This document shows, piece after piece, positions 1-64,000 of a stretch of 64,000 bases of DNA (position 1 is the first letter of the stretch; each line of letters starts with the position of its first letter). This stretch comes from Desulfuromonadaceae bacterium (lineage in GTDB: Bacteria; Desulfobacterota; Desulfuromonadia; Geobacterales; Pseudopelobacteraceae). The stretch covers positions 186,001 to 250,000 of the forward strand of contig JAQUIT010000001.1 in the NCBI GenBank assembly GCA_028681335.1, written 5' to 3'. The notes beneath the pieces are model-generated. The model did no database searches, had not been told where the DNA came from, and saw only the letters and a program-made list of their open reading frames with translations. Both the position numbers and the translations under genes were made by a program.

Positions 1-1
1 G

Positions 2-202
2 GGCGCCGGTGAAACTCTGGCCTGCGGAACCGGTTCCAGCGCTGTGACGGCAGCCTGTGTGCTGAATGGCCTGACGGAGAAAAAAATCCTTAATCACCTG
101 TCCGGCGGCGATCTTGAGATGGAATGGTCCGAGGACGGTAATATCTACATGACAGGACCGGCGGTAGAGGTGTTCAGCGGAGAAATCGTAAATCAATATT
201 GA
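2..202 (+). CDS. dapF: Diaminopimelate epimerase, C-terminal fragment (5' end outside window)
   Basis: Frame 2 translates as [24 protein letters not shown]...GEIVNQY*; the GAGxTLACGTG signature is the DapF active-site Cys region. Confidence 0.85.
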
Positions 203-203
203 T

Positions 204-257
204 TTTTGAATGTTACATTCTGAATTAAATTCAAAAGCCATAATCCAACATTCAAAA
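204..257. repeat. AT-rich inverted repeat TTTTGAATGTT ... AACATTCAAAA
   Basis: Perfect 11-bp arms (204-214 and 247-257) in the dapF-gspC intergenic region. Confidence 0.6.
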
Positions 258-268
258 TTGTAGGTAAT

Positions 269-1144
269 ATGCCACGTGCCGTTACTATCATAAATGCCTT
301 TCTTGGGGTTGTTATCATCGCCCTGCTGGCCGGGATCACTACCGAGCACCTGTCGGCACTTCTCGGGAAAACGATGCTTAAAAACGGAGGCAGTGCAATT
401 GTTCCGGTCGCCGCAGCTGCGCGTACGGAAAACCTCTCTTTTTACGCTCCGATCCTTACTGCCGGCCTCTTCGGCAAAGCGACCCAGGGACAGCTTACGC
501 CGATCACGACTACTGGCACGATGGCGCAGGCGGCACCGGCCACCGCACCGTCTGAACTGCTGCTGCTGGGCACTGTTGTCGGGTCGTTCCGTGAAACATT
601 TGCGCTGGTTCGGCACGTGAAAAAACAGGAAGAGCGTGTGTTCCGTCTGGGGGATATGGTATTTGACGCCGGGCGCCTGGCTGAGGTCCGCAAGGAAAGT
701 GCCTTCATCGTTATTAATAACAGGAAGGTCGAACTGTTGACCCCGATGACTCCCCCCATGGCATCACCGCCCGGTCAGGCCTCTGCCCCGGCACCTGCGT
801 CCATGGCGGTGGCCAGCACCGGGGCGGGCAGCTACCTGATTGACCAGCGCGCTCTTAATGCCGCACTTGATAATCCTGCCCAGGCGATGAGTGACGCCCG
901 TCTGCTCCCCAGCCAGAAGGATGGTAAGGTCGAAGGTTTCCGGGCGTCGGAGGTCAAGCCGAACGGAGTTTTCGGTCTTATCGGCATCAAAAACGGCGAT
1001 GTGTTGCTGCGGCTTAACGACTTTCCGATGGACTCACCGGATAAGGCGCTGCAGTCGTTCATCTCCCTCAAAGGGCAGAGCCGCTTGAAGCTGGATATTA
1101 TACGCGACGGCCAGCCACAGACGTTCAATTACGATATACGGTAA
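269..1144 (+). CDS. gspC: Type II secretion system protein C, single N-terminal TM and C-terminal PDZ-like domain
   Basis: N-terminal TM helix; C-terminal GVFGLIGIKNGDVLLRLNDFPMDSPDKALQSF PDZ-like segment; directly upstream of gspD. Confidence 0.8.
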   Translation: MPRAVTIINAFLGVVIIALLAGITTEHLSALLGKTMLKNGGSAIVPVAAAARTENLSFYAPILTAGLFGKATQGQLTPITTTGTMAQAAPATAPSELLLLGTVVGSFRETFALVRHVKKQEERVFRLGDMVFDAGRLAEVRKESAFIVINNRKVELLTPMTPPMASPPGQASAPAPASMAVASTGAGSYLIDQRALNAALDNPAQAMSDARLLPSQKDGKVEGFRASEVKPNGVFGLIGIKNGDVLLRLNDFPMDSPDKALQSFISLKGQSRLKLDIIRDGQPQTFNYDIR

Positions 1145-1211
1145 CATCTGCACCCATGGTTTTTCGGTCCCGGCTTGTATTGCTGAGGTAAGCAGTAACC
1201 AGGAGGTTAGC

Positions 1212-3110
1212 TTGACACGATATGTACTACGCACTGTTTGTATACTGGCACTGATTACAACTCTTTTTGTTTCGGCGGCGTTGGCCGCCGGCGGTAAAGG
1301 GGTCGTTCTCAATTTTAACGAGGTGGATATTTCCACCATGGTGAAATTCATCAGTGATCTGACCGGCAAGAACTTTATTCTCGATGAGCGGGTAAAGGGG
1401 AAGATCTCGGTTTACTCGCCCTCGAAACTCTCGACCGAAGAGGCATATAACGTCTTTACCTCCGTTCTGGAGCTGAAGGGGTTTACCGTTGTGCAGAGCG
1501 GCAGGGTCGCAAAAATAGTTCCGTCTTCTGCGGCCAGGCAATCAGGCTTCAAGCTGCTGCCGGAGGGGGCACAGGCTCCGGTCAACGAAAGCTACGTTGC
1601 CCAGGTGGCCAAGCTGGAATACATAACCGCCCAGGAAGCGCAGACATTTCTTCAGCCGATGGTTTCCAAGGACGGGCACATCTCCGCCTTTGGTCCGGGG
1701 AACCTGCTCCTGATGGTTGATTCGGCTATCAATATTCGCAAGCTGCATGCTCTCCTGCAGACGATTGACACCGAGCGTACCCGCGAGGGACTTGAAATTG
1801 TCTATCTGAAAAATACCTCGGCTGAAAGCGCTGCGGCAACCGTTCAGCAGTGGCTGAGCGGTTCTGATGGCAAGCCGGGAGGGCAGCCGACTGCTCGTGG
1901 CGGGGTGGGGGCTACCACAAGCGTTCTGGCCGATGAACGTCTTAATGCGCTCCTGATTTTCGGCAGTGAAACAACCAAAAAGGCGATTCGTGAGCTGGTC
2001 GAAAAGCTGGATGTCGTAGCTCCTGAAGCAAGCAGCAAGGTCAACGTCTATTATCTGGAAAATACCGACGCCACCGAGATGGCGAAGGTCCTGGACAGTG
2101 TTGTCAAGGGGATTGCCTCTCAGGCAACGCCCAAGGCGGGTGCTGCCGCAGCGCAGGCCTCCGCCTTCGACAGCGGTAAAATCACCATCACTCCCGACAA
2201 AGGCTCTAATTCACTCGTCATCATGGCCTCACCCACCGATTATAACAACATGGTCCAGGTCATAAAAAAGCTCGACCTGCGCAGCAAGCAGGTGTTTGTG
2301 CAGGTGCTGATTGCCGAGGTGTCACTGGATAAAACAAACGAGTTTGGCCTGCAAACCGGTGTGCTGGGAGGGGGCTCTCCGAACAGCAACATGACCATTG
2401 CCGGGCTGTATGATCCGCTGGGTACTCTCACTACGCTTGGGACTCTTCTGGCAAGCGGGGGGACGTTAACCCCTGATATCACCGCCAGCCCGGTCAATAT
2501 AACGGCGGTGCTCAAGGCCCTCGATAAAAACGGGCTGCTGAACATCCTCTCCACCCCCAATATCCTGACCTCGGACAATAAAGAGGCGGAGATAAATGTC
2601 GGTGAAAACGTGCCGTTCCAGGGTTCGGCCACACAGAGCACAATCGGGACCACAACATCGGTAGAACGCAAGGATATCGGCATCAATTTGAAGATCAAGC
2701 CGCAGATCAGTGAAGGCGATTATATTCGCATGGACATCAATCAGGAGATCTCAGCGGTGAAGGACAGCAAAGGACAGGCGATCGATCTGGTCACTACCAA
2801 GCGCTCTGCCAAAACGAGTGTTGTTGTGAAAGACAAAGAGACAGTAGCGATTGGCGGCCTGATCCAGGATACCGAAGAGGAAACTATCAGTAAGGTGCCG
2901 TTTTTAGGTGATATTCCGCTGCTGGGGTGGCTGTTCAAATCAAAAACAAAGGTGCGTAAGAAAACCAACCTGATGATCCTGTTGACACCGCACATCGTTA
3001 GGGATGCCGCCGACCTGGCAGAGATGACGCGTCTCCAGCGCGAGTCGTTCGGGGTCTCATCCAAGAAGAGTGAGCCGGTCGACGTGCAGAAAGAGATATC
3101 AGGCAAATGA
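1212..3110 (+). CDS. gspD: Type II secretion system secretin GspD
   Basis: Signal peptide, N-domains (VVLNFNEVDISTMVKFISDLTGKNFILDERVKGKISVYSP) and secretin domain (VPFLGDIPLLGWLFKSKTKVRKKTNLMILLTPHIV). Confidence 0.95.
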   Translation: MTRYVLRTVCILALITTLFVSAALAAGGKGVVLNFNEVDISTMVKFISDLTGKNFILDERVKGKISVYSPSKLSTEEAYNVFTSVLELKGFTVVQSGRVAKIVPSSAARQSGFKLLPEGAQAPVNESYVAQVAKLEYITAQEAQTFLQPMVSKDGHISAFGPGNLLLMVDSAINIRKLHALLQTIDTERTREGLEIVYLKNTSAESAAATVQQWLSGSDGKPGGQPTARGGVGATTSVLADERLNALLIFGSETTKKAIRELVEKLDVVAPEASSKVNVYYLENTDATEMAKVLDSVVKGIASQATPKAGAAAAQASAFDSGKITITPDKGSNSLVIMASPTDYNNMVQVIKKLDLRSKQVFVQVLIAEVSLDKTNEFGLQTGVLGGGSPNSNMTIAGLYDPLGTLTTLGTLLASGGTLTPDITASPVNITAVLKALDKNGLLNILSTPNILTSDNKEAEINVGENVPFQGSATQSTIGTTTSVERKDIGINLKIKPQISEGDYIRMDINQEISAVKDSKGQAIDLVTTKRSAKTSVVVKDKETVAIGGLIQDTEEETISKVPFLGDIPLLGWLFKSKTKVRKKTNLMILLTPHIVRDAADLAEMTRLQRESFGVSSKKSEPVDVQKEISGK

Positions 3111-4684
3111 GCACCGATCCTCTGAGCTCACCTGAACAGTTGCAGGACGTTGCCACTCGCCTTGGGGTGCGTTGTCAGACGGAAGTCAGGGTCGATGAGG
3201 TTGATCCGGGGCTTCTGAGCCGGCTCCCTCTGACATTTGCCCGGGCCAACTCCATCTTGCCGCTCGGCGAAGCAGACGGGATGGTCATCGTTGCCGTTTC
3301 CAGCGCGGCCGCTCTGCTGCAACTTGACGAACTCCGTCTGCTGTTCGGCAAGCCGGTCGAAGCGGTGCTGGTTCCGGCAGCACACCTGGCAGACGTCATT
3401 AACCATGTTTACGCCGGTGCGTCCGGAACGGCCCTCGATGTGTTGCAGGAGTTGCAGGGGGAAGACCTTTCCACCGTTGCCACCGAACTGAACAACCCGA
3501 CGGACCTGCTGGATCTGTCCGATGAGGCTCCGGTTATCCGCCTTCTCAACTCGATCCTCTCGGAGGCGGTCAAAGAGCGGGTCAGTGATGTGCATGTCGA
3601 ACCGTACGAACGGGATCTTCTGGTGCGCTTCCGCATCGACGGTATCCTCTACGAAAAACTCTCTCCGCCCAAGATTATTCAGGACGCACTGGTTTCCCGC
3701 ATCAAGATCATGGCGGGGCTCAATATCGCCGAGAAACGCCTGCCGCAGGATGGCCGTATTCGTGTGCGGGTTGCCGGGCGCGATGTCGATATCCGCGTTT
3801 CGATTATCCCGACCTACTACGGCGAACGGGCCGTGCTCCGTCTGCTGGACAAGAAGAAGGGTATTCTCTCCCTCGCCGACATCGGCCTTGGCGAACATGG
3901 TGTGCGGACTCTGGAGCGGATGCTGAACCGGACGAGCGGCATCATCCTCGTTACCGGTCCGACCGGCAGCGGTAAGTCTACGACGCTTTACGCCGCTCTT
4001 AACAAGGTCAACTCCAGCGAAAAGAACATCATCACCATTGAGGACCCGATCGAATACCAGATCAGGGGAATCGGCCAGATTCAGGTCAATCCAAAGATAG
4101 ATCTGACCTTTGCCAGCGGACTCCGCTCAATCCTGCGTCAGGACCCGGACATCATCATGGTCGGTGAGATTCGCGATGCTGAAACGGCCGAAATCGCCAT
4201 TCAGGCCAGCTTGACCGGGCACCTGGTGCTTTCGACGCTGCATACCAACGATGCAGCTACCGCTGTAACCCGCCTGGTGGATATGGGGATCGAGCCGTTC
4301 ATGATCGCCTCTTCACTCTCTGCCGTGGTTGCCCAGCGTCTTGTGCGGGTGATTTGTCCTCATTGCCGCGAAGAGTATCAGCCTGTGGAAGAGTATGCCG
4401 GGGTGCCTCTCCCTGAAAAACTTTATCGCGGCCGGGGGTGCGACGCCTGTTACGGTCTTGGTACTCTGGGACGGACCGCTATTTATGAAATCATGCCGAT
4501 TGATCAGGAACTCTGCTCAATGATAATCCGTCGTGCCCATGCCGGAGAGATCAAGGAGTATGCGGTTGCCCACGGCATGAAGACTCTGCGCGACGACGGC
4601 CTTGCCCGTGCCGCCGCCGGGATCACTACTATCGAAGAGGTCCTGCGCGTTACTCAGGACGATTATGCCGACGTTCCGCTATAA
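3107..4684 (+). CDS. gspE: Type II secretion system ATPase GspE
   Basis: Walker A GPTGSGKSTTLYAAL, Asp box, RQDPDIIMVGEIRDAETA, and CPHC...CDAC zinc-binding cysteines. Confidence 0.95.
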   Translation: MSTDPLSSPEQLQDVATRLGVRCQTEVRVDEVDPGLLSRLPLTFARANSILPLGEADGMVIVAVSSAAALLQLDELRLLFGKPVEAVLVPAAHLADVINHVYAGASGTALDVLQELQGEDLSTVATELNNPTDLLDLSDEAPVIRLLNSILSEAVKERVSDVHVEPYERDLLVRFRIDGILYEKLSPPKIIQDALVSRIKIMAGLNIAEKRLPQDGRIRVRVAGRDVDIRVSIIPTYYGERAVLRLLDKKKGILSLADIGLGEHGVRTLERMLNRTSGIILVTGPTGSGKSTTLYAALNKVNSSEKNIITIEDPIEYQIRGIGQIQVNPKIDLTFASGLRSILRQDPDIIMVGEIRDAETAEIAIQASLTGHLVLSTLHTNDAATAVTRLVDMGIEPFMIASSLSAVVAQRLVRVICPHCREEYQPVEEYAGVPLPEKLYRGRGCDACYGLGTLGRTAIYEIMPIDQELCSMIIRRAHAGEIKEYAVAHGMKTLRDDGLARAAAGITTIEEVLRVTQDDYADVPL

Positions 4685-5876
4685 AGCCTACAGCGCAACT
4701 GGCGCGTCAGTTTCCGGCACCGTTGAAGCCGATTCGGAACGACAGGCTACGCAGCAGCTGAAAGCGAAGGGATTGCTGCCGCGGGAGGTGGTTGCAGAGA
4801 ACGGAGCCCAGGTGGCAACCGGTTCGTTTACCTTCCGTCGGGGCGTACCTGCAGATGAACTTTCACTCTTTACCCGTCGCCTTGCCACCCTTGTCGCATC
4901 ATCGATACCGCTCTTCGAAGCGATGGGATCGCTCTGTGAGCAGGAGGAAAACGGACCTCTCCGCCAGGCCCTCGTACGGGTAAAAGAGCGTATAGCCGAA
5001 GGGGCCTCGCTGTCGCGCGCGCTCTCCGCAGAGCCGGGGATTTTCGGCGAGAGCTACGTAAGCATGGTGGCGGCCGGTGAGGCCGGTGGTGCCCTCGATG
5101 CTGTGCTGGAGAGGCTGGCAGATTTCCTGGAGGAACAGGAACAGGTGCGCAGCAAGGTCACCTCGGCCCTGGCCTACCCGATACTGATGGTTATTGTCGG
5201 CGGCGGGGTCATGCTGTTTCTCTTGACAGTTGTCATTCCGCGCATCGTAACTATTTTTGAAGACAGCAAAGCCGCCCTGCCGCTGATTACGATCCTCCTG
5301 ATAAAAGTAAGCCATTTCCTGCAGGGGTATTGGTGGATCCCCACCGCTTTGATCATAGCTTCGGTTCCGCTCTACCGTCGTGCCATGAAGCGGGATGACC
5401 TTCGCCTGAAGCGTGACGCCCTGCTGTTGCGGCTCCCGATGGCTGGAGGAATGCTGCAGCGCCTGATTCTCTCACGCTTTGCCCGAGTCCTTGGGCTGCT
5501 TCTCTCCAGTGGTGTGCCGATCATGAAGGCTTTGGAAATCACCGGCGAGGTTGTTGTCAACCGGGTTTACCGTACGTATCTGCGAGGTGTGATGGAGGAT
5601 GTTGCCCAGGGGGGGAGTCTCTCCGGTAGCTTGAGGAAGAGCCCGCTATTTCCGCCGCTTCTGGTGCATCTGGCAGGCGTCGGTGAGAAGAGTGGCAATC
5701 TGGAAGGCATGCTGATCAAGGCCGGAGTGGCCTATGAACGCGAGTTCAGCTCACGTTTGACAAAGTTGATGGCGTTGATGGAGCCGCTGCTTGTTCTGGC
5801 AATGGGGGTAGCGGTCGGCATCGTGGTTCTGGCTGTGCTGCTGCCGATTTTCGAGTTAAATCAGCTGATAAAATAG
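4665..5876 (+). CDS. gspF: Type II secretion system inner membrane protein GspF; start reassigned from 4602
   Basis: MPTFRYKAYSATGASVSGTVEADSERQATQQLKAKG is a canonical GspF N-terminus; three TM segments; overlaps the gspE 3' end. Confidence 0.92.
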   Translation: MPTFRYKAYSATGASVSGTVEADSERQATQQLKAKGLLPREVVAENGAQVATGSFTFRRGVPADELSLFTRRLATLVASSIPLFEAMGSLCEQEENGPLRQALVRVKERIAEGASLSRALSAEPGIFGESYVSMVAAGEAGGALDAVLERLADFLEEQEQVRSKVTSALAYPILMVIVGGGVMLFLLTVVIPRIVTIFEDSKAALPLITILLIKVSHFLQGYWWIPTALIIASVPLYRRAMKRDDLRLKRDALLLRLPMAGGMLQRLILSRFARVLGLLLSSGVPIMKALEITGEVVVNRVYRTYLRGVMEDVAQGGSLSGSLRKSPLFPPLLVHLAGVGEKSGNLEGMLIKAGVAYEREFSSRLTKLMALMEPLLVLAMGVAVGIVVLAVLLPIFELNQLIK

Positions 5877-5949
5877 GGTAATGTCCCTGCTGGAAAAGCT
5901 TCTCTTGTAAATGGTTATGAATCGGGTGGCCTGATCGTATGGGGACAGT

Positions 5950-8100
5950 ATGGCTCTAGGAACGGATATCCAGCAGCAGGTTTTTGACCTCCTTTCGCGC
6001 GCCTCCAACATCTCTTTTGTCACCGCAGACCAGGAGGGCGGAGGCGTCAGTCTACTTGAACCCGGTCAACGGGTCAGTGCTGAAGTCTTGTCCACTCTAC
6101 CTAATAACCGTGTCCAGGTTCGGGTCGGAGTGGAGCGTTTTAACCTTGACCTGCCGATGGCGGTTCGCGTCGGGCAGTCACTGGAGATGACCTTTGTCTC
6201 TGCTGACCCGCGCTCGACGTTTGCTGTCGCCCGGCAGGCCGGCATCACGCCTCCGGTAAGTCTCTCCGATGCATCCCGCCTGTTAAGTCTGCTGGTTTCA
6301 GATGAACAGGGGACCGATACTCGGTTCCGCACGTCGTTGCAGAGCGTCGGCGACATGCTGCGCCGTTCGTCAGGCGAAGCCGCTGTACTGGCAAACCTGC
6401 TGGACGAAGCCATTACCTATGGTGCCAAAGGGGGCGCGGCAGTATCTCCGGCTGCAGCCGGGAGGCTACCTCCGGAACAGGCCCGTCTGGCCAATTTCGA
6501 ATCAAATGCGGCCCAGATACTTAAAAACATAGCGCAGAGCTCACGCTTTACCATGATTGAGGCGGCAAACCAGCCGCTGACGCCGTTGCCGCTGTTGCCG
6601 GGCGAAGAGGTTGACGCAACAATAACCGGGGTACTCCCGGGTGGCAGGGCTTTCGTGCAGGTAGCCGGGACGTCACTTGAGCTGCTGCTTACCCAGAAGG
6701 TTGTGCCGGGCGAAATTATGCGCCTGACCTATCTATCGGCGGAGCCGAAGCCGACTTTCGCGCTGGCTCGTGCAGTTGCAGGCGGCATTCCGCCGTTACT
6801 GAGCGAAGCCGGGCGTTGGCTGAGCGTGCTGGAGCATAGTGTCGGAGGCGTCTCCACCCAGCAGGCTTATGTGCTGGAGCGGTTGAATAGTGTGCTGAAA
6901 AGCCTCCCGTCGGATTCACCGGCTTTCAGCGTAATCTCGGATGAAGCACTGACCTATGACAGAAGTCTGCGGACGTCATCGCAGTCAGATTCATCAGCTG
7001 TTATCGCAGCGCAGGCTGCTGTGCAGAACCCTGCCGGCGCCGGCAATGGAATTGTGTTAAGTGATGATATGGCCAAGCTGCTGCAGGCTGTAATAAAAGG
7101 AAACCGTCTGGCATTGCTGGAAGCTCTTAACCAGCAGGCCCTGCCGGCCGGCTTTGCTCCTGGCCAACAGCTCAGGGGAGAGGTGCTGGCAGCTCTGGGT
7201 GGCGGGCGTTTTTCTGTTCAGGTCGGCGCGCAAATGCTGGAGTTCATGATGCCGAAGGGGATCAGGCGCGGCGACCGGGTTAATCTGTTTTTCATAACAG
7301 AAGAACCGCAGTTGACATTTTTGATGGCCCGCTTTGGGCGGCCTGGAGATTCAAAAGTCAGCGATACCGGGCGGTGGTTGAGCAGTTTTCTGGGCGAAGC
7401 GGCCGGGCAGATGCCGGCGCAGTCGGCTCTGGGAATTCTGCAGACGTTACTGGCCGGGCCGGCAACCGATGCAACGCTACTCAGTAGAATGCTACAGCAG
7501 GGCCTTCGCGAGAGCGGCCTGTTTTACGAGTCCCACCTGGCCAGCTGGTTTGGTGGTGACTACAAGCTGGATGATCTCCTCAGAGAACCGCAGGGGCGTC
7601 TGTCTCCACGCTTGCCACAAAGTGGGAGCCCGGTTGATGAATTCGTTCTGGGGAACACCCGGGCGGGGGCGGTTGAAATAATGGAGGCGCTCTTTAAAAA
7701 GGCCGGCAGCAGCATGGCGCACGAAGGAATCGCTGATCAGCGTTCTCTGGCACTTGTCGGCGAACAGCTGTCTGCACTGCAGAGTGGACAGCTGCTGCTG
7801 AGAGGAAATCTGTTTCCTGGACAGCCTATGGAGTGGACGGTGACCGAGCGTGAGGCGCAGCGTGATGAGTCCGGCGGTCGGGGGCGGAACTGGGAAACAA
7901 GTGTTACCCTTACCTTGCCTCGTCTGGGAGCCGTCACAGCCAAGCTTTCTCTTGACGGCACGCGGGTTGCTGTCAAGGTCAGCGCCGAAAATGACACCAC
8001 CGTACCGGTCCTGGAAGAGGGCAGAACACGTCTTGTTGAGCAGCTTGAGGGGGCCGGACTTACACCGGCAGAGATGAGCATACGTCATGTCACCGGGTGA
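5950..8100 (+). CDS. FliK-like (YlqG-type) hook-length-control-related protein with three internal repeats
   Basis: 716 aa; three repeats of the type LxPGxxVxAxVxxxLPxxRxxVxVxxxxLxLxxPxxVxxGxxxxLxFxxxEPxxTFxxAR; C-terminus LTLPRLGAVTAKLSLDGTRVAVKVSAENDTTVPVLEEGRTRLVEQLEGAGL resembles the FliK C-terminal domain; next to an FlhB-C-like gene. Confidence 0.6.
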   Translation: MALGTDIQQQVFDLLSRASNISFVTADQEGGGVSLLEPGQRVSAEVLSTLPNNRVQVRVGVERFNLDLPMAVRVGQSLEMTFVSADPRSTFAVARQAGITPPVSLSDASRLLSLLVSDEQGTDTRFRTSLQSVGDMLRRSSGEAAVLANLLDEAITYGAKGGAAVSPAAAGRLPPEQARLANFESNAAQILKNIAQSSRFTMIEAANQPLTPLPLLPGEEVDATITGVLPGGRAFVQVAGTSLELLLTQKVVPGEIMRLTYLSAEPKPTFALARAVAGGIPPLLSEAGRWLSVLEHSVGGVSTQQAYVLERLNSVLKSLPSDSPAFSVISDEALTYDRSLRTSSQSDSSAVIAAQAAVQNPAGAGNGIVLSDDMAKLLQAVIKGNRLALLEALNQQALPAGFAPGQQLRGEVLAALGGGRFSVQVGAQMLEFMMPKGIRRGDRVNLFFITEEPQLTFLMARFGRPGDSKVSDTGRWLSSFLGEAAGQMPAQSALGILQTLLAGPATDATLLSRMLQQGLRESGLFYESHLASWFGGDYKLDDLLREPQGRLSPRLPQSGSPVDEFVLGNTRAGAVEIMEALFKKAGSSMAHEGIADQRSLALVGEQLSALQSGQLLLRGNLFPGQPMEWTVTEREAQRDESGGRGRNWETSVTLTLPRLGAVTAKLSLDGTRVAVKVSAENDTTVPVLEEGRTRLVEQLEGAGLTPAEMSIRHVTG
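6052..6300 (+). repeat. Internal protein repeat unit 1 of the FliK-like gene
   Basis: LLEPGQRVSAEVLSTLPNNRVQVRVGVERFNLDLPMAVRVGQSLEMTFVSADPRSTFAVARQAGI...RLLSLL. Confidence 0.7.
6589..6840 (+). repeat. Internal protein repeat unit 2 of the FliK-like gene
   Basis: LLPGEEVDATITGVLPGGRAFVQVAGTSLELLLTQKVVPGEIMRLTYLSAEPKPTFALARAVAGGIPPLLSEAGRWLSVLE. Confidence 0.75.
7151..7411 (+). repeat. Internal protein repeat unit 3 of the FliK-like gene
   Basis: FAPGQQLRGEVLAALGGGRFSVQVGAQMLEFMMPKGIRRGDRVNLFFITEEPQLTFLMARFGRPGDSKVSDTGRWLSSFL. Confidence 0.75.
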
Positions 8101-8359
8101 TGATGAAGAACGTCGTGCGGCGGCACTCTGCTACAAACAGGGGTACTACGCTCCGGTTGTTGTTGCGCGCGGGAAGGGGGTTGTTGCGGAGGCAATTATT
8201 GCCTGCGCCCGTGAAGCCGGTGTGTATGTTCATGAGTCGCCGGAACTGGTCAAGTTGTTGATGCAGGTTGACAATGACCAGTTTATTCCTCCGGAGTTGT
8301 ACCGGGCAGTTGCGGAAGTGCTGGTGTGGCTGCAATGGATGGAAAATCAGCAGAAATAA
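8087..8359 (+). CDS. Stand-alone FlhB C-terminal-domain-like protein (FhlB/YlqH type)
   Basis: GYYAPVVVARGKGVVAEAIIACAREAGVYVHESPELVKLL...IPPELYRAVAEVLVWL matches the FlhB C-domain of this window (KMVAPVVLAKGMDIMAEAIKKIAREHSITLVENRFLARELY...IPEALYSAVAEVLAYVY). Confidence 0.85.
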   Translation: MSPGDDEERRAAALCYKQGYYAPVVVARGKGVVAEAIIACAREAGVYVHESPELVKLLMQVDNDQFIPPELYRAVAEVLVWLQWMENQQK

Positions 8360-8362
8360 TAC

Positions 8363-9790
8363 GTGTGGTGTGGAGGGATGATGCAGATAAAGTTTGGCAC
8401 CGATGGCTGGCGGGGCGTTATTGCCCGTGATTTCACTTTTGAAAATCTTTCATGGGTTGCACAGGCAACAATGGATTATCTAAATCGCGAGGGTTTGGGT
8501 AACAAAGGCCTGGTAATAGGCTATGACCGCCGTTTTATGTCAAAGGATTTTGCCCGTCGAGTTGCCGAAATTGCAGTAGGAAACGGCATTAAAGTTCGCT
8601 TGACGGAGGACTATGCTCCGACTCCTGCGGTTTCATGGGCAGTGCGTGAGAGCGGTGCAGGAGCGGGGGTGATGATTACTGCCAGTCATAATCCTCCGGA
8701 ATATAACGGTTTTAAGATTAAGGAGGCTTTTGGTGGTTCCGCACTTCCGACGACAACCAGAATCCTTGAAGAAATTGTTGCGTACAATCAGGAGAACGGG
8801 CGGCGTGTCATCGCCGTCCCCTATGAAGAGGCCATTAAAAATGGCACTATAGAGATATTTGACCCGTGTGAGGGTTATTTTCATCAAATCGGCCGCTACG
8901 TCGATCTTGATCTGATCTCAAAGGCCGGGATCAGGACGGTGGTTGACCCGATGTACGGTGCCGGCAGCGGTTTTATACCACGGCTCCTGCCCGGGGTTGA
9001 CGAGATCCATAATACTGAAAATCCTTCGTTTGGCGGGCAGGCTCCAGAACCGATAGGTCAAAACCTGCAGGAGCTGTCGGCGTTGCTCAAAAGCGGGAAC
9101 TATCAGGTCGGTCTGGCACTGGATGGTGATGCCGACCGGATTGGCGCTGTTGATGAAAACGGCGACTTCTTCTCCTCACACTGCATCTTTACGGTTATTC
9201 TACGTCATCTGATTGAGTACAAGAAGATGACCGGAGCGGTTGTCAAGACGGTCTCTACAACTCGCATGGTGGATTTGTTGGCAGAAAAATTCGGCCTGGA
9301 GCTTTTTGAAACACCGATAGGCTTCAAGCATATCTGTGAGCTGATGCTGGAACGCGATATCCTTATGGGGGGTGAAGAGTCCGGCGGGCTGGGAGTGAAA
9401 GGGCATATTCCGGAGCGGGACGGTATTCTGCTTGGGTTGCTGCTGTTAGAGGCGGTAGCGGTTAGCGGCAAGGGATTGCGCCAGTTACTTAATGAGACCA
9501 TGGACGATATCGGGCACTTTTATTATCAACGAATTGATCGCCATATTGAAGACGCTGCCAAAGAACAGCTGATCGCGAGGTTACGATCGACTCCTCCTGA
9601 TACGATCGACGGCCAACAGGTTATTGCGACCAACTTCAGCGATGGTTTCAAGTTTATATTCGCCAGCGGTGATTGGCTGCTGATCCGCCCGTCCGGAACC
9701 GAGCCGGTTTTGCGCCTGTACAGCGAAGCGGGGACAGAGGCTCAGGTTGAACGCTTCCTCCGTCAGGGCATAATGATTGCGGCAATTTAA
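8363..9790 (+). CDS. Phosphomannomutase/phosphoglucomutase family protein
   Basis: FGTDGWRGVIA; phosphoserine loop TASHNPPEYNGFK; metal loop DGDADRIGA; C-terminal RPSGTEPVLRLYSE. The true start is probably 8381 or 8384. Confidence 0.93.
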   Translation: MWCGGMMQIKFGTDGWRGVIARDFTFENLSWVAQATMDYLNREGLGNKGLVIGYDRRFMSKDFARRVAEIAVGNGIKVRLTEDYAPTPAVSWAVRESGAGAGVMITASHNPPEYNGFKIKEAFGGSALPTTTRILEEIVAYNQENGRRVIAVPYEEAIKNGTIEIFDPCEGYFHQIGRYVDLDLISKAGIRTVVDPMYGAGSGFIPRLLPGVDEIHNTENPSFGGQAPEPIGQNLQELSALLKSGNYQVGLALDGDADRIGAVDENGDFFSSHCIFTVILRHLIEYKKMTGAVVKTVSTTRMVDLLAEKFGLELFETPIGFKHICELMLERDILMGGEESGGLGVKGHIPERDGILLGLLLLEAVAVSGKGLRQLLNETMDDIGHFYYQRIDRHIEDAAKEQLIARLRSTPPDTIDGQQVIATNFSDGFKFIFASGDWLLIRPSGTEPVLRLYSEAGTEAQVERFLRQGIMIAAI

Positions 9791-9818
9791 AATAAATTGG
9801 TTCGCCATCACTACACGG

Positions 9819-9846
9819 TTGCACTGGCGAAAAAATCAGCTATAAT
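9819..9846 (+). promoter_or_regulatory. Sigma70-type promoter upstream of cheY
   Basis: TTGCAC (9819-9824), 16-nt spacer, TATAAT (9841-9846). Confidence 0.7.
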
Positions 9847-9936
9847 CCTGCGACGCTGAGTCGTGCACTCAGTCCGCGACGCAAGAATATATCCATCCAT
9901 ACTGTTATGGAAAATCACGAAAAGGGGCACACTGCT

Positions 9937-10302
9937 ATGGCAAACATTCTGATTGTTGACGATTCATCCACCATGCGTAAAATCATTTCGAGATCTCTTC
10001 GTCAGGCAGGCCTTACTGTTGATGAAATCTACGAAGCCGGCGACGGTATCGAAGGATTGGGAGTTATTGCCTCCGGTAAATCCATTCAGTTGATTCTGTC
10101 TGATATCAATATGCCGAACATGGACGGCCTTGAGTTTGTCAAAGCGGTTCGTGCTAACGGCAATTCAACTCCCATCGTCATGATTACAACTGAAGGTGGC
10201 GAGGAGATCATCGCCGAAGCGATGTCAAGCGGAGCAAGTGACAGCATTAAAAAACCGTTTACTCCCGACCAGCTCCAGGAAAAACTCGGAGGTCTGATAT
10301 GA
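9937..10302 (+). CDS. cheY: CheY-like single-domain response regulator
   Basis: MANILIVDDSSTMRKIISRSL...LILSDINMPNMDG...ITTEGGEE...IKKPFTPDQL; start reassigned to the internal ATG. Confidence 0.92.
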   Translation: MANILIVDDSSTMRKIISRSLRQAGLTVDEIYEAGDGIEGLGVIASGKSIQLILSDINMPNMDGLEFVKAVRANGNSTPIVMITTEGGEEIIAEAMSSGASDSIKKPFTPDQLQEKLGGLI

Positions 10303-10793
10303 GTCCCTGTTCGGACATTTCCCTGACCGAAGAGCAGGTGGCGGGTTATGTAATCGATGCAACCCGGGAGGTGTTCACTACGATGGTTATGATGGAGGTG
10401 GCTGACGATTTCCCGCTCAAGGAGCCTGTCAGCCGCTTCAAGTGCAGTATTACCGGGATGGTTGGTTTTGCCGGAACCTACTCCGGGGTCATTTCCATAC
10501 ACTGTCCGGTTAGTCTTGCGTTGAAAATCACCTCCAACATGCTTGGTGTTGACTGTGATGAGGTTAACGAAGACCTGAATGATGCGATTGGTGAAATCGC
10601 CAATATGCTTGGCGGTAGTGTTAAGCAGGTGCTCTCCAAGGGGGGGCTGGATGTCAAGTTGTCGATTCCTACGGTGATCTCGGGTGAAGACTACACAGTC
10701 AATTCACTTTCCGACAACGATTGCGTGGTTGTTCCGTTTACCGTTGAAGGCCATACCATGCTGGTTGGGCTTACGCTGAAGAAGGAAGACTGA
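10299..10793 (+). CDS. cheX: CheX-like chemotaxis phosphatase
   Basis: DAIGEIANMLGGSVKQVL carries the ExxN motif of the CheC/CheX/FliY family; overlaps the cheY stop. Confidence 0.8.
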   Translation: MSPCSDISLTEEQVAGYVIDATREVFTTMVMMEVADDFPLKEPVSRFKCSITGMVGFAGTYSGVISIHCPVSLALKITSNMLGVDCDEVNEDLNDAIGEIANMLGGSVKQVLSKGGLDVKLSIPTVISGEDYTVNSLSDNDCVVVPFTVEGHTMLVGLTLKKED

Positions 10794-10836
10794 TCTTGCA
10801 CAACTCCTTGCAATTGATGCACGGCCGTCTGACGGT

Positions 10837-11931
10837 ATGTGCGCTGGAAGATACTATCTGATGGATGGGTACACGACACTATACGGAATGCTGGAAACAG
10901 CTCTTAAGCAGGCTGGCGAAGAAAGCGGCATGCTTCTGGGGCAGGAACTTTCCATTGCCCTTTCCGATTCGCTCTCAACAAGCAAAAGTTCATATTTCGG
11001 AGGGCTTGACGACGGCTGTTTTGTTCTTGCCGTAGACTCGGGTGAGGCATACGTCGGTCAGTTCTACCTGTTATTTTCGCTGCGTGATGCCATTGTCATG
11101 AGCAGCATTTTGCTCGGAATCCCTCCTGCCCGTATTCAGGAAAAGAAGCGGCTTTCCATCATCGAAAACGATGATATTGACGCCTTCTCCGAGATTGCCA
11201 ATATGGTAAACGGTGCCCTGAACACCGTTTTCCAAGGGGCTCTATCGAACAAAGTCCGGCTCAAACTACTGCCCCCCTCAAAATATATTCCGGATATTGA
11301 TCCACTAACACCTGAAGAACCGATTCCTGATGGCGATTTCCTGATGTTCCGCTCAAAACTGGAAATGCCGGGCCAGGAAATGAACTATCTGGATGTTCTT
11401 ATCCCGACCGCACTTGGCAATCTGTTTGACCCTCAGCCGGTCGAGGCAGAGGCTGAAGCAGAAAGCGACGCAGGGGCAGAAACCGAGGCGGGTGGTGAAA
11501 GTGCCGGTGAGGATGATCAGGAAGATTCGGATGCTGCTCAGGCAATTCATGATGGAGTTGACAGTATTGTGTTGCTGGAAGACAATGAAGAACAGCGGCA
11601 GCAGTTGACTGAATTGGTGTCGTTTACCGGGTTTCAGATCGCCGAAGGTACACTTAATGCAGATATTAAGGAGCTCTTTGCGGGTCGCAATGTAAAATTG
11701 GTCATTATCGGCTCTCAGGACGCCAATGATCGTGAATTGGCCGTCTGCATAAAAGTTAACGCAATCCGGCAGGATTCGCCGCCTCCGATTATCATGAGTG
11801 CCGAGTGCTGGACAAGAACCGCAGTTCTGAAGGCGCTTAAATACGGCGCCAGAGATATTATAATAAAGCCTTTCACAGGTGACGATGTGACCTCAAAGGT
11901 CCGTCGCTACTGCAAAATTGCGCCGGTTTAG
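10837..11931 (+). CDS. CheC/CheX-like domain, acidic linker and degenerate receiver domain fusion
   Basis: N-terminal SEIANMVNGALNTVF (ExxN); linker EAEAEAESDAGAETEAGGESAGEDDQEDSDAAQ; C-terminal receiver-like SIVLLEDNEEQRQQL...VKLVIIGSQD...IIMSAECWTRTAVLKALKYGARDIIIKPF. Confidence 0.75.
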   Translation: MCAGRYYLMDGYTTLYGMLETALKQAGEESGMLLGQELSIALSDSLSTSKSSYFGGLDDGCFVLAVDSGEAYVGQFYLLFSLRDAIVMSSILLGIPPARIQEKKRLSIIENDDIDAFSEIANMVNGALNTVFQGALSNKVRLKLLPPSKYIPDIDPLTPEEPIPDGDFLMFRSKLEMPGQEMNYLDVLIPTALGNLFDPQPVEAEAEAESDAGAETEAGGESAGEDDQEDSDAAQAIHDGVDSIVLLEDNEEQRQQLTELVSFTGFQIAEGTLNADIKELFAGRNVKLVIIGSQDANDRELAVCIKVNAIRQDSPPPIIMSAECWTRTAVLKALKYGARDIIIKPFTGDDVTSKVRRYCKIAPV

Positions 11932-11950
11932 TTTTCGTGCGGATCTGATT

Positions 11951-14062
11951 ATGGTTCCAATACAAGTTTCACAGCCAGCCGTTGCGCTGCTCTGCCGCCG
12001 GTTCCTCCCGTCTGCCGTCACACTCATGGTGATTGTTCTCATGTTGTCCGCCGTTGAGGCGTGCGCCTCAATTCCCAACCAGATCTACCGGGTGGACATT
12101 CACCCAAAAAAAGACTTTACCCGGCTTACGGTGAGCCTTGCAGATCCTCCGCAGTACACTCTGGCAGCAATCCCCGGTAGTCGTCTTCGTCTTGTCATAG
12201 AGGATACGGGGGGAACCCTGTTTAAAAAGTTCCGCCGCTATTCTGATAAAAATATTGGTGGGCTGACTTTTAAAAGGCGTGGTGACAGTCTTCTCGTGAC
12301 TTTTCAAGTGTCTCCCCAGGTCGGATGGCGTGACCTGTCACGTCCCGATATTAGTGCCATAACTCTTGATATCGGTGCTCAGTTTAAGCCGGGAGCTCCT
12401 CAACCTTCTATGGCTGGCCGTGAAAAAATATGGAAAGGCGTTGAAAAATTAGTGCGGGATTTTGATCCGCCGCTCAAGTCGGAGATTCCTTTTACCCAAA
12501 CGGATCGTCAGGTCCTGAGGAACTTTCTTTCAGAAGAGGAACAAAAGGATTTCATGGCGGCGGAGGCGGCCCTGTACAAGGGAAGTCTGACCGAAGCCGA
12601 AGAACTGTTTTCACGTTTTTCATCACGTCAGGGACCTATTCGTGCGTTGGCGCTCTATCGTCTTGGTGAGACATGGTACAAGCTGCAAAAATATCCTCAG
12701 GCTCTGGCAGCTTTTCGTGAAGCAGAAAAAATGTGGCCAGGATATCTGGGATTGAATCCAGGGATAACTTTTTATTATGGTGACAGTATCGCCAGGAGTG
12801 GAGAGCTTGCCCATGCCCGCTCTTTGCTTGCGAGTCTAGCCGCCAGGTTGGCAGATAAAACATTTGCCCCGGCGCTGCTGGTAAGGCTTGGTGATATTTT
12901 GACACGACAGGGGCACGAGCACGAAGCCCGCGCTATTTATCAAAATGTTGCGGATCATTTTAAAGATAACAAAGCTAGCCAGATGGCGCTAATGCGTATC
13001 GCCGATAGTGAGTTTCTTCAGTCAACACCCTGGAACTACCGGCCGATCAGCAGTGTCTATCTTAATGCTTCCCGACACAGCGGCGACCTGGATATGCGTG
13101 AAGAAGCCCACTTTAAATACGTTTTGCTGGAATCAATTCATGGTGAGGCCGGTGAGGCGCTGCAGCTTGTCATGGGGTTCCAGCACAAGTTCCCGCGTGG
13201 CGTATATGTTGCGGTGGTGAGGACAATTCGGGAGGTCCTCGTTGCGGAAGTATATCGTGGCACCGACTGGACGAAGGAGCCTGCCGCGCTGGTTCGTTTT
13301 ATGGAGGAACAGAGCGATTACCTTGCTGATACTGTTGAACAACCGGGGTTCCTTGCGACGGTTACCCGGGCGTATAATGAAGCGGGGCGTCCTATTGAGT
13401 TAGTGAAGTTGCTGGCGGTGCTGGTTGAGCGTCTATGGTCAACTCCGGTAGCCCCGGAGCTGTATGTTAGTATCGTTGATAATTCTGAATTGATCGGCGA
13501 TACAGCGACTGCTGAACGTGCCATCAAAACGTTTCTCAGCAAGTTTCCCGCCGATCCGAGTGCAAAGTTGATGACGGAGCGGTTAGGTTCAATTTATTTT
13601 TCAAGTGGAAAATATCTGCAAGTAAAAGAAACGCTGCTCTGGCTGCTTAATAAGGGAATGCGGGCCCGGATAGCGGAAAGCTATTATCGGTTGGGCCGTT
13701 CACTGTGGGAACTCAAACTCCATAAGCAGGCGGCAAAAGCTATAGGGCTTTATCTCGGAGCCCCTCAGGGCATTGATCCACGTACTTTACCTGATGCCTA
13801 CTTCGTTGGGGGATCGTCTCTGGAAGCCACGGGTGATAAGAAGGGGGCCTTGAAGCTGTTTGAGGCGGCGCTCAAGCTGCCGGATAATCCGCGTAAAGAT
13901 GAATTTATCTACAGAACGGCGCAGATTAACCTTCGTGAGGGTAAAGCAGGCCGGGCTAAAGAGTTGTTTGAGCAGCTTGTCAAAAACGGTAAGGACCGCG
14001 ACTGGCAGCAGCTTGCCCGGCAGGCTCTTGCGTCACTTGAAATAAGATCAGCCACCCCGTAA
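11951..14062 (+). CDS. TPR-repeat protein with N-terminal AMIN-like region
   Basis: Signal peptide; VDIHPKKDFTRLTVSLADPPQYTLAAIPGSRLRLVIEDT; multiple TPR-like helical repeats. Start could be 11918 or 11951. Confidence 0.65.
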   Translation: MVPIQVSQPAVALLCRRFLPSAVTLMVIVLMLSAVEACASIPNQIYRVDIHPKKDFTRLTVSLADPPQYTLAAIPGSRLRLVIEDTGGTLFKKFRRYSDKNIGGLTFKRRGDSLLVTFQVSPQVGWRDLSRPDISAITLDIGAQFKPGAPQPSMAGREKIWKGVEKLVRDFDPPLKSEIPFTQTDRQVLRNFLSEEEQKDFMAAEAALYKGSLTEAEELFSRFSSRQGPIRALALYRLGETWYKLQKYPQALAAFREAEKMWPGYLGLNPGITFYYGDSIARSGELAHARSLLASLAARLADKTFAPALLVRLGDILTRQGHEHEARAIYQNVADHFKDNKASQMALMRIADSEFLQSTPWNYRPISSVYLNASRHSGDLDMREEAHFKYVLLESIHGEAGEALQLVMGFQHKFPRGVYVAVVRTIREVLVAEVYRGTDWTKEPAALVRFMEEQSDYLADTVEQPGFLATVTRAYNEAGRPIELVKLLAVLVERLWSTPVAPELYVSIVDNSELIGDTATAERAIKTFLSKFPADPSAKLMTERLGSIYFSSGKYLQVKETLLWLLNKGMRARIAESYYRLGRSLWELKLHKQAAKAIGLYLGAPQGIDPRTLPDAYFVGGSSLEATGDKKGALKLFEAALKLPDNPRKDEFIYRTAQINLREGKAGRAKELFEQLVKNGKDRDWQQLARQALASLEIRSATP

Positions 14063-14302
14063 AAACAGCAATTAGTCAATATTATGACCTGGTCAAAAGA
14101 ATGGCACTGAGCGCGCGTACTTCGTTAAGTGTGCCCTTATTGTCTGTGTCTAATGTGCAAGAAGATCTGAAGTCAGTCGTATGGTTTGAGAAAACCAATA
14201 ACAGGGCGCTGGTTGATTTTTTTCGGCATTGTATGCAAAAGGTTAGGGTGGGGTTGCCAGTGGTCCGTTGTGTTGGTTCCATTTTTTAAAAAGGGATTTT
14301 GA

Positions 14303-14340
14303 GTGCTCAACATTCTGTTTGATTGCGGAATATTGAGTAC
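14303..14340. promoter_or_regulatory. Imperfect inverted repeat GTGCTCAACATT-N14-AATATTGAGTAC, candidate activator site
   Basis: Two 12-nt arms matching at 10/12 positions, centred about 50 bp upstream of the sigma54 -24 element of flgB. Confidence 0.45.
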
Positions 14341-14369
14341 TACTAACTCACTATTTCTTGTTTGGTGCG

Positions 14370-14385
14370 TGGTATGTTTTTTGCA
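14370..14385 (+). promoter_or_regulatory. Sigma54 (RpoN) promoter of flgB
   Basis: TGGTATGTTTTTTGCA fits TGGYRYRN4TTGCW. Confidence 0.82.
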
Positions 14386-14415
14386 TTACGTAAGTGTTTT
14401 CGAAGGGAGGCATAT

Positions 14416-14850
14416 ATGCAGATTGAAGGCCTTTTTAGCAGGACAATTGATGTGTTAGGCAAGAGCGTAGATCTGAGAGCTAAAAATCAGAATCTGATCG
14501 CTTCCAATATTGCCAATGCCGAAACGCCGAACTTTGTTCCCAAGGCGCTGGCCTTTGAGCAGGAGTTGCAGGGGGCAATCAAAGACCGTCAACCCGGGCA
14601 GCAGACATATTCAACACCCAATGCACGGCACATCCCTCTCCGTGGCGCGGGTGGTGCAAGTTCATTGCAGTCTGTTACGGGAAAGGTTATTGAAACTCCA
14701 GCAAGTACACCGGGTAGAGACGGTAATGCCGTCGAGCTTGAAAATGAGATGGGGCGCATGGCTGAAAACCAGATCATGTTTAACGCCTCTGTTCAGATGC
14801 TGAGCAAAAAGTTCGAGGGATTACGGACTGCCATAAGGGAGGGGAAATAA
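14416..14850 (+). CDS. flgB: Flagellar basal-body rod protein FlgB
   Basis: MQIEGLFSRTIDVLGKSVDLRAKNQNLIASNIANAETPNFVPKALAFEQEL; start reassigned to the ATG following GAAGGGAGG. Confidence 0.95.
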   Translation: MQIEGLFSRTIDVLGKSVDLRAKNQNLIASNIANAETPNFVPKALAFEQELQGAIKDRQPGQQTYSTPNARHIPLRGAGGASSLQSVTGKVIETPASTPGRDGNAVELENEMGRMAENQIMFNASVQMLSKKFEGLRTAIREGK

Positions 14851-15288
14851 ATGGACTTTTTTAGTGCTATGAATGTTAGCTCATCGGCTCTAGCCGCTGA
14901 ACGGACACGCATGAACCTTATTTCAAGCAACCTCGCAAACGCCAATGCTACTCGCACCCCCGAAGGTGGACCATATAAGCGTAAGGATGCCGTTTTTACT
15001 GCAACACCTGTTGAAAACAAATTTCATCGGGCTCTGGATGGTGCAACTGCTCAGCAGGTGAGAAGGGTTGAAGTGTCTGAAATTGTTGAGGACCAGAGTG
15101 CTCCGCGCCTTCAGTATGACCCGAGTAATCCTGACGCCAACCCGCAAGGATACGTGGCGATGCCAAACGTCAATGTTGTTGAAGAGATGGCTGATATGAT
15201 TGCTGCCAGCCGTGCCTATGAAGCAAATGTAACCGCAGTTCAGGCAGCCAAAAGCATGGCTATGAAAACGCTGGAAATCGGCAAATAA
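14851..15288 (+). CDS. flgC: Flagellar basal-body rod protein FlgC
   Basis: MDFFSAMNVSSSALAAERTRMNLISSNLANANATRTPEGGPYKRKDAVF. Confidence 0.97.
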   Translation: MDFFSAMNVSSSALAAERTRMNLISSNLANANATRTPEGGPYKRKDAVFTATPVENKFHRALDGATAQQVRRVEVSEIVEDQSAPRLQYDPSNPDANPQGYVAMPNVNVVEEMADMIAASRAYEANVTAVQAAKSMAMKTLEIGK

Positions 15289-15412
15289 CAACAGTTTGTT
15301 GTCCGTAGAAAAACAGTCAATAGGTGCACAACTTTGGGAATAAGCAAAATCCTGGAAAAGTAACGCACAAAGAATATATATAAAATGAATTAAAGTGTAC
15401 GGAGATATGCCC

Positions 15413-15715
15413 ATGGCTATTACAGGTATTGAAAGTGGAATCGGGATGTCGAAGGCGTTTCCTGAAATGAACAAGGTCAGTTCGTCTTCTACGGCGGACG
15501 GTGCAGGGAAATTTTTCAGTGAACTTGTTTCAAAAGTAAATGACATTCAGGTGCAGTCGGATAAGTCGATTGAGGGACTGGCTAGCGGTGAAAACAAAAA
15601 CCTGCATGAAGTCATGATTGCAGTGGAAAAAGCCAGCATATCATTCCAGTTTATGTCGCAGGTACGCAACAAGGCACTGGAAGCCTACCAGGAAGTAATG
15701 CGGATGCAGGTGTAA
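15413..15715 (+). CDS. fliE: Flagellar hook-basal body complex protein FliE
   Basis: [66 protein letters not shown]. Confidence 0.95.
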
Positions 15716-15786
15716 CAACTTCGTCGTAGGTATTGAAACGTAATTATTGTATGCACAGACAAGCGAAAGGAAGATGAACCTCACCA

Positions 15787-17367
15787 ATGCCAGAAGGAAT
15801 ACGTAGACTCATAGAGCCATTTCTAGCGCTTTCTCCGGGCAAACAGATGCTGGTTGCTGCAGTAGCTTTTTTGTCTGCAGTATCATTTGCTATTCTGATA
15901 TTTGTCGCAAACCGTGTCGATTACAAGCCGCTCTTCACAAATCTGACTTCAGAAGATGCCGGCGAGATAGTCAAAAAACTGAAGGATGCCAAAACACCAT
16001 ACCAGATAACTGCTGACGGCAAGGGGATTCTTGTGCCGTCAGACAAGGTATACGAGCTGCGACTGACAATGGCTTCAGAGGGCATTCCACAGGGAGGTGG
16101 CGTCGGTTTCGAGATATTTGACCGAAAGAATTTCGGCATGACCGAATTTGTGCAGAAACTCAACTATCAGCGTGCCCTACAGGGAGAATTGTCCCGAACG
16201 ATAGCGCAGTTGGCGGGTGTAGAACAGGCACGTGTCCATCTGGTCATACCTGAAAAATCCCTTTTCAAAGATAACGAAAGACCGGCCACAGCATCAATAG
16301 TCCTTAAAATGAAATCAAACCGGGCTCTGCGTGAGTCGGAGGTCCAGGGTGTTGTCCATCTGGTGGCCTCTTCGATAGAAGGCATGGACCCGGATCATGT
16401 TACCCTGCTGGACAGTCGCGGCAAGATTCTCAGTAAGGGAGGCAGCAGTGATCCAGCGGCACGGATGTCTTCTGCTATGCAGGAAACCCAGATGGCATAC
16501 GAAAGAAATGTAGAGGAACGCATACAATCGCTGCTTGACCGGATTGTTGGTGGTGGCAGGTCGGTGGCACGCGTTACCGCGTCTTTCGATTTTAAACAGG
16601 TTGAACGGCTTGAGGAAAAGTTTGATCCGGAATCAATTGCTGTTCGAAGCGAACAGCGGACAGAAGAGAAAGGTTCATCAACAACCAGTGCCGCAGGAGT
16701 TCCTGGAGTACAAACAAACCTCGGGCGTACAGCGCCGGGGGGCGGAGCAACAAGCGGAGGAGGCTCAAAGAATGACGAAACCCTTAATTACGAGGTCAGT
16801 CGTTCAACAGCCAAAATAATTGAACCGGTTGGTGCGCTCAGCAAAATATCGGTTGCAGTTCTGGTTGATGGTAAGTACGAAGAGCCGGCAGCGGTGAAGG
16901 AGGGGCAGGTTGCAAAAGCCAAGTACATGCCTCGTTCACCGGAGGAGTTGCTGAAAATAGAAACACTGGTAAAAAATGCCGTAGGATTTAATCAGGAACG
17001 TGGTGACCAACTAAGCGTTCAAAATATACCATTTCAAGACACCGGAGAAGCCGGAACCAGTGAAGTTGCTACGTGGTGGACAAATCCTTTTTTCATGTCT
17101 CTTGCTAAAAATCTGATGGTTGCAATCGGTTTTCTGATACTGGTCATGTTTGTAATACGTCCGTTGCTGGCTTCGCTGCGAATTGGCCGGCGGCCTTCTC
17201 TTGAGAGTTTTGAAGCAATCGGGGCAACGGGTGAACAGTTGACGACATCAGAGCGGGCACTTATCAATGCCCAGATGGCTGAACAGAAGGATTTGATTGA
17301 GCAGGCGAAAAAAGACCCCTACCAGGTTGCTCAGATATTACAGAACTGGGTCTCTGAGGATAAATAG
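15787..17367 (+). CDS. fliF: Flagellar M-ring protein FliF
   Basis: YKPLFTNLTSEDAGEIVKKLK...GVGFEIFDRKNFGMTEFVQKLNYQRALQGELSRTI. Confidence 0.97.
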   Translation: MPEGIRRLIEPFLALSPGKQMLVAAVAFLSAVSFAILIFVANRVDYKPLFTNLTSEDAGEIVKKLKDAKTPYQITADGKGILVPSDKVYELRLTMASEGIPQGGGVGFEIFDRKNFGMTEFVQKLNYQRALQGELSRTIAQLAGVEQARVHLVIPEKSLFKDNERPATASIVLKMKSNRALRESEVQGVVHLVASSIEGMDPDHVTLLDSRGKILSKGGSSDPAARMSSAMQETQMAYERNVEERIQSLLDRIVGGGRSVARVTASFDFKQVERLEEKFDPESIAVRSEQRTEEKGSSTTSAAGVPGVQTNLGRTAPGGGATSGGGSKNDETLNYEVSRSTAKIIEPVGALSKISVAVLVDGKYEEPAAVKEGQVAKAKYMPRSPEELLKIETLVKNAVGFNQERGDQLSVQNIPFQDTGEAGTSEVATWWTNPFFMSLAKNLMVAIGFLILVMFVIRPLLASLRIGRRPSLESFEAIGATGEQLTTSERALINAQMAEQKDLIEQAKKDPYQVAQILQNWVSEDK

Positions 17368-17403
17368 CTGTTTTTAGCTTCTGAGGAACTTTAAAGGGAT
17401 ACT

Positions 17404-18396
17404 ATGACAGGTTCAGAAAAAGCTGCAATTTTGCTGCTCTACCTTGGCAATGATGTAACAGGCAAGGTGTTTGAGCATCTCGATGATACAGAAATAAAAA
17501 AAATCAGTAAGAGCATGGGATCACTGGGCCATGTCTCGCGTGAAACAATCATGACGGTAGTCTCTGATTTTACTAATGTGATTGACCCTGAAGCGGGGAT
17601 TTTTTCACAGGGAGACGAATTCGTCCTGAAAATTCTTGAAAAAGCACTGGGGAGTGAAAAAGCTCAGATGCTGATGGACGAGTTGCAAGCATCCAGCTAT
17701 GGTGACTTGGTTGATATACTTGCAAACATGGACTCAAAAAGTATTGCAAACTTCCTTTCTCAGGAACACCCACAGACAATAGCTGTTATCCTGGCAAAAC
17801 TCAAATCAAAGCAGACCAGCGAAATCATAAGCCTTCTTCCTCAGGAACTTCAGGCTGAAGTTGTTCTCAGAATCGCCGATGTTGAACAGGTATCTCCAGA
17901 AATTCTGAAGGAGATAGACGACGTCATGAAACGGGAGCTTCAGTCGATGGGGGGGACTCAGCGTTATAAGGTTGGCGGCATCGATAAAGTTGTCGATATG
18001 TTCAATCACTTTGATAGGAGCAAGGAAAAACAGATTCTTGATAAGCTTGACGTCCTCAGTCCGCCGTTATCGGAAATAATCCGCAAGCATCTCTTTACCT
18101 TTGAGGATGTCTTTGCCCTTGATGACCGCAGTGTACAGTCCGTCATGCGCGAAGTATCGAATGATACCCTGACACTTGCCATGAAAACTTCAGCGGAAGA
18201 GGTAAAGGACAAGATTTTCAGAAATATTTCCAGCCGTGCCGCAGATATGATTAAGGAGGACCTGGAAGTTATGGGGCCGGTACGCCTTTCAGATGTTGAA
18301 AAGGCACAGGGAGAAATAATTAAGATCGTGCGTAAGATGGAGGAAGAAGGGAAAATCGTCCTCGCCGGGCGTGGAAGCGAAGATGTCCTCGTCTAA
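17404..18396 (+). CDS. fliG: Flagellar motor switch protein FliG
   Basis: MTGSEKAAILLLYLGNDVTGKVFEHL...EHPQTIAVILAKL...MFTFEDVFALDD-type C-domain. Confidence 0.97.
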   Translation: MTGSEKAAILLLYLGNDVTGKVFEHLDDTEIKKISKSMGSLGHVSRETIMTVVSDFTNVIDPEAGIFSQGDEFVLKILEKALGSEKAQMLMDELQASSYGDLVDILANMDSKSIANFLSQEHPQTIAVILAKLKSKQTSEIISLLPQELQAEVVLRIADVEQVSPEILKEIDDVMKRELQSMGGTQRYKVGGIDKVVDMFNHFDRSKEKQILDKLDVLSPPLSEIIRKHLFTFEDVFALDDRSVQSVMREVSNDTLTLAMKTSAEEVKDKIFRNISSRAADMIKEDLEVMGPVRLSDVEKAQGEIIKIVRKMEEEGKIVLAGRGSEDVLV

Positions 18397-19105
18397 GATT
18401 ATCAAGATGGCGGACCGCAACGGGACGGGGATTTCTGAATTCAGTTTCAGAAATATCGGCCAGTCAGGCAGCATAGCTCCGGCAGATCAGGGGGCGGGTG
18501 GTTTTGTTCCAATGGCGCTGTTTCAGGTCGGTGATTCGCAGGATACGGCCATTGACGCCGGACCTCCCGTTATAGAGATTTGTGAAGATGATTTAAACCA
18601 GAGAATCAGTGACGCCTTCGATTCCGGCCTCAAAGAGGGGAAAGAGCTTGCTGAACGGGGGCTTGTCAACGTTTTCAGGGGATTGCGTTCATCAAGTGAA
18701 ACGATACACAACCTGCGAGATAAAATACTCCGTGAGTCGGAAGATGAGTTGATAAATCTGGTCATGCTTGTTGCCCGCAAGGTAATAGTCCATGAGGTGA
18801 CCCAGGACCGGACAATTTTAGCCACAGTTGTCAAGAACGCGATTGCCACGTTATCGGCACGTGAAGAGGTAACAGTTCATATAAATCCGGATGATTATCT
18901 GCTGGTTACTTCCGGACGTGACCAGCTATTGCATGATGAGCTACTCAATGAGAGGCTACTACTCAAGCCTGATCCATCAATTGCCTCTGGATTTTGTATT
19001 GTTGAAACGGAAATGGGAACTATTGACGCATCTCTTGAAGGACAGCTGGACCAAATATACCGGAGCCTCACTGAGCAGCGTGCCGTCGCTGTTGATGAAG
19101 CGTGA
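18371..19105 (+). CDS. fliH: Flagellar assembly protein FliH
   Basis: Position between fliG and fliI; ELINLVMLVARKVIVHEV...VTVHINPDDY...IASGFCIVETEMGTIDASLEGQLDQI. Confidence 0.88.
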   Translation: MEAKMSSSKIIKMADRNGTGISEFSFRNIGQSGSIAPADQGAGGFVPMALFQVGDSQDTAIDAGPPVIEICEDDLNQRISDAFDSGLKEGKELAERGLVNVFRGLRSSSETIHNLRDKILRESEDELINLVMLVARKVIVHEVTQDRTILATVVKNAIATLSAREEVTVHINPDDYLLVTSGRDQLLHDELLNERLLLKPDPSIASGFCIVETEMGTIDASLEGQLDQIYRSLTEQRAVAVDEA

Positions 19106-19122
19106 CCCTGGCATGACCCTCT

Positions 19123-20442
19123 ATGCCTGACATAAAGCTCAATCTAAAAAAATACCATGCGGCGCTTGCAGCAGCAAAGCCTGTCAGACTGCATGGCAAA
19201 GTGACCCAGGTGGTCGGACTGGTCATCGAGGGATATTGCCCGGATACATCCGTAGGTGCAATCTGTGAGATAAAACCGCTGGAAGGCGATCCAATACCGG
19301 CGGAGGTGGTAGGATTTCGTAATAACAAAACCCTGCTTATGCCACTCGGTGAATTACGCGGTGTTGGGCTTGACAGCCTGATCTCGGTGCGGCGCGATAA
19401 TGCTGCCATGGGAGTTGGGCCGGAGATGCTGGGGAGGGTCATCGACGGTCTGGGGCAGCCAATTGACGATAAGGGGACGATCCCTGTAGAAGAAGAATAT
19501 CCGATCTACGCGCTGCCGGTGAACCCGATGTCACGGCCTCCGATCCGGAAGCCGCTTGATCTCGGTATTCGCAGCATTAACGGTCTGCTGACGTGCGGTC
19601 AGGGGCAACGTGTTGGCATAATGGCTGGCTCCGGCGTAGGGAAATCAACTCTGTTGGGTATGATAGCACGCTATACTGAAGCGGATGTAAACGTCATTGC
19701 ACTGATTGGTGAGCGTGGCCGTGAGCTGCGTGAGTTTATCGAAAAAGATCTGCAGGAACAGGGGCTTAAAAAATCAGTCGTAGTCGTTGCAACATCAGAC
19801 CAGCCTCCTCTTGTTCGGATGCGCGGAGCCTATATTGCGACGACGATAGCGGAATACTTCAAAAACCAGGGGAAAAAAGTTTTGCTGATGATGGATTCGG
19901 CAACACGTTTCGCAATGGCGATGCGTGAGGTTGGGCTTGCTATTGGCGAGCCTCCCACCACAAAAGGATATACACCCTCGGTTTTTGCAGCCCTGCCCAA
20001 GCTGCTTGAGCGCACCGGAAACTTTCCTGAAGGCAGCATCACGGCGCTCTATACCGTTTTGGTTGAGGGGGACGATTTCAATGAACCGATTTCAGATGCA
20101 ATGCGCAGTATTCTGGATGGGCATATTGTTCTGTCGCGTGACCTGGCCGCTCGTTCTATCTACCCGCCGATAGACGTTCTGGCAAGCGCAAGCCGCGTCA
20201 TGACTGATGTAGCATCGAGAGAGCATCTTGAGGTGGCCGCAAAGTTCAAAGAGGTTCTTGCAACCTATCGCCAATCAGAAGACCTGATAAATATAGGTGC
20301 CTACAAATCAGGTAGCAATCCCGGTATAGATTATGCTGTAGAACATATTGCGGAAATGCAGAAGTTCATGAAACAGGCTGTTCATGACCCGGTCATGCTG
20401 GAAGAAGCGGTGCAGAATTTAAAGTCGATGTTTGGATCCTGA
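19123..20442 (+). CDS. fliI: Flagellum-specific ATP synthase FliI
   Basis: Walker A AGSGVGKSTLLGM; GERGRELREFIEKDL; SATRFAMAMREVGLAIGEPPTTKGYTPSVF. Confidence 0.98.
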   Translation: MPDIKLNLKKYHAALAAAKPVRLHGKVTQVVGLVIEGYCPDTSVGAICEIKPLEGDPIPAEVVGFRNNKTLLMPLGELRGVGLDSLISVRRDNAAMGVGPEMLGRVIDGLGQPIDDKGTIPVEEEYPIYALPVNPMSRPPIRKPLDLGIRSINGLLTCGQGQRVGIMAGSGVGKSTLLGMIARYTEADVNVIALIGERGRELREFIEKDLQEQGLKKSVVVVATSDQPPLVRMRGAYIATTIAEYFKNQGKKVLLMMDSATRFAMAMREVGLAIGEPPTTKGYTPSVFAALPKLLERTGNFPEGSITALYTVLVEGDDFNEPISDAMRSILDGHIVLSRDLAARSIYPPIDVLASASRVMTDVASREHLEVAAKFKEVLATYRQSEDLINIGAYKSGSNPGIDYAVEHIAEMQKFMKQAVHDPVMLEEAVQNLKSMFGS

Positions 20443-20472
20443 TTCAGGCCGTTTGGTTGGGAGTAACGCGCG

Positions 20473-20916
20473 ATGGCAGGTAAAACATTCAAGCTGGAGC
20501 AGGTACTTGTATACCGGCGAGAGATGGAAAAACTTCGTAAACAGGAGTTTGCGGCGGCAAAGCAGGGCGTTGAGCAAGCCAATCAGGAGCTCAAGCGCGA
20601 CGTAGAATTTGTCGGATTATTGACGCGGGAGTTTCAGCGTAACCAGCAGGATCTTGGCTGTATTGATGATGTGCGGATGTACTCACTGTTTTTCACCAGG
20701 AAGCGGGAAGAGATAAAACAGCAAAAGGAGCATATCGTACAGCTCGACAAGGTGATGAACGAAAAAAGGTCCGATCTGATGGAAGCAAGCAAGGAAAAAA
20801 AGGTGCTTGATTCATTGAAATTAAAAAAAGCAGCAGAATTCCGGCAGGAGATGGCGACGAAGGAGCGGAACTTTCTCGACGAAATTTCCATCCAGAAAAA
20901 GGTTAAACCGACGTGA
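20473..20916 (+). CDS. fliJ: Flagellar protein FliJ
   Basis: 147-aa coiled coil directly after fliI: MAGKTFKLEQVLVYRREMEKLRKQEFAAAKQ. Confidence 0.85.
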   Translation: MAGKTFKLEQVLVYRREMEKLRKQEFAAAKQGVEQANQELKRDVEFVGLLTREFQRNQQDLGCIDDVRMYSLFFTRKREEIKQQKEHIVQLDKVMNEKRSDLMEASKEKKVLDSLKLKKAAEFRQEMATKERNFLDEISIQKKVKPT

Positions 20917-21461
20917 TTAAGAAAAAAAACATTTTATCAGCTTTTATTGTGTGTGGGATTATTGCTTTTGCATCGTACTGGCTGACAGCTGTTTCTGACA
21001 GTTCTGCCGCTCAGGATGATGCGGCTGCTAAGGAAAGCTCAATAATGGGTCAGCAGCCTGGGAATGCAACCAGGGCAGCGCGAGAGGAAAAAGCACTACA
21101 GGATGCACGGCGCCAGCAGTTGGCAGAGAAGGAAGCGGCCCTGGCAGCAAAGGAACAAGAGCTTAAGAAAATGAGCGATAAGATTGAAGCTCAGGTGAAG
21201 GCTCTGGAAGAGAGCAAGAAACGACTGGATGAATCGCTTAAACAAAAGAACAAAGCGTTGGACGAAAAACGGAAGAGGATGTTGACTCTCCTCAAAAAAA
21301 TGCGGCCAGAACAGGCGGGGCAATTCCTGTCCAAAATGGAAGAAGTTTCGATTATATCCATCCTTAACGATCTGGATAACAAGATGGTTCTGAAGTTGAT
21401 TCCCTATTTGAATCAACCGATGGTCCTTAAGTGGATCAAGGACAATCTCAATAATAAATAA
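20913..21461 (+). CDS. MotE-like / MgtE-N-like flagellar chaperone
   Basis: TM helix, coiled coil, and MRPEQAGQFLSKMEEVSIISILNDLDNKMVLKLIPYLN. Confidence 0.7.
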   Translation: MIKKKNILSAFIVCGIIAFASYWLTAVSDSSAAQDDAAAKESSIMGQQPGNATRAAREEKALQDARRQQLAEKEAALAAKEQELKKMSDKIEAQVKALEESKKRLDESLKQKNKALDEKRKRMLTLLKKMRPEQAGQFLSKMEEVSIISILNDLDNKMVLKLIPYLNQPMVLKWIKDNLNNK

Positions 21462-21493
21462 TTTTATGGGCAACTCTGTCCACGCCCATAAAA
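21462..21493. terminator. Intergenic hairpin between motE-like and fliK genes
   Basis: TTTTATGGGC-N12-GCCCATAAAA, perfect 10-bp stem. Confidence 0.55.
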
Positions 21494-21521
21494 AATTCTG
21501 ATAGAAAGGAGGTGAAAAACA

Positions 21522-23228
21522 ATGAGTAATGGACAATTCAACATCGCTTCACTACCAGCAGCCGTACCGTTGGTAACGCAACAGGCCGCCGTATCGGTTG
21601 CGGCAGCAGCTGGTGGTGCGCAGCAAGATGACGGGAATTTTGCCGGTGTCTTGAGTGACCTTCAGGCAAAAGAGAATGAAGGACAAGCGTCAGGCAGGAA
21701 AGGTGATGATCTTGATGTCACTCCTGACGTAGATCTGCTGGCGCTGCTTCAGGTGTCACCTTGCATCACAACGGCAATGCCTGCGGGAAATGAGGAACAA
21801 GGGGACGCCTGTATCGATGAGACTCCGCTTCGTGGCGAATCAGCTGACGTCATGTCTCAGTTATCCCAGACGGCGTATGCACTATCCGGAAGAATGCCGG
21901 AAGGCAGTATCACGGCATCAGATCAGATTGACAAGCAACAAAACGTTGATGCAGTAGCAGAAAAAACTGCCGTCAAAGCCGTTTCTTCAACGGTGGCAGA
22001 GCTTAACCCTGCGGAGGTGAAATCAAGCCAGATAAAACACGGAAAACATCCGCTTCAGGCTGCTGATGCAACTGCAATGCTTGAGGTGACTCAACCGCAG
22101 CAATCAGACAGAATGTCGAATATCAACACACTGACGGAACCCCCTGTTGGCGGAGTACAGAATGTAACTACGCAAAAGGTGTCTGAACAGGCTGCTGCTT
22201 TTTCAGCTTCAGCTGATACAGGCCAGGCAAAGCAAATGCCAGGTGAACCGCTACAAGTAACAACAGTAAAAGCTCCTGTCATACTTTCAGCAGAAGCTGG
22301 GACGATTGCAGCAGCACAAGAGCAGGGTGTTACGCAGGTGTCGAGCCGGGCCGAGCAGCCGGTGCAGACAGAGTCGTCAGAGTTGCTGCAAGCCGAGCTG
22401 ACGGCCGCTACTCTGGCAGAGACGTCAGTGGAATCGGAGTTGGAAATACAGCTCTCACAACCACGCCCTATCACTGCACGGGTAGCAAATACACGACAGC
22501 AGCTTGCTCCTGAACAGCAGATAGAAGCTGTCAGGCCAGGAAGCGAACGTAGCGCAGCCAGAGAACCAGGCCAAGCACTACAGATACCGGTGGCTGAAAG
22601 TGCATCAACAGCGAGTGAAGATACATCACTTGGTAACGACAGTAACCAAGGGGAGTCTGATGTTGCCGCTGACAGCCGGATGTTGGTGCAGGACACGCGG
22701 GGCCAACTGAAAACTGAACAGCAGAAAGCATTCACACTTGCTGCCAAAGATGTCACGGGTGAACCCGCCCGGCAGGATGTTCAGGGACAGGTTATGCAGC
22801 AGATAAAAGAACGTCTGGTGCAGCACGACGTGAAACCGGGGAGTCAGCAGATAACACTGACACTGTCTCCTGACAGTCTCGGTGAGTTGAAGTTGAACCT
22901 GAATCTTCAGGGACAAAAGCTTTCGGTTGAAATCGTTACCGAAAACCGGACCGTGCGCGATGCTATTGTACAGCATACCGATGCACTAAAGGAGTCCCTG
23001 GCACGCCAAAACATCACGATGGAGTCCTTTGATGTTACAACCGGCGGAAAAGGGTCGGGAGGTCAGGGACAGAACCAGAATGCCTGGCGTGAGCTGGCTA
23101 AACAGCAGCAACAGCAACAGTTTTGGGCGCCTCCGCGCGGCTATCAACTGGCACAGGCGGTACCCGTCTCCGATAGTGCGGCATATCAGAGGCAGCAAGG
23201 GCAGACAATGCTCGATATTCATTATTGA
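21522..23228 (+). CDS. fliK: Flagellar hook-length control protein FliK
   Basis: Low-complexity N-terminal part; C-terminal LTLSPDSLGELKLNLNLQGQKLSVEIVTENRTVRDAI (Flg_hook domain). Confidence 0.92.
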   Translation: MSNGQFNIASLPAAVPLVTQQAAVSVAAAAGGAQQDDGNFAGVLSDLQAKENEGQASGRKGDDLDVTPDVDLLALLQVSPCITTAMPAGNEEQGDACIDETPLRGESADVMSQLSQTAYALSGRMPEGSITASDQIDKQQNVDAVAEKTAVKAVSSTVAELNPAEVKSSQIKHGKHPLQAADATAMLEVTQPQQSDRMSNINTLTEPPVGGVQNVTTQKVSEQAAAFSASADTGQAKQMPGEPLQVTTVKAPVILSAEAGTIAAAQEQGVTQVSSRAEQPVQTESSELLQAELTAATLAETSVESELEIQLSQPRPITARVANTRQQLAPEQQIEAVRPGSERSAAREPGQALQIPVAESASTASEDTSLGNDSNQGESDVAADSRMLVQDTRGQLKTEQQKAFTLAAKDVTGEPARQDVQGQVMQQIKERLVQHDVKPGSQQITLTLSPDSLGELKLNLNLQGQKLSVEIVTENRTVRDAIVQHTDALKESLARQNITMESFDVTTGGKGSGGQGQNQNAWRELAKQQQQQQFWAPPRGYQLAQAVPVSDSAAYQRQQGQTMLDIHY

Positions 23229-23245
23229 AAGCGGGGTGAATTGAT

Positions 23246-23905
23246 ATGGTAAGTACTGTAACAGCCACAACCGATACAACAGCCGCAGCAGCAGCCATGA
23301 AGCAGTCCCTGGGAATGAACAAGGACGACTTTATGAAGCTTTTTATTGCCCAGCTGCAGTACCAGGATCCTTTGGCACCTCAGGATCCGAGTGCGATGTT
23401 GGATCAACTTTCTCAGCTGTCACTTGTTGAACAGTCATATAACAGCAACACCGCGTTGAATAATCTGCTGACGGCACAGAACAATTCAATAAGCCTGACC
23501 GCAGTTTCGTTCATCGGCAAAGATGTCAAGGCATACGGCAACAGCGTATCTTTTGACGGCAGTGCTTCAACTGAGCTGGCGTTCAGCCTGCCTCTTTCGG
23601 CATCATCAACACAGGTTTCGGTTGTCAATAGCTCCGGCCAGACCGTCAGGACGGCCGCACTAGGATCAAGCAGCGCCGGTGAAAACAGCTTCACCTGGGA
23701 TGGGCGTGATGGTAGCGGGGCGTTACTTCCCGCCGGGACATACACGTTTGCCGTAACTGCCAAGACCGCAGACGGGAGTGCTCTGGCTGCGACCACCTAC
23801 ACCACAGGCAGGATTGATGGTGTCAATCTTTCAGGTAGTATACCCCAACTGGCAGTGGGTAATATATCAGTGGCATTGGGCGATGTTATCAGCTTGGGGG
23901 CGTAA
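23246..23905 (+). CDS. flgD: Flagellar hook assembly scaffold FlgD
   Basis: MNKDDFMKLFIAQLQYQDPLAPQDPSAMLDQLSQLSLVEQ; FTWDGRDGSGALLPAGTYTFAV. Confidence 0.96.
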   Translation: MVSTVTATTDTTAAAAAMKQSLGMNKDDFMKLFIAQLQYQDPLAPQDPSAMLDQLSQLSLVEQSYNSNTALNNLLTAQNNSISLTAVSFIGKDVKAYGNSVSFDGSASTELAFSLPLSASSTQVSVVNSSGQTVRTAALGSSSAGENSFTWDGRDGSGALLPAGTYTFAVTAKTADGSALAATTYTTGRIDGVNLSGSIPQLAVGNISVALGDVISLGA

Positions 23906-23911
23906 TTCACG

Positions 23912-24298
23912 ATGATTGATCAGATTTTTATTCCAAATCCGGTGCAACCGGGGAGAATTGATCGGCCACAACCGTCTAAACAAACAACCGGCCAGACTTC
24001 AAATTCACCGTTCGCCCAGGTTCTGGACCAGAAACTCCCAACTACTGGTGTCAAGTTTTCACAGCACGCTCAGGATCGACTGCGGGCGCGCAACATAAAC
24101 TTTTCAGCCAATGATCTTGCCAACCTCGAAGGAGCTGTCAATAGTGTCGCTCAAAAAGGTGGTAAGGAATCGCTGGTCATGATGGGAGATTCAGCGCTGG
24201 TAGTCAGCATAAAAAACCGTACCGTGGTTACCGCAATGGACAGGTCTCAGATGAAGGGCAATGTTTTTACCAACATCGATTCGGCAGTAGTTATTTAA
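23912..24298 (+). CDS. Flagellar operon protein (flg_new/TIGR02530-like)
   Basis: KFSQHAQDRLRARNINFSANDLANLEGAVNSVAQKGGKESLVMMGDSALVVSIKNRTVVTAM, between flgD and flgE. Confidence 0.85.
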   Translation: MIDQIFIPNPVQPGRIDRPQPSKQTTGQTSNSPFAQVLDQKLPTTGVKFSQHAQDRLRARNINFSANDLANLEGAVNSVAQKGGKESLVMMGDSALVVSIKNRTVVTAMDRSQMKGNVFTNIDSAVVI

Positions 24299-24307
24299 AG
24301 GCAATTC

Positions 24308-24369
24308 TGGATGTTGAATGATGAATGTTGAATCTAATTCAAAATCTAAAATCTAGAATTCAAAATTGT
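24308..24369. repeat. AT-rich GAATGTTGAATC/AATTCAAAAT-type palindromic element
   Basis: ATGTTGAATGATGAATGTTGAATCTAATTCAAAATCTAAAATCTAGAATTCAAAATTG; similar in composition to 204-257. Confidence 0.45.
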
Positions 24370-24468
24370 TTTACCAGGCTGGTCCTCCGAGAGGAAGCCT
24401 CGAAACGCCGACCGATTGACGCGTTTCACACAAACCGAACTCTCACACGAAAATAAGGAGGCAACACA

Positions 24469-25764
24469 ATGAGTATCACATCCGCAATGTTCACCGGCGT
24501 ATCCGGCCTTTTGGCCAACGCCGAAGGCATCAACGTCATAGGCAACAACCTTGCAAACGTCAACACCGTAGGTTTTAAAAGCGGCCGCATGCTGTTTTCC
24601 GATCTGCTTTCCGCTAACATTGGCAACAGTTCTCAAATTGGTCGCGGAACTCAAATCCAGAAAGTTGATAATATCTTTGGTCAGGGTTCGTTTGAAACGA
24701 CCGAGGCAGTAACTGACCTGGCAATACAGGGTAACAGCTTTTTTGCCGTTATGGACCCGAACGCCACTGCGCCGGTCAACCAGAATGCTGCCATGTTGAC
24801 CCGTGCCGGTGCCTTCCGGTTGGACAGTAGCTTGAATCTGGTGAATCCTGATGGATATCAGGTATTGGATACTCAGGGGAACCCGATCAAATTCAGTGAT
24901 AACGCAGCAGGAATCGCGGCAGCAAACATAGCCGTAACTACGGCGTATACACCTCTGGCGACCGCCTATAACACCCAGGCAGGAACAATAAATACTGCAG
25001 CCGGAGCTCTTGTGACGGCTGTGGCAGGGGGAACCGCTCCTGAGATAGCCGCTGCGGCAGCAATACAGACGGCAGCAACGGATGCACAAACTGCAGCTAC
25101 TGCAGCTACGGTTACTCCAAGCGCAGCTACCATAGCAGCCGCCCAGGCAGCATTTGCTACGCTGACTGCAACGACAGCGGCTAACGGTGCTATCCTTGCT
25201 ACAAACTTTAGTGCGGATTTCACGACCTTTAATACGGCACTCACAACAGCTAATACGGCAAACGACACCGCTATGACTACGGCTGCCACTCCGATAACAA
25301 CAGCCGAGGCACTTCTGGGGACCGCAAACGGATTGGCCTTCAGCAAGATTACCAGCATCGATTCCAGCGGCCTCATTACGTATCTTGGTAAAGACGGTAT
25401 TACAACGAACTACTATAACGCGTCTGGTCAGGTAGGGGTTGCCGCCAATGCTGCTACTTCTGCTACCGTGCAACGCCTTGCTGTCGTTACGGTTGCTAAT
25501 CCGGGGGGCCTTGATAAAGCAGGAGGGACACTATTCAAGCCGACAACAGCTTCAGGTATTACATCGGCTGCATTCAGCCTGGCAGACAATTCTGCTAACG
25601 GCAGCAGTGAGAAAATCTACACGAACTCTTTAGAACAGAGCAACGTGGATATGGCTGGACAGTTCGTCAAGATGATCCTGACGCAGCGCGCTTACTCCGC
25701 CAACTCCAAAACAATTACTACGGCTGATGAGATGACACAAGAAGTACTGAATCTGAAACGGTAA
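24469..25764 (+). CDS. flgE: Flagellar hook protein FlgE with Ala/Thr-rich central region
   Basis: N-terminal MFTGVSGLLANAEGINVIGNNLANVNTVGFKSGRMLFSDLL and C-terminal NSLEQSNVDMAGQFVKMILTQRAYSANSKTITTADEMTQEVLNLKR. Confidence 0.92.
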   Translation: MSITSAMFTGVSGLLANAEGINVIGNNLANVNTVGFKSGRMLFSDLLSANIGNSSQIGRGTQIQKVDNIFGQGSFETTEAVTDLAIQGNSFFAVMDPNATAPVNQNAAMLTRAGAFRLDSSLNLVNPDGYQVLDTQGNPIKFSDNAAGIAAANIAVTTAYTPLATAYNTQAGTINTAAGALVTAVAGGTAPEIAAAAAIQTAATDAQTAATAATVTPSAATIAAAQAAFATLTATTAANGAILATNFSADFTTFNTALTTANTANDTAMTTAATPITTAEALLGTANGLAFSKITSIDSSGLITYLGKDGITTNYYNASGQVGVAANAATSATVQRLAVVTVANPGGLDKAGGTLFKPTTASGITSAAFSLADNSANGSSEKIYTNSLEQSNVDMAGQFVKMILTQRAYSANSKTITTADEMTQEVLNLKR

Positions 25765-25791
25765 TTCGGCAGTAACCAGGTAAGGACAAAT

Positions 25792-25827
25792 CGGAGGCGT
25801 ATTCTGCAAATTCAGGATACGCCTCCG
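25792..25827 (+). terminator. Strong hairpin downstream of flgE (terminator or mRNA-stabilising)
   Basis: CGGAGGCGTAT ... ATACGCCTCCG, 11-bp stem, no long T tract. Confidence 0.6.
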
Positions 25828-25923
25828 TAACCGTTTAATTAGTTGCAAAAACAGTCGATTCGTTTTACATAATACAGTCAAGAATTAATCCATTGAATTC
25901 ATTATCCATTCGCGGAGGATGAC

Positions 25924-26499
25924 ATGGCCAGGGAAGAACAGGCGCCGGCAGAAGCAGAAGCTGAAGGCGGCGGCAAGAAAAAGATGTTTATTATTATTGG
26001 TGCGGCAGTAGCCGTGGCGATAATCTTGGGCGTCGTTGCCTTTATGATGATGGGTGGTAGTGGCAAAGATAAGAAAAAAGAGGGTGGTGAAGCCGCTCAG
26101 GCAGATGCTGCCGCCGCTGGTGCTCATGGTGCTCCTGCTGCACCTGCAGCGGGTGGTCATGGCGGAGCTCCTGCTGCAGGTGGGGCGGCCAGCCCGGCTG
26201 CCAACATATACCCGCTGGATCCGTTTATCGTAAACATCTACGACGGTCAGGAGTTACGCTATCTTAAGGTGAAGGTTGAGCTGGAGATGGTAGCTCCTGC
26301 CATAAAGGCAGAGGTCGATGGGCGACTGGCCCCCATCCGGGATTCAGTGCTGATTTTGCTGAGTGCAAAAACACTTCAGGATATTCAGGATGTTCAGGGT
26401 AAAAATGCGCTTAAGGAAGAAATTCTTGGAGCCATTAACAAGAACATTTCCCCCGGTAAGATTGTCAAAATTTATTTCACTGATTTTGTGGTCCAATAG
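25924..26499 (+). CDS. fliL: Flagellar basal body-associated protein FliL
   Basis: Single TM, Gly/Ala-rich linker, YPLDPFIVNIYDGQELRYLKVKVELEM...RDSVLILLSAKTLQDIQ. Confidence 0.92.
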   Translation: MAREEQAPAEAEAEGGGKKKMFIIIGAAVAVAIILGVVAFMMMGGSGKDKKKEGGEAAQADAAAAGAHGAPAAPAAGGHGGAPAAGGAASPAANIYPLDPFIVNIYDGQELRYLKVKVELEMVAPAIKAEVDGRLAPIRDSVLILLSAKTLQDIQDVQGKNALKEEILGAINKNISPGKIVKIYFTDFVVQ

Positions 26500-26516
26500 G
26501 TACCAAAGTGGCCGCA

Positions 26517-27497
26517 ATGGAAAAAATCCTAACAAAAGCCGAGATCGAGGCCCTGCTCAATGCGGTCTTCGAAGGTCGTATAGAGCCTGAAAAGGAGCTG
26601 TCGAAGGCTGAGGGTGCGGTTGCCACTTATGACCTTATAAATGCAGATGCTCACAAGGGTTATGTTCCGAATCTTGATATTATTTATGACAGCTTCATCC
26701 GCTACAATAGAGTAAATCTCTCCAATCGCCTGCGTAAGTCCGTAGAAATAAAAAAAGTCGGTGCCCGTTCCTATAAATTCGATGATTTTCTCCAAACATT
26801 GCCGTCGCCGGTATGTATGGGGATTTTCAAGATTGAACCACTCAAGGGTGCGGCTCTTATCTCCTTTGACAGCACGCTGGTGCTGTCGCTCGTTGATAGT
26901 CTTTTGGGTGGAAGTGGTAATGCAAAAATACCGCTTGCCAATCGCATGTTCACGTCAATTGAATTACGTCTGATGGAGAAGATTGTTGCTGATGCCCTGC
27001 AGGATCTGGAAAAAGCCTGGGCGCCTCTGTATGCAACCCATATGAACCTGCTGCGGATGGAAATGAACCCGCGCCTCGTTAATATTGTGCCTCCGGAATA
27101 TCAGATTGTAACCATGACCCTCAAAATTCAGATCGATGATGTCTCAGGCAATATGATGTTTGCCGTGCCGTTCATGACAATCGATCCGATCAGGGACAAG
27201 CTCAAGACCGGCATGCAGTTTGACTTGATGGCAATTGATCCGCAATGGTCATTCCGTCTTTCTTCCGAGATAATGGAGGCGCCTATGGAGACAACAGTCG
27301 AGATGGGAAATGCCAACATCACTCTGCGTGAACTGCTTGATCTGGCCCCTGGAGATACCATAATGCTTGATAAGGCAAGTTCGAGCGAAATGCTTGTCAA
27401 GGTTGAGGGTGTGCCCAAATATTTTGGTGTCCCAGGCATCAAACATGGTAACAAAGCGATTCAGATCAGTAAGATATGCAGTAATAGGGGGCAGTAG
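26517..27497 (+). CDS. fliM: Flagellar motor switch protein FliM
   Basis: EKILTKAEIEALLNAV...RLRKSVEIKKVGARSYKFDDFLQTLPSPVCMGIFKIEPLKGAALISFD. Confidence 0.96.
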   Translation: MEKILTKAEIEALLNAVFEGRIEPEKELSKAEGAVATYDLINADAHKGYVPNLDIIYDSFIRYNRVNLSNRLRKSVEIKKVGARSYKFDDFLQTLPSPVCMGIFKIEPLKGAALISFDSTLVLSLVDSLLGGSGNAKIPLANRMFTSIELRLMEKIVADALQDLEKAWAPLYATHMNLLRMEMNPRLVNIVPPEYQIVTMTLKIQIDDVSGNMMFAVPFMTIDPIRDKLKTGMQFDLMAIDPQWSFRLSSEIMEAPMETTVEMGNANITLRELLDLAPGDTIMLDKASSSEMLVKVEGVPKYFGVPGIKHGNKAIQISKICSNRGQ

Positions 27498-27796
27498 TGA
27501 GTGATACGCCTGAAGAAAATCAAGCTCCGCTTGATAAGAAGAACCTTGACTTCATCCTTGACATTCCACTGCAGGTAACGGTTGAACTGGGCAGGACGAA
27601 GCTGTTGGTTAAAGATATTCTGCAGCTAAACCAGGGCGCCGTTGTTGAATTGACCAAGCTGGCTGGTGAACCGTTGGACATATTTGTCAACTCAAAGCTG
27701 GTGGCTCGCGGTGAAGCGGTTGTCGTCAACGAAAAGTTTGGTGTCCGCCTTGTTGATATTGTCACACCTAATGAACGGGTGGAGAAAATTCTGTGA
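27497..27796 (+). CDS. fliN: Flagellar motor switch protein FliN
   Basis: LDFILDIPLQVTVELGRTKLLVKDILQLNQGAVVELTKLAGEPLDIFVNSKLVARGEAVVVNEKFGVRLVDI. Confidence 0.97.
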   Translation: MSDTPEENQAPLDKKNLDFILDIPLQVTVELGRTKLLVKDILQLNQGAVVELTKLAGEPLDIFVNSKLVARGEAVVVNEKFGVRLVDIVTPNERVEKIL

Positions 27797-28215
27797 AAGG
27801 TGCGGCCTCCGCACTTATTTTAATTTTTCCAACCATAGTGTCAGCTGCCGACGGTTCCGGGCAGGAGTTTAGTTTTCTCGCAAGTCTCCTGCAAATGATA
27901 GCGGCGCTGGCCCTTGTTGTTGGTCTAATCCTGATTACCTGGCATTTTTCCGGCAAACTGATGAAGAGGCTGCCGGTTGGACAGCAGCTACTTTCAAAAC
28001 ATATTCGCTTGATTGAGACCCGCTATCTTGGACCAAAGAAGGCCCTGCTGCTGGTTGAGGTGGGTGGCGAGTACCTGCTGCTGTCAAGCAGTGACACTGC
28101 ATTGACGTTCATCAAGCAGATCAATATGCTGGAAGACATCGAAGTTATAGAAGAAAGTCCTGAACAGGGCAGTTTTGCCACTTTGCTGGCACGCTTGAGA
28201 CTACGTCATGACTAG
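27793..28215 (+). CDS. fliO: Flagellar biosynthetic protein FliO
   Basis: Single TM, IRLIETRYLGPKKALLLVEVGGEYLLLSSSDTALTFI; position between fliN and fliP. Confidence 0.88.
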   Translation: MKGAASALILIFPTIVSAADGSGQEFSFLASLLQMIAALALVVGLILITWHFSGKLMKRLPVGQQLLSKHIRLIETRYLGPKKALLLVEVGGEYLLLSSSDTALTFIKQINMLEDIEVIEESPEQGSFATLLARLRLRHD

Positions 28216-28975
28216 CAGGATCCTCACAAAACGTACCTTTATTATAACACTCACAGCCATGATGCTGTTGGCTGGTGTTGCTGTGTACGCAGCACCGATT
28301 CCGTTCCCATCTCTTAATATTGGTGTCGGTACAGCGACCAAGCCGAACGACGTTGCAGTAACGGTGCAGATCTTCATTCTGCTGACTATCATGTCACTAG
28401 CCCCCGGGCTGCTGATCATGACGACTTCATTCACGCGGATCTCGGTTGTGCTGTCATTCCTGCGTACGGCTATGGGTACCCAGGCAGCTCCGTCCAATCA
28501 GGTTATCCTGGCGTTATCAATGTTTTTGACGTTCTTCATCATGACTCCGGTGTGGCAGCAGATCAACAAGGATGCCTATCAGCCATGGAAGGCACAACAG
28601 ATTAGCCAGGAACAGGCACTGGAGAGGGCCGTCAGGCCTGTGCGTACGTTCATGCTGTCACAAACGAGAGAAAAAGATCTGGCTCTCTTTGTCAGTCTTT
28701 CCAAACTCCCGCGACCAAAAAATGCAGAGGATATACCGACCCTGACGATCATCCCGGCTTTTATGATTTCGGAGCTGAGGACAGCTTTTCAGATCGGTTT
28801 TCTGATCTATATTCCCTTTATTGTTGTAGATATGGTTGTTGCATCTGTCCTTATGTCGATGGGTATGATGATGCTGCCGCCGGTCATGATATCACTTCCT
28901 TTCAAAATCCTGCTCTTTGTTCTTGTTGATGGTTGGGGCCTCGTAATCGGCTCGCTCGTTAAAAGTTTTGGCTAG
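28208..28975 (+). CDS. fliP: Flagellar export apparatus protein FliP
   Basis: ILLTIMSLAPGLLIMTTSFTRISVVLSFLRTAMGTQAAPSNQVILALSMFLTFFIM. Confidence 0.98.
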   Translation: MTSRILTKRTFIITLTAMMLLAGVAVYAAPIPFPSLNIGVGTATKPNDVAVTVQIFILLTIMSLAPGLLIMTTSFTRISVVLSFLRTAMGTQAAPSNQVILALSMFLTFFIMTPVWQQINKDAYQPWKAQQISQEQALERAVRPVRTFMLSQTREKDLALFVSLSKLPRPKNAEDIPTLTIIPAFMISELRTAFQIGFLIYIPFIVVDMVVASVLMSMGMMMLPPVMISLPFKILLFVLVDGWGLVIGSLVKSFG

Positions 28976-28985
28976 GTGACGCCCC

Positions 28986-29255
28986 ATGACTCCCGAATTA
29001 GTCGTACAACTTGCCCGCCGCAGCTTTGAAGCAACGCTGATGCTGGCCGCACCGCTGCTGATCGCCAGCTTGATTATCGGCCTCATCATCAGTGTTTTTC
29101 AGGCTGTTACCTCCATCAACGAGGCAACTCTGGCCTTCGCCCCTAAAATTATCGCTGTTATGGTTGCCATGATCATTTTTTTTCCCTGGATGATGAGCTA
29201 CATGAGCGATTTTACCCGTGAGATATATTCTTTCATTGCAACTATGAGGCGTTAG
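28986..29255 (+). CDS. fliQ: Flagellar export apparatus protein FliQ
   Basis: 89 aa, two TMs: ASLIIGLIISVFQAVTSINEATLAFAPKI. Confidence 0.97.
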   Translation: MTPELVVQLARRSFEATLMLAAPLLIASLIIGLIISVFQAVTSINEATLAFAPKIIAVMVAMIIFFPWMMSYMSDFTREIYSFIATMRR

Positions 29256-29261
29256 CCTCCC

Positions 29262-30056
29262 ATGTTTCCGCTCCTCCCTTTTCCGTCCCCCCGTGAAGTC
29301 ATTTTTTTTATGCTGGTGTTAAGCCGTGTGGCGGGCATTTTTGCCGCGCTGCCTGTTTTTGGCGGACGCGTACTGCCGGTGCGCATCAAGGCGATAACGG
29401 TCTTCATGATTACGCTGGTCTGTTTTCCGACCCTCTCGATTATCGTGCCGCAGGTGCCTCCTGATGTTTTCAGTCTCGCTCTGCTGGCTTTCAGTGAAAT
29501 TATGATAGGGCTGACGCTGGGATTTATTACGCAAATCATTTTTGCGGCAGTTGAATTCAGTGGTCAGATCATCGGCATGCAGATGGGGCTCACCATCTCG
29601 TCAATCATTGATCCGTCCAGAGGCACGCAGGTACAGATAATGTCGGTTGTGCAGACGCTCTTTGCTACCTTGATATTCCTTTCTCTCAATATACATCACC
29701 TCTTTATCCGGGCAATCATGGACAGTTTCAGGGTAATTCCCTTGGGTGGGTGGCATATAAGTGGTGAACTGGTGCATTTTCTTGTCATGCGCACGGCAGA
29801 TATCTTCATTATCGGCATCCGCCTGGCCGCACCGGTCATGGTCGCCCTGCTCCTGACAACAGTAGCACTCGGTATCATGGCCCGTGCCTTCCCGCAGATG
29901 AATATCTTCATGATCAGTCTGCCGCTCAACGTCGGGCTGGGCATGGTAATTCTGGGCATGACACTGACTATCTTCTTCCATGTTCTGGAGGTCTCCTTCG
30001 GGCACCTCTCCGCTCAAATAAATGCACTCTTCCAGCTAATGGCAAAGGGGGGATGA
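29262..30056 (+). CDS. fliR: Flagellar export apparatus protein FliR
   Basis: SRVAGIFAALPVFGGRVLPVRIKAI...FITQIIFAAVEFSGQIIGMQMGLTISSIIDP. Confidence 0.97.
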   Translation: MFPLLPFPSPREVIFFMLVLSRVAGIFAALPVFGGRVLPVRIKAITVFMITLVCFPTLSIIVPQVPPDVFSLALLAFSEIMIGLTLGFITQIIFAAVEFSGQIIGMQMGLTISSIIDPSRGTQVQIMSVVQTLFATLIFLSLNIHHLFIRAIMDSFRVIPLGGWHISGELVHFLVMRTADIFIIGIRLAAPVMVALLLTTVALGIMARAFPQMNIFMISLPLNVGLGMVILGMTLTIFFHVLEVSFGHLSAQINALFQLMAKGG

Positions 30057-31133
30057 CCTACGGGCGAAAGTTCAGATAAGCACTCAAAAACAGAGCAACC
30101 GACCAGTAAGAGGCTGGAGAAATCACGCGAAGACAGTCCTCCGCCGATGAGCCAGATGCTGACGTCATCGCTTACCCTGCTCACCGGTATCGTCAGCCTC
30201 TACATCTTTGGCAGTTTCATGATGGATGGACTCAAACAGAGTACGATCAAGATACTATCGACACTTGGCACGTTTCAGTTTAATGAGTCAAACCTGTATG
30301 TTATGATCGTCAAGCTGTTTGGTACCGTCGTGCTGTTGCTGGCCCCTCTGGTCTTGACAATTATAGCCACTGCCGTATTGTCAAGTATCATACAGGACAA
30401 CGGTAGATTTGAATTCAGAACATCACGGCTGAAAGTAAGTTTCAGTAAACTCAACCCACTGAACGGTTTTGGGCGTCTGTTTAATAAAGATGCTCTGGTT
30501 GAAATGCTGAAGTCTCTTCTCAAACTATTGGTCGTCGCCTGGATCGCCTACGGGGTCGTGCGCGACGAAATGCAGAATATCACCTTTTTGGCCGAGGCTG
30601 ATATTCAGACAATCTTCAACTTCGTCGGTCACATCGCCTTCAAAATTGTTACCCATATCTGCGGTATTATGATTGTCCTTGGTCTGCTAGACATGCTCTA
30701 TGTCAAGTGGCGCTATACAGAAAACCTCAAAATGACCAAGCAGGAGATCAAGGACGAACATAAAGAATCAGATGGAAATCCCGAGTCAAAGAAGAAAGTA
30801 AAGAAAATGCAGTTCCAGATGGCACGTCGCCGCATGACCAAAATTATTCCGCTGGCCGACGTCGTTATCACTAACCCGACCCACTTTGCTGTGGCGCTGA
30901 AGTACGACCGGCAGAAGATGGTGGCGCCTGTCGTTCTTGCCAAAGGGATGGATATCATGGCCGAGGCGATAAAAAAGATCGCCCGTGAACATAGTATCAC
31001 CCTGGTTGAAAACAGATTCCTTGCCCGTGAGCTGTATGATCAGGTCAAGGAGAATGAACCGATACCGGAAGCACTCTACTCAGCCGTTGCCGAAGTGTTG
31101 GCGTATGTCTACAAATTAAAAGGTAGGGTGTAA
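30057..31133 (+). CDS. flhB: Flagellar export switch protein FlhB; N-terminus in frame with fliR and without a standard start codon (ORF track starts at 30147)
   Basis: From 30057: P T G E S S D K H S K T E Q P T S K R L E K S R E D S P P P M S Q M...; autocleavage motif NPTHFAVALKYD. Confidence 0.88.
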   Translation, partial: PTGESSDKHSKTEQPTSKRLEKSREDSPPPMSQMLTSSLTLLTGIVSLYIFGSFMMDGLKQSTIKILSTLGTFQFNESNLYVMIVKLFGTVVLLLAPLVLTIIATAVLSSIIQDNGRFEFRTSRLKVSFSKLNPLNGFGRLFNKDALVEMLKSLLKLLVVAWIAYGVVRDEMQNITFLAEADIQTIFNFVGHIAFKIVTHICGIMIVLGLLDMLYVKWRYTENLKMTKQEIKDEHKESDGNPESKKKVKKMQFQMARRRMTKIIPLADVVITNPTHFAVALKYDRQKMVAPVVLAKGMDIMAEAIKKIAREHSITLVENRFLARELYDQVKENEPIPEALYSAVAEVLAYVYKLKGRV

Positions 31134-31220
31134 ATGGGGTAATCCTCTTGAGTACATGCAACGTGTAGATTTTTGCCGTCTTAGTGGCAGCGTAGCCTTT
31201 TTAATCTCTGTGGGTAAATT

Positions 31221-31240
31221 CCCCGCCCCTTGGGGCGGGG
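31221..31240. repeat. Perfect GC palindrome CCCCGCCCCTTGGGGCGGGG, REP-like or terminator hairpin
   Basis: Sequence AAATTCCCCGCCCCTTGGGGCGGGGTTATTCATTC between flhB and the RND operon. Confidence 0.65.
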
Positions 31241-31377
31241 TTATTCATTCTGGAACAGATATTGCGCCAGGATACTGAATACCTTGGCCGGGCTGAAGGT
31301 GGCATCGCACAGGACTGATTCTCTATACCGCTATGGAGCACTATCCGATAGGTGGTGACGTGATTAAGGAGCATAAA

Positions 31378-32526
31378 ATGAAGCAGATGGCGATACTGAT
31401 ATTTTCTGTAGCGATGATTTTCGCTGTCGGCGCTTGCAGCAAGGGCGACAGTAAAAAAAGTCCGGAGCAGGTTTCCAAGCCACCGGTGGCAGTAGAAGTT
31501 GCTGCGGCAGTGAAATCTGCCGTTTCTGACAGTGTCGAAGTGACAGGCAGCTTGGAACCAAAATTTTCGGTTGATGTAAAAACCCAGATCCCCGGACTTA
31601 TTAAGCAGGTCATGGTGTCAGAATGGGTACATGTGAAAAAAGGTCAACCGCTGATTCGTATTGATGTGGCAGAAACCGAGGCCCAGGTCAAACGGTTTGA
31701 GGCCGGGATTGTTGCTGCCAAAGCAAACCTCACTCAGACACAGGTAGCCGCCAACCGTGCAGAACGTGAGCTTGCCCGTGTCATCAAACTGAAAGAATCC
31801 GGCCTTGCAACTCAGCAGGCTCTTGATGATGCCCGTAGCGAAGCTGCTAGCGCAAAAGCTGTCATCGGGGCGGCAGCGGCACAGATTCATGTCGCCGAGG
31901 AAGAGCTGCGGCAGGGGATGGCTCGCCAAGCAAAAGGGGTGGTTGTCGCACCGATTGACGGGATCATCGCTTTGCGTGATGTTAATGTCGGTGATCTGGC
32001 CAGCGATGCTGCTGCCGGAAAGCCGATCTTTCGCATTGTGGATAATCGCTTGCTGAATTTGACTGTAACCGTTTCATCAACGGATTCCGGACGGATCAAG
32101 GTTGGCCAGCCTCTCGAATTTACGGTGGATTCCTATCCGGGGCGCTTGTTTTCCGGCAGCGTCATGTATGTTAACCCGGAGCTCTCCTCGACGGATCGTT
32201 CATTGAAGGTGATCGCTGAAGTCCGCAACATCCCTGAAATCCTTAAAGGTGGGTTGTTTGCCAAGGGGCGCATTATTGTCGGGACCCGCAATAACGTTCT
32301 GCAGATACCGCGCAGTGCTATCGGAAACTTTGACCTGCAGGGAAGAAGGGGGAGTCTGTTTGTCGTTGAAAACGGGATTGTCCGGAAACGGGAGATAGTG
32401 AGCGGTGGCGTATATGGCGATATGGTCGAAGTAACTTCCGGGCTGAAAGGCGGCGAGCAGTATGTCGTTCGTGGCGGGTTCAATCTGAAAGATGGCGACA
32501 CCGTTGCGGTCGTAACCCGGAAATAG
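31378..32526 (+). CDS. RND efflux membrane fusion lipoprotein
   Basis: Lipobox VGACSKGD; biotinyl-lipoyl-like motif VKTQIPGLIKQVMVSEWVHVKKGQPLIRID; coiled-coil hairpin. Start reassigned from 31333. Confidence 0.9.
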   Translation: MKQMAILIFSVAMIFAVGACSKGDSKKSPEQVSKPPVAVEVAAAVKSAVSDSVEVTGSLEPKFSVDVKTQIPGLIKQVMVSEWVHVKKGQPLIRIDVAETEAQVKRFEAGIVAAKANLTQTQVAANRAERELARVIKLKESGLATQQALDDARSEAASAKAVIGAAAAQIHVAEEELRQGMARQAKGVVVAPIDGIIALRDVNVGDLASDAAAGKPIFRIVDNRLLNLTVTVSSTDSGRIKVGQPLEFTVDSYPGRLFSGSVMYVNPELSSTDRSLKVIAEVRNIPEILKGGLFAKGRIIVGTRNNVLQIPRSAIGNFDLQGRRGSLFVVENGIVRKREIVSGGVYGDMVEVTSGLKGGEQYVVRGGFNLKDGDTVAVVTRK

Positions 32527-32551
32527 TACATCCCCAGCCTAAGGAAACCTG

Positions 32552-35500
32552 ATGATTCTCTCAAATACCTCAATAAAACGCCCGATCTTTGCCACCGTAA
32601 TGATTCTGGCACTCGTTGTCCTCGGCATTTTCTCCTACCGTCGCCTATCGGTTGAAATGTTTCCGAACGTCGAATTTCCGATTGTTTCCGTTGTGACCAC
32701 GTATGCCGGTGCCTCGCCGGAAACTGTTGAAAGGGAAGTTTCAAAGCGTATTGAGGAAGCGGTCAACCAGATCGCCGGGGTGAAGCATGTCTTCTCAACT
32801 TCACGCGAAGGTGTCTCGACGGTTGTCATTGAATTCCGGCTGGAGGAGAAGGTCAACGATGCAGCTCAGGAGGTGCGGGCCAAAATCTCTTCCATACGAG
32901 GTGTCCTCCCTGACGCCATCGATGAACCGATTATCCAGAAACTGGATTTTAATGCGGCCCCAATTGCAGCCCTTGCCGTTGAATCAACAACGATGACGAC
33001 GCGTGAGCTGACGACACTGGTGGAGAAAAAGATCAAGAAGCGCTTTGAAAGCCTTAGCGGAGTGGGCAAGGTCGATATGGTGGGCGGACAGAAACGTGAG
33101 GTGACCATAAGTCTTGACCCCGCCAGGCTGGACGCCCTCAAGCTGGGAGTCAACGATATCGTCACCGGCATTCGCTCAGAAAACACCAACACGCCGCTGG
33201 GGCGCATCACCAAGGGAACTGCGGAGTACCCCCTTCGTATCGAAGGAAAGCCTGATCGCGCTGACCAGTATCGGGACATGACGATAGCACAGCGGGACGG
33301 CCGTCCAATCCGGCTTGGTGAAGTTGCACAGGTCGTCGACGGTATTGAAGAAAAACGCAAGTTGGCGCTGGTAAACGGCAAACCGGCCATCGGTCTGGAT
33401 ATCTATAAACAGTCAGGTGGCAACCAGGTCGAGCTTGTTGATACGGTAAAGAAGGTTATGAGTAAGGTGCAGAAGGAGCTGCCGCCGGGAGTGACGCTCT
33501 CTCTGGTGCGCGATGGCTCGATCATGACGCGCGAGTCGTTGGCCGACGTCAAGGAAACGTTGATAATCGGCGGCATTCTCACGGTGTTAATTGTCTTCTG
33601 TTTTATCAACTCCTGGCGCTCGACCGTCATTACCGGGGTGACATTGCCGATTTCGGTGATTTCATCTTTCATCATTATGAACGCCCTCGGTATGACGCTC
33701 AACGTTATGACCCTAATGGCTCTGTCACTGGCTATCGGCATGCTCATTGATGACGCCATCGTCGTGCGGGAGAATATTGTCCGTCATTTGGAGATGGGTA
33801 AAGATCATATGGAGGCGGCCAAATTCGGCACGTCCGAGATCGGACTGGCGGTCTTTGCCACCTCCATGTCGATTATTGCGGTATTCATTCCGGTGGCATT
33901 CATGAAGGGGATTGTCGGACGTTTTTTCTACCAGTTCGGTATCAGTGTCGCCTTTGCCGTGCTGGTATCGCTGTTTGTTTCATTCACGCTTGATCCGATG
34001 CTCTCTTCACGCTGGCATGACCCCTCAATTCACCTGCAGGGAAAACGCAGAGGAATAGCCCGCTATCTGGAGACATTCAATGCGTGGTTTGACCGGACGG
34101 CTGATAAATACCGGGGGGCCATCGCCTGGGCTCTCGACCACCGCAAAAGCGTCATGGCGCTTGCGCTTGCGTCATTCATTGCCGGGATTATGATATTTGG
34201 CTCTCTGGAGTCATCATTTATGGCTCCGGAAGATAAAGGAGAGTTTCAAATCTCCTTCAAAACTGCGCCTGACGCGTCCATAGCTGAAACTGAGAACCGC
34301 ATGTTGGCCGTGTTGGCAGCGGTAAAAGTGGCGCCGGAGGTTGCTCACACCTATGCAACGATTGGCGCCGGAGACAGTGGTACCGTGCGTGACGGCCTGC
34401 TGTACGTGAAACTCAAGGAGCGGAAAGAACGGCACAAGAATCAGTTTCTCCTGCAGCGGGAAGTCCGGGAGCGCTTGCAGAAAGTGGCGGGAATCACCTT
34501 TTCGATTGAGGAGGTTGGGCAGATAGGTGGTGCGCAGAAACCGCTCAACGTCAACCTTAAGGGGGATGATCTCACCGTTCTAAAGCAGCTTGGCGCACGT
34601 TTAAAAGAAGAGCTCTACAAGGTGCGCGGCATTGTCGATATATCGATGACACTGGAAAATGATATTCCTGAATACCGTCTGCGGGTTGATCGGGCTAAAG
34701 CGCTGTCGGCCGGGGTTGCCACTAGTGATATTGTTGCCGCAATCAGTCGCCTTGTCGGTGGAGAGGATATTTCAACCTATGACGACGAGGACGGCGACGC
34801 CGTCAACCTGAGGGTACGGCTTCCGGCTTCGCTGCGGCAGAATGCTGCTCAGATTCTTGATCTGAACGTGTCCGTTCCTGACGGCAGCGGCGGCGTCAAG
34901 CTGCTGCCGCTTTCAAGCCTGACCAGTACGGTTATCGCCGCTTCGCCTACGGAGATAAACCGCCGTGATCTGGCTCGTCAGGTTACCGTCAGTGCCAACC
35001 TTGACAGGCTGCCGGTCGGCACGGCGGCCAAGTATGTAGAGGCTGCATCCAAGAAGATCAATATGCCCCCCGGCTATTCAATTAACCTGTCGGGAGAGGC
35101 AGAGGACATGGCCGAATCGTTTGGTTACATGGGTGAATCGCTGTTGTTGGCGGTGCTCTTCGTCTACCTGATTCTGGCGGCCCAGTTTGAATCGTTTTTC
35201 GAACCGCTCGCCATCATGCTCTCCCTACCGCTCTCCATCGTCGGTATGGCCGGTATGCTCAAGCTGACCGGAGATACGATCAATATTATGTCACTGATCG
35301 GCCTGATCATGTTGATGGGCTTGGTGACCAAGAACGCCATCCTGCTCGTTGATTATGCTAAGGTCCTGCAACGGCGTGATGGTCTGGCACGACGGGAAGC
35401 GGTAATTCAGGCCGGGCGTACCCGGCTGCGGCCGATCATCATGACAACGCTGGCAATGATCTTCGGCATGATGCCGTTGTTTCTTGCTCTTGGTGCCGGT

Positions 35501-35650
35501 GCCGAGGGACGTGCACCGATGGCCCGCGCCGTGGTTGGCGGTCTGTTGACGTCAACCCTGTTGACACTGCTGGTAGTGCCGGTCATGTACACGCTGATGG
35601 ATGACCTGGCACAATGGCTGAAACGGAGATGGCGTGGAAATCACGTCTGA
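32552..35650 (+). CDS. RND efflux transporter permease (AcrB/MexF/CusA-like superfamily)
   Basis: 1032 aa; NTSIKRPIFATVMILALVVLGIFSYRRLSVEMFPNVEFP; duplicated TM architecture; LMGLVTKNAILLVDYA. Confidence 0.95.
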   Translation: MILSNTSIKRPIFATVMILALVVLGIFSYRRLSVEMFPNVEFPIVSVVTTYAGASPETVEREVSKRIEEAVNQIAGVKHVFSTSREGVSTVVIEFRLEEKVNDAAQEVRAKISSIRGVLPDAIDEPIIQKLDFNAAPIAALAVESTTMTTRELTTLVEKKIKKRFESLSGVGKVDMVGGQKREVTISLDPARLDALKLGVNDIVTGIRSENTNTPLGRITKGTAEYPLRIEGKPDRADQYRDMTIAQRDGRPIRLGEVAQVVDGIEEKRKLALVNGKPAIGLDIYKQSGGNQVELVDTVKKVMSKVQKELPPGVTLSLVRDGSIMTRESLADVKETLIIGGILTVLIVFCFINSWRSTVITGVTLPISVISSFIIMNALGMTLNVMTLMALSLAIGMLIDDAIVVRENIVRHLEMGKDHMEAAKFGTSEIGLAVFATSMSIIAVFIPVAFMKGIVGRFFYQFGISVAFAVLVSLFVSFTLDPMLSSRWHDPSIHLQGKRRGIARYLETFNAWFDRTADKYRGAIAWALDHRKSVMALALASFIAGIMIFGSLESSFMAPEDKGEFQISFKTAPDASIAETENRMLAVLAAVKVAPEVAHTYATIGAGDSGTVRDGLLYVKLKERKERHKNQFLLQREVRERLQKVAGITFSIEEVGQIGGAQKPLNVNLKGDDLTVLKQLGARLKEELYKVRGIVDISMTLENDIPEYRLRVDRAKALSAGVATSDIVAAISRLVGGEDISTYDDEDGDAVNLRVRLPASLRQNAAQILDLNVSVPDGSGGVKLLPLSSLTSTVIAASPTEINRRDLARQVTVSANLDRLPVGTAAKYVEAASKKINMPPGYSINLSGEAEDMAESFGYMGESLLLAVLFVYLILAAQFESFFEPLAIMLSLPLSIVGMAGMLKLTGDTINIMSLIGLIMLMGLVTKNAILLVDYAKVLQRRDGLARREAVIQAGRTRLRPIIMTTLAMIFGMMPLFLALGAGAEGRAPMARAVVGGLLTSTLLTLLVVPVMYTLMDDLAQWLKRRWRGNHV

Positions 35651-37385
35651 CTCTCCCACGATTCGACTTGACTCGTTTGGCGCTGGCTGTTTTGCCTCTT
35701 CCTGGCGTTTCGACGGTTATGTCAAAACGGTTGTTGCCGAACAGCCCGCTGAGGTAGTCCAAGCTCTTAAACAGGTCGAGCAGGCTGCAGCGTCCGGCCT
35801 GTACGCAGCCGGTTTTGTGGCCTACGAAGCTGGCTCCGCACTTAATCCCGATTTGTCATCTCTTCCATCAACGGAGGGGCTCCCGCTCGTCTGGTTTGCT
35901 ATCTTTTGCGAACGATATGCGGCTGATGCCGCTGCTGCGCTTTCGGACTCGGTTACCACTGTTACGCTAGAACCTCTCAAAAGTGCCGAAGAGTATGGTG
36001 AAGATATCAGCCGCATCCGCGACTACGTAGCCGGTGGCGACTGTTATCAGGTTAATCACACATTTCCTCTAAAAGGCACGTTTAGTGGGGATCTGCTTGA
36101 GTTGTACAAGCGTATCGGCTCTGCGCAGAGGGCCTGTTTTTGCTCTTTTTTCGACATTGGCCGTTACGCCATTCTGTCGGCTTCACCGGAGCTGTTCTTT
36201 TCCCTGAAGAATGGTGTTATTACCACTCGTCCGATGAAGGGAACTGCCCGTCGTGGCCGCTGGGTTGAAGAAGATCTGGCTGCAATCGAGCAACTTCGGG
36301 GCAGCTCCAAGGAAAAAGCTGAAAACCTGATGATCGTAGACCTGTTGCGCAATGACCTTGGGGTTGTGGCCGAGACCGGTTCAGTGTCGGTTGATGAGCT
36401 GTTCGAGGTGGAAACGTATCCGACCGTACACCAGATGACCTCAACCATATCCGCAAAGCTCCGTTCCGGTACCGGTCTTGCGGATGTGTTCAGGGCCCTG
36501 TTTCCGTGCGGTTCAGTGACCGGGGCCCCCAAACGGCGTAGTATGGAGATAATCACGGAGCTCGAAAAAGTGCCGCGTGGTTTATATTGCGGGGCAATCG
36601 GATGCGTGGCTCCCGGCGGTGAAGCAATTTTTTCGGTAGCGATACGCACGCTGCTCGTTGATAGGCATGCCGGCAGTTTGGCGATGGGCGTCGGTAGCGC
36701 GGTTACCTGGGATTCGGATGTGTTATCAGAATATGCCGAATGTCTGACTAAGGGGGCGTTCGTCAATCAGCAGGGGAATGATTTCAGTTTGATTGAAAGC
36801 TTGCGGCTGGAGAATGGCTCCTATTCACATCTGGACAGGCATGTGGCCCGATTGGCGGCTTCGGCGGCACACTTTGGCTTCTGCTGTGATCAGCGTAAGA
36901 TACGGCAGATACTGTCGGCTCATGCTGCCGAAACAGGTGGTGTCCGGAAGGTGCGCCTTCTCCTGTCGGCGGATGGTCGTGTTGACGTCTCTTCGGAGCC
37001 GTTGCCTGATAACCCTGCTGAACTGCGTGCCGCCGTCAGTGATTTTCGTGTGGATTCTTGCGATGTCATGCGCTACCACAAGACCACTCGTCGTGAATTG
37101 CTCGACAGTGCCAGACTGGCGAGACCCGACTGCGATGAGGTGCTGTTGCTTAATGAACATGGACAGGTGACGGAGGGGAGCTACCATACCCTGGTGTTGA
37201 AACTCGATGGGCAGTTACTGACACCGCCGCTCACCTGCGGGCTGCTGCCTGGAGTGCTTCGCGGTGAACTTCTTGAGCGGAGCGTCATTACTGAGCGGAT
37301 CCTGTACCCTCACGACCTTGAAAGCGCTGACGAGCAATGGCTTATAAATTCGGTGCGAGGCTGGCGGCGTTGTATCGTTATTTGA
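35634..37385 (+). CDS. pabB: Fused aminodeoxychorismate synthase component I / aminodeoxychorismate lyase (PabB-PabC)
   Basis: Chorismate-binding motifs (MKGTARRG, NDLGVVAETGSV, FPCGSVTGAPKRRSMEII) followed by NDFSLIESLRLENGSYSHLDRHVARL...NEHGQVTEGSYHTLVLK (class IV aminotransferase fold). GTG start. Confidence 0.92.
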   Translation: MEITSDSPTIRLDSFGAGCFASSWRFDGYVKTVVAEQPAEVVQALKQVEQAAASGLYAAGFVAYEAGSALNPDLSSLPSTEGLPLVWFAIFCERYAADAAAALSDSVTTVTLEPLKSAEEYGEDISRIRDYVAGGDCYQVNHTFPLKGTFSGDLLELYKRIGSAQRACFCSFFDIGRYAILSASPELFFSLKNGVITTRPMKGTARRGRWVEEDLAAIEQLRGSSKEKAENLMIVDLLRNDLGVVAETGSVSVDELFEVETYPTVHQMTSTISAKLRSGTGLADVFRALFPCGSVTGAPKRRSMEIITELEKVPRGLYCGAIGCVAPGGEAIFSVAIRTLLVDRHAGSLAMGVGSAVTWDSDVLSEYAECLTKGAFVNQQGNDFSLIESLRLENGSYSHLDRHVARLAASAAHFGFCCDQRKIRQILSAHAAETGGVRKVRLLLSADGRVDVSSEPLPDNPAELRAAVSDFRVDSCDVMRYHKTTRRELLDSARLARPDCDEVLLLNEHGQVTEGSYHTLVLKLDGQLLTPPLTCGLLPGVLRGELLERSVITERILYPHDLESADEQWLINSVRGWRRCIVI

Positions 37386-37401
37386 AAGGGGAAATGGTGA
37401 A

Positions 37402-38700
37402 ATGAAAATTGCATTGATACTTCTACTGGTGATCCTGCCTACGGTTTGTGCTGCTGAAACACGCTTGCTGACACTTGACCAGGCGATCGCTATTGCGATG
37501 GATAAAAACCGTGACATCGAAAAAGCGCGTGAGTATGCACAGTATGTACAGGGTAAGTATGTCGAGGAACGTGCTGCAGCGCTGCCGCAACTGCAGCTTA
37601 ACGGCACCGTGCTGCTTTCAAAGGATGAAACCCAGATAACCTCCGGTGCTGCCGCTCAGCAACAGTTTGGGCGCACGGTTGATCTGACGGTATCCCAGCC
37701 GCTCTATACCTGGGGCAAACTAAACGCTGCCATCAGGGCGGCCGAAGTTGGTCTGAAAACCGCTGATGAACAACTGCGTCTGTACCGCCAGGCAGCCTAT
37801 CGCGATGTTGTGGCCGCCTATCTCGATGTGCAGCTGGCAAGAGAATTGAGCCGGCTGGCTGTAGAAAACAGGTCGCAAAAACAGCGTCATCTGGATGAAG
37901 CCACCCGCAAGTTCACTGCCGGGGTTGCTACGGATTATGATGTCCTTGCGGCTGAAGTGGCAGCTCAAAACACGCAGCCGGAAGTTATCCGCTCCGAGAA
38001 CAGTATTCGTATGGCCCGTGAGCAGCTTCGATTTCTGCTCGCCAGCGGCGTACAGGATGTTGATGTGGTCGGGACGCTGGAAACTCCTGCCGTTGCTCGC
38101 CCTCTGCCGGCTAGCTATGACGAGGCGGTGAAGATAGCCAGTGAGCGTCGTCCAGAACTAAAAGACCTGCGCTTGCGCATAGGAATTTACAATGAACTGG
38201 TGACGATTGCCGGCACTGACAACAAGCCGCGCCTTGACATGAAGGGTGGCGTTGGGTGGCATTGGGCCAGCGCGGATAACCCCGGTCCTGCGTGGGATGT
38301 CAATGGTGCGGCCTGGAATGTTGGTGTTTATCTGTCGTTCCCGTTCTTTGACGGTTTTCGTACCAGCGGCCGGGTTACTCAGGCCAGAAGCGATCTGCGC
38401 ACAAAACAGATTGAAGAGACGAAGCTTCTTGATTCGATCTCCCTCGAAGTTCGCCAGGCAGAGTTCTCATACCTTGAAGCTACTGAAATACTCAAGGCTC
38501 TTTCCGGTACGGTTAAGCAGGCAGAGCGTCTGGTTCAGATGGCGGAAAAAGGGTATGAGTTCGGAGTCAAGATAAGGCTCGAGGTTGATGATGCTCAGGT
38601 TAATCTGTTGCAGGCCAGGAGCAACATGGCGAGGGCAGAGCGTGACATCCGCGTGGCGCTGGTTAATTATCTCTGGTCCATGGGGGTGGCAGGGGAGTAA
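37402..38700 (+). CDS. TolC-family outer membrane factor
   Basis: Signal peptide; LLTLDQAIAIAMDKNRDIEKAREYAQYVQGKYVEERAAALPQLQLNG; coiled-coil hairpin repeats. Confidence 0.92.
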   Translation: MKIALILLLVILPTVCAAETRLLTLDQAIAIAMDKNRDIEKAREYAQYVQGKYVEERAAALPQLQLNGTVLLSKDETQITSGAAAQQQFGRTVDLTVSQPLYTWGKLNAAIRAAEVGLKTADEQLRLYRQAAYRDVVAAYLDVQLARELSRLAVENRSQKQRHLDEATRKFTAGVATDYDVLAAEVAAQNTQPEVIRSENSIRMAREQLRFLLASGVQDVDVVGTLETPAVARPLPASYDEAVKIASERRPELKDLRLRIGIYNELVTIAGTDNKPRLDMKGGVGWHWASADNPGPAWDVNGAAWNVGVYLSFPFFDGFRTSGRVTQARSDLRTKQIEETKLLDSISLEVRQAEFSYLEATEILKALSGTVKQAERLVQMAEKGYEFGVKIRLEVDDAQVNLLQARSNMARAERDIRVALVNYLWSMGVAGE

Positions 38701-38807
38701 AGACGGGTGTAACTTTTGATAATATATACAGATAAGTGTCTATAATCCTTTTGACTCATGTTGAGTCGCGTGGTACTTTGCGGAATATTTTCTATCTGGA
38801 GTAATCT

Positions 38808-39722
38808 ATGAGTATTGTTGTTGTCGGTACTGTAGCGTTCGACACTATTGAAACCCCTTTTGGCAGGGGAGATAACGTTCTGGGCGGGTCGGCCACCTAT
38901 TTTTCAACTTCGGCCAGTTTTTTTACCGATGTATCACTGGTTGCCGTTGTTGGAGAAGACTTTCCCGAAGAGCATATCAGCTTTCTGCAGGGTCGCAACA
39001 TAGATACGAGCGGTTTGCAGCGCCTTCCCGGCAAGACTTTTCACTGGAGTGGTCGCTACGGGTATGATCTGAATGAAGCTCAGACTCTTGACACCCAGCT
39101 TAACGTGCTCATGGATTTCCAGCCGGAGCTGCCGGAATCCTATCGGGACGCTGACTATCTTTTTCTTGCCAACATCGACCCTGACCTGCAGTTAAAGGTG
39201 CTGGAACAGGTGAGGAAGCCTAAGCTTGTTGCCTGCGACACAATGAATTTCTGGATCTCTTCCAAACCGGAAACTCTGAAGAAAGTACTTCAGAAGGTTG
39301 ATATCGTTATCATCAACGAAGGTGAAGCGCGCCAGTTTACCGGAGAGGCCAATCTGATCAAGGCCGCTCGTCAGATCATCGCCCTCGGCTGCAAGCGACT
39401 GGTCATCAAGCGGGGAGAGTACGGTGTCTTGATGTTTACCGCCGAAACGGTTTTTGCTGCACCCGCCTATCCACTGGAGGAGGTGTTCGATCCGACCGGT
39501 GCGGGAGATACATTTGCCGGTGGTTTCATGGGGTATCTGGCAAATACTGGAGATCTCTCAGAGGAGGGGCTGCGCCAGGCGATCGTCTTTGGCAGTGTCA
39601 TGGCCTCCTTTAACGTAGAAGATTTCAGCCTCAACCGTATGAAACGACTCGAGTATAAAGAGATTCAATCCCGTTTCGGCAGTTTCAAGGCGCTGACAAG
39701 TTTCAAGGATATTTCTTTTTGA
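38808..39722 (+). CDS. PfkB-family carbohydrate/nucleoside kinase
   Basis: DNVLGGSATYFS; PTGAGDTFAGGFMGYL (PfkB signature 2). Confidence 0.92.
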   Translation: MSIVVVGTVAFDTIETPFGRGDNVLGGSATYFSTSASFFTDVSLVAVVGEDFPEEHISFLQGRNIDTSGLQRLPGKTFHWSGRYGYDLNEAQTLDTQLNVLMDFQPELPESYRDADYLFLANIDPDLQLKVLEQVRKPKLVACDTMNFWISSKPETLKKVLQKVDIVIINEGEARQFTGEANLIKAARQIIALGCKRLVIKRGEYGVLMFTAETVFAAPAYPLEEVFDPTGAGDTFAGGFMGYLANTGDLSEEGLRQAIVFGSVMASFNVEDFSLNRMKRLEYKEIQSRFGSFKALTSFKDISF

Positions 39723-39783
39723 TGGAGATGTGTTGCTTGGCAAGGCAGCGCTTATCCTGTTTGTCAGGGTAAGGGACATACAT

Positions 39784-40548
39784 ATGATGAAAAGTCTTTT
39801 CAAAGGTATAACTGTAATACTTCTGCTCCTGACTGTTTCCGGCTGTGTCTCCCGCGGGGGGCAGAGTAATTTTGAGCCGAATCCAGCGTCCTACCATTAC
39901 CAGATGGGACTCTCCTATCTGGGAGAGCGCAATTATACCTCTGCACTGTTTGAACTGACTGAGGCCGAGAAGCTTGACCATGATAACCCGGATGTCCTCT
40001 ATAATCTGGGCAAAGCCCTTGTCGGGAAAAGGCGGCCGGACCTTGCTGAAGTAAAATTTCAGAGAGCAATTCTTTTGAAACCCGCATTCTCCACAGCCCG
40101 CAACGATCTTGGGGTTGCATACCTCGATATGCAACGCTGGGATAGCGCCATTCAGCAGTTCAAAATTGTCAAGGACGACCTTTTTTACGATAATACTGAA
40201 AATGCTTCTATTAATCTGGGGCTGGCTTATCTGGGAAAAGGCGATTACGCCAAGGCATTGGCTGAGCTGCAGGCGGTAGCGGCCATGAACCCGCGGAACC
40301 CTGTTGTGAAGCTTTGTTTGGGGCGTGTCTGGTTCGCGATGGACAAGAGCGAACAGGCGCTTGCCGAATATACCAAGGCGCTTGAGATTTATAGTGATTA
40401 TGGTGCGGCCCACTTTTATATGGGGCAGGTGCTGCTCAAGTTGAATAGGATTGATGCTGCCCGTGTCTCATTCAAAGAGGCGGTACGGCTCATTCCTGAT
40501 AGCGAACAGGGACGTGCTGCCCTTGGATATCTGGATCTTATCAAGTGA
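39784..40548 (+). CDS. TPR-repeat lipoprotein (PilF/NlpI-like)
   Basis: Lipobox VSGCVSRGG; consecutive TPRs. Start reassigned from 39730. Confidence 0.82.
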   Translation: MMKSLFKGITVILLLLTVSGCVSRGGQSNFEPNPASYHYQMGLSYLGERNYTSALFELTEAEKLDHDNPDVLYNLGKALVGKRRPDLAEVKFQRAILLKPAFSTARNDLGVAYLDMQRWDSAIQQFKIVKDDLFYDNTENASINLGLAYLGKGDYAKALAELQAVAAMNPRNPVVKLCLGRVWFAMDKSEQALAEYTKALEIYSDYGAAHFYMGQVLLKLNRIDAARVSFKEAVRLIPDSEQGRAALGYLDLIK

Positions 40549-41429
40549 GTGAGGATAGTGTGTCAGATCCCGTTTGTTCTCCGACTGAAACCACCAGTAG
40601 TTCGCCTGGAGCGGTTCTTCGCCGTTGCAGGGAGTTCCACGGGTTTACGCTTGAGGAAGCCTCGGAAACCACAAAAATCGGTGTTTCTTATCTGCGGTCG
40701 CTTGAAAACGACCAAGTCCGTGAATTTGCCAATCAGGCATATCTAAAGGGCTTTCTTCGTATATACGCCAGCTACCTAGGGCTAAATTTTGATGATATAG
40801 CGCCGATGTATGACAAGCTCGTGGGCGTTCCGGTTGAAAAAACGGAGCTTGCGCGTCCACACTCAACTTCCCCGCGTCCACCACGCCGATTTGCACTCCT
40901 TAAAAAAATGTTGTTCCCGCTCTTTTTACTGACAGTTATTCTGATTACGGCAACCTTTTTTAAACAGGCCCCGGCTCCGCCGGTCATCCCTCAGCCGCAA
41001 CCTGTTGTAATTGTTCCGCCGCCTCGCGAAAACGTGGCGGTTCAGCAGGTCCAAAGTTCCGTACGAATCAAAAAAGTAGAGAAGAGTATTCCACCGCCTA
41101 AGGCAGAAGTACCCCCTGCAGAACCTTCCGAAACGGAAAAAACAGCGACAGTACAGCAACGACCGGCTGAACGGCCCAAGGGGTTTATTCTGAAGATCAG
41201 GGTTACGCAAAACGGGGCTTTGACCGCAAATGTTGACGATTCCGGCCCGCAAAAATATGAGCTTAACGTCGGGGATGTTATCGAGTGGAAGGCAGAAAAA
41301 AATGTCACACTGGATCTGAGCAACGCCGGTGGAGTTGATGTGGAACTAAACGGCAAGCCTTACAAACCGCTTGGACCATCTGGAAAACCGGCTTATGTCG
41401 AGCTTGATGCCAGTGGTGCAAAAGAGTAA
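40545..41429 (+). CDS. RodZ-like HTH membrane protein with C-terminal DUF4115-type domain
   Basis: HTH LRRCREFHGFTLEEASETTKIGVSYLRSLENDQ, one TM, Pro-rich linker, C-terminal beta domain. Confidence 0.82.
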   Translation: MSEDSVSDPVCSPTETTSSSPGAVLRRCREFHGFTLEEASETTKIGVSYLRSLENDQVREFANQAYLKGFLRIYASYLGLNFDDIAPMYDKLVGVPVEKTELARPHSTSPRPPRRFALLKKMLFPLFLLTVILITATFFKQAPAPPVIPQPQPVVIVPPPRENVAVQQVQSSVRIKKVEKSIPPPKAEVPPAEPSETEKTATVQQRPAERPKGFILKIRVTQNGALTANVDDSGPQKYELNVGDVIEWKAEKNVTLDLSNAGGVDVELNGKPYKPLGPSGKPAYVELDASGAKE

Positions 41430-41492
41430 TCCCGCGACACTTCCCCGTTCCTGCTGATTAATCTACAAAACACAAACAAAAAAATCATGGTC

Positions 41493-41520
41493 TTGACAGT
41501 CCTGCGCTCCATGCTAGACT
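41493..41520 (+). promoter_or_regulatory. Sigma70-type promoter upstream of the response regulator gene
   Basis: TTGACA (41493-41498), 16-nt spacer, TAGACT (41515-41520). Confidence 0.6.
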
Positions 41521-41552
41521 TTCTGTACTTATAGCTATGCAGGAGAACCACT

Positions 41553-41927
41553 GTGGAACAGGGATGCAAAAGAATACTGGTTGTGGACGATGAGGAAAAC
41601 GCCCGGGTGGCTCTTTCCAAAATTCTTGCCCATGATGGCTATGAAGTATCGGCCGTCAGGAATGGGGTGGAGGCCCTCAATTATCTGCGCAGTAAAGATG
41701 TCGAACTGATAATTACCGATCTGAATATGCCGGAAATGAACGGAATGATGTTTTTGCGTGAGCTGAATCGCAGCCACCCAGCCAGTAATGTTATAATGGT
41801 CACCGCTTATGGTGAAGTTGAGTCATATCTTGAAGCTATGACACTGGGCGCTTTTGAATATATTAATAAACCGGTCAAATATGACGATCTCAAAAAAGTC
41901 ATCGACAAGATCTTCAGAACCAACTGA
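41553..41927 (+). CDS. Single-domain response regulator
   Basis: KRILVVDDEENARVAL...VELIITDLNMPEMNGMMF...MVTAYGEVESYLEAMTLGAFEYINKPVKYDDL. Confidence 0.92.
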   Translation: MEQGCKRILVVDDEENARVALSKILAHDGYEVSAVRNGVEALNYLRSKDVELIITDLNMPEMNGMMFLRELNRSHPASNVIMVTAYGEVESYLEAMTLGAFEYINKPVKYDDLKKVIDKIFRTN

Positions 41928-42037
41928 CCTGTTGGTTGTATTGATAACGGTTGTAATTACATTATGCACGTGCACGTGGCACCTAAAAAACAGATAACGC
42001 AGCAGTCCTGATTTTACAGCCTATGGGGAGGCCTCCT

Positions 42038-42487
42038 ATGAAACCGTTTACAAAAATACTGACCGCCATCGATTTTTCGGAAAACGCCGAATGCGCGTTT
42101 GATTATGCTCTTACCTTGGCCGCTCAGTTTAATGCGGAGCTTATACTCATTCATGTTATCAATGAACCGGTTGATCTCCGTGGTTTTTATGTGCCACACA
42201 TCTCTTTTGAGCAGCTTGAAAAAGAGATCGAAGAGAGCGCCACCAAGATGATGACAGATTTCTGTAAATCAAAGCTGGAAGGTTTCTCTCATTATAAGAC
42301 AGAGATTGTAACCGGTATCCCTTGCGATGAGATTACAGCCGCTGCTGCCAGAAACGATGCGTCCCTCATTGTACTCGGTACTCATGGAAGAACCGGTCTT
42401 GACCGGATCCTGTTTGGCAGTACCGCTGAACGGGTTGTACGCTCTGCCAGTTGCCCTGTCCTCACGGTCAGGCTTCCGGCTGTTTAG
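42038..42487 (+). CDS. Universal stress protein family
   Basis: KILTAIDFSENAECAFDYALTLA...IVLGTHGRTGLDRILFGSTAERVVRSASCPVLTVR. Confidence 0.93.
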   Translation: MKPFTKILTAIDFSENAECAFDYALTLAAQFNAELILIHVINEPVDLRGFYVPHISFEQLEKEIEESATKMMTDFCKSKLEGFSHYKTEIVTGIPCDEITAAAARNDASLIVLGTHGRTGLDRILFGSTAERVVRSASCPVLTVRLPAV

Positions 42488-42526
42488 CCGTGAATGAGTC
42501 CGATTCGTGAAAAGGGTTTCCCTGCC

Positions 42527-43717
42527 ATGATGATAGAATCTGGAGCGCCCGCCGTAAAGCCTACTGTCGTCATTATTGATGACGACAGAAATGTCCTCGA
42601 GCTGACTTCATTAATCCTCTTGAAACACGGTTTTCAGTCGTACGTTGCAGATGGTGCCAACGAAGGTTTTGAACTTATTGCCACGCATTCTCCGGAACTG
42701 GTCCTGCTCGATTATATGATGCCGGAGATGGATGGGTTGTCGGCGCTTCAGTTTATAAAGAACCATTTTCCCGATACATACGTTGTGATGCTGACCGGTA
42801 AGGGGAGCGAAGAGGTCGCTGTCGAGTTAATGAAAAACGGTGCTTCAGAGTATATCCTCAAGCCGTTTAACAATCGAAACCTTGTTGAGCGCCTGAAAAA
42901 CGTGATGAGAATCCGGGAAATTGAGCTTCACAACAGAGAACTGCAAAAACAGCAGGTACAGCTGCTTTCTGAAATAGAACAATGGAACCTCGAGTTAAAG
43001 AGGAGGGTACGCGAAAAAACCGAGGAACTTCACAATGCCCACGAAGAGATAGTCCAATCAGAGAAGCTTGCGGCTATGGGCTATCTTTCCGCAGGGGTGG
43101 CTCATGAGATCCGTAATCCACTTAACTCTATCGCCCTGTTTGTCCAGCTTATGCGCCAGACAACGACCGAGCCGGATCAACTTGAACATCAGGCAAAAAT
43201 CATGAAAGAGGTTGATCGGATCGATTCAATTATCCGTAAGCTCCTTGATGCCTCCCGTAGAACCCGCGTTATCTCATCCACTGTGCAGATCAACCAGGTA
43301 ATCGATAATGCCATCGAAGCCTTTACCCCTCAGATCGAGACAAGAAAAATTCAGGTTGAGCGGCAGTACCATTGTGTGCCGCCTCCCATTACCGCTGACC
43401 CGACCGAGCTCGAACAGATATTTACCAATCTTTTTTTGAATGCTCTGGATGCCATGAGCCGTGGTGGCCGCCTTGCAATAGAGCTCTTTGCAAAGGATGG
43501 TCGTGTGATTGTGAGGGTTGGTGACAGTGGTCACGGAATTGCGGAAGATGTCCTGCCCAGTATATTTGAGCCATTCTTCAGTACAAAAGGGCGCGGCACC
43601 GGGATGGGACTCCCCGTTGCCCAGCGGATAGCCCGGATGTATGAAGGGAGCATGGAGGTTGAGTGTTCCTCTTCTGAAGGCACAACATTCCGTCTGGAAT
43701 TTCCTTTCTACAGCTGA
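42527..43717 (+). CDS. Receiver domain plus histidine kinase (atypical hybrid)
   Basis: Receiver VVIIDDDRNVLEL...LVLLDYMMPEMDG; HisKA MGYLSAGVAHEIRNPLNSIALF; HATPase GDSGHGIAEDVLPSIFEPFFSTKGRGTGMGLPVAQRI. Confidence 0.92.
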   Translation: MMIESGAPAVKPTVVIIDDDRNVLELTSLILLKHGFQSYVADGANEGFELIATHSPELVLLDYMMPEMDGLSALQFIKNHFPDTYVVMLTGKGSEEVAVELMKNGASEYILKPFNNRNLVERLKNVMRIREIELHNRELQKQQVQLLSEIEQWNLELKRRVREKTEELHNAHEEIVQSEKLAAMGYLSAGVAHEIRNPLNSIALFVQLMRQTTTEPDQLEHQAKIMKEVDRIDSIIRKLLDASRRTRVISSTVQINQVIDNAIEAFTPQIETRKIQVERQYHCVPPPITADPTELEQIFTNLFLNALDAMSRGGRLAIELFAKDGRVIVRVGDSGHGIAEDVLPSIFEPFFSTKGRGTGMGLPVAQRIARMYEGSMEVECSSSEGTTFRLEFPFYS

Positions 43718-43799
43718 AACATTCTCCCTTTCTTTTTTTGGTCCCGGTGGTGTAGTATACCGCAACTGTACGACAATTCTACGGTAAGTGTGTGCGGTT

Positions 43800-44198
43800 A
43801 TGCCCCAATCAGACAGAAAAATTCTTATTATTGATGATGACCCGTTCTTCCTGAAAGTTCTGAGCGATAACTTCAGAGACAACGGTTTTACTGTTTTTAA
43901 CGCCAATGACGGCATTGAAGGTGTAAAGGTTTATCTCGAAGAGTTGCCTGATGTGGTCATCTCTGATCTGGTAATGCCGCGCATGGGTGGAGTGAGTACC
44001 TGTCTGGAGATCGCCCGACTGGGCGGTGACACCCCTCCGGTAATAGCTCTCCTGACATCCATGTTTCAGGAGTCACCGCATGAACACGACGCTCCTGAAA
44101 TGGGCGCCAAAATTCACATCCCGAAGTCTACCCGCCCGGTGGATATCGTCATCATTATCGAACAGATCCTCGAACGCGAAAAATATTCACAGAGCTGA
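43800..44198 (+). CDS. Single-domain response regulator
   Basis: DRKILIIDDDPFFLKVLSDNF...VVISDLVMPRMGGVSTCLEI...HIPKSTRPVDIV. Confidence 0.9.
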   Translation: MPQSDRKILIIDDDPFFLKVLSDNFRDNGFTVFNANDGIEGVKVYLEELPDVVISDLVMPRMGGVSTCLEIARLGGDTPPVIALLTSMFQESPHEHDAPEMGAKIHIPKSTRPVDIVIIIEQILEREKYSQS

Positions 44199-44202
44199 CA
44201 GC

Positions 44203-45783
44203 ATGCCTTTTATCTATCGTAGTATCTCAATCACCCCCAGTGAGTCGGAAGATATTCTCCCAGCATTGCTGGCGGCAAAACTTTCTGTTCCGCTGGCATA
44301 TCTCGATGAAATCCGCATCACGCGTAAAGGGATTGATGCCCGCAAAAAACCACACATAAAACTTGTGTACACGCTCTCCTTTTCAGCTGGTGAAGCGGTC
44401 AGGAAACTGTTGGGAACCGATCCTGCGCTTGAGTGGCAGGAAGAAAAACCATCCTCACGCCTTAAACTCATTCAGTCCCCCACGCGCATTGTTATTGTCG
44501 GAAGTGGTCCGGCTGGCCTTTTTGCCGCCCTGCGTCTGGCAGAGTATGGCCTGAAGGCGACGATCATTGAGCGTGGTGAGCCGGTGGAAGAGCGGGCGTT
44601 GTCTGTGCAACGTTTCTGGAAGGATGGTATTCTTGATCCTGAGTCCAATGTGCAGTTTGGCGAGGGGGGGGCGGGGACCTTCTCCGACGGCAAGCTGACG
44701 TGCCGTTCCAAGGATTCGCTGGTGCCGTGGGTGCTGGAACAATTAGCCGCATTCGGGGCTCAGCCAGAGGTACGTTATCTTGCCAAACCGCATATCGGGA
44801 CTGACCGCTTGAGAGTTGTGATGACTGCCATACGGAGCCACCTGCTTGAGAAGGGTTTTATTATCAAATTCGGCTGTCGCATGAGCGACCTGAACATCAA
44901 AAACGGCCGGGTCGAATCGTTGACGCTTAATGAAGTGGATGAAGTGCCATGTGACCATCTGATTCTGGCAAGCGGACATAGTGCCAGGGATACATTTGAA
45001 CTGCTGGAACGATTGAATGTCCCACTGCAGCGGAAGCCTTTTGCGATGGGTTTCAGAGTTGAACACCCGCAGGATCTGATAAACCGGATACAGTATGGTG
45101 GAGGAAAACAACCGGCCCTTCCGGCGGCGGACTATGCTCTGGCCTGGAACAACAGCTCCACCGGCCGTAGTGCCTATTCCTTCTGTATGTGTCCCGGTGG
45201 AGTTGTTGTCGGAGGTGCGTCAGAAGCTGGTGGAGTCGTTACCAACGGCATGAGCGGCCAGTTGCGCAATTCTCCCTACGCGAACAGTGCTCTTGTTGTC
45301 AACGTCAGGGAAGAGGATTTTGATGGTACAGGACCGCTTGCCGGGGTCAGGCTGCAGCGCAGGTGGGAGCAGCGGGCGTTTGAACTGGGTGGAGGAGGAT
45401 ACCGGGCTCCGGCTCAAAACCTGCTCGATTTCTTGCGCCTGCCTGGCAAAGGTGCCGTCAAGACAACCTATCGTCCAGGTGTCCTGGAGACCGATCTGGA
45501 TACTGTATTGCCACCTTTTATCGTCAACACACTGCGTGAGGGAATCGTTGATTTTGGACGAAAACTGAAGGGGTTTGTTACCGCCGAGGCGACCTTGATA
45601 GGCATAGAGTCCCGGACGTCCTCACCGGTGCGGGTTTTGCGCGACAGCTGTTATGAGTCCGTAGGCGTCAAAGGGCTGTACCCGGCCGGTGAAGGGGCCG
45701 GCTATGCCGGAGGCATAATGAGTTCTGCCGTAGACGGTATCAAAATAGCTGACAATATTGCGGGAAGGCTCTCTGCCGGCTAG
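44203..45783 (+). CDS. FAD-dependent oxidoreductase (YtfP-like uncharacterised FAD-dependent dehydrogenase family)
   Basis: IVIVGSGPAGLFAALRLAEYGLKATIIERGEPVEER; FGEGGAGTFSDGKL; YPAGEGAGYAGGIMSSAVDGIKIA. Start reassigned from 44080. Confidence 0.88.
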   Translation: MPFIYRSISITPSESEDILPALLAAKLSVPLAYLDEIRITRKGIDARKKPHIKLVYTLSFSAGEAVRKLLGTDPALEWQEEKPSSRLKLIQSPTRIVIVGSGPAGLFAALRLAEYGLKATIIERGEPVEERALSVQRFWKDGILDPESNVQFGEGGAGTFSDGKLTCRSKDSLVPWVLEQLAAFGAQPEVRYLAKPHIGTDRLRVVMTAIRSHLLEKGFIIKFGCRMSDLNIKNGRVESLTLNEVDEVPCDHLILASGHSARDTFELLERLNVPLQRKPFAMGFRVEHPQDLINRIQYGGGKQPALPAADYALAWNNSSTGRSAYSFCMCPGGVVVGGASEAGGVVTNGMSGQLRNSPYANSALVVNVREEDFDGTGPLAGVRLQRRWEQRAFELGGGGYRAPAQNLLDFLRLPGKGAVKTTYRPGVLETDLDTVLPPFIVNTLREGIVDFGRKLKGFVTAEATLIGIESRTSSPVRVLRDSCYESVGVKGLYPAGEGAGYAGGIMSSAVDGIKIADNIAGRLSAG

Positions 45784-45788
45784 CCGCT

Positions 45789-46187
45789 TTACACCCGCTG
45801 GTGTATGAACCTGCTGTAACTCTGGTCGGTGCCCTTTATATGGCAGACGAGCCATTCCACCATGAAATCCAGAACGTTGGCCGCTATCTTATGTCCATGC
45901 AGAAAGTTGACCTGTATTTCACGCAAGCGTGAAACAAACTGGTCGTGCTCCTGGCGGTGAGCCGGTAGATCCGGATAGTTACAGGAGGTCATCAGCCGCT
46001 CTTCTTCGCTAAAATGCTCCGTCACATAGGTAATGAGGTTCATGATGACCTCTCCAACAGCCTCAGATTCGTCTCCATTTTTGATTGCAGCGTCAAGTGT
46101 GTTTACCCACTCAAAGAGAGCCTTGTGCTGCCCGTCAATTGTTGGAATCCCAAGGGCAATACTATCGTTCCATTCAAAAAATGCCAT
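45789..46187 (-). CDS. Bacteriohemerythrin
   Basis: WNDSIALGIPTIDGQHKALFEWVNTL...HFSEEERLM...HRQEHDQFVSRL...WLVCHIKGTDQSYSRF. Confidence 0.93.
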   Translation of the reverse strand: MAFFEWNDSIALGIPTIDGQHKALFEWVNTLDAAIKNGDESEAVGEVIMNLITYVTEHFSEEERLMTSCNYPDLPAHRQEHDQFVSRLREIQVNFLHGHKIAANVLDFMVEWLVCHIKGTDQSYSRFIHQRV

Positions 46188-46242
46188 TCTGTGTCACCTC
46201 ATAGACAAGAGAGAAGCTGTTTGATATTGGTTCCTGGTATTG

Positions 46243-47673
46243 TCATTGAGTGGGAATATTCTGTTTCAGATCAAGTTCCCGGACGTTGCCGAATGTTGAC
46301 AGTGGCAGATCGAATTTAGCGGCTTCACCAACAACCACAAGCTTGAATGCGTCAGGGTGCAGGTATTTCCTGGCCGCATTGAGTACGTCTGCTTTGGTTA
46401 CCTTGGCGATGTTGTCGCGGTACTTTTCAAGGTAACCGTCGGGGTAATTGTAGTATTCGAGCCGGGCCCGCTGGTTAACGATTGAAGCCGGGCTCGTAAA
46501 CGCGAACATGAATGAGTTGATCATATATTCCCGGGCACTATTCAGCTCCTCATCACTGACAGGTTCTTTCGTCGTTCCGCCAATAATCTCTTTCATCAGC
46601 CTGATCGTTTTAGCGGTGGTCTTATCTTTAGTCTCTGTTTCAGCGATAAAACTGCCGGTAAAGCGGCGCCCGATATCAAAACGGCTGCCGACATTGTATG
46701 CCAGTCCCTGGTTCGTGCGGATTTCCACTGTTAGCCGCGATGTAAAACTCCCCCCAAGGATGTAGTCCAGAATTCTCACCGCATAGATGTCAGGGTTGTC
46801 CTTGTTCAGTCCCAGGTGCCCCATGCGAATGACGCTCTGGTTGATATCCTTTCTGCCGTAGAGTACTTCTCCCTGAAACAGCAATTTCGGCTGCGGCACA
46901 TCGGGCAAGGCAAGCCCACTGGGCTCCTTTGTGGCTGGAAAGGTAGAGTTCAGTTCAGTGAGCAACGCTTCGCGGTCAAAGTCGCCGGATACCGCCAGTA
47001 TCATGTTGTCAACGCGGAAATAGCGACGGTGAAAAGCCTTCAGGTCCTGACGGGTTATAGAGCTGATTGACTCGAAGGTTGGTACTGCACCCAAAGGATG
47101 ACCGGCGTATATGGCTCGGTTGATCTCGCGATCGGCTATTTCCTTTGGATCGTCATTTTGACGCCGCAGACTTTCAATGATCTGCTTCCGGGCGATTTCA
47201 ACACGGCTTTCACTGAAGTTGGGGCGTAGGAGGACATTGCTGAAGATCTGCAGGGTACGGCTGAAATTCTTTTTCAGTGAGGTTAGCGCGACTGTTCCCA
47301 TGTCGCTGTCAATAGTGCTTTCAACCGCCGATGCCATAAATTCAAGCTCGTCGTCCAGTTTCTCGGGAGCTATACCTCCGGCTCCACCGCTTCGCATTAC
47401 GCTGCCGGTCATGCCGGCCAATCCGGATTTGGCGGCCGGTTCATAGATTGATCCTGCCCGCACCATGGCGGTCATGCTGATAATCGGCAACTCTGTGTCA
47501 CGTAGGAGATACACCGGCATCCCGCACTTCAGGACAACACGTTCTGCTTTCGGAATCTGAAAGTCCAGCGCAGGAAACGTCATGGTGCGGGGATTTGCCG
47601 GCTGGTGGTCTGCGGAAGAGGCTGGAGTAATTGAGGTGAACAGCAGGCAGATAAGAATAGCGAGCAGCTTCAT
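46243..47673 (-). CDS. M16-family peptidase, non-catalytic subunit (no HxxEH)
   Basis: M16 fold; R/Y region SRLTVEIRTNQGLAYNVGSRF present; the expected HxxEH position reads GLAGMTGSVMRSG. Confidence 0.85.
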   Translation of the reverse strand: MKLLAILICLLFTSITPASSADHQPANPRTMTFPALDFQIPKAERVVLKCGMPVYLLRDTELPIISMTAMVRAGSIYEPAAKSGLAGMTGSVMRSGGAGGIAPEKLDDELEFMASAVESTIDSDMGTVALTSLKKNFSRTLQIFSNVLLRPNFSESRVEIARKQIIESLRRQNDDPKEIADREINRAIYAGHPLGAVPTFESISSITRQDLKAFHRRYFRVDNMILAVSGDFDREALLTELNSTFPATKEPSGLALPDVPQPKLLFQGEVLYGRKDINQSVIRMGHLGLNKDNPDIYAVRILDYILGGSFTSRLTVEIRTNQGLAYNVGSRFDIGRRFTGSFIAETETKDKTTAKTIRLMKEIIGGTTKEPVSDEELNSAREYMINSFMFAFTSPASIVNQRARLEYYNYPDGYLEKYRDNIAKVTKADVLNAARKYLHPDAFKLVVVGEAAKFDLPLSTFGNVRELDLKQNIPTQ

Positions 47674-49154
47674 TTGTCACCGCCTTTTTTTGTGATAAAT
47701 CCGACGGTACGGTTCTCTCTGGTAAAGTAGGTGCCGGCTACTCGCATGATGTCTGCTGGCGTGACTTTGGCAATCTTGCCGCGATGTTCAATCATATAAC
47801 GCCAACTACCGGTTGTCGCTTCGTATTCAGTCAGATTGCGGGCCAGGCCGCCATTTGTGCCCATACGGCGTGCTTCCTCATACTCAATGTTGTTGAGGAT
47901 TCGCTGCAGATCCCGCTCGGCAACCGGAGTGGTTTTAAGCTGATCCAGTTCGGCCAGAATAGCGTCTTCCAGCTCTTTAACCGTATGTGGGGTACGCGGG
48001 TTAGCGCTGACGACAAACAGGTTCGGATAGCGGTATCCCGGTGCGTCAAATGCTCCAATGTCAGATGCAACCTGCTTTTCAATCACGAGCTTCTTGTAGA
48101 AACGGGAGGTGCGACCGCTGCCAAGAATCATGTTGATTACATCAAAAACATAGTCATCCGGGGTACCGACAGCCGGTTTGTGGAAACCCATGATCACAGT
48201 TGGCTCCGCGTCGGCTACCAGTTCGATGCGCCGCTCCCCCGCCTGCTGCGGTTCCTCTGCGGTTACCGGTAACACCTCTTTTCCCGGCTTTATCGCCCCA
48301 AAATAACGCTCAACCATGGCGATCGTCTTCCTGGTGTCTATATCTCCTACTACTGCCACAATGGCATTGTTAGGAGTGTAATAACTATGGAAGAACTGTT
48401 CGGCCTTGGTGCGGGTCAGATTCTCGATGTCGGACATCCAGCCGATCGTCGGCTGACCGTAGGGGTGAGCCAAAAAGCTTGAAGCGACAAAAGTTTCCCA
48501 TAGCTTGTTCTCCGGAGCAGCATCATACGATCTGCGGCGCTCTTCCATTACAACCGAACGTTCGGTGTAGAACTCGCGCAGGACCGCATTCTGCAGCCGG
48601 TCTGATTCTATGGCGGCCCACAGTTCCAGCTTGTTGGAGGGGAGACTGATCAGATAGGTAGTGCCGTCACGGCTGGTAAAGGCGTTGTATCCGGTGCCGC
48701 CGTTTTTGGAGTACAGCTCGAAAAACTCATCCTTAATGACATATCTGGCCGCTGCGGATTCCAATGTTGCCAGCTGTTTCTCCAGGCCGGCAATCTTGCC
48801 GGTGTCACCCTTTGTGCGTTTCGCTTTTTCAGCGGTTAACTCCTGTGCCACGACCTCTATTTTGTCGAGGAGAGGTTTCTCAGCGGCGTAATTCGTTGTC
48901 CCGAGTGTGGTTGTCCCTTTGAAGAGCATATGTTCCAGCAGGTGGGCTATCCCGCGTTCATCGCTGCGTTCATCGACACTCCCGACCCTGAAACGGATCC
49001 AGGCGGAGACCGTCGGTGAGGTGTGCCGCTCCACCATCAGCAGCTTCATGCCGTTTTTCAGCGTGTGTTCAACAACCTTATCCTCAAGATTCGCTGCCTG
49101 TATGCCTGTCGCGCATACTACCAACAGCGTAACTGCCAGCAAAATCAGCCTCAT
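47670..49154 (-). CDS. M16-family zinc peptidase, catalytic subunit
   Basis: RGIAHLLEHMLFKGT (HxxEH). Confidence 0.9.
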   Translation of the reverse strand: MRLILLAVTLLVVCATGIQAANLEDKVVEHTLKNGMKLLMVERHTSPTVSAWIRFRVGSVDERSDERGIAHLLEHMLFKGTTTLGTTNYAAEKPLLDKIEVVAQELTAEKAKRTKGDTGKIAGLEKQLATLESAAARYVIKDEFFELYSKNGGTGYNAFTSRDGTTYLISLPSNKLELWAAIESDRLQNAVLREFYTERSVVMEERRRSYDAAPENKLWETFVASSFLAHPYGQPTIGWMSDIENLTRTKAEQFFHSYYTPNNAIVAVVGDIDTRKTIAMVERYFGAIKPGKEVLPVTAEEPQQAGERRIELVADAEPTVIMGFHKPAVGTPDDYVFDVINMILGSGRTSRFYKKLVIEKQVASDIGAFDAPGYRYPNLFVVSANPRTPHTVKELEDAILAELDQLKTTPVAERDLQRILNNIEYEEARRMGTNGGLARNLTEYEATTGSWRYMIEHRGKIAKVTPADIMRVAGTYFTRENRTVGFITKKGGDK

Positions 49155-49168
49155 ATGAACGTACTCCC

Positions 49169-50251
49169 TTAAAATACTGAAAATTTGATGTATTTCCGCG
49201 GAGATTCCTTGAAGTCCTTTACCAGAGCATCCAAGTCATCGACCATTTTGTTCATTTTATCGTAGAGTGCCCTGTCGTTCACCAGCCTTCCGGCGGTTCC
49301 CTCTCCGCTTTTGACTTTAGCTGTCACCTCTTCAATTGCCATAACCGATGATTCTGCCCTGGTAAGGAGCGACATCCCCTTGTCATAAAATTCCCGATCA
49401 TTAAGCAAAAGACCAACAGAACCTTCCTTCGACAGAATCTTTCTGTTCAGGTCGCGCACTTCATCGGCCGCCTGGATACTTTTGTCGGCAAGCGCTGTCA
49501 GCTTGGAGTAGAGCGCCTTGTCGTAGATTAATTTATTGAGTGTCCCATCAGAGGACTGAATATCCTGCAGAGTACGGTCGGCACGGTTAAGAATGCTGAT
49601 CAACTTGTTGTACGGTTCCGGATCACGGTTGAGTTTGCCAAGAGTCCCCTCTCCGCGGTTTATTGTGACGACCAGTTCCTTCATTTCTACAGCCAGACGT
49701 GCAACGTTGCTGTAGAGTGTCTCATCCTTGTTAAGCTTCCCCAGCGTCCCCTTGCCCTGCTCGATATTGTCTACGATCGTGTTTACTTTGTCGAAGGTGG
49801 TGCCGGCCTTCTGGATGACATCGTCCAGCTTGACGACCGCTGTCCCGGTTAGTACGGACGGGTGCTTGTCCGAGTAATGCTTTGAAGGAAGTATGTCGAC
49901 GTATTTCTCGCCCATCAGCCCGCGGGTCTTGATTGTGATCTTCGAATCAGGACCAATTTTTTTCATGGCCTCGCTCTCTACTTCTATATCGATGCTGACC
50001 TCATTACTGTTCTCCGGATCGGCAAAGTGGATGTTCGTTACCAGGCCAACGTCCACCCCTGCCAGCCAGACAGGGGCGCCGACCTTCAGGCCGACGACAT
50101 CGTTCATCACAATCCTGATCGGCTCTTTGGCGATGAACATCTTGGTTTTCTGTCCCATCAGCAGGACCCCTCCGGCAAAAAAAACCAGCGCCAGAAAAAT
50201 GAAAATACCTCCCCGTACCTGAGCCCAGCCGATTTGATTACTTCTCTTCAT
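49169..50251 (-). CDS. MlaD/MCE-domain lipid transport substrate-binding protein
   Basis: Single TM; IVMNDVVGLKVGAPVWLAGVDVGLVTNIHF...ITIKTRGLMGEKYVDILPS (MCE domain). Confidence 0.88.
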   Translation of the reverse strand: MKRSNQIGWAQVRGGIFIFLALVFFAGGVLLMGQKTKMFIAKEPIRIVMNDVVGLKVGAPVWLAGVDVGLVTNIHFADPENSNEVSIDIEVESEAMKKIGPDSKITIKTRGLMGEKYVDILPSKHYSDKHPSVLTGTAVVKLDDVIQKAGTTFDKVNTIVDNIEQGKGTLGKLNKDETLYSNVARLAVEMKELVVTINRGEGTLGKLNRDPEPYNKLISILNRADRTLQDIQSSDGTLNKLIYDKALYSKLTALADKSIQAADEVRDLNRKILSKEGSVGLLLNDREFYDKGMSLLTRAESSVMAIEEVTAKVKSGEGTAGRLVNDRALYDKMNKMVDDLDALVKDFKESPRKYIKFSVF

Positions 50252-50296
50252 ATAGATTCCACCCGTTTCCGTCTAGTTGTCATTCTGATGAGCATC

Positions 50297-51049
50297 TCAA
50301 ACAAACAGCGAACTGGTCGTCGGGGCGAGGAACTCGCGTACTTCAGGGATGTTGCTGGCCTTCATCTCATCTTCGCTCCCCTCGAAAAGCATGTGCGCAT
50401 TATGGAGAAAGGTAAAGCGTTGTGAGGTTGCAAAGGCGGTGGCCAGATCGTGTGTTACCATCAGTGTGGTCTTGCCCTCTGCCTGCAGTCGCTGCATCAG
50501 GCTGCAGATATTGTAAACCCCAATCGGGTCCAGGCCGGTGGTCGGTTCGTCAAAGAAGATATAATCAGGGTCGGCCGCCAGGGCCCGGGCTATCGCCACC
50601 CGTTTCTTCATGCCGCCGGACAGTTCGGCCGGATAGAGATCAAGGGCCGGTTCCACTCCGACGAAACCGAGCTTTTCGCGCACAATAGCCGTTATTTCGG
50701 CCTGGGTAAGCTGCCCCTCCTCGAACAGGCGATAACCGACGTTCTCTCCGACCGTCATTGAATCAAAGAGCGCCCCCCCCTGAAAAACGATTGCGATCCG
50801 CCTCCGCTGCTGCATGAAGGCGGATTCCGGCAAACCGGTGATGCAGAGGTCTCCGAGAAAAATCCCGCCGGAATCAGGTTCCAAAAGTCCCAGCAGGAGT
50901 TTGAGAATGGTTGTCTTTCCGGAGCCGCTGACCCCCAGAATTGTGCGGTTGACGCCACGTTCCAGATGAAAATCAAAATTCTCCAGAATCTTGCGCCCGC
51001 CGATCGAGTAACATAATTTTTCCATGCGGATCGAGTCGCTGGAGGTCAT
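50297..51049 (-). CDS. MlaF-like ABC transporter ATPase
   Basis: [58 protein letters not shown]. Start reassigned to MTSSDSIRMEK. Confidence 0.9.
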   Translation of the reverse strand: MTSSDSIRMEKLCYSIGGRKILENFDFHLERGVNRTILGVSGSGKTTILKLLLGLLEPDSGGIFLGDLCITGLPESAFMQQRRRIAIVFQGGALFDSMTVGENVGYRLFEEGQLTQAEITAIVREKLGFVGVEPALDLYPAELSGGMKKRVAIARALAADPDYIFFDEPTTGLDPIGVYNICSLMQRLQAEGKTTLMVTHDLATAFATSQRFTFLHNAHMLFEGSEDEMKASNIPEVREFLAPTTSSLFV

Positions 51050-51540
51050 TGGCGCCCTATCCCCATTTCCGGCCCGTCCATCATCCCACCCATGGTCAAG
51101 ATGATGTGCCACTCGGTCTCTGCCACCGGTTGAATCGAGAGGCGGCTGCGCTTGACCAGCGGTATATCTGCCAGCAGAGGGTTCTGTTTGATAGCCTCGA
51201 GGGTTACACTTTTTGGCAGGGGTTCCAGATAGCTCACGTCAACCATGTACCAGATAGGCTTGCCAACTGAGGCCTTCGGGTCGAAGTGCTCTGAGTTCGG
51301 ATTCAGAGCGGTTGTGTCAGGGTAGCCGCTTCGCGTGACCTCAGCCAGGCCGACGACTGCGGGCTCAGCTATGTTGCTGTGATAGAACAGTACCCGGTCG
51401 CCGACACGGACCGTATCGCGCAGAAAATTGCGTGCCTGGAAGTTGCGTACCCCGTCCCACGGTTCTGTTCTGTCGGGGCGGTTTTTAAGGTCATCGAACG
51501 AGAAACAGCCAGGTTCAGTTTTGAAGAGCCAGTAGTTCAT
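51046..51540 (-). CDS. EVE-domain protein
   Basis: MNYWLFKTEPGCFSFDDLKNRPDRTEPWDGVRNFQARNFLRDTVRVGDRVLFYHSN. Start reassigned from 51591. Confidence 0.92.
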   Translation of the reverse strand: MNYWLFKTEPGCFSFDDLKNRPDRTEPWDGVRNFQARNFLRDTVRVGDRVLFYHSNIAEPAVVGLAEVTRSGYPDTTALNPNSEHFDPKASVGKPIWYMVDVSYLEPLPKSVTLEAIKQNPLLADIPLVKRSRLSIQPVAETEWHIILTMGGMMDGPEMGIGRQ

Positions 51541-51541
51541 A

Positions 51542-52321
51542 TTATCCCCTGAAAACGACAAAAACTTTTGCAATGAAAAAATCGCACACAAGGATCAGCA
51601 CGGAAGAGAGCACTACGGCCTTTTTGGCGGCTGAACCGACACCCTCGGCGCCACCCTTTGTGTTAAGCCCGACGTAACAGCCGGTTATGGCGATGATTGC
51701 ACCGAACACCGTTGGCTTCACTACCCCCTCGATCAGATCCTGAAATACCATGAACTGAGGCAGCCCACTGATGTACATGATCGGGTTGATGTTGTAGCCG
51801 GCAGACATAATGTAGCCACCAACAACGGAGACCATATCGGTTACGATTGTCAGGAGCGGCAGCGCCAGCAGCATGGCTTTAAGCCGCGGCACTGCGAGGC
51901 GCTTGATAATATCGGTCCCCTCCACTCTCATCGCGTCAACCTGCTCGGTTACCACCATTGTGCCCAGCTCAGCGGTGATGGCCGAACCTACGCGACCGGC
52001 CACCATCAGGGAAGCGAGAACCGGGCCCAGTTCCTTGACCATTGTTACCGCCACCATGCCGCCGACATAGCTGGTCGCACCAAAAGGCTTGAGCTGGATC
52101 AGGGACTGCAACGCCATGACCATGCCGGAAAAAAGGCCTGTCAAGATGCAGATGAAGAGGGATGAGAACCCCAGTTTGTCAAACTGGATGGCGAATTCAC
52201 GGTAATAGAAGGGGCGTCGGAAGATCCTGGCAAAGGTGCGTCCGGCGAGGGTGAAGTAATTCTGCAGCTCGTAAAAAAAAGTCAGCAGAATATTGTCGAT
52301 GACGGCAGAATTAATCTTCAA
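51542..52321 (-). CDS. MlaE-like ABC transporter permease; probable TTG start just after lon
   Basis: TGLFSGMVMALQSLIQLKPFGATSYVGGMVAVTMVKELGPVLASLMVAGRVGSAITAELGTMVVTEQVDAM. Confidence 0.88.
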   Translation of the reverse strand: MKINSAVIDNILLTFFYELQNYFTLAGRTFARIFRRPFYYREFAIQFDKLGFSSLFICILTGLFSGMVMALQSLIQLKPFGATSYVGGMVAVTMVKELGPVLASLMVAGRVGSAITAELGTMVVTEQVDAMRVEGTDIIKRLAVPRLKAMLLALPLLTIVTDMVSVVGGYIMSAGYNINPIMYISGLPQFMVFQDLIEGVVKPTVFGAIIAITGCYVGLNTKGGAEGVGSAAKKAVVLSSVLILVCDFFIAKVFVVFRG

Positions 52322-52322
52322 G

Positions 52323-54638
52323 TTAGAGTGCCACTGCCAGCGCTTCGGCGGCCTCATTTACGAAGATGAACTGCAATTCGTCCCGCACGTTATCCGGGAT
52401 GTCTTCCAGGTCGTCACGGTTGCGCTCCGGGGCCACGACGGTGCTGACACCGGCACGATGGGCTGCCAGAACCTTTTCCTTCAAACCGCCGATTGCAAGC
52501 ACCCGGCCGGTCAGCGTTATTTCTCCGGTCATGGCGACATTACGGCGAGCCGGTTTTCCGGTCAGGAGTGAAACCAGCGCCGTGACCATCGTGATCCCCG
52601 CAGAAGGGCCATCTTTGGGAATGGCGCCGGAAGGAACATGGATGTGGATAGTGCGGTTTTCAAAAGCATCGGCCTGGATGCCGAATTCTTCGGCATGCGC
52701 CTCAATGTAGGATAGCGCCGCCCGCGCCGATTCCTTCATCACGTCACCCAGTGAACCGGTCAGGATCAACTCCGCCTTACCCGGCATGGAGGTCACTTCG
52801 ATAAAGAGAATGTCCCCCCCGGTCTCCGTCCAGGCCAGCCCGGTTACTACGCCGATCCGGTCGTTTTCAGCCGCCACCTCGTTGTGGAACTTTTTCGCAC
52901 CGAGGAGTTCCGTCACGACCTCAGGGGTGATGAAGTCTCTTGTTTCCTTCTTCTGGGTGATCTCCTTAGCCACCTTGCGGCAGATCGAGGCGATCGTGCG
53001 CTGTAACCCACGCACCCCGGCTTCGCGGGTGTGATCGCTGATAATTTTTTCCAGCGCGGCGTCATTGAACGTAATGTTGCGGTCAGCAAGGCCGTTCTCC
53101 TCCAGCTCGCGGCGGATGATAAAGGATTTGGCTATCTGCAGTTTCTCCTGGCTGCTGTAGCCAGCCAGACGGATAACTTCCATACGATCCTTGAGCGGCC
53201 CGGGTATCGGGTCCAGCTGGTTCGCTGTCGTGATGAACATCACTTTAGAGAGGTCAAACGCGACGTCGAGGTAGTGGTCGTTGAAGCTGAAGTTCTGTTC
53301 CGGGTCCAGCACTTCGAGAAGTGCGCTGGCCGGGTCGCCGCGGAAGTCGTTTCCTAGTTTATCGATCTCATCAAGCATGAAGATCGGGTTGTTGGCGCCA
53401 CAGCGATAGAGCTCTTTGATGATTCGTCCCGGCAGTGCACCAATGTAGGTGCGGCGGTGCCCGCGGATCTCGGCTTCATCCCTTACCCCCCCGAGTGAAA
53501 TGCGCACAAACTTACGCCCCATCGAACGTGCAATCGACTTGCCCAGTGAGGTCTTGCCGACCCCGGGAGGGCCAACAAAACAGAGTACCGGTCCCTTCAT
53601 GTTCTCCTTAAGTGAGCGTACCGCGAGAAACTCCAGGATCCGTTCTTTGACTTTCTTCAGGTTGTAATGATCTTCGTTGAGAATCTCTTCGGCTCGCACG
53701 ATATCGAGACTGTCGGTTGTGCTGATGTTCCACGGCATGCCGGCAAGATAGTCGAGATAGGTCCGTGCGACGTTGTATTCCGGAGAGGCCTGATTGATCC
53801 GCTCAAGGCGTGCCAGTTCCTTATCAGCGATTTTTTTGATATCCTCAGGGAGCCCGGCCTCTTCAATCTTGCGCCGCAGTTCGTTCATGTCGGCCGAGCG
53901 CGGGTCTTCTTCTCCCAACTCTTCCTGAATGTGCTTCATCTGCTCTCGCAGGATATATTCCTTCTGGTTTTTACCGACCCGCTTGGTGACTTCACCGGCA
54001 ACCTCATTCTTGACCTGCATTCGCTGTACTTCATAGGTAAGGTGTACGTAGACCTTTTTCAGGCGTTCCAGCGGGTCGGTCGTTTCCAGCAACTCCTGCA
54101 GGTCGGTGGCCGGCAGATTGACATACAGCGCCACCAGGTCTGACAGGCGCGCCGGGTTGTCGATGTAGTCGATCATCTTCATGACATCGTCAGGCAGTGG
54201 CTTGCCGTGTGAAAGAGCAATTTTCAACAGTGCATTCAGGCTCTGAACCAGCGCCTCCGAGACAAGATCTTTTTCGACAAACTCCCGGACAATCTCGCAA
54301 CGAGCCATGGTCAGTGATCCGTCAGGCTCGGTGTCCAGAATCCGTAAACGTGTGACCCCTTCCAGCGAGACTTTGTAGCGTCCGTCGTCCATTCTTTTAA
54401 TTTGGTTAACCTTGCAGAGAGTCCCGATCTCACATCTGCCGGCGGGAAGTTCCTTTTCCGGGTCCTCCGGCCGCTCAAAAACCAGTACAACGTACTTTTC
54501 ATAGTTGTCTGCTTCACGGAAAACAGCGCTATCCCTTTCGTTGACATAGAGTGGAAACAGCATGTAGGGGAAAACAACGGTTTCCTTTTGCGAATAAAGC
54601 GGTAGCTTGGAAGGTATTTCGATGTTTGTGTGCGGCAT
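52323..54638 (-). CDS. lon: ATP-dependent protease La
   Basis: GPPGVGKTSLGKSIARSMGRKFVRISLGGVRDEAEIRGHRRTYIGA; catalytic KDGPSAGITM. Confidence 0.98.
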   Translation of the reverse strand: MPHTNIEIPSKLPLYSQKETVVFPYMLFPLYVNERDSAVFREADNYEKYVVLVFERPEDPEKELPAGRCEIGTLCKVNQIKRMDDGRYKVSLEGVTRLRILDTEPDGSLTMARCEIVREFVEKDLVSEALVQSLNALLKIALSHGKPLPDDVMKMIDYIDNPARLSDLVALYVNLPATDLQELLETTDPLERLKKVYVHLTYEVQRMQVKNEVAGEVTKRVGKNQKEYILREQMKHIQEELGEEDPRSADMNELRRKIEEAGLPEDIKKIADKELARLERINQASPEYNVARTYLDYLAGMPWNISTTDSLDIVRAEEILNEDHYNLKKVKERILEFLAVRSLKENMKGPVLCFVGPPGVGKTSLGKSIARSMGRKFVRISLGGVRDEAEIRGHRRTYIGALPGRIIKELYRCGANNPIFMLDEIDKLGNDFRGDPASALLEVLDPEQNFSFNDHYLDVAFDLSKVMFITTANQLDPIPGPLKDRMEVIRLAGYSSQEKLQIAKSFIIRRELEENGLADRNITFNDAALEKIISDHTREAGVRGLQRTIASICRKVAKEITQKKETRDFITPEVVTELLGAKKFHNEVAAENDRIGVVTGLAWTETGGDILFIEVTSMPGKAELILTGSLGDVMKESARAALSYIEAHAEEFGIQADAFENRTIHIHVPSGAIPKDGPSAGITMVTALVSLLTGKPARRNVAMTGEITLTGRVLAIGGLKEKVLAAHRAGVSTVVAPERNRDDLEDIPDNVRDELQFIFVNEAAEALAVAL

Positions 54639-54711
54639 CTTATGGCATTCCTTTTTATTGTGTTATAAATCCGCTGGTGTGGGGCAGTAACTATGTAATT
54701 ACAGCGTTGAA

Positions 54712-54739
54712 ATTGTAGCACATTTCAGACTACAAGCAA
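54712..54739 (-). promoter_or_regulatory. Sigma70-like promoter upstream of lon
   Basis: On the minus strand: TTGCTT (54739-54734), 16-nt spacer, TACAAT (54717-54712). Confidence 0.45.
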
Positions 54740-54743
54740 AGCT

Positions 54744-55325
54744 TCAGACAGGTCTTCCGGGCCGGACAACAATATTTTTAACCCTCACCTGTGCATAAGG
54801 ACCTGCCAGTTCACGATACAGCAGCGCCAGAAAACGTACTGTCACCAGACGGTGAAGGGCCGCCTGGGTAACGCGGTAGAGCCATAAGCGAAACGGTGAC
54901 GGAGAGTTGCTGCCAAGAATGAGGGGACAAAAATCACTGAGCTGGAGCGAAGCCCGTACGCTCTCGAGCGTGGGTTCGATGCCGAAGCGGAGTTCGCCTC
55001 TGTCGCATTGGCGCGGCTGCACAAGAACACCGCCGCAGATGCGCAGTGTTACAAAGTTATCTGAGTGTTCAGCCGGCAGGAACTTGATCAGACTCAGTTG
55101 TGTACCAACCAGGCGGAACTCAATGCCTCCCTCAAGTGTTAGCGGGCGAATAAGGCCCAGCGTGAATTTTTTCACATAGCACAGGTAGCGGCAGAGCAGA
55201 TCATCTGTGGACAGTTGAGCGGTAAGTGCAACAGGCATGTCGGCCCATTGAACAGAAAAGATCGAAGCATCTTCAGTCATGACCTGCTGACAGACTACTT
55301 CGAGGAATGGTGTGATTGATGGCAT
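54744..55325 (-). CDS. Hypothetical protein, 193 aa
   Basis: Intact ORF filling the gap between lon and the macA upstream region; no family recognised. Confidence 0.55.
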   Translation of the reverse strand: MPSITPFLEVVCQQVMTEDASIFSVQWADMPVALTAQLSTDDLLCRYLCYVKKFTLGLIRPLTLEGGIEFRLVGTQLSLIKFLPAEHSDNFVTLRICGGVLVQPRQCDRGELRFGIEPTLESVRASLQLSDFCPLILGSNSPSPFRLWLYRVTQAALHRLVTVRFLALLYRELAGPYAQVRVKNIVVRPGRPV

Positions 55326-55386
55326 AAAGGTATCTTGCCATCGGCATCAAATTTTGCAATCTAAATTATGGGTGTTGAAATTCAGC

Positions 55387-55414
55387 TTGACAAGATTCTA
55401 AATTGTATTAAGAT
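55387..55414 (+). promoter_or_regulatory. Sigma70-type promoter of a candidate small RNA
   Basis: TTGACA (55387-55392), 16-nt spacer, TAAGAT (55409-55414). Confidence 0.6.
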
Positions 55415-55420
55415 AAAAAT

Positions 55421-55597
55421 CATCCTGTTAGGAATTAAATATTCTATCGAAAGGAGACCCTGCCCATGTGGACTGCAAGATTTAAAATTCGTCCGGTTTC
55501 CCACTGCAAAGAGGGGTGCCCTAGTTAGCCCGCAGCCTACAGGCTGCGGGCGTTCCAAAAAAGCCCTACTGTCGAAAGACAGGGGGCTTTTTTTTTG
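55421..55597 (+). ncRNA. Candidate small structured RNA (about 175 nt) ending in an intrinsic terminator
   Basis: Own promoter; internal hairpin GCCCGCAGCC-TACA-GGCTGCGGGC (55528-55551); terminator at 55557-55597; separate macA promoter downstream. Confidence 0.5.
55557..55597 (+). terminator. Intrinsic terminator
   Basis: AAAAAAGCCCTACTGTCGAAAGACAGGGGGCTTTTTTTTT: stem plus long U tract. Confidence 0.85.
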
Positions 55598-55623
55598 TTG
55601 TGACAACCGTTATCTGCTATCAT
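55595..55623 (+). promoter_or_regulatory. Candidate macA promoter
   Basis: TTGTTG (55595-55600), 17-nt spacer, TATCAT (55618-55623). Confidence 0.4.
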
Positions 55624-55668
55624 GGCTGTCATACGTATCTATATCAGGCGGCAAAGAGTGAGCTTCGC

Positions 55669-56865
55669 ATGAAAAAAATTCTCATAATTTTGGCAGTTTT
55701 TCTTCCTGTTTGTGCCATTGCCGGCTATTTTTTTTATAAACGTGCACCGGAGGTCAGCTATAAGACAGCCGTTATCGAGCGCGGCACAATTGTCTCGACG
55801 GTGGCTGCTACCGGCAACCTTTCGGCCGTGACTACCGTTCAGGTAGGCACCCAGGTGTCCGGCACGATCCAGAAGCTTTACGTGGATTTTAACTCGAAGG
55901 TTAAAAAGGGACAGCCAATTGCCGAAATTGATCCCTCACTGTTCAACGCTTCGGTTGCGCAGGCCCAGGGGAACTACCTCAGCGCCGAGGCGAACCTCCA
56001 AAAAGCCAAGGTCACCCTGACGGATGCTGTGAGGACCTTCACCCGCTATAAAAAAATGCTGGCAGACGGGATAATATCACAGGGGGATTTCGACGCAACA
56101 GAGACCGTTGTGCAATCGTCAGCTGCTTCTGTTAAGGCGGCTGAAGGAGCTCTGGCCCAGAGCCGTGGTTCTTTGATGCAAGCCAAAACCAACCTGCGCT
56201 ACTCCGTCATCCGCTCGCCGGTCGATGGGGTTGTTATCTCCCGTGCTATCGATGTCGGTCAGACCGTGGCTGCCTCATTTTCCACCCCGACTCTTTTCAC
56301 CATCGCTCAGGATTTGACTAAAATGCAGATTGAAGTCAGCGCTGATGAGGCCGATATCAGTCGTATCCAGCTTGACCAAAAAGCCAGTTTTACCGTTGAT
56401 TCCTATCCGGAGCAGACCTTTCACGGCAAAGTTATCCAGATTCGCAGTGCACCGGTTATCAACCAGAATGTGGTCACCTATGTTGTCGTTGTTACTGTTA
56501 ATAACGGCGATCTGAAGCTGAAACCGGGTATGACCGCCAATGTTTCGATTGAAGTGGCTAAAAAGGATAATGTGCTCAAGTTGCCTCCGGTCGCTCTCCG
56601 TTTCAAGCCGAAAACAAAGGGAGACGAGACAAAAGCCAAAGGAGGTAAATCTGGTGGACGAAAGGGGGGGGGCGGTCTGCAGGTCTATACCCTCAGAGAG
56701 GGTAAGCCTGTTGCCGTGGCGGTGAAGACAGGCATTGCCAACAACAACAGCATCGAGCTGGTTGAGAGCACACTCAAGGAAGGTGACGAAGTCATCGTCG
56801 AGCAGGTCGGCGGTGATAGCGGCAAGAAGAAGAGCGCCGCTTCGTCAATGGGGCGTCCCTTTTAA
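55669..56865 (+). CDS. macA: MacA-like membrane fusion protein
   Basis: VAATGNLSAVTTVQVGTQVSGTIQKLYVDFNSKVKKGQPIAEIDPSLF; next to a MacB-type ATPase and permease. Start reassigned from 55600. Confidence 0.9.
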   Translation: MKKILIILAVFLPVCAIAGYFFYKRAPEVSYKTAVIERGTIVSTVAATGNLSAVTTVQVGTQVSGTIQKLYVDFNSKVKKGQPIAEIDPSLFNASVAQAQGNYLSAEANLQKAKVTLTDAVRTFTRYKKMLADGIISQGDFDATETVVQSSAASVKAAEGALAQSRGSLMQAKTNLRYSVIRSPVDGVVISRAIDVGQTVAASFSTPTLFTIAQDLTKMQIEVSADEADISRIQLDQKASFTVDSYPEQTFHGKVIQIRSAPVINQNVVTYVVVVTVNNGDLKLKPGMTANVSIEVAKKDNVLKLPPVALRFKPKTKGDETKAKGGKSGGRKGGGGLQVYTLREGKPVAVAVKTGIANNNSIELVESTLKEGDEVIVEQVGGDSGKKKSAASSMGRPF

Positions 56866-57561
56866 ATGAGTGATGTTATCTCCCTGACTGATATCCGTCG
56901 CGTCTTTACCATGGGCGATCAGCAGTTTGAAGCGCTCAAGGGCGTCTCTTACAACGTTGCCGCCGGTGAGTTTGTTGCGATTATGGGTGCTTCCGGCAGC
57001 GGCAAATCAACCTGTATGAACATCCTTGGCTGCCTTGACCGGCCAACCTCCGGTCAATACCTGCTGGATGGGCTTGATGTAGGGACGATGGGCCCTAATC
57101 AACTGGCAGACATTCGCAATAAAAAACTCGGTTTTGTCTTCCAGGGGTTCAACCTGTTGGCCCGTACCCCGGCCGTGGAAAATGTTGAACTGCCTTTGGT
57201 TTACGCAGGAATTCACGCCAAAGAACGCCGCCACAAAGCCCTTATGGCAATGGAACAGGTCGGCCTGTCTGGCAAGGAGAAAAACCACTCCAGCCAACTC
57301 TCAGGTGGCCAGCAGCAGCGGGTCGCCATCGCCCGCGCCCTGGTCAATAATCCTGCCGTGATTCTTGCCGACGAACCAACCGGCAATCTTGACAGCGCTA
57401 CCAGCGAAGAGATCATGAGCCTCTTTATGGCCCTCAATAAACAGGGGATTACGATCATCATGGTTACCCACGAACATGATGTGGCGGCGTACGCAGGGCG
57501 CCAGATCACCTTCAAGGATGGCAAAATAATTTTGGATAGCAAAAATGGTCTGACGGTTTAA
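56866..57561 (+). CDS. MacB-type ABC transporter ATPase
   Basis: [58 protein letters not shown]. Confidence 0.95.
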
Positions 57562-57563
57562 CT

Positions 57564-58790
57564 ATGGATTTCCTGCAAACTCTCAAAATAGCTCTCCGGG
57601 CTTTGCGCACCAACAAGATGCGCTCATTTCTGACGATGCTCGGCATCATCATCGGAATAGCTGCGGTCATCGCCATGATGGCGGTCGGTTCAGGGGCAAG
57701 TTATGTTATCTCCCAGCAGATTGCCAGCATCGGCAGCAACATTATCCTGGTTATTCCCGGCTCCACTACCAGCGGGGGGCTGCGCACCGGTAGCGGCGGC
57801 GCTCAGACGCTGACCAGCGACGACGTCAAGGCGATTATGAACGAGTGCCCATCAGTAGGGCTTGCGGCGGGTACGGTCCGCACTTCAGGACAGGTTGTCT
57901 ACGGCAACCTGAACTGGTCGACTGTTATAATGGGTGGTACACCTGAACTGTTTGAAATCCGCGAATGGCCGGTAACTGCTGGACGCAATATAACGCAGCA
58001 GGACGTTGATTCTGCCGTCAAGGTTTGTCTTTTAGGTCAAACAGTGGCGGACAATCTTTTTGGGTCAGCTGATCCGGTAGGCAATATCGTGCGCATAAAA
58101 AAGATACCTTTTACTGTTATCGGCGTTCTGGAGCGCAAGGGGCAATCTCCTCAGGGGACAGATCAGGATGACACTCTCTTTGTGCCGTTGCGCACCGCCC
58201 AGCGCAATCTGTCCCGCTCCCATCATACCAATAACGTTGGTGCGGTGATCGTCAAGGCCAAAAGCGAAGAGCTGCTTGGCAAGGCCGAAGAGGAAATCAA
58301 CAGTCTGCTCAACCAGCGTCACCGCATTACTGGCGGTAAGGAACCTGATTTTTCGACGCGTAACCTGTCTGAAATTTTGGCGGTGGCTGAAAAATCAGCG
58401 AAGGCCATGTCGCTGCTGCTGGGGGCGGTGGCTTCGATATCGCTGATTGTCGGCGGGATCGGAATCATGAATATCATGCTGGTTTCGGTTACTGAACGTA
58501 CCCGCGAGATCGGCATCAGGATGGCGATCGGTGCCAAGAAAAATGATATCCTTATGCAGTTTATGACCGAGGCGGTTCTGCTGACCATGCTGGGAGGTTT
58601 GATCGGCATTGCTCTTGGCACCGGAGGTGCTACCATCGTTTCCAGTCTTCTCGGTTGGCCAACCATGATTTCGATTCAGTCCATCTCCATTGCTTTTGTA
58701 TTTTCCGCTGCGGTCGGTATTTTCTTTGGCTTTTATCCTGCCAGGAAAGCGGCCGGGCTCAACCCGATAGATGCCCTGAGGTATGAATAA
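57564..58790 (+). CDS. macB: MacB-type ABC transporter permease
   Basis: ALRALRTNKMRSFLTMLGIIIGIAAVIAMMAVGSGA; GIGIMNIMLVSVTERTREIGIRMAIGAKK. Confidence 0.95.
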   Translation: MDFLQTLKIALRALRTNKMRSFLTMLGIIIGIAAVIAMMAVGSGASYVISQQIASIGSNIILVIPGSTTSGGLRTGSGGAQTLTSDDVKAIMNECPSVGLAAGTVRTSGQVVYGNLNWSTVIMGGTPELFEIREWPVTAGRNITQQDVDSAVKVCLLGQTVADNLFGSADPVGNIVRIKKIPFTVIGVLERKGQSPQGTDQDDTLFVPLRTAQRNLSRSHHTNNVGAVIVKAKSEELLGKAEEEINSLLNQRHRITGGKEPDFSTRNLSEILAVAEKSAKAMSLLLGAVASISLIVGGIGIMNIMLVSVTERTREIGIRMAIGAKKNDILMQFMTEAVLLTMLGGLIGIALGTGGATIVSSLLGWPTMISIQSISIAFVFSAAVGIFFGFYPARKAAGLNPIDALRYE

Positions 58791-59205
58791 AATGACTGAC
58801 TGTCCGATGTGTTGCCGCTGGGATGAAAATTCAGATCTGCAGATTATTGAGCTGCAGCACTCTTATGTAACTCTCAACCGTGACCAGTATTTTCCCGGTT
58901 ATACACTGTTGTTCACAAAGTGTCATGCCACTGAACTATTCCACCTCGATCAGGATGTGCGCAGCGCTCTCATGGAGGAGGTTACCACTGTGGCACAGGC
59001 GCTCTACGCGGTCTATGCCCCTGACAAGATGAATTATGAGCTCCTGGGCAATATGGTGCCGCATATCCACTGGCATATCGTGCCGCGCTTCCGCTCCGAA
59101 CCACTCTGGCCACGTCCGATATGGGCCGAGCCGCACGATGAACTCTGTCTGCCGGTGGACGAATACCGGCAGCGGATAGAACGTATCCGGAGAGAGCTCG
59201 CATGA
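58783..59205 (+). CDS. HIT-family hydrolase
   Basis: MVPHIHWHIVPRF histidine triad. Confidence 0.9.
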   Translation: MNKMTDCPMCCRWDENSDLQIIELQHSYVTLNRDQYFPGYTLLFTKCHATELFHLDQDVRSALMEEVTTVAQALYAVYAPDKMNYELLGNMVPHIHWHIVPRFRSEPLWPRPIWAEPHDELCLPVDEYRQRIERIRRELA

Positions 59206-60491
59206 TTCGTCACTCTCTCCATACGCTTAAAAACGGCCTGCGCGTTGTCTGTGTCGAAATGCCGCATCTGCATGCCGCTGAGCTGGCGGTTTATATCAAA
59301 GTCGGCGGGCGTAATGATCCATCTGGTCGCGAAGGTCTCTCGCATTTTCTGGAGCACATTCTCTTTCGTGGTACCGCTGAGTTTCCCTCGTCTCTGGCAA
59401 TCGAGTCGGCATTCGAGATCATAGGCGGCGCTCCGAATGCCGCGACCGATGCCGAGTCGACTTATTACTATTCACGGGTTCATCCGGACAGCATCAAGCG
59501 CGGCATGGAAATATTTGCTTCGATGTTGACAAAACCGCTCCTGAGCGGAATCGACGTCGAAAAGCGGATTATAGCCGAGGAAGCCAGGGAGGACCTGAAC
59601 GAACAGGGGGAAGAGGTCAATCCCGACACCATCGTCAGCAGGATGCTCTGGCCACGGCACCCGCTCGGGATGCCGACAATCGGCACGCTTGAAAGTATTG
59701 CCGCCATCGAACAGAGTGATCTCAGGCGGCATCTGGATACGTATTATGTGCCCTCAAACGCGGTTCTTGTTGTCTCCGGGCCGGTACAGAGCCGTGCCGT
59801 TGTCGCCGCTGCACGGGATTGTTTTGGAGGGTGGTCTAATGAGTTGGTGCCTGCAACGCATCTTGTAACATTACGCCGTTTATCACCACAGCTTCGCTGT
59901 GTACATGACTCAGACAGCCAGATGGGGCTGCAACTGGCGTTTCTTGGCTTTGCCCGCGATGATCGCCGCTTCATGGCGTTGCGTTTTTTGCGGAGAATCC
60001 TTGCCGGCGGGGGGAGCTCGCGTCTCCATTTACGCTTGCGGGAGGAACTCGGTATAGTTTATTCCGTGGATGGCGCCATAGGTGCCTACGATGAAACCGG
60101 TTGCATGGCTTTTGATCTGTCCACCGCTCCGGAAACCTTGATTCATGCGGTCGAAGCCGCACTCGAGGAGTTGCGCCGTATCACAACGACACCTGTTCCT
60201 GGAGATGAGCTGGAGCGGGTTCGTAATTCCTATATTTTTGATCTTGAGTTTAGCCGGGATTCTGCTTACGAGATGGGTGGAAGGTATGGCTGGGGTGAAC
60301 TGATGGGGGTCGTCAGAAGTATAGAGGAGGATCAATGCGAAGCGCGCCGGATCACAGCGGCGGATATCCAGGAAACCGCTCTGGCGCTGTTTGCACCGGC
60401 AAATCTACGTCTGGTAGCTGTCGGGCCGTGGAAGCGCGGTATGAAGAAGGCACTACAGGAACGTATAACAAGGTATCAACAACAATTCTGA
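59202..60491 (+). CDS. M16-family zinc peptidase
   Basis: GLSHFLEHILFRGTAEFPS (HxxEH); LRLREELGIVYSVDG. Confidence 0.92.
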   Translation: MIRHSLHTLKNGLRVVCVEMPHLHAAELAVYIKVGGRNDPSGREGLSHFLEHILFRGTAEFPSSLAIESAFEIIGGAPNAATDAESTYYYSRVHPDSIKRGMEIFASMLTKPLLSGIDVEKRIIAEEAREDLNEQGEEVNPDTIVSRMLWPRHPLGMPTIGTLESIAAIEQSDLRRHLDTYYVPSNAVLVVSGPVQSRAVVAAARDCFGGWSNELVPATHLVTLRRLSPQLRCVHDSDSQMGLQLAFLGFARDDRRFMALRFLRRILAGGGSSRLHLRLREELGIVYSVDGAIGAYDETGCMAFDLSTAPETLIHAVEAALEELRRITTTPVPGDELERVRNSYIFDLEFSRDSAYEMGGRYGWGELMGVVRSIEEDQCEARRITAADIQETALALFAPANLRLVAVGPWKRGMKKALQERITRYQQQF

Positions 60492-60505
60492 ATAATATCC
60501 ATGAT

Positions 60506-61204
60506 TCAGGCGGAGACCCGGTCGCGGTCGAACTCTTTGCAACTCCTCGTAATGCCGGCAATGACAGCTTCAACCGTTTCGTCCAGGCTGATGAAGCTGA
60601 GGCCGATACCGGGGGGGGTACGCATGATTCCCCACGGCATTGTCCTGCGAACTTCTGCCTGGATCGTCCAATCAAATTCCGGAATTACGACGGTCAGCCG
60701 GTCTCCTCTGCTGAACTTCTCAGCATTAAAATCAACGATGAACATGCCTCCCCATGAAATATTCAGGGTAAATCCACGTAATTGACTGTCGTTATAATTA
60801 ACAAGTGTAGAAAGACATACTGGATGGCGTCGGAATACGCGCAATTTTCTTGGTTCAAATGTTGAACAGGTTTTGGATAGAAAATCGTCAAGGTTTCTGT
60901 CCTGCTTGGCGCTTCCCGGCATCGTCATCGGTACGAGCATGCCGCCCATCGTCCTCACCCGCAATGTCGGGAAAAAATTGGCCAGCGTGCAGGCGACTAT
61001 TTTTTCCTCTCCCTTTGACTTGATAATTGAAGGGAGGTCTACCAGTATTCCACTGTACAAACCTTCGAGAGCGAGATTTTCTGCTTCGCAGAAACTGGCA
61101 CAGGGAACTGCCAGAGCTCCGGCTCTGTTCAGGACGGCTGTCAGAGCCGCCCTTGTCTCATCAATATATGAGACAACAAGTATTGGTTGTGGTGGTAACG
61201 GCAT
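60506..61204 (-). CDS. PilZ-domain protein with N-terminal receiver-like region
   Basis: RVFRRHPVCLSTL and NISWGGMF (PilZ RxxxR / NxSxxG-type motifs); N-terminal ILVVSYIDETRAALTAVLNRAGALAVPCASFCEAENL resembles a degenerate receiver. Confidence 0.75.
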   Translation of the reverse strand: MPLPPQPILVVSYIDETRAALTAVLNRAGALAVPCASFCEAENLALEGLYSGILVDLPSIIKSKGEEKIVACTLANFFPTLRVRTMGGMLVPMTMPGSAKQDRNLDDFLSKTCSTFEPRKLRVFRRHPVCLSTLVNYNDSQLRGFTLNISWGGMFIVDFNAEKFSRGDRLTVVIPEFDWTIQAEVRRTMPWGIMRTPPGIGLSFISLDETVEAVIAGITRSCKEFDRDRVSA

Positions 61205-61207
61205 CCG

Positions 61208-61711
61208 CTACTCTTCAATAGAGAGCGCTACCATGAACCATTCCGTGTCAGTGGCAAATTTGAGTGTGATATTTTCTAGGTTATTTCCTGAAGAAACAAC
61301 ATAGTCAGCGCCATTAACGACCGAAGGTGTAGAAAGCTGAATGTCCGACCCGCCTGTGGAGAGGTGCTGTTTGAAAGAGCCGGCAAGCATATTGGCAATC
61401 TCACCCATGGCATCATTGACGTCATCGTCAATTTCGGTAACCTCCATGCCGAGCATCAAAGAGGTGAAAGATATGGCCAGTGGCCATGGCAAGTGCACGC
61501 TCACCAACCCGTTGTACGTCCCGGCCAGACCAACCATGGCAGTCAGGCACTCCTTGAAGTGTGTCGTGACATCAACCTGAATCGGCAGGTGCATCAGATC
61601 CTCTACCCCGACCATATTGATGAACACATCCTGGACATCCTTGATAAAGCTTTTTATCAGCTCGTCTTCGGTCATGTTGATTGCAGCTAGTGTTTCAGGC
61701 TTTATCGGCAT
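61208..61711 (-). CDS. CheX-like chemotaxis phosphatase
   Basis: DAMGEIANMLAGSFKQHLS (ExxN); paralogous to 10299-10793. The ORF track starts at 61726. Confidence 0.82.
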   Translation of the reverse strand: MPIKPETLAAINMTEDELIKSFIKDVQDVFINMVGVEDLMHLPIQVDVTTHFKECLTAMVGLAGTYNGLVSVHLPWPLAISFTSLMLGMEVTEIDDDVNDAMGEIANMLAGSFKQHLSTGGSDIQLSTPSVVNGADYVVSSGNNLENITLKFATDTEWFMVALSIEE

Positions 61712-61731
61712 GTTCTCTTCCCCCATTTAAA

Positions 61732-62229
61732 TTAACTGGCAAAGCTGTCCCGTTCATCATCAGAAAACATCAGGTCTACGTCCATGATTATCAATAATCT
61801 TTCGGCATGGCTAAATACGCCGGTGATAAACTCCTGACCGACTCCCCCCGATGTCATCATTGAGGGGGGAGGATTTATCTCGCTGTTATGAATGCGGATA
61901 ACTTCGGAAACGGCATCCACTATAAAACCAGTTAGCGTGCCGGCAACATCCATAACAATGATGCGGGTGCGGTTACTGTTCTCCGTGTCCATGAGGCCAA
62001 AGCGCCTGCGCATGGATATAATCGGGATTACCTTGCCGCGAAGGTTGATGACACCTTCAACATAATGCGGAGTATTAGGCATTTTTGTTATGGCCGGCAT
62101 GCGGATAATTTCGCGGACCTTAATGACTTCAACTCCATATTCTTCATCAGCGAGCATGAAGCTGACCAGCTGTATCAGCTCGTCATGCCGGGTGCTGTCG
62201 TTTGCTTTTACCAGGGCGGTTGTTGACAT
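61732..62229 (-). CDS. cheW: CheW chemotaxis adaptor
   Basis: LIQLVSFMLADEEYGVEVIKVREIIRMPAITKMPNTPHYVEGVINLRGKVIPIISMRRRFGL. Confidence 0.95.
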   Translation of the reverse strand: MSTTALVKANDSTRHDELIQLVSFMLADEEYGVEVIKVREIIRMPAITKMPNTPHYVEGVINLRGKVIPIISMRRRFGLMDTENSNRTRIIVMDVAGTLTGFIVDAVSEVIRIHNSEINPPPSMMTSGGVGQEFITGVFSHAERLLIIMDVDLMFSDDERDSFAS

Positions 62230-62361
62230 GAAAACTCCTTTTTACGGAAAACAATCAAATGGGAGCTGAGATAAAGTGACTTCTGCGATTTTACAGAACT
62301 TTTTCCGGCGGTCAAGGGCATTCTGCATGCATGCTCTCCAATCCGCAAGCAGGGTGCTTTA

Positions 62362-63810
62362 TTACGGGTACTTTGCCTCCAGAACGGTTATCTGGATTCG
62401 GCCGATAATAGCTATAATGGGCTCCATATCATGCGGGAGATGCCCTCCAAGCAGTTTGATGTGAGTCGGGTCAGCCGGAAGCTGGTTATAGGTAGGGTCA
62501 ACCGAAACCCACCGTCCATCGATAAAGCTCTCGGCCCAGCTGTGATAGAGAAAGCCCATTCCTTCGAGATACACCAGGCCGGAAACAAAGCGAGTTGGAA
62601 TGCCGGCTGCACGTGCCAATGCGGTATAGAGGCGGGCGTGTGTCTGGCAGTTGCCGTTCTTCGACTTGAGGCTTGCAACGGCACCGCCGCCGTCATCAAT
62701 AGTGTCATTGAGCCATTGAGCAGTCCATGAGGCAAGAGCTCTGGCCAGCTCTTCCCGGTTTTTGGTCCCGGCCGCGATGGCTTTGGCCTGAGTGATGATT
62801 TCCGGTGCATCGGACTCTATCTTGTCGGCTGGTTTGAGAGAGGCCTCATCATATATTTGCGGTGGTGAGTCAGGAATGTTTGTGGCCAGGGAGCCGGTCT
62901 TTATAGTGATCTGTCCTGTGCCGGATCTCTCCATTTGCTGCCCACCGCCTTGAAGCAGCACGAGGGAGTCATTCCAGTTGCTGATTTGTATCGACAGGCC
63001 GGTCAAGGTCTTCGGGGTTCTGATTGGCGGTGTTACGCGCACCAGACTAAAGTCATAGATCAGATCTTTTTTGGCAAGCGCCCAGCCACTGATAAAAGCA
63101 CCAATGGTATCCGGGCGTTCCATTTTTGTTATTACCAGGCCTTCACGGACTGATTCCTCAAGCGTATTACCCTGCTTGTCTACCCAGATGTCATTGTTGA
63201 CAAAGGTATACAGGTCGTTGCGGAGTTTGAGTGCGGTGAGACCCTCCGTCGTTTTTTCCTCGCCCAGAACAGAGATATGTACCTCTTTAATTTTTAACTC
63301 TTCCGGGTCAAAAACCTGAATTTTATATGTCCTTCCCGTTGTGACGGCATGCATCAGCGGATAGAGATTAAGGGCCGGCCCGGGATAGACGTTGCCTTTA
63401 AAGCGGAGGATTTTGTCGGTAATTTTACCGCGTACTTCGCTTTTGATTTGGATGCTGTCGCCATTGACTTTGCCGGTGATGTGCGACGACAAGCCGTTTA
63501 CGGTCTGCTCTACATCAAAGGAGCGAAGAACAAGTTTCTTTGAAACCATGTATGTCTCACGCGTGGAAGCTTCTTTGGAAAAGTTCATAACTTTCATTCG
63601 TACGCTGCCGTTACCATCCATCCGGTAGCCACCATCCGACTTTTCTATCTGTTGCCGGTAGAATCCGACCTGTTCGCTATTTACATAAATTCCGAACCAG
63701 CGTTCGGACAGTGGTGGAACATCGATTTTGTCAAAAGTATCCGCCATAACGGTCAGGCTGCTGCAGAGCATAATCATGCCTGCAACAAGAAATCTGGAAT
63801 ATACATTCAT
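62362..63810 (-). CDS. Secreted/periplasmic transglutaminase-like protein
   Basis: Signal peptide; KNGNCQTHARLYTALARAAGIPTRFVSGLVYL...YHSWAESFIDGRWVSVDPTYNQ (Cys-His-Asp triad). Confidence 0.9.
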   Translation of the reverse strand: MNVYSRFLVAGMIMLCSSLTVMADTFDKIDVPPLSERWFGIYVNSEQVGFYRQQIEKSDGGYRMDGNGSVRMKVMNFSKEASTRETYMVSKKLVLRSFDVEQTVNGLSSHITGKVNGDSIQIKSEVRGKITDKILRFKGNVYPGPALNLYPLMHAVTTGRTYKIQVFDPEELKIKEVHISVLGEEKTTEGLTALKLRNDLYTFVNNDIWVDKQGNTLEESVREGLVITKMERPDTIGAFISGWALAKKDLIYDFSLVRVTPPIRTPKTLTGLSIQISNWNDSLVLLQGGGQQMERSGTGQITIKTGSLATNIPDSPPQIYDEASLKPADKIESDAPEIITQAKAIAAGTKNREELARALASWTAQWLNDTIDDGGGAVASLKSKNGNCQTHARLYTALARAAGIPTRFVSGLVYLEGMGFLYHSWAESFIDGRWVSVDPTYNQLPADPTHIKLLGGHLPHDMEPIIAIIGRIQITVLEAKYP

Positions 63811-64000
63811 TGATGTGAGCCCTTTTAATGTGAACACGCACGTGTCGGTGGTCTTGAACCGCCTAATAGAGAGGTGAAGGCGGTTGAAGTCTGATCGCTT
63901 GTGGTGCTGGTGGGGTTGAGACGGTACGGTTTTGTTTAGTTTTGTTCAGTGGTTTTGCCATTGCTAACCTCGGCAGCAGCAGTGGGGCGGGGTACTGTTT

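Follow-up and report, generated by a model that had tools for sequence, protein, structure and literature searches.

Conserved non-AUG start codons are a known feature of individual genes such as infC. In bacteria, starts other than AUG, GUG and UUG are known from few genes, and these mostly use AUU or AUA. In enterobacteria and staphylococci infC, which encodes IF3, has an AUU or AUA start and is translated at a low and regulated level. The flhB gene described here resembles this infC in its apparent conserved non-AUG start behind a Shine-Dalgarno (SD) sequence. However, infC is autoregulated via its own product IF3, whereas FlhB has no such role, and the codons at the flhB start position are ACG and CTG. 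Plastid genes with ACG starts are similar to flhB in that ACG replaces ATG at a conserved start; in plants this ACG is often edited to AUG, whereas we saw no sign of editing here. To our knowledge, no overlap with an upstream gene is known for pcnB of E. coli, which differs from flhB in its AUU start. The inefficient AUU start of pcnB was described to limit protein dosage (cited in PMC13009471). According to the same article, cvfC1 (AUU) and ccpN (AUA) of S. aureus have conserved starts with an extended SD, which were identified by ribosome profiling and give a lower yield (PMC13009471). Both genes share with flhB the conserved non-canonical start and the extended SD. They differ from it in their codons and in the kind of gene, in the proof by ribosome profiling and in that the passages on them do not describe the start as overlapping the stop codon of a preceding gene (PMC13009471).

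Similar results were obtained for infC in our own data set. In this genome and seven relatives infC has an apparent ATA start behind a strong SD of the AGGAGGTG type (L225:1486-1488 in this genome; also L232, L233 and L235-L239, with AGGGGGTG as the SD in L236), and no in-frame ATG, GTG or TTG was found upstream of the ATA in L225. Therefore, the pairing of a weak start with a strong SD occurs elsewhere in these genomes. For flhB we found no earlier report of a non-AUG start in the open literature, to which the search was limited. A clade-wide ACG or CTG start on flhB thus appears to be undescribed, although the kind of start is already known.

The window, i.e. the whole stretch of 64,000 nucleotides that was analyzed, is part of a 4.0-Mb genome and contains fliR and flhB next to each other on the forward strand. 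The fliR gene (29262-30056, 264 aa) is an open reading frame that matches the profile TIGR01400 with 207.6 bits (cut-off 168.6). It ends with ATG GCA AAG GGG GGA TGA, which encodes MAKGG-stop, and its TGA (30054-30056), conserved in the genus, lies in frame with flhB. Downstream of the TGA follow CCT ACG GGC GAA AGT TCA GAT AAG CAC TCA AAA ACA GAG, so that the fliR frame reads on past the stop as PTGESSDKHSKTEQPTSKRLEKSREDSPPPMSQM, the conserved N-terminus of FlhB. No ATG, GTG or TTG occurs in the flhB frame between this stop and 30147, where the first in-frame ATG (30147-30149) encodes an internal methionine of FlhB and where a gene finder would start. A further ATG at 30053-30055 overlaps the fliR stop, lies directly 3' of a run of G and opens another frame which reads MTYGRKFR*. 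The in-frame fliR stop, the encoded N-terminus and the two ATGs had already been described in a sequence-only reading of the locus, and the coordinates given there hold. That reading framed the locus as a missing start or a possible fusion, which the comparison with relatives does not support. Instead, flhB is very probably intact and translated from the non-canonical start codon ACG (30060-30062), as judged from comparative sequence data, giving a protein of 357 aa (30060-31133 including the stop). A weak start codon behind a strong ribosome-binding site would account for the start that seemed to be missing.

We compared the junction in 67 distinct flhB loci from eight genera of the family. 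These comprise 33 loci of the genus g1, which includes the window and is represented by uncultured Geobacteraceae or Desulfuromonadales MAGs, the loci of seven more genera and a contig assigned to G019 in binning which belongs near g10. The latter locus (L063, G019:C55) carries an flhB nearly identical to that of g10 and is probably a binning error, the contamination of G019 being 9%. Two loci, L198 (G105) and L080 (G002), were excluded from the 67, as a distant type of flhB with an ordinary ATG replaces the family type there by acquisition or contamination. Genomes of the same genus showed the same in-frame TGA followed by an open frame of 358 codons. The alignment with flhB of relatives, which the sequence-only reading had proposed as a check, revealed that the layout is repeated across the family and thus not due to chance.

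In all 67 loci the column of the ACG holds AUG or a near-cognate codon with one mismatch, and the final base is always G (CTG in 35 loci, ACG in 29, TTG in 2 and ATG in 1). If this were an ordinary threonine codon, the synonymous codons ACA, ACC and ACT would be expected as in the other columns of flhB with a threonine majority. None of the three was found at this position among the 67 family loci, while each of the other 19 such columns contained at least three synonymous codons. Third-position changes point in the same direction. On the family tree (length 16.4) the start column showed 0 changes, compared with a minimum of 5 and a median of 20 in 77 fourfold columns, and in the genus set none of 105 fourfold columns was free of changes (0/105). 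In L180 (G125) the start position of flhB is CTG. At the aligned place the remaining families of the order carry ATG, or GTG in L203 and L212; the aligned junction reads MSEADKHSKTEQPT in the outgroup locus L109 versus TADEDKHSKTEQPT in L026.

Five genomes of the genus with 92-100% completeness (G006, G028, G033, G034 and G035) yielded no flhB match, which may point to repeated loss of flagella. Besides, the window contains a second, short FlhB-like gene at 8117-8335 with an open frame of about 93 aa, as does the corresponding contig region of most relatives. It resembles the cytoplasmic C-terminus of FlhB (query residues 248-322).

The last codons of fliR serve also as the predicted ribosome-binding site of flhB. 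The end of fliR forms AAAGGGGGGAUGA, an extended SD (30045-30054) with a core run of G at 30047-30052, for which a duplex energy of -13.3 kcal/mol was predicted with the standard anti-SD, assumed here in place of the genome's own. A usable 16S 3' end was not found, the 16S matches in G000 being fragmentary and the pattern matches in relatives not being rRNA. The extended SD is present in all 67 loci with predicted energies of -11.2 to -16.9 kcal/mol against the same standard anti-SD, and the gap between the G-run and the start codon is 7 nt in 64 of them, a working distance for an SD. In the window only 4 of 37 genes have an SD at least as strong as -13.3, even with the best start allowed for each, and the median is -7.6. 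Moreover, the G-run is invariant in 35 of 35 rows despite lying partly on third codon positions. More distant Desulfobacterota (L113, L123) share the identical G-run at the end of fliR and the same gap, but have an ordinary ATG. The spacer codon CCT (30057-30059), which would remain untranslated, is found in 33 of 33 g1 loci, whereas sister genera vary freely there and even have TAA or TAG. If the base preceding a start codon is U, it can pair with A37 of the initiator tRNA, and this may help a weak codon. Such pairing would account for the T of CCT but not for the CC.

Alternatively, ribosomes could start at the ATG at 30053 and enter flhB by a programmed +1 frameshift. Most loci have this ATG, which shares bases with the fliR stop in the widespread ATGA arrangement. 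Nevertheless, it is replaced by GTG in L009, by CTG in L063 and L179 and by ATA in L188, and frameshifting from it fails because it is not conserved. In addition, it abuts the G-run and is too near for that SD, and the end of the short frame differs between species so that a fixed slippery site is absent. We therefore consider this route very unlikely.

One of four options raised by the sequence-only reading was readthrough of the fliR TGA, which would join FliR and FlhB in a protein of about 620 aa similar to the fusions of some Clostridium. The in-frame TGA speaks for it, as does the following C, since TGA followed by C is a leaky stop context. The same reading stated correctly that such fusions exist naturally in Clostridium and in engineered form (PMC7064499). 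In the clostridial fusion (NF009411) fliR and flhB are likewise adjacent and in one frame, but here a stop separates them and some relatives have two stops or a change of frame. A second in-frame stop lies directly ahead of the CTG in three g15 genomes (TGA-TAG-CTG in L187, TGA-TAA-CTG in L189 and L195), and in L188 the fliR stop lies in another frame than flhB. Both observations contradict a fusion by readthrough, which would also leave the restriction of the codon to CTG, ACG, TTG and ATG unexplained. The window holds no continuous FliR-FlhB frame because of the TGA, and the readthrough protein scored 436.2 against the fused family NF009411, below the cut-off of 739. The topology is unfavorable as well, as the C-terminus of FliR is periplasmic and the N-terminus of FlhB cytoplasmic (PMC7064499). 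An element for readthrough or selenocysteine insertion was rejected since no conserved structure was found downstream of the stop (RNAalifold 0 to -0.4 for the downstream windows of 35 loci). Taken together, a readthrough fusion is highly improbable.

Another explanation is a truncated FlhB that starts at the ATG at 30147 (MSQM...), the first canonical in-frame start and the likely call of a gene finder. The 28 codons upstream of this ATG, however, evolve as coding sequence. Codons 2-29, from the ACG to the first ATG, have a pN/pS of 0.150, and the remaining flhB also has 0.150. By this measure of purifying selection on the sequence, the N-terminus upstream of 30147 is very probably translated and is under the same constraint as the rest of the protein, and this includes its T-E-x-P-T motif. 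Moreover, most sister genera have Q, K, T or S instead of the methionine of ATG 30147, and the preceding CCTCCGCCG has no likeness to an SD. The 357-aa FlhB matches TIGR00328 with 368.0 bits (cut-off 349.25; profile positions 2-346 of 348), whereas the 328-aa form from 30147 reaches 339.2 and fails the cut-off. The match of FlhB to Pfam PF01312 amounts to 390 bits. Hence, there is hardly any room for a truncated FlhB.

A single C-to-U step would also suffice to turn ACG into AUG if the mRNA were edited before initiation as in plant organelles. The CTG and TTG of the relatives are beyond repair by such a step and we know of no bacterial system for C-to-U editing of start codons, which makes editing exceedingly improbable. 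Finally, the tidy ATG start that the removal of one base gives in this sequence alone could suggest an error of sequencing or assembly, or a frameshift mutation of recent origin. Both can practically be dismissed, as the same layout occurs in 33 independently assembled loci of the genus and in seven other genera, one complete genome included. Thus, among the options of the sequence-only reading, initiation at ACG 30060 is strongly supported, while the comparison with relatives contradicts readthrough, a frameshift mutation and a sequencing error.

For initiation at the ACG, the extended SD at the end of fliR would position the 30S subunit with the G-run 7 nt upstream of the codon. The normal initiator fMet-tRNA (CAU) would then read ACG with one mismatch, and methionine would be the first residue of FlhB. 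A variant initiator tRNA was rejected, as the only tRNA gene found with an initiator stem is a normal one that carries the anticodon CAT. Initiation of FlhB is probably coupled to termination of fliR because the initiation site of flhB overlaps the fliR stop. Reportedly, ACG initiated very poorly in the E. coli reporters of Hecht in 2017. The weak start probably limits FlhB.

Parsimony yields four changes of the start codon within the family. At its base the ATG still seen in other families would have changed to CTG, which most genera have. The genus g13 acquired TTG, ACG appeared at the base of g1, and within g1 one clade returned to CTG and one species (L008) has ATG. CTG and ACG are two bases apart, and therefore each passage between them leads via ATG or via CCG, which is not a start. 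The start codon seems to have traversed AUG without staying, and this lack of a lasting return to ATG hints at selection for a weak start. In L008, the sole species with ATG, the SD is the weakest of all (AATGGGGGG, -11.2), as would be expected, although this is one case only. The core of the export gate holds one FliR (FliP5Q4R1) (PMC7064499). FlhB joins this core with its one FliR, and dosage is a plausible reason for the weak start, which may be kept to hold FlhB low and matched to FliR.

Standard gene callers would clip 29 residues of FlhB at this locus, enough to fail the NCBIfam cut-off, and the clipped protein can yield false calls of a broken gene or of a fusion. The ACG through the genus and the CTG, or TTG in one case, through seven related genera represent a natural test series. 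This series could be used to examine how weak codons are made to work by SD strength, neighboring bases and IF3, and whether selection acts on start codons to set the dosage of subunits. We tentatively propose, as a possibility somewhat short of an even chance, that selection keeps flhB off AUG and that a strong extended SD together with a poor, IF3-sensitive start fixes the output of FlhB relative to FliR. If this were true, the identity of the start codon would determine the dosage of a component that is present as a single copy in the flagellar export gate.

Follow-up and report, generated by a model that had tools for sequence, protein, structure and literature searches.

A predicted microprotein gene family of Geobacterales and other anaerobes with RNA structures at a fixed distance from codon 18

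The window analysed here is a stretch of 64,000 nucleotides from a Desulfuromonadaceae bacterium, and the locus described below lies on its plus strand. It starts with a predicted sigma-70 promoter, TTGACA-N16-TAAGAT (55387-55414, 10/12 in the promoter scan), from which a transcript of about 175 nt would cover 55421-55597, the 5' end being deduced from the -10 box. Within this transcript the Shine-Dalgarno sequence AAAGGAG (55450-55456), which is near-invariant among relatives, is found 9 nt ahead of the ATG of an open reading frame (ORF) of 20 codons ending with TAG (55466-55528, stop codon 55526-55528). The ORF encodes the peptide MWTARFKIRPVSHCKEGCPS. Its last conserved codon is codon 18, TGC, at 55517-55519. 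Then follow a spacer of 8 nt (55520-55527), where the length is fixed and the sequence and the stop position are not, and a perfect 10-bp hairpin, GCCCGCAGCC-TACA-GGCTGCGGGC (55528-55551, z -4.8). The unit is closed by an intrinsic terminator consisting of an A-tract, a hairpin and a run of nine Ts (55557-55597, z -5.6). Compared with shuffled sequences, the folding of the entire transcript gives a z of -5.2. An uncharacterised ORF of 193 amino acids lies between lon and the element on the minus strand (54744-55325); it is kept in 23 loci of the genus and has no match in Pfam. The next gene downstream encodes a macA-like periplasmic adaptor (HlyD_D23; 55669-56865, plus strand), which is listed as a neighbour without implying that it belongs to the unit. 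The preliminary description of this DNA had noted a separate promoter-like sequence for macA. At the scan thresholds no plus-strand promoter is found, and what can be seen by eye is a -10-like hexamer, TATCAT, at 55618.

The same arrangement is found in most of the Geobacterales elements. A promoter of at least 10/12 is located 37-98 nt 5' of the ATG in 95 of 122 elements, while about three would be expected from shuffled sequences, and a terminator is found 62-79 nt past codon 18 in 120 of 122 elements, in any context (none in shuffled sequences). The downstream neighbours, including those of a handful of loci from other phyla, form 41 clusters, 23 of them co-directional and 18 convergent. 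Given their own promoter and terminator and this division among the neighbours, the Geobacterales copies are, judged by sequence, free-standing transcription units, and the locus in the window is predicted to be a monocistronic small gene with a sigma-70 promoter, a strong ribosome site, an ORF, a hairpin and an intrinsic terminator. The promoter, the terminator with nine Ts and the discrete, independent unit of about 175 nt noted in the preliminary description are thus all borne out, the last of these by the promoter and terminator statistics for the elements as a whole.

The transcript was originally taken to be a non-coding small RNA. What is found instead is a conserved ORF with a ribosome site and a third-position substitution pattern. 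A DNA search in related genomes gave matches in 57 of 58. Beyond the family of the window, what still aligns is often no more than positions 70-153 of the query, corresponding to the ribosome site and the ORF. The same peptide is present in every homologue whose sequence was read. The codons change and the residues R, P, V, K, E, G and C are retained, the substitutions being found in third codon positions. For residues 9-18 the entropies of the three codon positions are 0.095, 0.095 and 0.825 bits in 123 distinct Geobacterales elements, and 0.33, 0.26 and 1.48 bits in 67 elements from other groups. M1, R9, P10, V11, C14, K15, E16, G17 and C18 are invariant in the broad alignment, with P10 and E16 being variable in Desulfotomaculia. 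The core of the peptide is R-P-V-x-x-C-K-E-G-C, and the cysteine-pair motif C14-K-x-G-C18 is found in all aligned members. The length varies from 18 to 25 residues across the family, and the sequence contains no signal peptide. Conservation of the amino acids reaches Cys18, encoded by TGC in 123 of 123 Geobacterales elements, and then ends abruptly. Judged from these comparisons the transcript is an mRNA encoding a conserved microprotein of 20 amino acids, and not a non-coding RNA. The two similar boxes ACTGCAAGA and ACTGCAAAGA that had been pointed out earlier do exist, but they are codons 3-5 (T-A-R) and 13-15 (H-C-K) of the overlooked ORF.

The hairpin starts exactly 8 nt from the Cys18 codon in all 123 Geobacterales elements. 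Their stop codon is found 3, 7, 8 or 13 codons past Cys18, and the position of the hairpin is unchanged, showing that its place is set by codon 18 rather than by the stop. In a covariation test using 28 diverse sequences, 224 of 224 hairpin cells were paired (100%) and 32 cells contained double changes, compared to 6.8 ± 2.5 in shuffles, while slid controls of the hairpin were 34-49% paired. The hairpin covaries within the genus of the window as well, less strongly. Both the perfect 10-bp hairpin of the preliminary description and the compensatory changes in relatives that it had suggested as a check are thereby found. The nested complementarities that it placed around the boxes (ACCC/GGGT, GTG/CAC and GAC/GTC) fared differently; they pair in 74.9% of the cells, the figure for shuffles being 74.5%, and covariation is not clearly in excess, so that they seem to arise from the coding sequence as a side effect. 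At 55508-55535 of the window, codons 16-18 are able to base-pair with the start of the hairpin (GGGUUG/UAGCCC), which excludes formation of the hairpin. This pairing is possible in many Geobacterales relatives, that is, in part of the set, and it may be a candidate switch.

Firmicutes and Omnitrophota have, in place of the hairpin, the sequence GUCC[C/U]GGGCA-N-GAC-NNNAAAC-UGCCC. This reads as a compact H-type pseudoknot, in which a putative stem S1 (GUC/GAC) and stem S2 (GGGCA/UGCCC) are joined by loops of 2 nt (L1), 1 nt (L2) and 7 nt (L3, A-rich). The assignment is backed by compensatory changes, with double changes at three pairs of S2 and one pair of S1, and in a larger set six Omnitrophota and one Firmicute carry CUC/GAG as S1. 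S1 likewise starts 8 nt after codon 18. The central finding is that two different RNA structures are placed at one distance from one codon. A long-range pairing between the flank of the ribosome site and the 3' flank was suspected by eye in Firmicutes, and RNAalifold gave none. Two kinds of recoding were considered and rejected. No slippery heptamer was seen by eye at codon 18, and the terminator in Geobacterales leaves no room for an extended product of programmed frameshifting. A selenoprotein with a SECIS element would need a UGA specifically conserved ahead of the structure; a stop follows Cys18 directly in some members only, and it may be TGA, TAA or TAG.

The peptide profile matches 108 of 112 genomes from the order of the window (E<=1.4e-10), the genomes without a strong match being G007, G188, G194 and G180, where the gene may be lost or may fall in an assembly gap, and 6 of 88 genomes in the rest of the class. 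The matches are bimodal, either strong or none. One other genome with the peptide was found in the phylum of the window outside its class. In the class of Desulfofundulus (Desulfotomaculia) 58 of 113 genomes match (E<=0.001), as do 31 of 300 genomes drawn from its phylum (E<=1e-5), and the peptide is present in 78 of 237 Omnitrophota genomes; all these figures are from samples of genome collections consisting of drafts, partly metagenomic, and the counts ignore phylogeny. Among the carriers are Geobacter, Geomonas, Geotalea, Trichlorobacter, Oryzomonas, Citrifermentans, Desulfofundulus and Desulfovirgula. The genome of the window has one copy, and some genomes have two or more. The few carriers among Patescibacteria could be explained by contamination or transfer. 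Two Patescibacteria contigs encode a Geobacterales-type peptide, MWTARFRIRPVSHCKEGC (L171:174-233 on the plus strand, and L213 on the minus strand). Both copies precede similar pseudouridine-synthase-like genes and have the hairpin at about the same place, and they are apparent cases of horizontal transfer. No matches to the peptide were found in the phages and plasmids searched. Matches within long open frames were considered as fusions to a larger protein and rejected, as one frame holds a run of N and the others look like chance.

The genes surrounding the element differ between the lineages. A macA-like gene follows the element in 59 of 135 loci, distributed over several families of the order. 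The element had been proposed as a possible dedicated leader of macAB, but the division between co-directional and convergent clusters does not support this. Apart from the macA-like adaptor, no enrichment of stress genes is visible among the Geobacterales neighbours. In several genera and many genomes (L025, L026, L032, L157 and others) a DUF362/4Fe-4S ferredoxin-like gene is found at a near-constant distance, about 102-118 nt, upstream of the peptide type YMLRPVTRCKEGC. In Omnitrophota a gene encoding an Rrf2 regulator (PF02082) is located directly downstream in 30 of 56 loci; in 22 of these 30 it starts 43-135 nt past codon 18, and no terminator is evident ahead of rrf2. A fixed co-directional target gene, which a leader or attenuator should have, is thus present in part of the Omnitrophota and absent in Geobacterales. 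Other neighbours in Omnitrophota are genes for 8-oxoguanine glycosylase (seven), ArsB/CitMHS (six), ArsP_1 (four), YHS (three) and desulfoferrodoxin (two), as well as flavodiiron protein, ferritin, rubredoxin and SO_0444 efflux. In Desulfotomaculia metal P-type ATPases (five), CsoR-type repressors (three), Fe-SOD (three) and hemerythrin (two) are found, and the gene order CsoR-peptide-CopA occurs. These counts are not phylogenetically independent, and the link to Rrf2 may stem from few ancestral placements. A conserved uncharacterised protein of about 103 amino acids, MxFEVYRPRSSRENVVALTKHHIRLG..., is encoded after the element in many Desulfotomaculia (loci L248, L250, L251, L252, L262, L263, L264, L266 and L290), often beside genes for small acid-soluble spore proteins.

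The interpretation that we somewhat favour is that the elements constitute a new family of microproteins or leader peptides that pause the ribosome at Cys18 and have a role in thiol, metal or oxygen stress in anaerobes, acting either in cis or in trans. At a distance of 8 nt the structure would lie against the mRNA entry site when the ribosome decodes codon 18, as is the case for recoding and pausing signals, and from this spacing we infer a pause in translation. The ribosome decoding codon 18 would then meet the structure and pause, and residues 9-17 would at this stage be situated in the exit tunnel, as in arrest and leader peptides. The abrupt end of conservation at Cys18 fits such a pause. 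The stress signal would act on the CxxxC pair as a reactive site; the pair is also compatible with zinc, Fe-S or disulfide chemistry. The suggested role in thiol, metal or oxygen stress is drawn from the neighbouring genes, namely Rrf2, CsoR/CopA, the efflux of Cu/Zn and arsenite, and oxygen defence (superoxide dismutase, superoxide reductase, flavodiiron protein, rubrerythrin-like proteins and 8-oxoguanine glycosylase). In Omnitrophota the element would serve as a leader that controls rrf2 in cis, while the free-standing gene of Geobacterales, including that in the window, would exert its effect in trans or solely by way of the peptide it encodes. The action of the free-standing copy is the least certain point, and a peptide working in trans would be the simplest answer; known arrest peptides control a gene in cis, and a free-standing one would be unusual. 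The structure 8 nt downstream could alternatively serve mRNA stability or termination. A wider and more speculative proposal, put forward tentatively, is that the family represents a new class of sensors in at least three phyla of anaerobes, where the nascent R-x-V-x-x-C-K-x-G-C of an 18-codon peptide together with a structure at +8 would act as a switch that pauses the ribosome in response to thiol, metal or oxygen stress, working in cis at rrf2 in Omnitrophota and in trans in Geobacterales.

Several other explanations might account for parts of these observations. The element could be a cis-acting attenuator, in the window of macAB, where stalling on the ORF would refold the RNA and allow the polymerase to read through the terminator. 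The frequent macA-like gene, the rrf2 genes following Omnitrophota elements without an evident terminator, and the alternative pairing between codons 16-18 and the start of the hairpin in part of the Geobacterales set would all agree with this. The convergent genes downstream in 18 of 41 clusters and the retention of the terminator whatever the context do not, and any conserved antiterminator pairing would be hypothetical, making attenuation a fairly unlikely explanation. It appears improbable that the peptide is a cytoplasmic microprotein, metallothionein-like or a chaperone, that simply binds a soft metal such as Cu(I), the RNA spacing being incidental. The CxxxC pair together with a histidine, the CsoR-peptide-CopA order in Desulfotomaculia and the SO_0444 and ArsP-type efflux genes in Omnitrophota point in this direction, but metal binding leaves two unrelated structures exactly 8 nt past codon 18 unexplained, and R9 and V11 are constrained as strongly as the cysteines.

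That the RNA itself is the active product, a non-coding or dual-function small RNA which base-pairs through its hairpin and poly-U terminator and for which the ORF is secondary, is quite improbable. Its own promoter, the terminator with a long run of T, the covarying hairpin and the size are all as in small RNAs. However, between families the conserved nucleotides are confined to the ORF, the ribosome site and the arms of the hairpin and terminator, which leaves no conserved seed, and both the third-position substitutions and the lack of covariation in the earlier nested structures argue against it. PqqA is the precursor of PQQ, and a similar precursor of a modified product or cofactor, for which the RNA structure merely tunes synthesis, is conceivable but very unlikely. 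The peptide has a size like that of PqqA and a conserved core, whose end would be marked by the stop of conservation at Cys18, and the gene is free-standing and sometimes duplicated. No maturase, RRE/PqqD or transporter, however, recurs adjacent to it in the scanned neighbourhoods, and radical SAM matches amount to two among 104 Omnitrophota neighbours.

The favoured reading, a peptide that pauses the ribosome at Cys18, concerns a family carried by almost all of the Geobacterales genomes examined as well as by many Desulfotomaculia and Omnitrophota. It is absent from Pfam, NCBIfam and Rfam, and its short length of 18-25 codons is the probable reason. The fixed 8 nt from the last conserved codon to two unrelated structures gives a strong and testable prediction of programmed ribosome pausing. 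If correct, a component would be added to the stress response of anaerobes, in organisms used for the study of metal respiration. The locus further illustrates that what reads as a small RNA can turn out to be a microprotein gene. In Rfam release 15 no matches were obtained in the window at the gathering threshold, nor at the element in 20 loci from several lineages, and a permissive scan of the region gave weak, chance-level matches only; the statement in the preliminary description that the RNA matches no known class, for which it had proposed such a scan, still stands. The peptide has no match in Pfam, NCBIfam or PDB. In the literature, CKEGC and HCKGGC were not found in a relevant sense, and no Geobacter element of this kind was found described.

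SgrS/SgrT is a dual-function small RNA, and resembles the element in that the transcript is small and free-standing, ends at a terminator of its own and contains an ORF. It differs in that no conserved pairing region is found here beyond the ORF. The last ten or so residues before the presumed pause are conserved here as in the leader and arrest peptides TnaC, SecM and those of the RAPP class; their sequences are unrelated to the present peptide, and the known ones act in cis on a fixed downstream gene (PMC10987492, PMC12992588). Closer parallels are found among copper-responsive ORFs. CruR (DUF2946) of Bordetella is a copper-responsive upstream ORF of about 145 residues with a signal peptide, a CXXC motif and RAPP (PMC9426467). 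As in the present family, a small translated ORF with a cysteine pair and a nascent chain regulates expression, and the context is related to metals in some of the relatives studied here. The present peptides, in contrast, have 18-25 residues, no signal peptide, CxxxC and no RAPP, and those of Geobacterales have no gene in cis. CutF of Rhodobacter capsulatus is exported and has a proline-rich, stalling-like end, and a stem-loop hides the ribosome site of the next gene (PMC9973294). Like the present family it combines a CxxxC motif with a small ORF whose translation is coupled to an mRNA stem-loop further downstream. In the present elements, by contrast, the position of the structure is tied to codon 18, and those of Geobacterales have a terminator after it. 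CruR and CutF are precedents for copper sensing by a small ORF that encodes a cysteine pair, at the stage when it is being translated (PMC9426467, PMC9973294). The features of the DUF2946 and CutF types that were looked for in the peptide, an export signal and a C-terminal RAPP or proline-rich motif, are not present, and since the logic is shared and the defining sequence features are absent, the family is not filed with CruR and CutF. Overall, the family is new, and so is the way in which it arranges a type of device that is already known.
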